Part shown: positions 1 to 27,791 of the stretch, in pieces | Position numbering within the stretch: position 1 is the first letter of the stretch | Layout: the number at the start of each line of letters is the position of its first letter | Source of the DNA: a virus | Virus record (IMG/VR): IMGVR_UViG_3300044991_002698 | Coordinates: 1-27,791 of that record | Direction: 5' to 3' (one strand) | DNA: 27,791 nucleotides | The notes under the pieces: model-generated | What the model saw: the letters and a program-made list of their open reading frames with translations, nothing else | The model's database searches: none | What the model was told of the DNA's origin: nothing | Program-made: the position numbers and the translations under genes

Positions 1-34
1 GAGGAATAATACGTCCTTAAAGGTCTGTCTACAC

Positions 35-105
35 TGTCGTATGGTGTAACGGTAACACAACAGATTTTGATTCTGTTTTTCAAGGTTCGAATCCTTGTGC
101 GACAT
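35..105 (+). tRNA. tRNA-Gln (TTG)
   Basis: Cloverleaf can be folded by hand. The 7-bp acceptor pairs 35-41 with 98-104, the anticodon stem pairs 60-64 with 72-76, and the loop 65-71 carries TTG at 67-69, which reads CAA (Gln). The T arm has GGTTCGAATCC. CCA is not encoded. It is the first gene of a two-tRNA pair, 6 nt before tRNA-His. Confidence 0.95.
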
Positions 106-111
106 CATATG

Positions 112-184
112 GTGAACGTAGCTCAGTTGGAAGAGCACTAGCTTGTGGCGCTAGTTGTCGTGGGTTCGAACCCCATCGTTCACA
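112..184 (+). tRNA. tRNA-His (GTG)
   Basis: The acceptor pairs 112-118 with 177-183, the anticodon stem 138-142 with 150-154, and the loop 143-149 gives GTG at 145-147 (His). G111 is available as the G-1 typical of tRNA-His, but the base at position 73 is A rather than the C usual in bacteria. CCA is not encoded. It follows tRNA-Gln closely and is probably cotranscribed with it. Confidence 0.95.
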
Positions 185-197
185 CAAAACATTTTAA

Positions 198-204
198 TAT
201 TTAT
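198..204 (+). promoter_or_regulatory. TATTTAT motif (lipoprotein, distal copy)
   Basis: First of two TATTTAT copies before the lipoprotein gene, 72 nt upstream of its ATG. See the finding on the motif. Confidence 0.35.
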
Positions 205-235
205 TTGACAAATAAGGGAAAATAATCTATATTTA
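204..235 (+). promoter_or_regulatory. Bacteroidetes-type promoter (one mismatch)
   Basis: TTTG at 204-207, a 20-bp spacer and TATATTTA at 228-235 match the Bacteroidetes -33/-7 consensus (TTTG, TAnnTTTG) except for the last base. It lies about 40 nt before the lipoprotein start. The -7 box overlaps the TATTTAT motif at 230-236, so either signal could be the real one. Confidence 0.5.
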
Positions 236-236
236 T
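230..236 (+). promoter_or_regulatory. TATTTAT motif (lipoprotein, proximal copy)
   Basis: Second copy, 40 nt upstream of the ATG at 277 and overlapping a host-like -7 box. Confidence 0.45.
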
Positions 237-276
237 CAATATAAAAATTTAAAACATAAATTAAAAAAACAAAAAA

Positions 277-462
277 ATGAAAAAAGTATTCGCAATTCTT
301 TCTATCGTTGCTCTCGCTTCTTGCGGTGGTGCCGGTTCTTCAGAAGAAGTAAAACAAGACTCTACTGTGGTAGTTGATTCTACTGTAGTTGCTCCAGCAG
401 ATTCTGCTAAAGTTGATTCTTTGGTAGTAGGTGGAGGTTCAGGTGAAAATGAAGTAAAATAA
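277..462 (+). CDS. Small lipoprotein
   Basis: 61 aa. The N-terminus MKKVFAILSIVALASCGG has a charged start, a hydrophobic core and a lipobox (Leu-Ala-Ser-Cys, lipidated Cys16) for signal peptidase II. The mature part of about 45 residues is rich in Asp, Ser and Val, with an imperfect repeat of the form DSTVV/DSLVV and no recognisable domain. It is probably membrane-anchored and exposed. The start is preceded by a run of A and no Shine-Dalgarno, as usual in Bacteroidetes. It is monocistronic, between a promoter and a bidirectional terminator. A phage lipoprotein could act in superinfection exclusion, but nothing in the sequence proves this. Confidence 0.75.
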   Translation: MKKVFAILSIVALASCGGAGSSEEVKQDSTVVVDSTVVAPADSAKVDSLVVGGGSGENEVK

Positions 463-478
463 TTTGTAATTCACCATA

Positions 479-507
479 CAAAAAACCCCTCAATGAGGGG
501 TTTTTTT
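479..507. terminator. Bidirectional intrinsic terminator
   Basis: Stem CCCCTC (486-491), loop AAT, stem GAGGGG (495-500), flanked by A6 on the left and T7 on the right, so it can end both the lipoprotein transcript (+) and the convergent M23 gene (-). Confidence 0.85.
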
Positions 508-2245
508 ATTTTAGTAACTTTTTGATTCTTTCGGTTTCTTCTTTAAGTTTTTTTGATTTAAAAAATGAATCGGGTTTAGGTTGTTTTTTTTCTGTTGGCC
601 AAGTCCACTTATTTGTAAATGGAGCCAATGCCAAATCCACAGCAGCTCCTATAAGAGGGTTTGGATATTCATATGAAGGTTTTTTCTTATCATTAAATTC
701 ATTATCATAGTCTTGTTTTACCTTCTTATCTTTTTTTACTTTTTTTTCAACAGGTTTATTTTGTTTTTTCTTACCAAAAACTGGTACAGGAGATGATTTA
801 ACTTTCTCTTCTTTTTTTGAAATTTCTTTGTTTTTGAATGACTGAATTCTTTGTTTTTCAAACATTCCATTGTACATAGTTACCTCAACATCATCTTTTG
901 TACTTCCCAAAAGAGTACCTTTTGAAACAGATTGACCATCTCTAACTTTAGGTTCACTAATGTTACAATATTGTAAAAAATATTTTTCATCATCAATAGA
1001 TGTTTCAATTGTAATACTGTTTTTACATCCATGAGCGGCCTTTGTGTTATTTATAAAACCTTTGATGGGACTTAAAATTTTTTGATTTTTTTCTTTGGGT
1101 ATGATTTCTGACATACCTGAAGATTTTGTTTTATTTCCAAAATTTCCAAATACAGATTCTTCTTTCAAATTTTGGGTAACTTTTTGAGCAGCATAAATCT
1201 TTTCAACGTTTTTGGTAATTGGTAGGTCATTAACCCAATCTGGAATTTCAACATTACCCTCATCTGGGTCGAAATTACTACTCTGAGCTGCGTCAATAAC
1301 TTTTCCTGTCGCGGTTACAGTAAACCTATTACCACTTTGATTTATAGATAATCCATAAAAAGTTTTTGGAAAAAAACTGGTATTACATCCACTTGAATGG
1401 TCAACTTCAAAAGTTATTTTATTATTTGTAGAATTTATTAATTTGATTTTACCATCACACTTTTTTTCTTTGTCTTTTTGTTCAATATGATATATGTATT
1501 TGTTGAAATTCGAAGCCAACTCCTTTGTGATTTCATCTGTCAAGTCATCATAACCAGACCACCCATTTGTTTTCGCGTATCTTTTAACGTCTATAATTTG
1601 TTCTTTCAAATTTAACATCGAAGTTAATGTTGAACCGATTTTGGACAAAATAGAATCACTTGACTTTTTACCAAAAATCAAATCCATAATCTCCTGACTA
1701 ACATCTACTTTTTTCATAGTACCAGGCTTACTACATTTGATTTTACCACCAGTTCCAATCAATTTTCTGATATTAACTTTATTAGAAACTCCAATATGAA
1801 CGTGGTCATAAGAACTATTTGGCATATCCATAACTTGTCCTAATAGTTGACCACATTCAATTTTATCCCCCTTTTTGACTTTTACATTTTTAAGATGGGT
1901 ATAGTAAACGTCAGGTAGTCCATCATCACTTTTAACCGTGAAACCTATACCATATAGCTTTTTTCCTTGTGTTTTTTTAATACTTGGCCCGTAATCACTA
2001 AAAGTTATAACTTGTCCTGAAGTTATTGCATACACTTCAGTACCTATACCTGCAGGTATGTCCCAAGCATCTCTACTTGGCCAACCTGATTGACCGCCGT
2101 GAGCCCCGTCTACAGGAATTTTTACAGACTTACCTCCGAAAAGGTCACCTGAAAATTTCGATACTTCATTAAGTTTGTTAACTTGTTTTTTTGATTCAGA
2201 GATTGAATCAAAAGTTTCAAATATAGATTTGAGGTTATTATCCAT
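506..2245 (-). CDS. M23-family peptidase-like protein with a second, degenerate M23 domain
   Basis: 579 aa. Residues about 42-155 form an M23 (LytM-type zinc metallopeptidase) domain. Candidate ligands are H49 and D62 (motif AHGGQSGWPSRDAWD, longer than the usual HxxxD spacing), with H117 (YTHL) and H148/H150 (DHVHIGV) of the active site. These enzymes cut peptide cross-links in peptidoglycan. Residues about 388-456 look like a second M23 beta-sheet core (SPIKGF, QYCNI, KGTLLGS, DVEVTMY), but the His positions are replaced, so it should be inactive. The C-terminal 120 residues are Lys-rich. There is no signal peptide. A virion-associated lysin or tail protein is likely; an endolysin is possible. 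The start ATG has a rare strong Shine-Dalgarno 11 nt upstream. It ends against a bidirectional terminator. Confidence 0.75.
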   Translation of the reverse strand: MDNNLKSIFETFDSISESKKQVNKLNEVSKFSGDLFGGKSVKIPVDGAHGGQSGWPSRDAWDIPAGIGTEVYAITSGQVITFSDYGPSIKKTQGKKLYGIGFTVKSDDGLPDVYYTHLKNVKVKKGDKIECGQLLGQVMDMPNSSYDHVHIGVSNKVNIRKLIGTGGKIKCSKPGTMKKVDVSQEIMDLIFGKKSSDSILSKIGSTLTSMLNLKEQIIDVKRYAKTNGWSGYDDLTDEITKELASNFNKYIYHIEQKDKEKKCDGKIKLINSTNNKITFEVDHSSGCNTSFFPKTFYGLSINQSGNRFTVTATGKVIDAAQSSNFDPDEGNVEIPDWVNDLPITKNVEKIYAAQKVTQNLKEESVFGNFGNKTKSSGMSEIIPKEKNQKILSPIKGFINNTKAAHGCKNSITIETSIDDEKYFLQYCNISEPKVRDGQSVSKGTLLGSTKDDVEVTMYNGMFEKQRIQSFKNKEISKKEEKVKSSPVPVFGKKKQNKPVEKKVKKDKKVKQDYDNEFNDKKKPSYEYPNPLIGAAVDLALAPFTNKWTWPTEKKQPKPDSFFKSKKLKEETERIKKLLK

Positions 2246-2251
2246 AATAAC

Positions 2252-2258
2252 ATAAATA
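2252..2258 (-). promoter_or_regulatory. TATTTAT motif before the M23 gene
   Basis: On the minus strand TATTTAT ends 6 nt before the ATG at 2245 and is abutted on its 5' side by the Shine-Dalgarno-like AAGGAGG. Confidence 0.45.
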
Positions 2259-2265
2259 CCTCCTT
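2259..2265 (-). promoter_or_regulatory. Shine-Dalgarno AAGGAGG
   Basis: Minus-strand AAGGAGG 13 nt before the M23 start codon at 2245, with the TATTTAT box between. Most genes here have no Shine-Dalgarno, so this perfect copy is unusual. It supports the start at 2245 although the spacing is long. Confidence 0.5.
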
Positions 2266-2269
2266 AAAT

Positions 2270-2293
2270 AAAAAAACCGATTTCAATCGGTTT
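2270..2293 (-). terminator. Terminator of the tRNA-Gly/HAD/DUF2061 operon
   Basis: Inverted repeat AACCGATT (2275-2282) / AATCGGTT (2285-2292) with T-tract on the minus strand (complement of the A-run 2270-2276). The DUF2061 stop codon is inside the stem. The next gene's TATTTAT follows 11 nt further on. Confidence 0.75.
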
Positions 2294-2618
2294 ATCTATT
2301 TGAACTATAATTCAAAACTTTTTTACCTTTAACATTACCGGATGGAACATTAGAAATCTCAATTTCTGAACTAGTGACTTTTGGTTTTGGTTTTTTCTTC
2401 TCTTCAATCAGTCCAAATCGTATATGACGGTACCAGATTCTTTCGTGAATGTAATACTGAAGAGGTTTGTAAATTAATTCAACAACCCCAAAAGCTGCTC
2501 CAACTTTAACAGAGCCGCTAGCCCACCACATAGCTAAAAACCCTATTGTTGTGCTTATGATTCTATAACTTATTGTTTTAGCTAAATGTCTTTTGTATGA
2601 AACTTTAATTTGACTCAT
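2292..2618 (-). CDS. DUF2061 small membrane protein
   Basis: 108 aa. The stretch YRIISTTIGFLAMWWASGS followed by a second hydrophobic segment and the conserved HERIWYR tail matches DUF2061 (PF09834), a family of two-helix membrane proteins of unknown role found in bacteria and many phages. It ends in a basic tail (KGKKVLNYSSNR). The start overlaps the end of the HAD gene by 14 nt, suggesting translational coupling, and a TATTTAT motif sits 8 nt before the ATG inside the HAD coding region. Family assignment is fairly sure; function is unknown. Confidence 0.8.
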   Translation of the reverse strand: MSQIKVSYKRHLAKTISYRIISTTIGFLAMWWASGSVKVGAAFGVVELIYKPLQYYIHERIWYRHIRFGLIEEKKKPKPKVTSSEIEISNVPSGNVKGKKVLNYSSNR

Positions 2619-3000
2619 ATGAACTTATAAATAGTGGTAGAGTTACATCTTTCAAACCCTTATTTCTAACTAAATTAATACCCCAAGCTCGTGGAATTTC
2701 TTGTTTTTCAGGGTCCATGTCGTTAAATACAACTCTCGCACCCCTACCAATACCCATGACTAATTGGTGATAGTTAATCCCAACTTTAGATAGTTCTTGA
2801 ATTGTAAAGTTTCTAAAACCTTCGGGTCTGGCGGTTGTAATTACAATGTAAACCCCATCTTTGAATGATTTATTAATAAAATCAATTGTATCTTGGATTG
2901 GGGTAAGAACTGATTTTTCTAAATCTACAAATTTTCTGTACACAACCAAGGTTCCGTCAATATCAACGAAATACGTTGGGTGTTTTGTTATTTTTTCCAT
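2605..3000 (-). CDS. HAD-superfamily phosphatase
   Basis: 131 aa. HAD motif I is YFVDIDGTL (nucleophile D13, acid D15), motif II is the Thr of VITTARPEG (T55/T56) and motif IV is FNDMDPE (D94, D96). The small size and absence of a large cap resemble short phage HAD phosphatases, including the 3'-phosphatase half of polynucleotide kinases; the substrate cannot be told from sequence. The ATG lies only 1 nt past the tRNA-Gly discriminator base, with no room for a leader, and no other Met precedes motif I. The gene is therefore cotranscribed with tRNA-Gly, and removal of the tRNA would leave an almost leaderless mRNA. Confidence 0.8.
   Translation of the reverse strand: MEKITKHPTYFVDIDGTLVVYRKFVDLEKSVLTPIQDTIDFINKSFKDGVYIVITTARPEGFRNFTIQELSKVGINYHQLVMGIGRGARVVFNDMDPEKQEIPRAWGINLVRNKGLKDVTLPLFISSYESN
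2627..2633 (-). promoter_or_regulatory. TATTTAT motif before DUF2061 gene
   Basis: On the minus strand it ends 8 nt before the ATG at 2618, within the 3' end of the HAD coding region. It could give the DUF2061 gene separate expression. Confidence 0.4.
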
Positions 3001-3001
3001 G

Positions 3002-3074
3002 AGCGGAAGACGAGGCTTGAACCCGCGACCTACAGCTTGGAAGGCTGTCGCTCTACCAACTGAGCTACTTCCGC
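3002..3074 (-). tRNA. tRNA-Gly (TCC)
   Basis: On the minus strand GCGGAAG (3074-3068) pairs with CTTCCGC (3009-3003). The anticodon loop CTTCCAA (3043-3037) gives TCC, reading GGA. The T arm is GCGGGTTCAAGCC. CCA is not encoded. The HAD start codon follows directly and an unidentified structured element lies 8 nt upstream. Confidence 0.95.
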
Positions 3075-3082
3075 ATAAAAAA

Positions 3083-3159
3083 GTAGTCAGAGGTTGGTGG
3101 GTTTTACCCTCGGAGTCGACTTCCTTTGACCGCTGCAGCGGTTACACCAACATGACTAC
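3083..3159 (-). ncRNA. Structured element of unknown class (77 nt)
   Basis: The ends GTAGTCA (3083-3089) and TGACTAC (3153-3159) form a 7-bp stem. Inside is a second 7-bp stem, GTTGGTG (3093-3099) / CACCAAC (3145-3151). The interior holds a 14-nt perfect palindrome (3129-3142, ACCGCTGCAGCGGT) and an 8-nt one (3114-3121). Size and terminal stem recall a tRNA, but on neither strand is there a T arm or anticodon arm. The strand is assigned from the surrounding operon. It may be an RNA domain (processing signal, decoy or ribozyme-like) or a DNA cruciform. Confidence 0.5.
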
Positions 3160-3165
3160 CACTTG

Positions 3166-3255
3166 TTAAAATGTGATATTATCGCCTTGTTCCCATTCTT
3201 CTTCGTGGGTATTATTTGGGTCAAGTTCTACCTCGACATTAAATAAGTTCGACAT
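3166..3255 (-). CDS. Small ORF, 29 aa
   Basis: ATG to TAA, 29 residues, starting MSNLFNVEVELDPNN and ending GDNITF, acidic, with no known domain. Support comes from a near-perfect host-type promoter whose -7 box lies 24 nt before the ATG and from its place as first gene of the structured RNA/tRNA-Gly/HAD/DUF2061 operon. It could be a real microprotein or a leader. Confidence 0.5.
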   Translation of the reverse strand: MSNLFNVEVELDPNNTHEEEWEQGDNITF

Positions 3256-3279
3256 ACAATTTTAACTTTTTATTTTTTA

Positions 3280-3310
3280 CAAATATAATCTAAAATTAAT
3301 TATTATCAAA
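3280..3310 (-). promoter_or_regulatory. Bacteroidetes-type promoter
   Basis: Minus strand: TTTG (3310-3307), 19-bp spacer, TATATTTG (3287-3280), an exact fit to TTTG-N19-TAnnTTTG. It lies over the end of the 63-aa ORF and drives the small ORF, structured element, tRNA-Gly, HAD and DUF2061. Confidence 0.75.
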
Positions 3311-3487
3311 ATTGATTTTATTCATTTCTTCTACTGATATTTCGTCGTTTTTCCAAGATTTCCATTTATCGAAATCTTTCAATTCTTCCATTGTTTTTTC
3401 GTGAACCAAAATAAACCCTTCAGGGGCCACGCCTGAAAATTTATTCACAGTTCCTTTTTCTTGTAAAATTTTCTTTATGTCAATCAT
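3296..3487 (-). CDS. Hypothetical protein, 63 aa
   Basis: Begins MIDIKKILQEKGTVNKFSG, then a short beta-rich part (GFILVHEKTMEEL) and an acidic C-terminus. No family recognised, no signal peptide or membrane segment, probably cytoplasmic. A leader of about 45 nt to the next ORF lacks a clear promoter. Its last codons overlap the promoter of the downstream operon. Confidence 0.6.
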   Translation of the reverse strand: MIDIKKILQEKGTVNKFSGVAPEGFILVHEKTMEELKDFDKWKSWKNDEISVEEMNKINFDNN

Positions 3488-3546
3488 AGTTTGGGTTTTT
3501 GAGGTTATTTGTTATATCCAAAATATAAAAAATCCGATTTAAAAAA

Positions 3547-3618
3547 TCATATGACTGTTTTGGCAAGTAACCAAAGGAAGGAATCATAATTTTCAGAAAT
3601 TGTAAAAGTTTTATTCAT
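3547..3618 (-). CDS. Possible small ORF, 23 aa
   Basis: Reads MNKTFTISENYDSFLWLLAK and ends TVI, between the 63-aa ORF and the divergent membrane protein. The only support is a plausible A-rich start and an otherwise empty 180-nt gap; it may be chance. Confidence 0.25.
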   Translation of the reverse strand: MNKTFTISENYDSFLWLLAKTVI

Positions 3619-3624
3619 ATTTAT
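3618..3624 (+). promoter_or_regulatory. TATTTAT motif before the 74-aa membrane protein
   Basis: 48 nt upstream of the ATG at 3673, in the sense orientation. Confidence 0.4.
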
Positions 3625-3672
3625 TAGAAAATAAGTCTCTTGACATAAATCTTAAAGAGTTAACCATGGACG

Positions 3673-3897
3673 ATGGCAAACAGAATACAAACTTGGAAAA
3701 AAGGTTTTCAAGACAACCTTTCGCAAATATTTCTTATGTTAGCTCTTTTCTTCAATCCTTTTGGATTCGATGCCGTTCAATATTCCCTAATATTACTGAC
3801 AGGAAGTTTATGGAAAGCGAACTTCGTTTTGTATTGTATTGCGGGATTATTTTTTGGTTTGTATATATACTTTCGAAAGCTATCTAAAGAGCTTTGA
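3673..3897 (+). CDS. Small two-helix membrane protein
   Basis: 74 aa. Two hydrophobic segments, about residues 18-40 (FLMLALFFNPFGFDAVQYSL) and 49-66, separated by a short loop, with basic ends, predict an inner-membrane protein. An overlapping frame starting at 3666 gives a less plausible peptide, so the ATG at 3673 (MANRIQTWKKG) was chosen. The end overlaps the convergent 'TKWCT' gene by 14 nt. Function unknown. Confidence 0.6.
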   Translation: MANRIQTWKKGFQDNLSQIFLMLALFFNPFGFDAVQYSLILLTGSLWKANFVLYCIAGLFFGLYIYFRKLSKEL

Positions 3898-5362
3898 GTT
3901 TACCTTTTTTGTAAGCATCAAAATTGGGTCCCTTTATAAGAAAAAATTCCTTACCTACTTTTCTATAACCTAATATACCTGCATTTTTCGCTGCGGCAAA
4001 AAATGAAGAATGTTGACCTCTTAACTCCCTTGGTTTGTATAGGTAATTACCTTTAGTCTTTTTATATTGAGTTTTACCACCCTCTTCCTTTTTTTCCAAA
4101 TATCCAATGTCCGTAAGAAAATCTAATTTTGTTCCTATTTTACCTGAATCCAAATAGTCAACAAGTTTTTTTACCCATCCTTTGTTTCTACCGAATGTAT
4201 ATCCGTAAGTTGGTCTGAAAACCCTTAATGAACCCCCAACCTTCTGTTGTAGTTCGGGTTTTTCTTTTACATATTCATAAACCCTTGATGCGATGTGATT
4301 TCTGACGGTTTCTGCTAAATTTTCGGCGGAATTAGAATTGATTAGGTAGTTGGCATCAAAACCCCAACCTTCTAAATCAGTATCAACAAAATCTTGCTCG
4401 TCACTAGGGTCATTACCCATAAAACCTATACTTGCACTAAAACCTTTTTGGGAGACTGGTCTGTAAGTTATAAAAACTTGATACGAATCTATAAGTTTTT
4501 TATCCAAAAAGATGGAAAGAGACCCTTGGGCATGACCTGGTCCCAAGTCATTGATAGTGTCAAACCCATCAACCAAAACATCTAGTGTTTTGTCACTACC
4601 CAAATATCTTTTATCACTTTTGGTTGTGTTTCCATGACTATTGAATACTTGTTTCAAGTACTTTTCAATATAAGAACCCTCAATTTTTTTATAGTCTTCT
4701 TTTATTGCTTCAATCATTTCAGGAAAGGCATAATTGAAAATTTCAATTTCCCTTGTACTCATCGGCGAATCTTTCGAATCCCAATATTTTTCAAATCCTG
4801 AATTATCAAAATGTATCGCCACTTTTGAATAGTTTTCGTTTGTGGAATTTGATTTGTTAATTATATAATAAAGAGCCTGATTCCCTGATGTATATCTATT
4901 GAAGTGGTCGTCAGATTTAGAGGTTGTACACCATTTGGTGTTGGACCCGTATTTGCAAGAAGCCGCATGGGTCTTTGGTTTTATAACAACAAACTTATCG
5001 TCTTCATATATTTTATCGATTTTTGACTCAAGCTCTTTTTCCTTTTTTCTTTTTCTAATAAAATTGACTACAGATTCAAGTTCATTAAAGGATACGTATT
5101 GATTTATATCTTTTTTAGGAAATTGACTTTGATATTTATCAAAATCTTTTATAAGTTCTATGAAATACTCCAATTCATCAGTATCTAATTCTCCATCACC
5201 ATCAGTGTGTTTCAGAATAAAATCCGTGTATTTGTGATTAAAATCTTTTAAATCTGAAATGTTCAGAATAAATTCTAAATCTTTCTCGTTGAACTTTGAC
5301 GAATATTTTTTTTGTAAATCTTCTTTTCTACCCTCAATTAGGAAAATTGACATGAATTTCAT
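3884..5362 (-). CDS. Conserved phage protein with a KYGSNTKWCTT motif
   Basis: About 492 aa. The frame opens with TTG at 5368, but the ATG at 5362 (MKFMSIFLIEGRKEDL) is the better start. Residues about 50-65 hold an EF-hand-like acidic loop (DGDGELDTDEL), followed by a coiled Lys/Glu stretch. Around residues 135-150 lies HAASCKYGSNTKWCTTSKS, a signature I have seen in uncharacterised large proteins of T4-like and other phages, followed by HFNRYTSGNQALYYIINK. The C-terminal 80 residues (GTKLDFLTDIGYL, SSFFAAAKNAGILGYRKVG) look like a small wing-type or repeat region. No enzymatic function can be assigned. Expressed from a TATTTAT motif right after a terminator. Confidence 0.65.
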   Translation of the reverse strand: MKFMSIFLIEGRKEDLQKKYSSKFNEKDLEFILNISDLKDFNHKYTDFILKHTDGDGELDTDELEYFIELIKDFDKYQSQFPKKDINQYVSFNELESVVNFIRKRKKEKELESKIDKIYEDDKFVVIKPKTHAASCKYGSNTKWCTTSKSDDHFNRYTSGNQALYYIINKSNSTNENYSKVAIHFDNSGFEKYWDSKDSPMSTREIEIFNYAFPEMIEAIKEDYKKIEGSYIEKYLKQVFNSHGNTTKSDKRYLGSDKTLDVLVDGFDTINDLGPGHAQGSLSIFLDKKLIDSYQVFITYRPVSQKGFSASIGFMGNDPSDEQDFVDTDLEGWGFDANYLINSNSAENLAETVRNHIASRVYEYVKEKPELQQKVGGSLRVFRPTYGYTFGRNKGWVKKLVDYLDSGKIGTKLDFLTDIGYLEKKEEGGKTQYKKTKGNYLYKPRELRGQHSSFFAAAKNAGILGYRKVGKEFFLIKGPNFDAYKKGKLKAL

Positions 5363-5367
5363 AACCA

Positions 5368-5374
5368 ATAAATA
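5368..5374 (-). promoter_or_regulatory. TATTTAT motif before the KWCT gene
   Basis: On the minus strand it ends 5 nt before the ATG at 5362, directly after a terminator hairpin. Confidence 0.5.
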
Positions 5375-5379
5375 TAAAG

Positions 5380-5403
5380 AAAGGGAGAACTAATTCTCCC
5401 TTT
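5380..5403 (-). terminator. Terminator after tRNA-Arg
   Basis: 10-bp stem AAAGGGAGAA (5380-5389) / TTCTCCCTTT (5394-5403), loop CTAA. The minus-strand 3' side is U-rich (TTTCTTTATATTTATT) and runs into the next TATTTAT motif. Confidence 0.75.
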
Positions 5404-5407
5404 AAAA

Positions 5408-5482
5408 TGGTAGTCCCGCCAAGAATCGAACTTGGAATTACTGCTTAGAAGGCAGTAGTTATATCCATTTAACTACAGGACC
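5408..5482 (-). tRNA. tRNA-Arg (TCT), CCA encoded
   Basis: Minus strand: GGTCCTG (5482-5476) pairs with CGGGACT (5418-5412) with two G-U pairs. The anticodon loop CTTCTAA gives TCT, reading AGA. The T arm is CCAAGTTCGATTCTTGG. Discriminator A and a genomic CCA follow (5411-5408), unlike the other tRNAs in the window. The 5' end is 1 nt after the stop codon of the upstream membrane-protein gene. Confidence 0.95.
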
Positions 5483-5483
5483 A

Positions 5484-5834
5484 TTATTTCCAAAAAAGTT
5501 GTAACAAAAGTATGACAAAACTTAATGATAAACAAATTAATGTTTTAGTTGTCATTGGCTCTTTTAAGATACTCCAAGCCATAAAACTAAATACGATAAC
5601 TCCGATAGAGAAACCGATAATTCTATTCGGCCAAGTCTGACCATTATAAAGAGAAACCATTTGACGACTTGCTAAAATAACCAAATATCCAATTGGGACT
5701 CCAATCAAAGACATCAGAAAAGGATGTTTTTTTATCCAAGTATTCCACAAGTGACCTTGGAGTTGATAAAAGGTGAATGCTTGTGAAAATAGATATACAG
5801 ATAATATAAAAAAAATAGTCCCGAGTTTGTTCAT
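5484..5834 (-). CDS. Four-helix membrane protein, SMR/EamA-like size
   Basis: 116 aa with four hydrophobic segments, about residues 4-22, 38-57, 70-89 and 95-114. The pattern (GVPIGYLVILASRQMV, TWPNRIIGFSIGVIVF, ILLLQLFWK) resembles small multidrug-resistance or DMT-type transport proteins, but the key Glu of SMR pumps is not evident in helix 1, so transport is not claimed. It starts 4 nt after the preceding gene and ends 1 nt before tRNA-Arg, so all three share a transcript. Confidence 0.6.
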   Translation of the reverse strand: MNKLGTIFFILSVYLFSQAFTFYQLQGHLWNTWIKKHPFLMSLIGVPIGYLVILASRQMVSLYNGQTWPNRIIGFSIGVIVFSFMAWSILKEPMTTKTLICLSLSFVILLLQLFWK

Positions 5835-5837
5835 GAG

Positions 5838-6053
5838 TTATCCGTTCATTTCTGATAAAAATTCATGGACAATTCCTTGTGATTCATCTTCATTCCCTTC
5901 TTCATCATCCCACATAATGTTCGAAGCATCGGCAGTCCAATCATCCCATTCATCCCAATTTGCAACAATTGTGAATTTTTTTCCATCTTCAGTTTCGCCA
6001 GGAAACCAAACAGTTTTGGAAGTTGTTTTCGGTGATTCGTAATCAATAAACAT
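5838..6053 (-). CDS. Hypothetical acidic protein, 71 aa
   Basis: The open frame extends to 6098, but the ATG at 6053 (MFIDYESPKTTSKTVWFPG) is chosen because it follows an A-rich leader typical of this genome and the longer N-terminus (KIQIIFLFLKKRK) looks like translated leader. The body has GKKFTIVANWDEWDDWTAD and a very acidic end. No family recognised. First gene of the operon with the membrane protein and tRNA-Arg. A TATATTTG -7 box lies upstream at about 6098-6105, without a good -33 box. Confidence 0.6.
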   Translation of the reverse strand: MFIDYESPKTTSKTVWFPGETEDGKKFTIVANWDEWDDWTADASNIMWDDEEGNEDESQGIVHEFLSEMNG

Positions 6054-6121
6054 AGGTTTTCTTTTTTTTAAAAATAAGAAAATAATTTGAATTTTCAAAT
6101 ATAACTAACAAAATTTTGAAG

Positions 6122-6128
6122 TATTTAA
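6122..6128 (+). promoter_or_regulatory. TATTTAA variant of the TATTTAT motif
   Basis: One-mismatch copy ending 3 nt before the ATG at 6132, in the sense orientation. Confidence 0.25.
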
Positions 6129-6131
6129 ATT

Positions 6132-6404
6132 ATGTCTCAAGAATTCAACCCAAACCAAATTATTTACCAAGGAGTTACTGAATTAGATTCAAATCATAAA
6201 GAATATACTTTCGAATATTTGTTTTTTACTTATAAAGTAAGAACTTTGGATGGGATTATTCAATATATTAAAGGACAAAGAGGCGGAGAATTAAAAACAA
6301 ACGGTGAAGTTCCGACAGAAGAAGAATCCGCACTTCATGATGATAGGAAAGAAATATATAATGGAAATCACCAACCTATACAAGATTGGATAGATACTCT
6401 ATAA
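6132..6404 (+). CDS. Hypothetical protein, 90 aa
   Basis: Begins MSQEFNPNQIIYQGVTEL. Mixed alpha/beta composition, acidic, no membrane segment or known motif. Divergent from the 71-aa gene and convergent with the TonB receptor. The downstream hairpin has its T-tract on the other strand, so termination of this gene is unclear. Good start and a codon pattern like its neighbours support a real gene. Confidence 0.6.
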   Translation: MSQEFNPNQIIYQGVTELDSNHKEYTFEYLFFTYKVRTLDGIIQYIKGQRGGELKTNGEVPTEEESALHDDRKEIYNGNHQPIQDWIDTL

Positions 6405-6431
6405 AAAAACCCTCACAATAAGGTGAGGGTT
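6403..6431 (-). terminator. Terminator of the TonB receptor gene
   Basis: 9-bp stem AACCCTCAC (6408-6416) / GTGAGGGTT (6423-6431), loop AATAAG, with a T-run on the minus strand (complement of 6403-6409). It lies 23 nt past the receptor stop codon. Confidence 0.85.
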
Positions 6432-6453
6432 AGTTATTTAGAATAATAAAATA

Positions 6454-9400
6454 TTATCTTCCGAAGATATATCTTAAACCAAGTTGACCTTGCCAAACAT
6501 CAAATACAGATGTGTTCCACTGATAAGTGTCTTTGATAAGACCTGTTGTTGTGGTACCATTTGCGTTGAGGACTGGTTGGGTTGACAATCTGTAAACAGG
6601 TTCACCAGCCGTGTTAGTTGATGAATAGCTGAGAATTGCAGGGTTTGTAGCTCTTTGAGATACACCCCAATCTTTGTTTAACATATTACCAAAGTTCAAG
6701 ATATCCAATCTAATTTGGAATGTGTTTCTGTGACCTTTGATATCGATGAAGAAATCTTGTTGAACAGACAAATCAAATCTGTGTAACATTGGGATAGCGA
6801 GAGCGTTTCTTTCAGCGTATTGACCTCTTCTTGTAGAAAGATATTTGTCTTGGTCGATGTAAGCGTCAAAAGCTGATTGTTGTTGAGCCTCTGTGAACGT
6901 TACACCACCCGAAGTGAATTGAGAAAATTTGATTTCTGTACCTTTGTTTGGAACAAAGATAAGTTCATTGTTATTGACTCTATCACCGTTTAAGTCACCC
7001 GCTACGAAATAGCTGAATGGGTTACCTTGTTGACCTACATAACCTAATGTGATTGTAGTTGCTCCTGCACCTTTCTTTGCACCGTTCTCTAATCTATAAC
7101 CGAGAAGACCAACAACTCTGTTGGGAATCCAGTTATCAGAGAAAGCTAAAGGAAGGTCATTGTTTCCGTTGATTGCTCTTGCCGATTGCCAAGAACCAGA
7201 AGCGATTGAACCAGCACTCATGTAATCTTTAGAAAGTGATTTAGTCCACGCTAATGAACCCCAAAGACCTTTTTGAACAGGGTATTTTAACTCAATAGTT
7301 GCAGATGTATTGTATGCACCTTCTTTATTTGTTAAAACAGCCCCCATTGAAACGTTGTCATTTACTCTTACTCCAGCGTCAGTTCTTGCGAACACAGGTC
7401 TTTTATCTGGACCATTGAATACTCCCACAGGAGCGTCCAAGTTAGAATTGTAGTAATGAACCGCGTTTAAAAATCTATTGTACATAAGTTCTACTGTTCC
7501 CACAAAACCGAATGGTAACTTTTTATCTGCCGCAAGGTTAGTTTTCCATACTTGTGGGAATTTATAGTTAGGGTCAGTGAAAGCTAAATCAAAAGTAGAA
7601 GGAAGAGTTGGAGTTTGAGGGGTGAAATATTGGTTAGGGTTAGCTGTGAAACCGTAGTTTGCAGCTGCCGCACCTGATACATCGATAAATCCTGTCAAAA
7701 CACCATTGTTTCCTACTTGGTTCGAAACGAATACATAAGGAGGTCTACCTGTGAATACACCTGAACCACCTCTTACTTGTAAGTCGTTTTTACCTTTGTG
7801 ATTATAGTTGAACCCAATTCTTGGTTCAAAGAGAATTTGTGTTTTTGGTAAAACACCTGTGTTGAATTTCTCACCACCAGCAAAAGTCATTGCAGTTACT
7901 GCAGGATTTTCTAATGCTGTGTTTTCAAAACCAATCACAGCTGCTCTCAAACCACCTGTGATTTTCAAGTTAGCGTTGTACTGATACTCATCCTGAACAT
8001 AAAGGTCAATACGAGACGTTTTCAAAACTTGCATTGGTTCGATTCCACCAGGAAGTGCTGAATAACGAAATTGGAATCTTGCAGGTGCAAGAGTTGAGGG
8101 TCTTCCGCCGTTCGCTAATGATTGATTAGCCGCTGTGTAGAAATCTGAAAGTGAGTTGAAGATATACACACCGTTTGATGCGGGAAAGAACAAGTTATTA
8201 GAACGATATTTTTCGAAGTTCACACCAGCAACCACAGTATGTTTGTCCATGAATTTGGTCAAGTTATTTGTGATGTGGAATGTATTGTAATCCAATTTGT
8301 TACCAGGAGTGAATGGGTCAAAACCAACAGAAGTGTAAGTTGCAGTACCATTCATGATATCAATAGTTGGAAACATCTGTGAAAGATATCCTCTATTTTC
8401 AATCTGCTTGTCATAACCAACAATTAAGTTGTTGTGTAAGGTGTTGGAGAATTTACTGTTGAGTTCCAATACTGAAGAACGTGTATTATCTTGAATAATA
8501 TATCCACTGTTCTTGAAACTCATAGCATTGAACTGTGTAGTTCTATTACCAGCACCTGCAGATTGAGAGTTTGAAATGTTTATCTCAGCTTCAGAATTGT
8601 GATAAACATAACGAGCAGTCAACTTGTGTTTGTCGTTAATATTCCAATCCATTCTTACCAAGAATTTTTCAGACGTGTTTGCGTTGTTGTACCCTTCCCA
8701 AGGACCCGTCTCATAATTGAAATTTGTTCTCATGAAATCCGAAAGAGTTTTCATATCTGAATATAAAACTCTTGAGATTTGAGAGCCAGCTAAAGGAGAA
8801 CCCTGTGAAATCCAAGTTGTTCCAGGTTCAGTTTTTGTAAGTGTTTCAAAGTTACCAAAAATGAATAATTTGTTTTTGATAATAGGAGCACCCAATCTGA
8901 AACCTCTTGTTGTTTCTTCAAATTTTGAAGCTGTTACAGTTGTTCCTTTAGCGTTGTTACCAACATAACGTTGGTTGTCTCTGTTAAACTGATAATAAGA
9001 ACCCTCTACCTTGTTGGAACCACTTTTTGTTACAGCGTTGATTCCAGCACCAACGAAACCACTCTGACGAATGTCAAATGGAGCCACGTTGATTTGTAGT
9101 TGGTCAATTGCATCTAATGAGATTGCAGTTGAACCAGTTCTACCACCAGCCTGAGCTGAAGAACCAAGACCAAAACCATTGTTGAATTGAGAACCGTCAA
9201 TAGTGAAGTTGTTCAATCTACTATCAGCAGCTCCGAATGAACGACCGTCACCCATTGGGTTGTACTTGGTGATTCCGTCGATAGTTCTTGCACCAGTAAT
9301 TGGAACAGAAGTTAGTTCTCTTCTTCCGAATTGCTGAGACGCACCTGTTCTACCATTACTAAAGATGTTGTTTTTGTTTGAACTTACAACCACCTCTGAT

Positions 9401-9741
9401 AATGTTTTAATTTCATCAATTAACACGACTTCCAAGGAAGTTGTAATACCCAAGTTTGTGTTAATGTCAGAGAATTCCTTCATTTTGTATCCCACGTTAG
9501 AAACGTGAATTACGTAAGGACCGCCAGGACGTACAGCTGGAATGGTAAAGTTACCAACTTTGTTTGTAATCGCACGATATTCGGAACCAGTAGGTTGGTG
9601 AATAGCATGGACTGACGCCCCCGCTAGAGCATCTCCTTTTTCATTTTTCACTACACCAGACAGGGCGGATGTTGTAATTTGCCCGAAAGATGCGAGAGTC
9701 ACGAACAAGGATAAAAGTGACATCATGATTGTTTTTTTCAT
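6454..9741 (-). CDS. TonB-dependent outer-membrane receptor, Oar-like
   Basis: 1095 aa, full length. A signal peptide (MKKTIMMSLLSLFVTLASFG) is followed by a carboxypeptidase-regulatory-like beta-sandwich (residues about 27-110: LSGVVKNEKGDALAGASVHA ... GPYVIHVSNVGYK), a plug domain (about 135-235, with NFTIDGSQFNN and INVAPFDIRQSGFVGAGINA) and a beta-barrel to the end (LGLRYIFGR). This layout is that of Oar/SusC-related receptors of Bacteroidetes, which import substrates in the outer membrane using TonB energy. I see no frameshift. It is monocistronic, with its own terminator, and preceded by a leader ORF and terminator. A host-type receptor in a phage region is odd: receptor decoy, replacement or nutrient uptake are all possible. 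Misassembly is the main alternative. Confidence 0.9.
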   Translation of the reverse strand: MKKTIMMSLLSLFVTLASFGQITTSALSGVVKNEKGDALAGASVHAIHQPTGSEYRAITNKVGNFTIPAVRPGGPYVIHVSNVGYKMKEFSDINTNLGITTSLEVVLIDEIKTLSEVVVSSNKNNIFSNGRTGASQQFGRRELTSVPITGARTIDGITKYNPMGDGRSFGAADSRLNNFTIDGSQFNNGFGLGSSAQAGGRTGSTAISLDAIDQLQINVAPFDIRQSGFVGAGINAVTKSGSNKVEGSYYQFNRDNQRYVGNNAKGTTVTASKFEETTRGFRLGAPIIKNKLFIFGNFETLTKTEPGTTWISQGSPLAGSQISRVLYSDMKTLSDFMRTNFNYETGPWEGYNNANTSEKFLVRMDWNINDKHKLTARYVYHNSEAEINISNSQSAGAGNRTTQFNAMSFKNSGYIIQDNTRSSVLELNSKFSNTLHNNLIVGYDKQIENRGYLSQMFPTIDIMNGTATYTSVGFDPFTPGNKLDYNTFHITNNLTKFMDKHTVVAGVNFEKYRSNNLFFPASNGVYIFNSLSDFYTAANQSLANGGRPSTLAPARFQFRYSALPGGIEPMQVLKTSRIDLYVQDEYQYNANLKITGGLRAAVIGFENTALENPAVTAMTFAGGEKFNTGVLPKTQILFEPRIGFNYNHKGKNDLQVRGGSGVFTGRPPYVFVSNQVGNNGVLTGFIDVSGAAAANYGFTANPNQYFTPQTPTLPSTFDLAFTDPNYKFPQVWKTNLAADKKLPFGFVGTVELMYNRFLNAVHYYNSNLDAPVGVFNGPDKRPVFARTDAGVRVNDNVSMGAVLTNKEGAYNTSATIELKYPVQKGLWGSLAWTKSLSKDYMSAGSIASGSWQSARAINGNNDLPLAFSDNWIPNRVVGLLGYRLENGAKKGAGATTITLGYVGQQGNPFSYFVAGDLNGDRVNNNELIFVPNKGTEIKFSQFTSGGVTFTEAQQQSAFDAYIDQDKYLSTRRGQYAERNALAIPMLHRFDLSVQQDFFIDIKGHRNTFQIRLDILNFGNMLNKDWGVSQRATNPAILSYSSTNTAGEPVYRLSTQPVLNANGTTTTGLIKDTYQWNTSVFDVWQGQLGLRYIFGR

Positions 9742-9760
9742 GTTTGTTTTGTTTATTGGT

Positions 9761-9850
9761 TTATAAATAAAAAATCCCGAGGACTTGCGTCAACGGGATT
9801 TGTATATCTGTGAGTTTAGAGTTCGTAAGGCCATAATAAAAATTTGTCAT
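9761..9850 (-). CDS. Leader ORF upstream of the TonB receptor, 29 aa
   Basis: Starts MTNFYYGLTNSKLTD and ends VLGIFYL. The ATG has an AGGAGAG Shine-Dalgarno 7 nt upstream, rare in this genome. The reading frame runs through a terminator hairpin and stops beyond its U-tract, 19 nt before the receptor ATG. This is the arrangement of an attenuator leader, but no run of one amino acid was found that would name a signal. It may instead be a small independent gene. Confidence 0.45.
   Translation of the reverse strand: MTNFYYGLTNSKLTDIQIPLTQVLGIFYL
9763..9769 (-). promoter_or_regulatory. TATTTAT motif before the TonB receptor
   Basis: Ends 21 nt before the ATG at 9741 and overlaps the U-tract of the preceding terminator. 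Confidence 0.45.
9766..9800 (-). terminator. Terminator or attenuator in the receptor leader
   Basis: Stem AATCCCG (9773-9779) / CGGGATT (9794-9800), with an inner GAC/GTC helix and TTGC loop, followed on the minus strand by T6. It lies inside the leader ORF. Confidence 0.75.
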
Positions 9851-9920
9851 AAAAAAACTCTCCTACAATTTATAAGTATACCCGAACCAAGTGAGTGAAC
9901 TAAATAATATTAAGGAATAT

Positions 9921-10316
9921 TCAAGAAGTCAATTTAGTTTGTTCTTCCAAATATTCACATTCATAATTTTGACAAATTGTGGGTCTAATTTCGTAAATTG
10001 AACATGCCCGAATAGAATTATTATAAAAAATACAACTCTTGGTTTGAGACTCGAAATTCAAACGTAGACAAGGATAATGCTTCGGGTCTTGCCAAACCGA
10101 TTTGTTTGGAAAAATATTCTTTCCTTCTTCATAGTCTATAAAAACTTCATTATATAAAATTTTTCTACCAAATTTGTTTTCTAATCTTGATAGAAATTCA
10201 CTTGTATCATAATGAGGACCAATTATCCAATTTCTATCCTCAATCGAGCAACAACTTCCATGGTAGTTTTCTACCCCCCAACACTTGTTACTACATATAT
10301 TACAATCTGTACCCAT
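9921..10316 (-). CDS. YkgJ-like cysteine-cluster protein
   Basis: 131 aa with ten Cys: an N-terminal CxxCxxxC (C5, C8, C12) plus C22/C23, then C83 and a C-terminal block C95, C105, C115, C120. The segment ACSIYEIRPTICQNYEC matches the signature of the YkgJ/CxxCxxCC family (PF03692), thought to bind Zn or an Fe-S cluster; its substrate is unknown. No membrane segment, so cytoplasmic. It lies between the tmRNA terminator and the receptor leader, on the same strand as both. No good promoter was found before it. Confidence 0.75.
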   Translation of the reverse strand: MGTDCNICSNKCWGVENYHGSCCSIEDRNWIIGPHYDTSEFLSRLENKFGRKILYNEVFIDYEEGKNIFPNKSVWQDPKHYPCLRLNFESQTKSCIFYNNSIRACSIYEIRPTICQNYECEYLEEQTKLTS

Positions 10317-10373
10317 AAAAAATTAAGATAATATGGTCTGGAAACTTTGTAAATTAATTAAAAATAATTTAAT

Positions 10374-10404
10374 AAAAAAGGGATACTAATTGTATCCCTT
10401 TTTT
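10374..10404 (-). terminator. tmRNA terminator
   Basis: Stem GGGATAC (10380-10386) / GTATCCC (10392-10398), loop TAATT, flanked by A6 and T6. It lies 7 nt past the tmRNA 3' end. Confidence 0.85.
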
Positions 10405-10410
10405 AAAGTG

Positions 10411-10822
10411 TGGAGAAGACGGGAGTCGAACCCGTGTCTTGTTCGAGATAACTATAAGTGACTACACGTTTATTTGATTGTTTCTCAACCAACAAATAGA
10501 TAGTTTCTTACAGAGTCACTAACAAACCTGTTCCGACTCGGATTTAACGAGCCAGCCGGTTTGCTCGAACAATTTTTTTTAAACTTAATTAAAGGTAATG
10601 TTAAACCGAACGGACTTCTGTTCCTAGGTGTATGTCCTTGCCGACCCGAGGTTGTTCTCTACCAATTAGGCAGCAACAACAGCTTCTTCTTGGATAAGAC
10701 CAAGTGCAGAAAGCTTAGCGAAAGTTTCGCCATTTACGTTTTAAACCAGTTTTGAAGGAGTTAATTCAGCTCCTACGTGCCACCTATACCTACACACGTC
10801 AATCAATTGCCATTACTTCCCC
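10411..10822 (-). ncRNA. ssrA: tmRNA with an unusually long tag
   Basis: 412 nt. The ends form the tRNA-like domain: 5' GGGGAAG (10822-10816) pairs with CTTCTCC (10418-10412). The T arm is ACGGGTTCGACTCCCGT and CCA is not encoded. After AACGTAAAT comes an open frame starting at GGC (10731-10729), encoding 21 residues that begin GETFAKLS and end EEAVVAA, then TAA (10668-10666). Gly-Glu-Thr is how I recall Bacteroidetes tags starting, but those are about 9 residues ending LAA. tmRNA with SmpB frees stalled ribosomes and tags the peptide for Clp proteases. No smpB is seen here. Driven by a perfect host-type promoter and ended by a strong terminator. Confidence 0.85.
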
Positions 10823-10841
10823 ATATTTTCAAAGAACAATA

Positions 10842-10872
10842 CAAATATAGATATAAATATCGGAATTACAAA
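10842..10872 (-). promoter_or_regulatory. Bacteroidetes-type promoter of tmRNA
   Basis: Minus strand: TTTG (10872-10869), 19-bp spacer, TATATTTG (10849-10842), an exact consensus fit. Transcription would start about 12 nt before the mature 5' end. A TATTTAT copy (10859-10853) lies in the spacer and is probably incidental. Confidence 0.75.
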
Positions 10873-10876
10873 CATA

Positions 10877-11641
10877 CTACCATTCAAAAAGATGATGATA
10901 ATATGGTTTAAACATTGGGAATACATCATCATCCTTACTTACTTCAACAACCCCTATTCCTAAATAAGACCCTTGTATACCCTCATATTGGTCTACAAAT
11001 TCATGAGTTTTTTTGTGTAATCTTTTTATTTCATTCCAAGCTAGTCTTGCCCCTTTTGTGCTCTTGTTGGCGATGTCGTGGAATATTATATATTTCGGAC
11101 CAAACATCAAAGAGGTATAATAATCTCTTTTTACACATTGATAGGAATGACAAGCATCGATGAATATTAAGTCTAATTTTTTATATGGTGTCACGTAATC
11201 ACCTCCTTCTATAGTTTCGAAAATATGGGGACTTTGAGACTCGGTTTGGTGATACCAAAATCTAATATCTCTATATTTTGTTTGGTAAGTGTGAAGTATG
11301 TCTGACGCTGGAATGATATCAAGCGCGTGAGATTCAAGATAAGGTTGGTATTTGAGTAATAGTTCATTTATGATGATAAAAGTTCCGCCATATCTTACTC
11401 CCAATTCTAAATATGAATCGATATCTTTGTCTTTTAAAAAAGTTAGTAGTTTGCTGAATTGGTTAGGATATTGCCAAAATTTGATTCCCCACCCGAAGTA
11501 AGGTTCAAATATTTTAGGAATTTCACTTAAATATTCATCGTTCATTCCGAATGTTGGAAGAACTTCTTCAATTTCTTTTTGTGAAGAGGCTCTAAAATCA
11601 AAATTTTTCACTGATAATATTGCTTCGTCTATAGATTTCAT
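10877..11641 (-). CDS. SAM-dependent methyltransferase, Methyltransf_24-like
   Basis: 254 aa. Residues 77-87 (YLELGVRYGGT) form a class I SAM-binding motif I with E79 and glycines, and LDLIFIDACHSYQCVKRDY (D162, H165) and IIFHDI (H188, D189) match the catalytic or metal region of the Methyltransf_24/cephalosporin-hydroxylase group, often sugar or polysaccharide O-methyltransferases. Substrate unknown; modification of a surface glycan or small molecule is plausible. Divergent from the 348-aa gene, with a weak promoter (ATTG-N19-TATATTTC). The tmRNA promoter begins 5 nt beyond its stop. Confidence 0.7.
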   Translation of the reverse strand: MKSIDEAILSVKNFDFRASSQKEIEEVLPTFGMNDEYLSEIPKIFEPYFGWGIKFWQYPNQFSKLLTFLKDKDIDSYLELGVRYGGTFIIINELLLKYQPYLESHALDIIPASDILHTYQTKYRDIRFWYHQTESQSPHIFETIEGGDYVTPYKKLDLIFIDACHSYQCVKRDYYTSLMFGPKYIIFHDIANKSTKGARLAWNEIKRLHKKTHEFVDQYEGIQGSYLGIGVVEVSKDDDVFPMFKPYYHHLFEW

Positions 11642-11665
11642 AAAAGAAATATAAATTTAAAAGAG

Positions 11666-11672
11666 TATTTAT
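11666..11672 (+). promoter_or_regulatory. TATTTAT motif before the 348-aa gene
   Basis: Ends 5 nt before the ATG at 11678; no Shine-Dalgarno follows. Confidence 0.45.
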
Positions 11673-11677
11673 CAATT

Positions 11678-12724
11678 ATGGCTGCAGGAGATATTTTTTT
11701 AGGATTAAGAAGTTTCATAAAAGGGAAGATAACCCCGCGAGAGTTAATGGATTTAGACCCCTTGATAAGCAATGTAAAAGTCAATAAAAATAATTTAGCT
11801 CAAAGTGAGATTGAAATTTCATTTGATAATACACAAGATTTTTTGAAAAATTTTGGTTTTTCTGATGATGATGCATGGTTTTATAGTAAAGTTTCATCAA
11901 ACTATAGCGACTATGAATTTCATAGTTCAGAATCTGTGGAAGATGATTTAATACAAGGGTACTCATTATATTTCTTTAATGATGAGAATAAAAATTTGAT
12001 GAAAAAAATTTCAAATTTAATTTCAAATGAAGAAGTAGAACTCGATGATGAGGAATCAGTTGGAGATTTTTTTAAAACTTTAAGAGAAATATTCACAAGT
12101 GAGTTTGACTCAATAACAATTGATTTAGCAACAGAAAGAAATCACTCATTAAATGGGTCCGCAAGAAATTCGATTGAAAAAGATTTACAAAATTGGGCTG
12201 AAAGTAACGACTATAAAATTAATTCTTATGAAACCGGTATCAAGGTTTCAATTGCGGACTTATTAGAAAAATACATAAGATATAATTTACCACACGAAGA
12301 TTTACAAAAATTATTCCAAGTTATTTCGGATGAAAAACATGAATCATATAATTGGTCAGAAGACGTTTATGACTATGAGGACGATGATTATTTTGATTAC
12401 GAAAGTTTTAACAGAAATGTGGAATATCAATTAGAAAAAATTTATTCTAAAATTGAGGAATCGGCGGAAAACTCTAAATCTAATTTTAAAGAATTTTTAG
12501 ATACAGTGAGAAGAATCAAAAGTAAGTTTAAATTACATCACCCCTATCCTTTACCAAAGCAAAAATCTGTGAAATTCAAAATTATGGGTTTTGACAGACA
12601 AAAAAATAAAATCAACGTCAAGTTAGTTTCAAATAATATGAAACCGAGAGAAATTTTGGTTTCTGAAGAAAATTTTTATAATTTATTGTACCAACCCACA
12701 TTATTCGATTTGGATGATATGTAA
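11678..12724 (+). CDS. Hypothetical acidic protein, 348 aa
   Basis: Not recognised. Begins MAAGDIFLGLRSFIKGKITP. Very acidic, with a dense Asp/Glu/Tyr patch (residues about 225-240, DVYDYEDDDYFDYESF) and predicted helices in the centre. The C-terminal 50 residues (KFKIMGFDRQKNKINVKL) look like a small beta-rich domain. No signal peptide or membrane segment. Ends 20 nt before the M20 peptidase start, whose promoter -33 box lies in its last codons. Confidence 0.65.
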   Translation: MAAGDIFLGLRSFIKGKITPRELMDLDPLISNVKVNKNNLAQSEIEISFDNTQDFLKNFGFSDDDAWFYSKVSSNYSDYEFHSSESVEDDLIQGYSLYFFNDENKNLMKKISNLISNEEVELDDEESVGDFFKTLREIFTSEFDSITIDLATERNHSLNGSARNSIEKDLQNWAESNDYKINSYETGIKVSIADLLEKYIRYNLPHEDLQKLFQVISDEKHESYNWSEDVYDYEDDDYFDYESFNRNVEYQLEKIYSKIEESAENSKSNFKEFLDTVRRIKSKFKLHHPYPLPKQKSVKFKIMGFDRQKNKINVKLVSNNMKPREILVSEENFYNLLYQPTLFDLDDM

Positions 12725-12740
12725 GAATTACTTACATTTG
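12709..12740 (+). promoter_or_regulatory. Bacteroidetes-type promoter of the M20 peptidase
   Basis: TTTG (12709-12712), 20-bp spacer, TACATTTG (12733-12740), an exact fit. The ATG is only 4 nt further on, so the mRNA would be leaderless or nearly so. Confidence 0.65.
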
Positions 12741-12744
12741 CGTA

Positions 12745-13581
12745 ATGAATAATAAACTTGATTTTCTCAAAGAGGTTTTGAGTGTTCCTACAAAAACCTC
12801 AAACGAGGAACTAATGATTGAATTTTTGGTTGATTGGTTCGAAAAAAAGGGTATAGATTACAAAGTTGACCAAATGGGTAATGTGTATGCAACAAAAAAA
12901 AGTGGAGAAACCCCATCTGATTTCTATTACCCCTGTGTTATTTCTCACACCGACACAGTACATTCAATAAGCGAAATAATTGTAAAAGAGGAATCCAAAC
13001 CAAATGCTCAAGGTGAATATAAGTTAGCTTTGAAAGGTTACAATCAACACGGAAAACCAACTGGAATTGGAGGTGATGATAAGTGTGGTGTGTTCGCATG
13101 TTTAACACTTTTAGATGAACTTCCTTTTCTCAAAGCAGCATTTTTTGTATCTGAAGAAACAGGGTGTCATGGTTCACGTAATGCCGACCCAGAGTTCTTC
13201 TCAAATGTAGGTTACGCAATACAGTTTGATGCACCTGAAAATTGGATGATTACAGAAAAATGTTTTGGTCAAATTCTTTTCGATAGAGATACAGAATTTT
13301 TTGAAAAATGTGATAAAGTTTTGACTGAGGGTATGGTTAAGGAAGACATGGAGTACATGGTTCATCCATATACTGATGTTTATGCTTTAAGGAGTAAATT
13401 TGATTTTTCTTGTATTAATTTTTCAATTGGGTATTACGATTACCATTCAGCAAATGAATACGTCGTTGTTGAGGATGTGTTCAATGGAATTGAGCATGGA
13501 AGAAAAATTATTTCAGAACTTGGATACAAACTATATTACAAGAAATCTAACGAATATAAGTGGCAGTACGAAAAATTTTAA
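12745..13581 (+). CDS. Minimal M20-family metallopeptidase
   Basis: 278 aa, against roughly 400 for common M20 enzymes, so the dimerisation (lid) domain appears absent. Metal and catalytic residues are visible in order: H68 and D70 (SHTDTVH), D111 (GIGGDDKCG), E137/E138 (SEETGCHGS), D162 (QFDAPE) and H234 (YDYHSANEY). Peptidase T, which trims peptides, is the nearest familiar member; M42 or a deacylase is possible. Probably cytoplasmic. It has a host-type promoter ending 4 nt before the ATG. Its stop overlaps the stop of the convergent zinc-ribbon gene. Confidence 0.8.
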   Translation: MNNKLDFLKEVLSVPTKTSNEELMIEFLVDWFEKKGIDYKVDQMGNVYATKKSGETPSDFYYPCVISHTDTVHSISEIIVKEESKPNAQGEYKLALKGYNQHGKPTGIGGDDKCGVFACLTLLDELPFLKAAFFVSEETGCHGSRNADPEFFSNVGYAIQFDAPENWMITEKCFGQILFDRDTEFFEKCDKVLTEGMVKEDMEYMVHPYTDVYALRSKFDFSCINFSIGYYDYHSANEYVVVEDVFNGIEHGRKIISELGYKLYYKKSNEYKWQYEKF

Positions 13582-13730
13582 TTTTTTTTCTTATTATCGT
13601 GACCACATTTGTGACAAATATATTTGTCCTTTCCACCATCATCTAATTTCCAAGACCATCCGCATTTGTCACAAATAACTTCGGTTTTTGTGACAACTTC
13701 TTTTATTATTTTTCTAATGAGCTCTCTCAT
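13578..13730 (-). CDS. Small zinc-ribbon protein
   Basis: 50 aa. Two CxxC knuckles (ICDKCGW, residues 20-23, and ICHKCGH, residues 39-42), 15 residues apart, make a rubredoxin-like or zinc-ribbon fold, probably binding one Zn. The helical N-terminus (MRELIRKIIKEVV) and basic C-terminus suggest a nucleic-acid or protein-binding accessory. Similar 'CGWSWK ... CHKCG' small proteins are familiar to me from phages. It follows the clpC terminator and is preceded by a TATTTAG variant of the promoter motif. The 3' end overlaps the M20 gene by 4 nt. Confidence 0.75.
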   Translation of the reverse strand: MRELIRKIIKEVVTKTEVICDKCGWSWKLDDGGKDKYICHKCGHDNKKKN

Positions 13731-13734
13731 ACTA

Positions 13735-13741
13735 CTAAATA
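13735..13741 (-). promoter_or_regulatory. TATTTAG variant before the zinc-ribbon gene
   Basis: One mismatch from TATTTAT, ending 4 nt before the ATG at 13730 and starting right after the clpC terminator U-tract. Confidence 0.3.
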
Positions 13742-13742
13742 T

Positions 13743-13767
13743 AAAAAAAGGGACTTAACGTCCCTTT
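13743..13767 (-). terminator. Terminator of the clpC-like gene
   Basis: Stem GGGAC (13750-13754) / GTCCC (13760-13764), extended by AAA/TTT, loop TTAAC containing the stop codon, with a T7 tract on the minus strand. Confidence 0.8.
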
Positions 13768-15770
13768 TTCTGTATTTTGATTTCATCTTTCTCCACTTTC
13801 ATGTGGTATTTCTTGTTCTCTAAAATTTTACCTGTCAAAACTTCTTCAGATAATAAATCCTCAACTTTATCTTGAATCGCTCTTTTTAAAGGTCTTGCTC
13901 CATAAAGTTCATCAAACCCAACTTTGGCCAAATGTTCTACCAAGGTCTCATCATAAGTAATGAAATATTTTTGTTCTTCTAATCTTAAAACCAATTTTTT
14001 AAGTTCGATTTCAGTGATTCTTTTGATGTCGTTTACTGAAAGAGAATTGAATACAATAGTATCATCAATACGATTTATAAATTCAGGAGAAAAGAAATTT
14101 TTCATTTCTTTCATTAACATTTGTTTTTTTGCTTCTTCGTTTGAATATGAATTGGAACTAAATCCGATACCTGTACCAAAATCTTGAAGTTTTTTTACAC
14201 CCAAATTGGAAGTGAGAATGATTAGAGTGTTTTTGAAATTTATCTTTCTACCCAAGCTGTCTGTTACATGACCATCATCCAAAATTTGGAGTAAAACAGT
14301 AAACACGTCTTTGTGAGCTTTTTCTACTTCGTCGAACAAAATTACGGAATAAGGTTTATTCTTAACTTTTTCTGTTAGTTGACCTCCTTCATCGTAGCCG
14401 ACATAACCAGGAGGTGCACCAACCAATTTCGACACTGTATGTTTTTCTTGATATTCACTCATGTCAACACGAATCAGAGAATCTTCAGTTCCAAACATTT
14501 CTTTTGCTAATTGTTTAGCCAAGTGTGTTTTACCTACACCAGTTGAACCCAAGAAAACAAATGAACCAATTGGACGATTGGGGTCTTTGATACCGAGTCT
14601 GTTACGCTTAATAGATTTTACAATTTTCTTAACTGCATCATCTTGACCAATCACTTTATCCATTAGAATTTTATCAAGATTAATTAAAGCTTTTGTATCA
14701 TCCACACTCATTTTTGAAACAGGGATTTTTGTCATATTTGACACAACGTCGTAGACATCGTTGAGAACAATTTGTTGTTTATCTTTCTCTAATTGTTCCT
14801 CAAATTTTCTTTTTTCAACATCGAGTTTGTCTATAAGTTTTTTTTCAGTGTCACGCAATTGTGCCGCTTTTTCGTAATTCTGTTTCTTTACAACATCCAT
14901 TTTAGCATTTCTTATTTCCGCAGCTTTCTTTTTTAACTCCTCTATTACTTCGGGTACCTTGAGTTCGGTTTGCATTCTTGCACCAACTTCGTCTAAAATG
15001 TCAAAAGCTTTGTCGGGAAACTCTCTGTCTGTAATGTATCGGTCTGCGAGTTTTACACAAGTTTCGATTACTTCATCGGAATAATGAACTTTGTGAAACG
15101 ATTCATATTTGTCTCTTACATTTTTTAAAATCTGAATTGTTTCAGCCACAGTTGAGGGTTCAACCATAACCTTTTGAAATCTACGTTCCAAAGCCCCATC
15201 TTTTTCGATGTTTTTACGGAACTCATCCAAAGTTGTTGCACCAATACATTGGAGTTCCCCTCGGGAAAGTGCTGGTTTGAAAATATTCGAACCATCCATA
15301 GAACCCGCAGAATTACCCGAACCTACCAAAGTATGAATTTCGTCAATGAAAACAATTATGTTTGGGTTTGCTTGAAGCTCTTCGATAATAACCTTCATTC
15401 TTTCTTCGAACTGACCTCTATATTTTGTACCTGCAACAACTGATGTTAAATCGAGATTAACAATTCTTTTATCAACAAGATTACGAGGACAATCTCCATT
15501 TACAATCTTAATTGCAAGGCCCTCAACAATTGCGGTTTTACCACAACCTGGTTCACCAATTATAATCGGATTATTTTTCTTTCTGCGAGACAAAATCTGT
15601 GCGATACGTAAAATTTCTCTTTCCCTTCCGATTACAGGGTCAAGTTTACCTTGTTCGGCCAACTTATTCAAATCTCTACTAAAGTTGTCAAGGACGGGAG
15701 TAGTTGTGTCAGAATTTTGTTTCTGTTTCTTACTCATTGTTTTGTCATCGTCGTCTAGTAAATCGTTCAT
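13755..15770 (-). CDS. ClpC-type AAA+ unfoldase without the N-domain
   Basis: 671 aa, against about 840 for bacterial ClpC. It starts in the acidic linker ([10 protein letters not shown]) and joins directly to [11 protein letters not shown], so the Clp_N substrate/adaptor domain is missing. AAA1: Walker A GEPGCGKT (72-79), Walker B IVFIDE (139-144), pore Tyr117 and Arg fingers R196/R197. A UVR-like middle motif ([10 protein letters not shown], about 298-307) places it with ClpC rather than ClpA. AAA2: Walker A GSTGVGKT (408-415), Walker B VILFDE (476-481), pore GYVG (455-458) and FINRID. The loop GIGFSS (534-539) fits the ClpP-docking IGF motif. So it should unfold proteins and feed host ClpP, with altered substrate choice. 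Divergent from hsp20. Confidence 0.9.
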
Positions 15771-15786
15771 AGTTTTTTAATTTTTA

Positions 15787-15818
15787 CAAATGTGAGTCAA
15801 AAATTGGACACTACCAAA
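15787..15818 (-). promoter_or_regulatory. Host-type promoter of the clpC-like gene
   Basis: Minus strand: TTTG (15818-15815), 20-bp spacer, CACATTTG (15794-15787), one mismatch from TAnnTTTG. It lies 17 nt before the ATG at 15770. Confidence 0.6.
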
Positions 15819-15823
15819 ATTTT

Positions 15824-15897
15824 TGACAAAATGTCACAATATTTTTTTGTTTATGTAATTTTGTCAGTTATACGAAAAAAGAGCTTACTTTTTGTCA
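15824..15897. promoter_or_regulatory. Three TTTTGTCA boxes between clpC and hsp20
   Basis: TTTTGTCA occurs at 15859-15866 and 15890-15897, and inverted (TGACAAAA) at 15824-15831. The inverted copy also forms TGACA-AAA-TGTCA with its right flank. The cluster sits between divergent chaperone genes, so it may be an operator for shared control. A near-consensus hsp20 promoter (TTTG, then TACTTTTTG) overlaps the last two boxes. Confidence 0.4.
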
Positions 15898-15965
15898 TCG
15901 ATTTCAGAAAAGGCACATAAGTTGACGAAGATAATAATAAATAATAAATTTAAAAAATAAAAACT

Positions 15966-16364
15966 ATGTATTACAGTAATTTAGACAGAATTTTCGATGA
16001 TTTCTTCAAAGATGGAGGTATGTACAAAACCTATAAAATTGCATCACCCAACTTAAATTTTAAGGAAAGGAGTGATGATTGTGAAATCAATCAAACTAAA
16101 GATGGGACTTATTTAGTTTTTGAAACTCCAGGGTTTAATAAAAATAACCTAAAGGTAGAAATCGAAGATGGATTTCTACACATTGATGGTATGAGGACTT
16201 ATAAATTGAATGGAGAAGAAAAAGTAAAAACAATTAAAAAAGAATTTAGGATTGGAGGCGATTATAACACTTCATCAATTGAAGCAACTATAGAAGATGG
16301 TTTACTTACGGTATTCGTACCTAATTACAAGAAACAAGAAAAGAAAAGAATCAGTCTCCTCTAA
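15966..16364 (+). CDS. Hsp20 small heat-shock protein
   Basis: 132 aa. The alpha-crystallin domain spans about residues 37-130, with the conserved GTYLVFETPGFNKNNLKVEIEDG and IEDGLLTVFVPNY blocks (the latter the classic A-x-x-x-n-G-v-L pattern). The N-terminal arm is short (MYYSNLDRIFDDFFKDGG), close to the phage and IbpA type. It holds unfolding proteins in soluble oligomers without ATP. Hsp20 proteins are known in T4-like phages, where they may help virion assembly. Divergent from the clpC-like gene, with a shared intergenic region of TTTTGTCA boxes and A-rich leader. Ends at its own terminator. Confidence 0.9.
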   Translation: MYYSNLDRIFDDFFKDGGMYKTYKIASPNLNFKERSDDCEINQTKDGTYLVFETPGFNKNNLKVEIEDGFLHIDGMRTYKLNGEEKVKTIKKEFRIGGDYNTSSIEATIEDGLLTVFVPNYKKQEKKRISLL

Positions 16365-16377
16365 ATAGACATCCGTT

Positions 16378-16406
16378 AATCCCTCACTATTCAGTGGGGG
16401 ATTTTT
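16378..16406 (+). terminator. Terminator of hsp20
   Basis: 11-bp stem AATCCCTCACT (16378-16388) / AGTGGGGGATT (16393-16403), with one G-T pair, loop ATTC, followed by a T-run. The convergent dioxygenase gene ends inside it. Confidence 0.8.
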
Positions 16407-16926
16407 CTTTCCAATCCACTATAATATGAATTCTGTCTATATCTCCATTGTTCTCGACCCAATGGACATATTCGTCATTTGCAATTTCCCAAATCTCACC
16501 AACTTTTAGATTTTTCATTTCTTTACCTATAAAAAAATTACAATTTTCATTTGTTTGAATTGGAATGTGTAACCGTTTGAATATTTTGGCAAATTTAAAA
16601 GTATCAATGTGTTTGGCAATTTTTTTATTGGCAGGAAGATTTACCATAATACAAGATTGAATATGACCTTCACCCAAGAGTTCTGTTATTTGATTTGTTA
16701 GAATTTCTAAAGGTTTTTCAAAGTGTGTGAAATTTTCAGTAAGGGTAATTTTGTCCGTGGAAAATTTCTCGTCAAAAATTACAGGTATGGTTTTTGTTTC
16801 TTGGAAACATATAAATTTTTGTTGCCTGAAAGTGTAGGAATCCCAACTCAATCCACTAGAGTTCAAAGACTCGAGAATTTCTGTTATGTTCAAATTGCCA
16901 ATAAACTTAAAAGGTGACTTACCCAT
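16387..16926 (-). CDS. Aspartyl/asparaginyl beta-hydroxylase-like dioxygenase
   Basis: 179 aa. The C-terminal half is a cupin-like fold: VNLPANKKIAKHIDTF (H106, D108), RLHIPIQT, then NDEYVHWVENNGDIDRIHIIVDW (H155, R165). This matches the Asp_Arg_Hydrox family (PF05118), Fe(II)/2-oxoglutarate enzymes that hydroxylate protein side chains; the 2-oxoglutarate anchor would be R165. Related short proteins are common in phages, targets unknown. Probably cytoplasmic. The upstream region shared with the KTSC gene is AT-rich, with no strong promoter on this strand. Confidence 0.75.
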   Translation of the reverse strand: MGKSPFKFIGNLNITEILESLNSSGLSWDSYTFRQQKFICFQETKTIPVIFDEKFSTDKITLTENFTHFEKPLEILTNQITELLGEGHIQSCIMVNLPANKKIAKHIDTFKFAKIFKRLHIPIQTNENCNFFIGKEMKNLKVGEIWEIANDEYVHWVENNGDIDRIHIIVDWKEKSPTE

Positions 16927-16932
16927 ATAATA

Positions 16933-16939
16933 TATTTAT
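16933..16939 (+). promoter_or_regulatory. TATTTAT motif before KTSC gene, distal copy
   Basis: 29 nt before the ATG at 16969. Confidence 0.4.
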
Positions 16940-16952
16940 ATTAATCAATTTT

Positions 16953-16959
16953 TATTTAT
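16953..16959 (+). promoter_or_regulatory. TATTTAT motif before KTSC gene, proximal copy
   Basis: 9 nt before the ATG at 16969. Confidence 0.4.
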
Positions 16960-16968
16960 AAATTAATT

Positions 16969-17214
16969 ATGGCTATTACTAAAGAAATTATTGACGGAAC
17001 TAAAATTATCAATGAGATAAAATCTTCCAATATAAAGAAAACAGTATACGATACGGAAACAAAAAAATTAATGGTAGAGTTTAACAACAATACTAAATAT
17101 GAATACGAAGAAGTACCGCATCAAATTTACACAAGGTTCAGGTTGTCTGAATCCCAAGGGAAGTATTTTATATCCGAAATTTCAAAGAAATACAAGTACA
17201 AAAAAGTACTATAG
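16969..17214 (+). CDS. KTSC-domain protein
   Basis: 81 aa. Residues about 20-75 (SSNIKKTVYDTETKKLMVEF, then YEYEEVP, then SQGKYFISEISKKYKY) match the KTSC domain (PF13619), a small beta-strand-rich domain named for a C-terminal domain on some Lys-tRNA synthetases and widespread as single-domain phage proteins; its role may be RNA- or protein-binding. Followed 18 nt later by the nucleotidyltransferase, though that gene has its own TATTTAT motif. Confidence 0.8.
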   Translation: MAITKEIIDGTKIINEIKSSNIKKTVYDTETKKLMVEFNNNTKYEYEEVPHQIYTRFRLSESQGKYFISEISKKYKYKKVL

Positions 17215-17220
17215 ACCGAC

Positions 17221-17227
17221 TATTTAT
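17221..17227 (+). promoter_or_regulatory. TATTTAT motif before the nucleotidyltransferase
   Basis: Ends 5 nt before the ATG at 17233. An out-of-frame ATG at 17229 closes after three codons. Confidence 0.45.
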
Positions 17228-17232
17228 TATGG

Positions 17233-17964
17233 ATGAATAATTTTCAAAAAATAATTAATAGTTTTTCGTTACAAGACAGCTTAAATCCAAAAGTTTGGGA
17301 AAATCCCACTGAACCATCAGAATCAAAAATGGTTCCAAAGGTTAGGATGGCTTTAGAGAAAATTGCAGAAAAATTTATTAACTATTTAGGTGACGATGTT
17401 TTTGTTGAGGACGTTGTTCTAATGGGTTCTCTGGCAAATTATAATTGGTCCGAGTTTTCAGATTTTGATTTACATGTAATAATAGATTTCCAACAGTATG
17501 AAAAAGAAGCCGAGCTATTCAAAGAACTTTTTGATTTGAAAAAAAAGGATTTTAATTCTAATCACGATATCAGAATTTTTGGATACGATGTAGAGTTATA
17601 TGCTCAAGGTTCTGACGAACCGAACGCAAGCACTGCGGTCTATTCAATAATGAACGATGAATGGCTAAAGGTCCCCCAAAAAGAGGATTTGAAAATAGAT
17701 TTGGATTATTTAAAAACTAAAATTAAATGTTGGACCCAAAAAATTGACGATGCGATTCAGGACAAAGATTTAGATAAATTAAGTAATTTGAAAGAGAAGA
17801 TAAAGAAATACAGGCAGTCGGGTTTGGAAAAGGAAGGAGAGTTCTCTTATGAAAATTTAGTTTTCAAATTTTTGAGAAGGTCAGGACATATAGAAGATTT
17901 ATTTGACACAATAAATAAGGTGGAGGATAAGGAATTGTCTGTTGAGAATAAATTGGATTCTTAA
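17233..17964 (+). CDS. Pol-beta-type nucleotidyltransferase
   Basis: 243 aa. VVLMGSLANYNWSEFSDFDL carries the NTase signature: G65-S66, then D77-x-D79, with a third acidic residue in GYDVELY (D119 or E121). These enzymes transfer NMP from NTP to a protein, RNA or small molecule. The C-terminal part (about 150-230) is helical and Lys/Glu-rich and could be a substrate-binding domain. Not a MNT/HEPN toxin pair as far as seen: no HEPN neighbour. Minimal-type NTases occur in phages; the substrate cannot be told. It lies between the KTSC gene and the structural block. Confidence 0.75.
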   Translation: MNNFQKIINSFSLQDSLNPKVWENPTEPSESKMVPKVRMALEKIAEKFINYLGDDVFVEDVVLMGSLANYNWSEFSDFDLHVIIDFQQYEKEAELFKELFDLKKKDFNSNHDIRIFGYDVELYAQGSDEPNASTAVYSIMNDEWLKVPQKEDLKIDLDYLKTKIKCWTQKIDDAIQDKDLDKLSNLKEKIKKYRQSGLEKEGEFSYENLVFKFLRRSGHIEDLFDTINKVEDKELSVENKLDS

Positions 17965-17983
17965 ATTATTCGTATCAATCGTA

Positions 17984-17990
17984 TATTTAT
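17984..17990 (+). promoter_or_regulatory. TATTTAT motif before the structural block
   Basis: 14 nt before the ATG at 18005. No other promoter-like site was noticed between here and the portal motif at 24340, so it may drive the six genes 18005-24332. Confidence 0.5.
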
Positions 17991-18004
17991 AAAGAAAAAA
18001 ATAA

Positions 18005-18817
18005 ATGGCGTTTTCATATTATATAGCAAGTCCTTGTAGTGGAGGAAGTAATATTTTCATAAAATCAGCAGAATTTCTTATCTCTGGTAAAATTTACGAG
18101 TTAACTATCTCCTCAAACGTTGCCTGCTGGACCGTTATTTCAGGTCCTGAAACTCCATTAGCACAAACTGCAACTATTTTTACAGGCCCTTGGAATTCTT
18201 GTGTTGAATGTTTACAAGATATAACTCCAACCCCTACCGCATCACTTACACCAACCCCAACACAGACACCAACAAATACAACAACACAAACGCAAACACC
18301 GACACCATCGATAACTGCAAGTAATACACCAACACCATCTATAACTGCAACTAATACGTCAACTCCAACACAAACACCGACAAATACTGCAACACCTACA
18401 CAAACAGGAACACCTACACAAACAGGAACACCTACAAAAACACCAACTCAAACACAAACACCAACAAATACGTCGACTCAAACACAAACACCAACACCAT
18501 CAGTAACCGCAAGTAATACCCCAACACCATCAATCACACCTACAAATACTGTAACACCTACAAATACCCAAACAGGTACACCAACTCAAACACCAACAAA
18601 TACAGCGACTCCAACGCCTACACATACACCATGGCCTTTAACTGGCTATAGTGTTAATGAACAATATGAATATGATTCACAATGTTGTAATCCACCAACA
18701 GGTGCGACAACCTCAAACACCGCATATCCTCATCCAATAGATACTGATGGAGTAGGAGTTCCATTTGTACAGTTAAATGCTGTGGAATTAGGAGGATTTA
18801 ACGGATTAAATAATTAA
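18005..18817 (+). CDS. Thr/Pro-repeat structural-type protein
   Basis: 270 aa. Residues 1-75 form a Cys-containing N-terminal module ([18 protein letters not shown]; two Cys in WNSCVEC). Residues about 77-212 are low-complexity Thr/Pro/Gln/Asn repeats of the TPTQTPTNT type. The C-terminal 55 residues ([20 protein letters not shown] ... [11 protein letters not shown]) return to ordered sequence. Such Thr/Pro stalks occur in surface-exposed fibres or decorations of phages of aquatic bacteria. Function unknown; a virion appendage or attachment protein is likely. First gene of the block leading to terminase. Confidence 0.7.
18226..18638 (+). repeat. Low-complexity Thr/Pro-coding repeat tract
   Basis: About 410 nt of degenerate ACA/CCA/CCT/AAT codon repeats, with units such as ACACCAACAAATAC and a longer unit (ACACCAACACCATC followed by a Thr-Ala-Ser-Asn stretch) that recurs. 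The reading frame is kept throughout, so it encodes protein; it is not a CRISPR array. Confidence 0.85.
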
Positions 18818-18837
18818 AACTAAAAATTGAGTATAAA

Positions 18838-20121
18838 ATGGCAGATTTAAAACCAATTGGCAGTGAAAAACTTACAGGCCAAGATAAATTAAAAAGAATA
18901 ATGGAGATTGCAAGATACAAAGAAACAACTCCATCAATTGTAAACGAAAATTCACGTACAGAATTTGATATTGCTTTAGCTGATGGTAACAATTACCAAA
19001 TTGTTAAAGAAAAACAAGGTTATATCATCAAAAAAGGTATTACCGAATCTGTTGCGGAATATATAGAGCCTATGAAGAATAGAAAATATTATTCTTCTTA
19101 TTCACAGGCTTTGAAAAGACTTAATCTTTTAACAAAAGAATTGAATAGATTGAACGAAAACGAAGAGGAAATTTCAATGTTCGGGGAACAAAAAAAAATT
19201 GTTCTCAAGACTCCTAAACCATTAGGGTCACCTGAAGGAGATTCTGCACCTCCTCCACCACCTGTTGAACCACCTGCGGTTCCTCCACCAGCGTTACCAC
19301 CTTCACCTGATGCTTCTGCCGCACCAGCTGATTTACCGGTTCCTGTAGAGGGAGGAGATGAATTACCCGCACCTGAAGGAGAAGAAATGCAAGCAGATAT
19401 TGATTCTGAAGTTTCACCTGAAGGAGAAGAAATGCAAGCAGATGTTGACGTAGAAGGGGGAGAGGAGAAAGTAACTTTCAAAACAATTCAAAAACTTACA
19501 GGTAAACTTACACAAAAAATTAGAGTTTTAGATAGTGAAGAAGGCATGACATCTGAAAACATGAAATATGTTATAAACATGGTGTTGTCGTCTTTAGATT
19601 TACAAAACTTGAGTGAGGAGGATAAAGAGGAAATAATTGCTAAATTTGAAGAAAGTTCTGAAGATTTAGGTGGTGATGATATGGACGGTACCGATTTAAC
19701 CGATGATAGTGAAGTTGAAGATATTCAATCAGATATGGACACAGAAGTTGAACAAGGTGGTGACATGCAAACAGAACCTGAAATGACAGAATATGGTCAC
19801 GGAGCAATTGTTGACAGCATTTTCAAAGAATCAAAAATTGATAAGGTGATTTCAAAATATTTTGAAGTTACAAAAAAAGAAATTTTAGAATCAAAAAAGA
19901 ACAAAGTTGATAGATTCAAGGTCAAAAGAGAAAATCTACAAAAAAGAATGGAACCTGTGAAAAGAATGTGTGAGACTAACGAACAACAACTTGCATCTCA
20001 AAAGTTTTTAGAGGAAAACATAAGTTCTTATTTAGTAGGTAAAACAAATAAAAAGAATTTGGTTTTTGAAAATAAAAAAGGAGAACAAGTAAAAATTTCT
20101 CCTGAAGGATTATTAGTATGA
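18838..20121 (+). CDS. Hypothetical acidic structural-type protein, 427 aa
   Basis: Not recognised. Residues 1-110 are basic and helical (IARYKETTPSIVNEN, EYIEPMKNRKYYSSY). Residues about 128-205 are Pro/Ala/Glu/Asp-rich linker (APPPPPVEPPAVPPPAL, then two PEGEEMQAD repeats). The rest is acidic and then a basic C-terminus (KISPEGLLV). This composition suggests a scaffold or disordered internal virion component. It overlaps the next gene by 4 nt (ATGA) and belongs to the terminase operon. Confidence 0.6.
   Translation: MADLKPIGSEKLTGQDKLKRIMEIARYKETTPSIVNENSRTEFDIALADGNNYQIVKEKQGYIIKKGITESVAEYIEPMKNRKYYSSYSQALKRLNLLTKELNRLNENEEEISMFGEQKKIVLKTPKPLGSPEGDSAPPPPPVEPPAVPPPALPPSPDASAAPADLPVPVEGGDELPAPEGEEMQADIDSEVSPEGEEMQADVDVEGGEEKVTFKTIQKLTGKLTQKIRVLDSEEGMTSENMKYVINMVLSSLDLQNLSEEDKEEIIAKFEESSEDLGGDDMDGTDLTDDSEVEDIQSDMDTEVEQGGDMQTEPEMTEYGHGAIVDSIFKESKIDKVISKYFEVTKKEILESKKNKVDRFKVKRENLQKRMEPVKRMCETNEQQLASQKFLEENISSYLVGKTNKKNLVFENKKGEQVKISPEGLLV
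19370..19443 (+). repeat. Two 29-bp direct repeats, period 45 bp
   Basis: Identical 29-nt copies at 19370-19398 and 19415-19443, encoding PEGEEMQAD. The 45-bp period equals 15 codons, so copy-number change would keep the frame. Confidence 0.85.
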
Positions 20122-20513
20122 GTTATTTGATATTCGTAAATGGTTTAGGACCTAACTATAAAGGGGACAATCTTTATGAATTCATATTCTCCGATACCAA
20201 AGACGTTTGGGGAGATTCTTGGGAAAGTAAACCATCAAATGGATATCCCGCACCTCCCGAACTGAAATATATTAAAAAAGTAGGAGTTCTGAGAAATACT
20301 GATGTGAAATTGGATTTAATTCAGAACTCCGATTTTTTTTGTATGGTAGATGCCTTGGATGACGTGGTGGCGATGGCTTGGGAACCTGAAGAAGTACAAG
20401 GACAAAAAAGATTGGTTTTTCATTTTGGAGAAACCGAACAAGAAATAAAAGATAGACTCTACGAAAGAGATTTTATCTTGGAATTTGAAAAGAAAGTAGT
20501 ATATGAAAATTAA
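20118..20513 (+). CDS. Hypothetical protein, 131 aa
   Basis: Begins MSYLIFVNGLGPNYKGDNLYEFIFSD. Beta-rich, with conserved-looking aromatic segments (WGDSWESKPSNGYPAPPEL) and an acidic C-terminus. No family recognised. Starts inside the previous stop (ATGA overlap) and overlaps the next gene by 11 nt, so tightly coupled in the terminase operon. Cytoplasmic, probably an assembly or structural protein. Confidence 0.65.
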   Translation: MSYLIFVNGLGPNYKGDNLYEFIFSDTKDVWGDSWESKPSNGYPAPPELKYIKKVGVLRNTDVKLDLIQNSDFFCMVDALDDVVAMAWEPEEVQGQKRLVFHFGETEQEIKDRLYERDFILEFEKKVVYEN

Positions 20514-21276
20514 TAAAAAGGCTTTGAGATTAATAGATAAAGGTTTATCTGCTAATACTGTTTCAAAATTAGATGAATCACAGGTTGACGTTTTATATAA
20601 AAAATTATTTGTTGAACAAATTAATGTTTCTAAAACGGATACAGAAATGATTACTAAACTAAAAAGTGAAAAAAAACCATTTCAAGTTTATGAAAAAGAA
20701 CTTGAAGAAGAGGAAGAAGTAACCGTAGACCCAAACAAAGAAACTGAAACTCAAGACCCAAAACAAGTAGGTCCTTCATCTGATGATGGATTCGGTGATG
20801 AAACTGATGGTATGGGTATTATGGAAGCAAAAAAGAAAAAGAAAAAAGTGAATCCTTGGGCAATTTGTACTGCACAACTCGGAAAAAAATTCAAAACTAC
20901 TGAAAGACATCTTTGGAATACAAAACAAAAAAATAAATATGAAAGATGTGTAAAGGATGTAAAACAAAGTTTGAAAGAGGGGAAAAATCCTGTATCTTTA
21001 ATTTTGGAATCAAAAATTATGACTATTGTGGAAAAGAATATACCAGCAAGAATCACAAAAGGTGACCTTTTGAAGTTTTTACAAGAGGACACTAAAACTG
21101 CCCCGGCGAAACCAAAGACTTCTCCCAAGACTAAACCTGACGAAAAACCCAAAACAAGACCGAAACACCCTGGTAAAAACCCAAATCCTGGTGAAAATCC
21201 GTCACCAAAGGCAGTTTCACCAGAAAAGGCAAAAGACGAAGTTTTGGATTTAATTATGAAATTATTAGAAATGTAA
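20503..21276 (+). CDS. Hypothetical structural-type protein, 257 aa
   Basis: Not assigned. Regions in order: a helical N-terminus (about 1-70), an acidic linker, a Lys-rich patch followed by NPWAICTAQLG and KYERCVKDVK (about 122-153, two Cys), then a long Pro/Lys-rich segment (about 198-240, PKTSPKTKPDEKP) and a short helical end. The NPWAICTA segment resembles small conserved pieces in proteins of environmental phages. Overlaps its upstream neighbour and ends 1 nt before the next ATG. Part of the head-assembly operon. Confidence 0.6.
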   Translation: MKINKKALRLIDKGLSANTVSKLDESQVDVLYKKLFVEQINVSKTDTEMITKLKSEKKPFQVYEKELEEEEEVTVDPNKETETQDPKQVGPSSDDGFGDETDGMGIMEAKKKKKKVNPWAICTAQLGKKFKTTERHLWNTKQKNKYERCVKDVKQSLKEGKNPVSLILESKIMTIVEKNIPARITKGDLLKFLQEDTKTAPAKPKTSPKTKPDEKPKTRPKHPGKNPNPGENPSPKAVSPEKAKDEVLDLIMKLLEM

Positions 21277-21277
21277 A

Positions 21278-22570
21278 ATGGCAAAGATTACTAAAGAAGA
21301 TATCGATTATAGAGGAAGACGCGAACGTATGGACCCGAATCTTGAAAGAAGATTGAAGGACCCTGAAGGTTTGTATGCAAAAAATCCTGCAATGAAAAAA
21401 GGGGTTCAGGATGTTGAAAGGCTTGTTGGTGAACGTTTTGGTAAAGTTGCTGACAAATTGAAAGAGGTGACAGGTAATCAAAATATAAACTCAAAACAGG
21501 TTCAGGCTATGATTTATCAGGAAATGATGACTCGCCTTCCAAATATAATGAGAATTGAGTCAAGACATCGTGATGAGTTAGAACAACTTGCAGTAGACGC
21601 CTCACTTGAAGAATCACAAGTTCCTGAAGGTTGGTTTGAAATAGAACCAAATCTTAACAGAGAACCAATCAGTACTGATGATTTTAGATATAGTCCTGAT
21701 GAAGAAGAAGATGAAGATGAGAAAAAAACTAAATTACAGTTACCATCTTTTGATGTTGAAGACCTTACACCTAAAGAAGAGCTCGAATTAGAAAAACACA
21801 AAAGAAATATAATCAATGCGATTATACAAGGTGCAGCTAAAAAAGGACATTATATATTCCAAAAACCTGAAGTTAAATCTAGATTAGATGCAATTGACCC
21901 TTCTCTTTATAGAGATTATTTGGGGATAATGGCAATCAATGACTTCCTCTATTTCACAATGGACCAAATGATTGAGATGATGAGTCAAACTGGTCAGGGC
22001 GTTGCAGGTAAGGTTGAATTGGATGATGCAGATGGTGACGATGAAGGTGGAGAAGAAGGTGGAGAAGAATCACCGGATACAAAAATAAAAGCTTTTGGTG
22101 CAATTTTTCCAATCCTATGTCATGAAATAATCAAGGGTTTAGAAGAGGCTAAAGGCAGACATGGATTACCACAAGACCCTGAAATGAGACAAAAAGTAAT
22201 GGGTCAAGTGGACTTATTATCCAACGAACCAATGCAGTTGAGAATAGGTCCTGAAATCGTTGAAAAAATAAGATTTGCATTACCAGATGCAATGTTTGAA
22301 GATTCTAATAAGGGTCTAATAAATTGGTTTCACATTGTATTGTACCAAATACCGGCAAAAGAATTTCTTGACGTAATCGGAAATGCCATTTCGGAAGATT
22401 CTTCTAAAGTAAAAAAGGCAACTTCAAAATTTGAAGAGATTATGAAAGAAGCCATCCAAATGAAACAAGAATACGAAGAATACAAAGACGACAATGAAGA
22501 TGATTCGAATGACGATGATGAAGATTTGGATGATTTTTTAGGTAGTTTAGGTATATCAAGACCTAAATAA
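21278..22570 (+). CDS. Hypothetical protein upstream of terminase, 430 aa
   Basis: Not recognised. The N-terminal 130 residues are basic/acidic helices. Acidic patches lie at about 143-152, 249-263 (GDDEGGEEGGEES) and 405-422. The central part (about 205-395) is helical (DFLYFTMDQMIEMM, IKAFGAIFPILCHEIIKGLEEAKGRH). Its place, directly before the terminase, is where T4-like genomes may carry the small terminase or neck proteins, but no HTH or gp16-like motif is visible and it is far larger than gp16. It starts 1 nt after the preceding stop and ends 7 nt before the terminase start. Confidence 0.6.
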   Translation: MAKITKEDIDYRGRRERMDPNLERRLKDPEGLYAKNPAMKKGVQDVERLVGERFGKVADKLKEVTGNQNINSKQVQAMIYQEMMTRLPNIMRIESRHRDELEQLAVDASLEESQVPEGWFEIEPNLNREPISTDDFRYSPDEEEDEDEKKTKLQLPSFDVEDLTPKEELELEKHKRNIINAIIQGAAKKGHYIFQKPEVKSRLDAIDPSLYRDYLGIMAINDFLYFTMDQMIEMMSQTGQGVAGKVELDDADGDDEGGEEGGEESPDTKIKAFGAIFPILCHEIIKGLEEAKGRHGLPQDPEMRQKVMGQVDLLSNEPMQLRIGPEIVEKIRFALPDAMFEDSNKGLINWFHIVLYQIPAKEFLDVIGNAISEDSSKVKKATSKFEEIMKEAIQMKQEYEEYKDDNEDDSNDDDEDLDDFLGSLGISRPK

Positions 22571-22577
22571 CTTCTGT

Positions 22578-24332
22578 GTGACTAAAGAACAATTAATTAT
22601 AGAAGTAACCAAGTGTATGAGGAACACTCCTTATGCATTAAGAACTTATCTCCAAACTTACGATAACACAGTTTCAAAATACGTCCCATTAGATTTATTT
22701 CCTGACCAAGTAAGTCTAATAGAAGACTATGATTCTTTTAACGAAAATATCGCACTAAAATATAGACAGGCGGGAGTTTCCACAGTCACGGCTGCATGGG
22801 CATCAAAAAAGTTAGTTTTTGCAAAAAAACAAAAACCAGAAAAAATTCTCATTATTGCCAACAAACTTGACACCTCTGTTGAGATGGCAAATAAAATTAG
22901 AAATTTCACAGAACAGTGGCCTGCTTGGGTTGGAGTTGGGTTTTCCGCAGATAAAAACTCACAAAGACATTTTAAACTCACAAATGATTGCGAAGTTAAG
23001 GCTGTCGCAACTTCAAAAGACGCCCTTCGTGGTTATACGCCAACAATATTAATTTTTGATGAGGCTGCGTTCATTGAGGCAGACAATGATTTTTGGTCTG
23101 CTTGTATGGCCTCACTTTCTACTGGTGGTAAGGTAATTGTCGTTTCAACCCCTAACGGATATGACCCAATTTATTATGAAATTTACGACCAAGCGTTAAG
23201 AGGTATGAATGAATTCAAAATCTCTGAAATGTATTGGTATCGAGACCCTAGGTATACCAAAGACCTCTATATGGTAAAAACAAATGATTTAGTTCATTTT
23301 TTACTGAACAGAGAAGATTATCCTCAAGACGTTGTTGTTGATTTATCGGTAGACAATCCATACGAAAGAGACCATTCACTTACCACAGATTACATTACAA
23401 AGGGTTATAAACCATGTTCTGCGTGGTTTGAAGGAATGGTAAAAAAATTGAAATTTGATAGGAGGAAAGTCGCCCAAGAATTAGAGTGTAATTTTTTGGG
23501 TTCAGGAGATAATGTATTTGAATCTGAATTAATGCAGAAAATCTCTCATAATCAATTGAGAGATGCTTCGGCGAAACTCATGGGTGGTGCTCTTTGGATT
23601 TTTAAAGAACCGGAAAACGGTCACAAATATGTCATGGGCGTTGACGTATCAAGAGGAGATTCTGAAGATTTCTCATGTATTGAAATTATTGACTTTGATG
23701 AGCGTGAACAAGTATTGGAATACGTAGGAAAAGTTCCTCCTGATGTCATTGCGGAAATTGCATATAAGTGGGGTTCTATGTATAATGCTTATTGTGTTAT
23801 TGATATTACTGGGGGTATGGGTGTTTCTACTGCTAGAAAAATGCAAGAAATGTCATATGCATCAGGGTTATATGTGGATAATATAGACCCATCAAAAAAA
23901 TGGAAGTATGACCCAAAATTAAATGAAAAAATTCCTGGTATAAATTTCAATTCAAAAAGAGTACAAATTATTTCTGCATTTGAGGAGGCGGTGAGACATG
24001 ACTTTAAAATATATTCGAACAGATTGTATAATGAAATGAACACTTTTATTTACGTTAATGGAAGGCCTGACCATCAGAAAGGACACCATGATGATTGTAT
24101 TATGGCAATGTCTATGGCAATTTACGTCGCAGAAAAATCATTTCAATCTTTACAGAAGGTTGTAAATCATACTAAAGCAATGCTCAATTCGTGGGCGACA
24201 TTTACTTCAGAGAATAAAAATTCGTCTCAATTTTTTAATCCCATGATACCACAATCGAATGGTTCAAATAATTCTATGAGACAAGGAGCCACAAGGGAGG
24301 ATTACCAAAAATATAAGTGGTTATTTAGTTGA
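22578..24332 (+). CDS. Terminase large subunit, T4 gp17-like
   Basis: 584 aa. ATPase half: an adenine-binding region with PDQVSLIEDYD, Walker A-like YRQAGVST (62-69, in place of the usual GKS/T), Walker B ILIFDEAAFIE (157-167) and coupling motif VVSTPNG (188-194). Nuclease half: D356 (VMGVDVSRGD), D409 (YCVIDITGG) and the HHDD block (D505/D506), the three acidic sites of the RNase H-like fold. It cuts concatemeric DNA and drives it into the prohead through the portal. The start is GTG at 22578, since no in-frame ATG precedes Walker A. Last gene before the portal. Confidence 0.95.
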   Translation: MTKEQLIIEVTKCMRNTPYALRTYLQTYDNTVSKYVPLDLFPDQVSLIEDYDSFNENIALKYRQAGVSTVTAAWASKKLVFAKKQKPEKILIIANKLDTSVEMANKIRNFTEQWPAWVGVGFSADKNSQRHFKLTNDCEVKAVATSKDALRGYTPTILIFDEAAFIEADNDFWSACMASLSTGGKVIVVSTPNGYDPIYYEIYDQALRGMNEFKISEMYWYRDPRYTKDLYMVKTNDLVHFLLNREDYPQDVVVDLSVDNPYERDHSLTTDYITKGYKPCSAWFEGMVKKLKFDRRKVAQELECNFLGSGDNVFESELMQKISHNQLRDASAKLMGGALWIFKEPENGHKYVMGVDVSRGDSEDFSCIEIIDFDEREQVLEYVGKVPPDVIAEIAYKWGSMYNAYCVIDITGGMGVSTARKMQEMSYASGLYVDNIDPSKKWKYDPKLNEKIPGINFNSKRVQIISAFEEAVRHDFKIYSNRLYNEMNTFIYVNGRPDHQKGHHDDCIMAMSMAIYVAEKSFQSLQKVVNHTKAMLNSWATFTSENKNSSQFFNPMIPQSNGSNNSMRQGATREDYQKYKWLFS

Positions 24333-24339
24333 TAATAAC

Positions 24340-24346
24340 TATTTAT
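24340..24346 (+). promoter_or_regulatory. TATTTAT motif before the portal gene
   Basis: 29 nt before the ATG at 24376 and 8 nt after the terminase stop. Confidence 0.5.
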
Positions 24347-24375
24347 TATCACAACGTAAGAAGTAAAATTAAACA

Positions 24376-26226
24376 ATGGCTGAAAATAATTTAACGGTTT
24401 GGCAGAGGTTATCCCAAACCTTTGGACCTAATTCTTTGTTGGGACAAGATGTTCCAACATTCAAGTTTGATAAAAAAGAATTATTAAGGACCAAAAGTAG
24501 GGATGAGTATGAGCGAGAAAAACTTCAAGCTCAACAAACGTTTTATCTAACTAATCAATGGGCTAAAGTTGAGAACAATTTATATTCTCAAGCAATTTAT
24601 TACGAGCCAAGTAGGCTATCATCACAATATGACTACGAGTCAATGGAGTATACTCCTGAAATTTCCGCGGCTTTAGATATCTACGCTGAAGAGTCAACGA
24701 CAACAAACGAAGATGGGTTTATTCTTCAAATTTATTCAGAATCAAAAAGAATCAAAGCAGTTTTAGCCGACCTATTTAACAATAGTTTAGATATTAATAC
24801 AAACTTGCCGATGTGGACGAGGAATACTTGTAAATTCGGTGATAATTTTGTTTATCTAAAATTAGACCCAGAGAAAGGTATTGTAGGATGTCAACAACTA
24901 CCGACAATTGAAATAGAAAGACACGAAGTCGGTGCTTCCAACAAAATTTTATCTCCATCACAAGAGAAACCTGAAAAGCCAAAGGCCTTACAATTTACTT
25001 GGAAAAATAAAGGTATGGAGTTTCAGTCTTGGGAAATTGCTCACTTTAGATTATTAGGTGACGATAGAAAACTACCTTATGGAACATCCATGTTGGAGAA
25101 AGCAAGAAGGATTTGGAAACAACTTCTTTTATCAGAGGACGCAATGTTGATTTACAGAACTTCAAGAGCCCCCGAAAGAAGAATGTTCAAAGTTTTTGTT
25201 GGTAATATGAATGATGACGATGTTGAAGCATATGTACAACGTGTTGCCAACAAATTTAAGAGAGAACAAATTGTTGATAGTAGAACGGGTAACGTTGACA
25301 TGAGATTTAATCAGATGGCGGTTGACCAAGATTATTTTATTCCTGTACGTGACCCAGCAGCTCCTGACCCAATCACAACACTTCCAGGTGCGACAAATCT
25401 TTCGGAGATTGCAGATATTGAATATATTCAAAAGAAACTTCTAACCGCTCTTCGTGTACCTAAAGCATTTTTGGGATTCGAAGAAGTTGTTGGAGACGGA
25501 AAAAATCTTTCTTTACAGGATATTCGTTTTGCACGTACTATTAACAGAATTCAAAAAAGTATGTTGGCAGAACTTAATAAAATTGCCATCATTCATTTAT
25601 TCCTTTTAGGGTTTGAAGATGAGTTAGGTAATTTCACATTAGGTTTAACAAATCCATCAACTCAAGCGGACTTGTTAAAAATTGATGTATGGAAAGAAAA
25701 GATTTTATTATACAAAGATTTAGTTGCAGACCCAGGAAATGGAATCCAAGCAACTTCATCTACATGGGCGAAAAAGCATATTTTTGGATGGTCCGATGAA
25801 GAAATTAGATTGGACTTACAACAACAAAGAATTGAAAGAGCCGTAGGAGAAGAACTTAAAGCAACTCCAACAGTAATAACAAAAACAGGAGTGTTTGACA
25901 ATATTGACAAACTTTATGGAAGTCAGACGGGAGGAACCGCTTCTGCAGGTACGGAACCTGCGGGTGGTGAAACTTCTCCTGACTTTGGTGCACCACCGCC
26001 GGGTGGAGAAGCACCTTTGACACCACCTCCACCAGCAGAAGAAGCGGGAGGACCACCGCCACCTCCAGAACCTGAAGGAACAGTAACACCAGAATCTAGA
26101 AAAAAAGATTTGAATATTTTGGTTGAGGGAAATTTGATTGAAAGAGCAAGCAACATTGATTTGGGTCAAGGGCAAGAATCTTTAGGTAAAATTTCTCAAG
26201 AATTAGATAAGTTACTGAATTCATAA
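24376..26226 (+). CDS. Portal vertex protein, T4 gp20-like
   Basis: 616 aa, longer than T4 gp20 (524 aa). The motifs SQYDYESMEYTPEISAALDI (about 81-100) and FGDNFVYLKLDPEKGIV, and the later YGTSMLEKARRIWKQ and EDAMLIYRTSRAPERRMFKV block, place it in the T4-type portal family. It forms the dodecameric DNA channel at one capsid vertex, docks terminase and nucleates head assembly. The C-terminus carries a Pro/Gly-rich insertion (about 525-575, GGEAPLTPPPPAEE) and a short helix, which is unusual for the family. Next after terminase, in typical phage order. Confidence 0.9.
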   Translation: MAENNLTVWQRLSQTFGPNSLLGQDVPTFKFDKKELLRTKSRDEYEREKLQAQQTFYLTNQWAKVENNLYSQAIYYEPSRLSSQYDYESMEYTPEISAALDIYAEESTTTNEDGFILQIYSESKRIKAVLADLFNNSLDINTNLPMWTRNTCKFGDNFVYLKLDPEKGIVGCQQLPTIEIERHEVGASNKILSPSQEKPEKPKALQFTWKNKGMEFQSWEIAHFRLLGDDRKLPYGTSMLEKARRIWKQLLLSEDAMLIYRTSRAPERRMFKVFVGNMNDDDVEAYVQRVANKFKREQIVDSRTGNVDMRFNQMAVDQDYFIPVRDPAAPDPITTLPGATNLSEIADIEYIQKKLLTALRVPKAFLGFEEVVGDGKNLSLQDIRFARTINRIQKSMLAELNKIAIIHLFLLGFEDELGNFTLGLTNPSTQADLLKIDVWKEKILLYKDLVADPGNGIQATSSTWAKKHIFGWSDEEIRLDLQQQRIERAVGEELKATPTVITKTGVFDNIDKLYGSQTGGTASAGTEPAGGETSPDFGAPPPGGEAPLTPPPPAEEAGGPPPPPEPEGTVTPESRKKDLNILVEGNLIERASNIDLGQGQESLGKISQELDKLLNS

Positions 26227-26233
26227 TATTTAT
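26227..26233 (+). promoter_or_regulatory. TATTTAT motif before the 232-aa gene
   Basis: 16 nt before the ATG at 26250, directly after the portal stop codon. Confidence 0.45.
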
Positions 26234-26249
26234 TTGGAAAGCCAAAATA

Positions 26250-26948
26250 ATGACCTTCGGAAAAGTAAAAACCCTGATTGAAAATAGATTGATTGAGTCA
26301 TATCAAAATCAAGATGACTTCAAAAAACTATTGCGCGAATTCAAACACAATGTTCTTGAAAACAAGAATTTATCTAAAATCTATTCACTATATGACCAAT
26401 TGAGTACACCTCAAGGTTTGTCAGAGTCCGACGCTAAAGAATTTATTATTGAAGGAATTTCACTTATACAGAATTTGTTATTAAAAATAAAAATGCCAAG
26501 AACTATAACAGAAATAGAAGATAATTCTTATGAGGATATTGATACATTAGTTTACACAGCAAAGATTAGTTTGAAAGAAAGAATTGAAGCGAAAAAAAAT
26601 ATTATAAGTGTTTTAACTTCCAAAAAAGCTTCGATGAGAGAATCAATTAACTTACCAATCAAATCAATGGTTACAATTGCCAATCAAACTTTGAATAATT
26701 TTCTGACAACGATGGATGAGAATTCTAGAAAAGAATTTATGAGTTTGATTTCAGAAGATTCTAACACTTTAGAAATGAAATATGAAACTTTAAAAGAGAA
26801 AACAATTTCTAAATTAAACTCTATATTGGAAAGTGAACAAGAATTTGAACTCAAAACAAAATTAGCAGAAACAATCGATAGAATTAAGCAAGAAAAATTT
26901 GACCAAGTTAACTTTCTAAAGTTAAAGAATTTAGAAAATTCAATTTAA
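26250..26948 (+). CDS. Conserved helical phage protein, 232 aa
   Basis: Not named. Almost entirely helical and probably coiled coil, beginning MTFGKVKTLIENRLIESYQN and containing LREFKHNVLENKNLSKIYSL and LSTPQGLSESDAKEF. Immediately after portal, where T4-like phages carry prohead core or protease genes; no catalytic Ser/His motif is visible, so a scaffold or core protein is the better guess. Ends with a 9-nt convergent overlap with bS21 and a terminator 31 nt further on. Confidence 0.65.
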   Translation: MTFGKVKTLIENRLIESYQNQDDFKKLLREFKHNVLENKNLSKIYSLYDQLSTPQGLSESDAKEFIIEGISLIQNLLLKIKMPRTITEIEDNSYEDIDTLVYTAKISLKERIEAKKNIISVLTSKKASMRESINLPIKSMVTIANQTLNNFLTTMDENSRKEFMSLISEDSNTLEMKYETLKEKTISKLNSILESEQEFELKTKLAETIDRIKQEKFDQVNFLKLKNLENSI

Positions 26949-27125
26949 TTTCTTTTTTTGTACGTAAATAGCTTTAAGAATCTGTGACCTTTTTTTCACA
27001 GATTTTTTTTTGTACTCTTTTCTTTCGGTAAGAATCTGATTTTGTTTGGTCTTTACAACTTTGGATTTTAACTGCTTAAGAGATTTTTCCAAATTTCCCA
27101 CATTTTTTACTTCAATAATCAACAT
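26940..27125 (-). CDS. rpsU: Ribosomal protein bS21 homologue
   Basis: 61 aa. Beginning MLIIEVKNVGNLEKSLKQLK, with SVKKRSQILKAIYVQKKK near the end, it shows the bS21 pattern (xVKxGExIEKALKRYKRK ... KPSVKRRAQxxKAxY). bS21 sits at the mRNA exit of the 30S platform next to the anti-Shine-Dalgarno; in Bacteroidetes it helps mask that sequence. Phage bS21 copies are reported in viruses of aquatic bacteria and are thought to replace or compete with the host protein. It is convergent with the structural block, and a terminator for that block lies antisense within it. No Shine-Dalgarno; TATTTCT, a two-mismatch motif, precedes the ATG. Confidence 0.85.
   Translation of the reverse strand: MLIIEVKNVGNLEKSLKQLKSKVVKTKQNQILTERKEYKKKSVKKRSQILKAIYVQKKKLN
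26979..27011 (+). terminator. Terminator of the structural block, inside bS21
   Basis: 9-bp perfect stem AATCTGTGA (26979-26987) / TCACAGATT (26996-27004), 8-nt loop, then a T-run to 27011. It acts on plus-strand transcripts from the 232-aa gene and upstream, and is embedded antisense in the bS21 coding region. Confidence 0.85.
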
Positions 27126-27164
27126 ATACTAGAAATATCACGTTTTTCTTTAATTTTTTGACTT

Positions 27165-27187
27165 ATAGGTTTTATAAACCTATTTTT
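27165..27187 (+). terminator. Weak AT-rich hairpin between bS21 and the next gene
   Basis: ATAGGTTT (27165-27172) / AAACCTAT (27176-27183), 3-nt loop, then T5. It could be a second plus-strand terminator, or a leader hairpin on the minus side upstream of bS21. Confidence 0.4.
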
Positions 27188-27218
27188 ATCAAAATAAACT
27201 TCGATAATATGAAATTTA

Positions 27219-27653
27219 ATGAAGAAAGGAAAAAGTGTAAAGTTGAATCTATTCAACCCAATAAAATCAATATATGGTACTGTTGATTCAAAAAATTTAA
27301 AATCTGTATACATAAACATTCAATCGTGGGTCACACCAAAATTTGAATATGATAATTGGAATAGAGTTGTTTGTAACTTAAGTAGAGAAATTAAGCATTC
27401 TGTGTATAATTCAATTTCACCAACAATTTTTAAAGATAAAAGTATTGTTGATTTAGATTTAAGAACAAGTGGAATATCACATGGAAAAAAATCATTCTTT
27501 AATTTAGAGGTAAATTTATTTGTTAATTGTGAAACAGATTTTAAGTCTTTAGAAATAAAAGATTCCATAAAAAAAATTGTTAAAACTATTTTTAAAGAGA
27601 ATATTGTTGATAATCAATATTTTGTGTTTTCTACGTCTAAAAGGGAAAAGTAA
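27219..27653 (+). CDS. Hypothetical protein, 144 aa
   Basis: Begins MKKGKSVKLNLFNPIKSIYG. Basic and beta-rich, with WVTPKFEYDNWNRVVCNL and a central LDLRTSGISHGKKSFFNLEV. No family recognised. The start at 27219 follows a purine-rich stretch (AAGAAAGGA is just after the ATG, not before). Downstream spacing is 39 nt to the next ORF, which has its own TATTTAT. May be a tail or neck component by position; this is a guess. Confidence 0.6.
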   Translation: MKKGKSVKLNLFNPIKSIYGTVDSKNLKSVYINIQSWVTPKFEYDNWNRVVCNLSREIKHSVYNSISPTIFKDKSIVDLDLRTSGISHGKKSFFNLEVNLFVNCETDFKSLEIKDSIKKIVKTIFKENIVDNQYFVFSTSKREK

Positions 27654-27673
27654 GATAAACTAATATATCTCAA

Positions 27674-27680
27674 TATTTAT
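27674..27680 (+). promoter_or_regulatory. TATTTAT motif before the last gene
   Basis: 12 nt before the ATG at 27693. Confidence 0.45.
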
Positions 27681-27692
27681 TACAAAAGCCTA

Positions 27693-27791
27693 ATGAAACA
27701 ATTGAGAATATTAGAGGCAAATGAACTAGGTCACGGTATATTGATTGAGATGGACGCTGGTTTCGTTTCTCCGAAAGACAAGTTAAATATG
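27693..27791 (+). CDS. Partial CDS at the window end
   Basis: Open frame from ATG to the edge, 33 codons seen, starting MKQLRILEANELGHGILIE. Too short to assign; its position two genes after portal would suit a prohead protease or core protein. A TATTTAT motif 12 nt upstream supports a true start. Confidence 0.6.
   Translation, partial: MKQLRILEANELGHGILIEMDAGFVSPKDKLNM

Follow-up and report, generated by a model that had tools for sequence, protein, structure and literature searches.

A long, conserved tmRNA tag beside a ClpC-like unfoldase suggests a virus-run tag-and-destroy pathway in freshwater T4-like phages

tmRNAs are known from phages, and the purpose of the tags that they encode has hardly been studied. 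The tmRNA locus described here raises the question of what a virus would gain from a tag of over twice the length of the host tag, and which protease would read it. The window, i.e., the whole stretch of DNA that was analyzed, is a 27.8-kb virus record and represents a fragment of a larger genome, that of a T4-like phage of roughly 300 kb belonging to a large clade of uncultured freshwater phages. The tmRNA locus comprises the following features:

10410..10822, minus strand: tmRNA (ssrA) gene of 413 nt, one-piece, with the 3′ CCA incompletely encoded (ARAGORN, Rfam RF00023, and covariation)
10666..10731, minus strand: tag frame GETFAKLSALGLIQEEAVVAA followed by TAA (ARAGORN coding part, 92-157 of the gene)
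10842..10872, minus strand: Bacteroidota-type promoter TTTG-N19-TATATTTG (motif enriched upstream of relatives)
10374..10398, minus strand: terminator-like hairpin GGGATAC-TAATT-GTATCCC followed by a T run (seen in the sequence, 3′ of the tmRNA)

The original prediction had called this element a phage tmRNA from its letters alone, and the call was borne out by ARAGORN, by an end-to-end Rfam match, and by covariation. The RF00023 match spans model positions 1-374 with a score of 64.9 bits (gathering score of 47; E value of 2.2e-23). Homologs were collected with an nhmmer profile, mostly in loci fetched using the ClpC-like neighbor as the query, and 40 relatives were aligned for a covariation test in which the structure was taken from the window sequence (acceptor stem, T stem, helix P2, and, of the pseudoknots, PK1). 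In the named stems, 88.4% of the pairs were standard, and double-sided changes numbered 249 compared to 77.5 after shuffling, with none of 500 shuffles as high. The stem covariation score reached 0.52, against 0.09 to 0.16 for the slid structure; a structure derived from a single row tends to outdo its slid versions in cells paired, though not to such a degree in double-sided changes. Such changes were present in both the acceptor and T stems of the tRNA-like domain, in the long helix P2 (91 to 100% paired), and in PK1 upstream of the resume codon (stems 77 to 100% paired). The G3-U pair, which is the alanine identity element of the tmRNA acceptor stem, was found in 39 of the 40 relatives. The support for the stems, far beyond chance, confirms that the element is a genuine tmRNA. 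A blastn search with the window tmRNA returned no match in 50,697 phage records, which indicates that none of them is a close isolate.

The tmRNA gene also seems to be an independent transcription unit for a host-type polymerase, given its own upstream motif, TTTG-N19-TATATTTG, which we take to be of the Bacteroidota promoter type. The element TAnnTTTG occurred upstream of 52 of 65 tmRNA relatives compared to 7.6 in shuffles, and the full motif with a spacer of 17 to 21 occurred upstream of 30 of the 65 compared to 0.2, with the spacer length peaking at 19. The GGGATAC/GTATCCC hairpin on the other side of the gene was read directly from the sequence and is not listed by the consensus scan; it is symmetrical and could serve both strands.

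Bacteroidota, and more precisely a freshwater Chitinophagaceae bacterium, probably provide the host of this phage. This assignment draws on a gene located just downstream of the tmRNA:

6454-9741, minus strand: TonB-type outer-membrane receptor of 1095 residues with a CarboxypepD_reg domain

Along its full length, this gene shares 67 to 68% identity with counterparts in freshwater Chitinophagaceae assemblies, a match suggestive of the host group. A relative of the receptor was seen in 38 of the loci searched; it is possibly a host-derived surface protein that could alter uptake or block superinfection. Five freshwater Chitinophagaceae genomes with relatives of the TonB-type gene encode the tag GETNYAMAA, and the phage tmRNA has the resume context AAACGTAAAT-GGC, in agreement with ...CAAAT-GGC in the tmRNAs of Chitinophagaceae hosts. 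Because this context is shared, the phage tag resembles one of host type whose start was kept and whose middle and end were replaced. All 51 Bacteroidota tmRNAs examined encode 9-residue tags ending in [YF]A[LM]AA with an invariant terminal AA; the length of about 9 residues given for Bacteroidetes tags in the original prediction holds, and the long tag is not shared by the hosts. Conversely, none of 63 phage tags is a 9-mer with this ending. A broader phage-tag pattern had no match in 296 genomes of the family to which the host probably belongs, and a narrow pattern that represents the first tag class only was absent from 84,980 bacterial species.

The tag frame runs from GGC at 10731-10729 through TAA at 10668-10666. 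It contains the codons quoted in the original prediction and encodes 21 residues with the Gly-Glu-Thr start kept, and both covariation and sequence context place the resume codon at the same GGC. Related phage contigs yielded 63 full-length relatives, and every one of them encodes a tag of 21 or 22 residues; 60 tags were extracted by script, and the 3 that begin at a GAC resume codon were read by eye. Since several loci are near relatives, these 63 tags, among which 49 are distinct, do not all represent independent events. The 8-residue tags that ARAGORN gave for some relatives (e.g., AEEATVVA) were rejected as misplaced starts, the aligned frames being 21 residues long. The tag consensus is G-[NEKD]-[TV]-[FLI]-[AND]-K-[ML]-x-x-[LIV]-G-L-[ITVL]-[RAK]-x-x-x-V-x-x-A, in which Gly11 and Leu12 are invariant in all 63 tags and Lys6 is nearly so. 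In the 60 script-read tags, Gly11 is encoded by GGT (47), GGA (12), or GGC (1) and Leu12 by CTT (24), TTA (33), TTG (2), or CTA (1). That the codons differ and the residues stay fixed points to selection on the peptide. Codon position 3 is the most variable in the frame (0.51 versus 0.35 and 0.27), synonymous changes make up 46% of the codon differences between close tag pairs compared to the ~28% expected for random single changes, and the overall pN/pS of the frame is moderately low, at 0.60.

The replacement of the middle and the end proposed for the host-type tag was upheld, but the VVAA ending singled out at the time varies among relatives (VVAA, VVGA, VVKA, VVEA, VVTA, TVVA, VTVA, VAVA, VVTI, and VTVS), and the constant element is instead the inner G-L. 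The next-to-last residue is free in phages (A, V, T, G, K, E, or I), and most tags terminate in Ala, with some ending in Ile or Ser. The preserved part is thus the core in phage tags and the C terminus in host tags. The idea that the tag forms an amphipathic helix was discarded, its helical moment being low (at most 0.19).

Further annotated genes of the window include the following:

12745..13581, plus strand: M42/M20-like metallo-aminopeptidase (Pfam M42, E value of 0.0023, below the cut-off)
13755..15770, minus strand: ClpC-like AAA+ unfoldase of 671 aa without an N domain (Pfam, ClpC structures, and motifs)
15966..16364, plus strand: HSP20-type small heat-shock protein (Pfam PF00011, E value of 7.9e-12)
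22578-24332, plus strand: T4-type large terminase
24376-26226, plus strand: portal

A Thr/Pro-rich repeat protein with TPTQTPT units is also encoded upstream of the terminase-portal block (18005-18817, plus strand). The clpC gene lies 2.9 kb upstream of the tmRNA gene on the same strand, and a tmRNA was found downstream of it in 49 of the 50 ClpC loci for which 5.5 kb or more of downstream sequence was available; ClpC, rather than the tmRNA, was the criterion by which these loci had been selected. The phage protein possesses two AAA+ domains with both Walker A/B pairs, KYRG and GYVG pore loops, a UVR-type middle domain, and a GIGF ClpP-docking loop. Pfam gave no match for a Clp_N domain in it, and alignments to the best-matching ClpC structures begin only at ClpC residue 145-147. 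The adjoining M42/M20-like peptidase gene is retained nearly clade-wide, with 77 of loci L082-L163 containing it, and related phage proteins are annotated as peptidases. Two genomes were scanned for further Clp-type ATPases, and none besides ClpC was detected.

The window contains no ClpP, as it is a 28-kb fragment. Ten phage records, eight of which exceed 180 kb, were searched for partner genes. ClpP is encoded in all eight records larger than 180 kb, with the Ser, His, and Asp motifs present and with true ClpP structures as the closest matches. The same eight records carry a T4-type (S77) prohead protease separate from ClpP, so that ClpP is not needed for capsid maturation and a role as the capsid protease is unlikely. 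SmpB was found in 2 of the 10 records (L360 and L361, in large phages G027 and G024), and the one SmpB that was read has a seemingly intact C-terminal tail; a few members of the clade hence carry both trans-translation partners.

The linkage between the tag and the unfoldase is loose. Tag and ClpC distances correlate at 0.44, compared to 0.79 for ClpC and the peptidase, and phages with close ClpC proteins can differ in tag class. Strict co-inheritance of tag and ClpC was rejected on this basis, and the pattern resembles one in which phages exchange the tmRNA gene or portions of it, something that the shared tag core would allow. A scan of viral contigs for tmRNA 3′ ends returned many unrelated long tags of 20 to 33 residues among the matches listed. 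Among these same matches, some long tags lie near ClpC (L437, L629, and L487) and many have no ClpC in the recovered contig, which indicates that long tags are not confined to ClpC carriers. ClpC was present in 6 of 18 long-tag records and 1 of 14 short-tag records among the matches listed (Fisher P = 0.10), a trend only and one confounded by record size.

Other phage groups possess long tags of their own, ANNIVDMAPSLDEADAILAKFGWAEEAAVAA and AEDIMSIPTSLTRGNAVFARNAELAIAA being examples, and each of these reappears in related forms (L481, L555, and L630; L455, L502, and L535; L437 and L629), a viral tag diversity that has received little study. The tags of the LR756508 and LR756504 tmRNAs are not read with confidence. 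The huge phage LR756508 also carries, besides a full tmRNA, a 112-nt tmRNA-like match of 58 bits (L674, LR756508.1:414804-414915), which is perhaps only a tRNA-like domain, as in mycobacteriophage DS6A.

The phage tmRNA and its ClpC neighbor suggest a tag-and-destroy pathway that the virus itself operates while infecting its host. The original prediction had proposed that tagged proteins could be steered to or away from a particular protease, and that idea now has a concrete candidate in the phage ClpC, plus ClpP in the large relatives. Building on the observed RNA, frame, conservation, and neighboring and co-encoded machinery, we place at about even the chance of a phage-run trans-translation and proteolysis route in which the tag would be read by phage ClpC-ClpP. 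The phage tmRNA would be transcribed during infection from a host-type promoter of its own and acquire alanine through the G3-U pair. SmpB, supplied in most cases by the host and in a few relatives by the phage, would deliver it to ribosomes that have stalled on broken mRNA. A peptide of 21 or 22 residues would then be added instead of the 9-residue host tag. Its inner constant core, K-[LM]-x-x-[LIV]-G-L, would act as a degron or handle fitted to the N-domain-less phage ClpC, which would feed the tagged chains into phage ClpP, and the aminopeptidase encoded beside ClpC may finish the peptides. The phage would benefit by keeping ribosomes free during mRNA destruction and by returning amino acids to virion synthesis independently of host ClpX. 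In Bacillus, the N domain of ClpC carries the adaptor MecA. Since the phage ClpC has no such domain, direct reading of the tail by its pore loops would be the natural and more likely mode, and from the conservation pattern we infer that the core is the part it reads. We entertain more tentatively a stronger version in which the host route is replaced as a whole, the tag being a virus-specific degron read poorly by host proteases and well by an adaptor-free phage ClpC-ClpP, thereby forming a closed system from tagging to recycling.

A less probable explanation is that the tag represents an ordinary ssrA degron for host ClpXP (or ClpCP), recognized through its hydrophobic-Ala C terminus, while the phage ClpC and ClpP have different functions. 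The 12 extra residues would then only provide a longer unstructured lead that aids protease engagement. Most tags indeed still end in Ala, often as VVAA, VVTA, or VTVA, which speaks against the phage-run route in that it could be enough for host ClpXP; the loose co-inheritance of tmRNA and ClpC and the long tags of phages with no detected ClpC point in the same direction. However, an invariant inner Gly-Leu and a near-invariant Lys are unexpected in a mere spacer, and the next-to-last position, Ala in the hosts, is free in phages, where some tags even end in Ile or Ser.

It is unlikely that the tag instead protects or diverts, either by blocking host proteolysis of rescued phage fragments or by marking them for a nonprotease place or partner. 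The loss of the [YF]A[LM]AA end kept by the hosts and the charged next-to-last residues of some tags (VVKA and VVEA) would fit such a role, but the co-encoded unfoldase, protease, and peptidase indicate breakdown, and the terminal Ala is retained in most tags. The chief benefit of trans-translation can lie in the release of ribosomes by itself, and the gene might matter only for freeing ribosomes, with a near-neutral tag whose length is a historical accident. The only moderately low pN/pS would agree with this, whereas the fixed length, the invariant core, and the silent codon changes across 63 relatives make it distinctly improbable. Finally, a pseudogene or false tmRNA call, in favor of which the Rfam score falls below those of host tmRNAs (116 to 157 bits), is hardly credible and already refuted by the strong covariation and coding conservation, along with the G3-U pair, the conserved promoter, and a frame intact across the clade.

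Returning to the phage-run route, the tag retained by the clade has a constant core, exceeds the host tag more than twofold in length, and is encoded close to a phage unfoldase, which the large genomes supplement with a phage protease. The clade permits a direct test of whether viruses rewire ribosome rescue and protein turnover and supplies a candidate pair of tag and protease with which bacterial protein degradation might be controlled. Judging by the matches listed in our scan, phage tags that are long and specific to a lineage appear to be common and have gone unexamined.

Among known systems, the closest is the one-piece tmRNA of Bacteroidota (tags GNTQYAMAA, GETNYAMAA, and GENNYALAA), which belongs to the same RNA family and shares the alanine-type acceptor stem, the resume-codon context, and the Gly-Asn/Glu-Thr tag start. 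The phage tag differs from it in having 21 or 22 residues rather than 9, an invariant inner G-L, and no [YF]A[LM]AA end. The phage ClpC-ClpP pair resembles its bacterial counterpart in D1, D2, the UVR middle domain, the pore loops, the docking loop, and the ClpP catalytic motifs, and departs from it in that the phage ClpC lacks the N domain. In Mesoplasma florum, a long ssrA tag is likewise tied to a protease other than ClpXP, namely, Lon, with measured recognition (PMC8138137). The parallel is an analogy only, since that system is bacterial, relies on Lon, and has an unrelated tag sequence, and reading by phage ClpC-ClpP is predicted. Our literature search, which was partial, found no paper in which phage ClpC and ClpP are described alongside a long phage tag that is conserved. 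Virus-encoded trans-translation RNAs have been described in mycobacteriophages and Bacillus phage G (PMC4131195), in huge phages that in some cases also carry SmpB (PMC7162821, whose available sections do not discuss the tag or Clp), and in the marine phage Melnitz, for whose two-piece tmRNA amino acid recycling was proposed (PMC9004378). Compared to what the available sections of these reports describe, the phages analyzed here stand apart by a long tag conserved across a clade, encoded beside ClpC and accompanied by ClpP in the same genomes.
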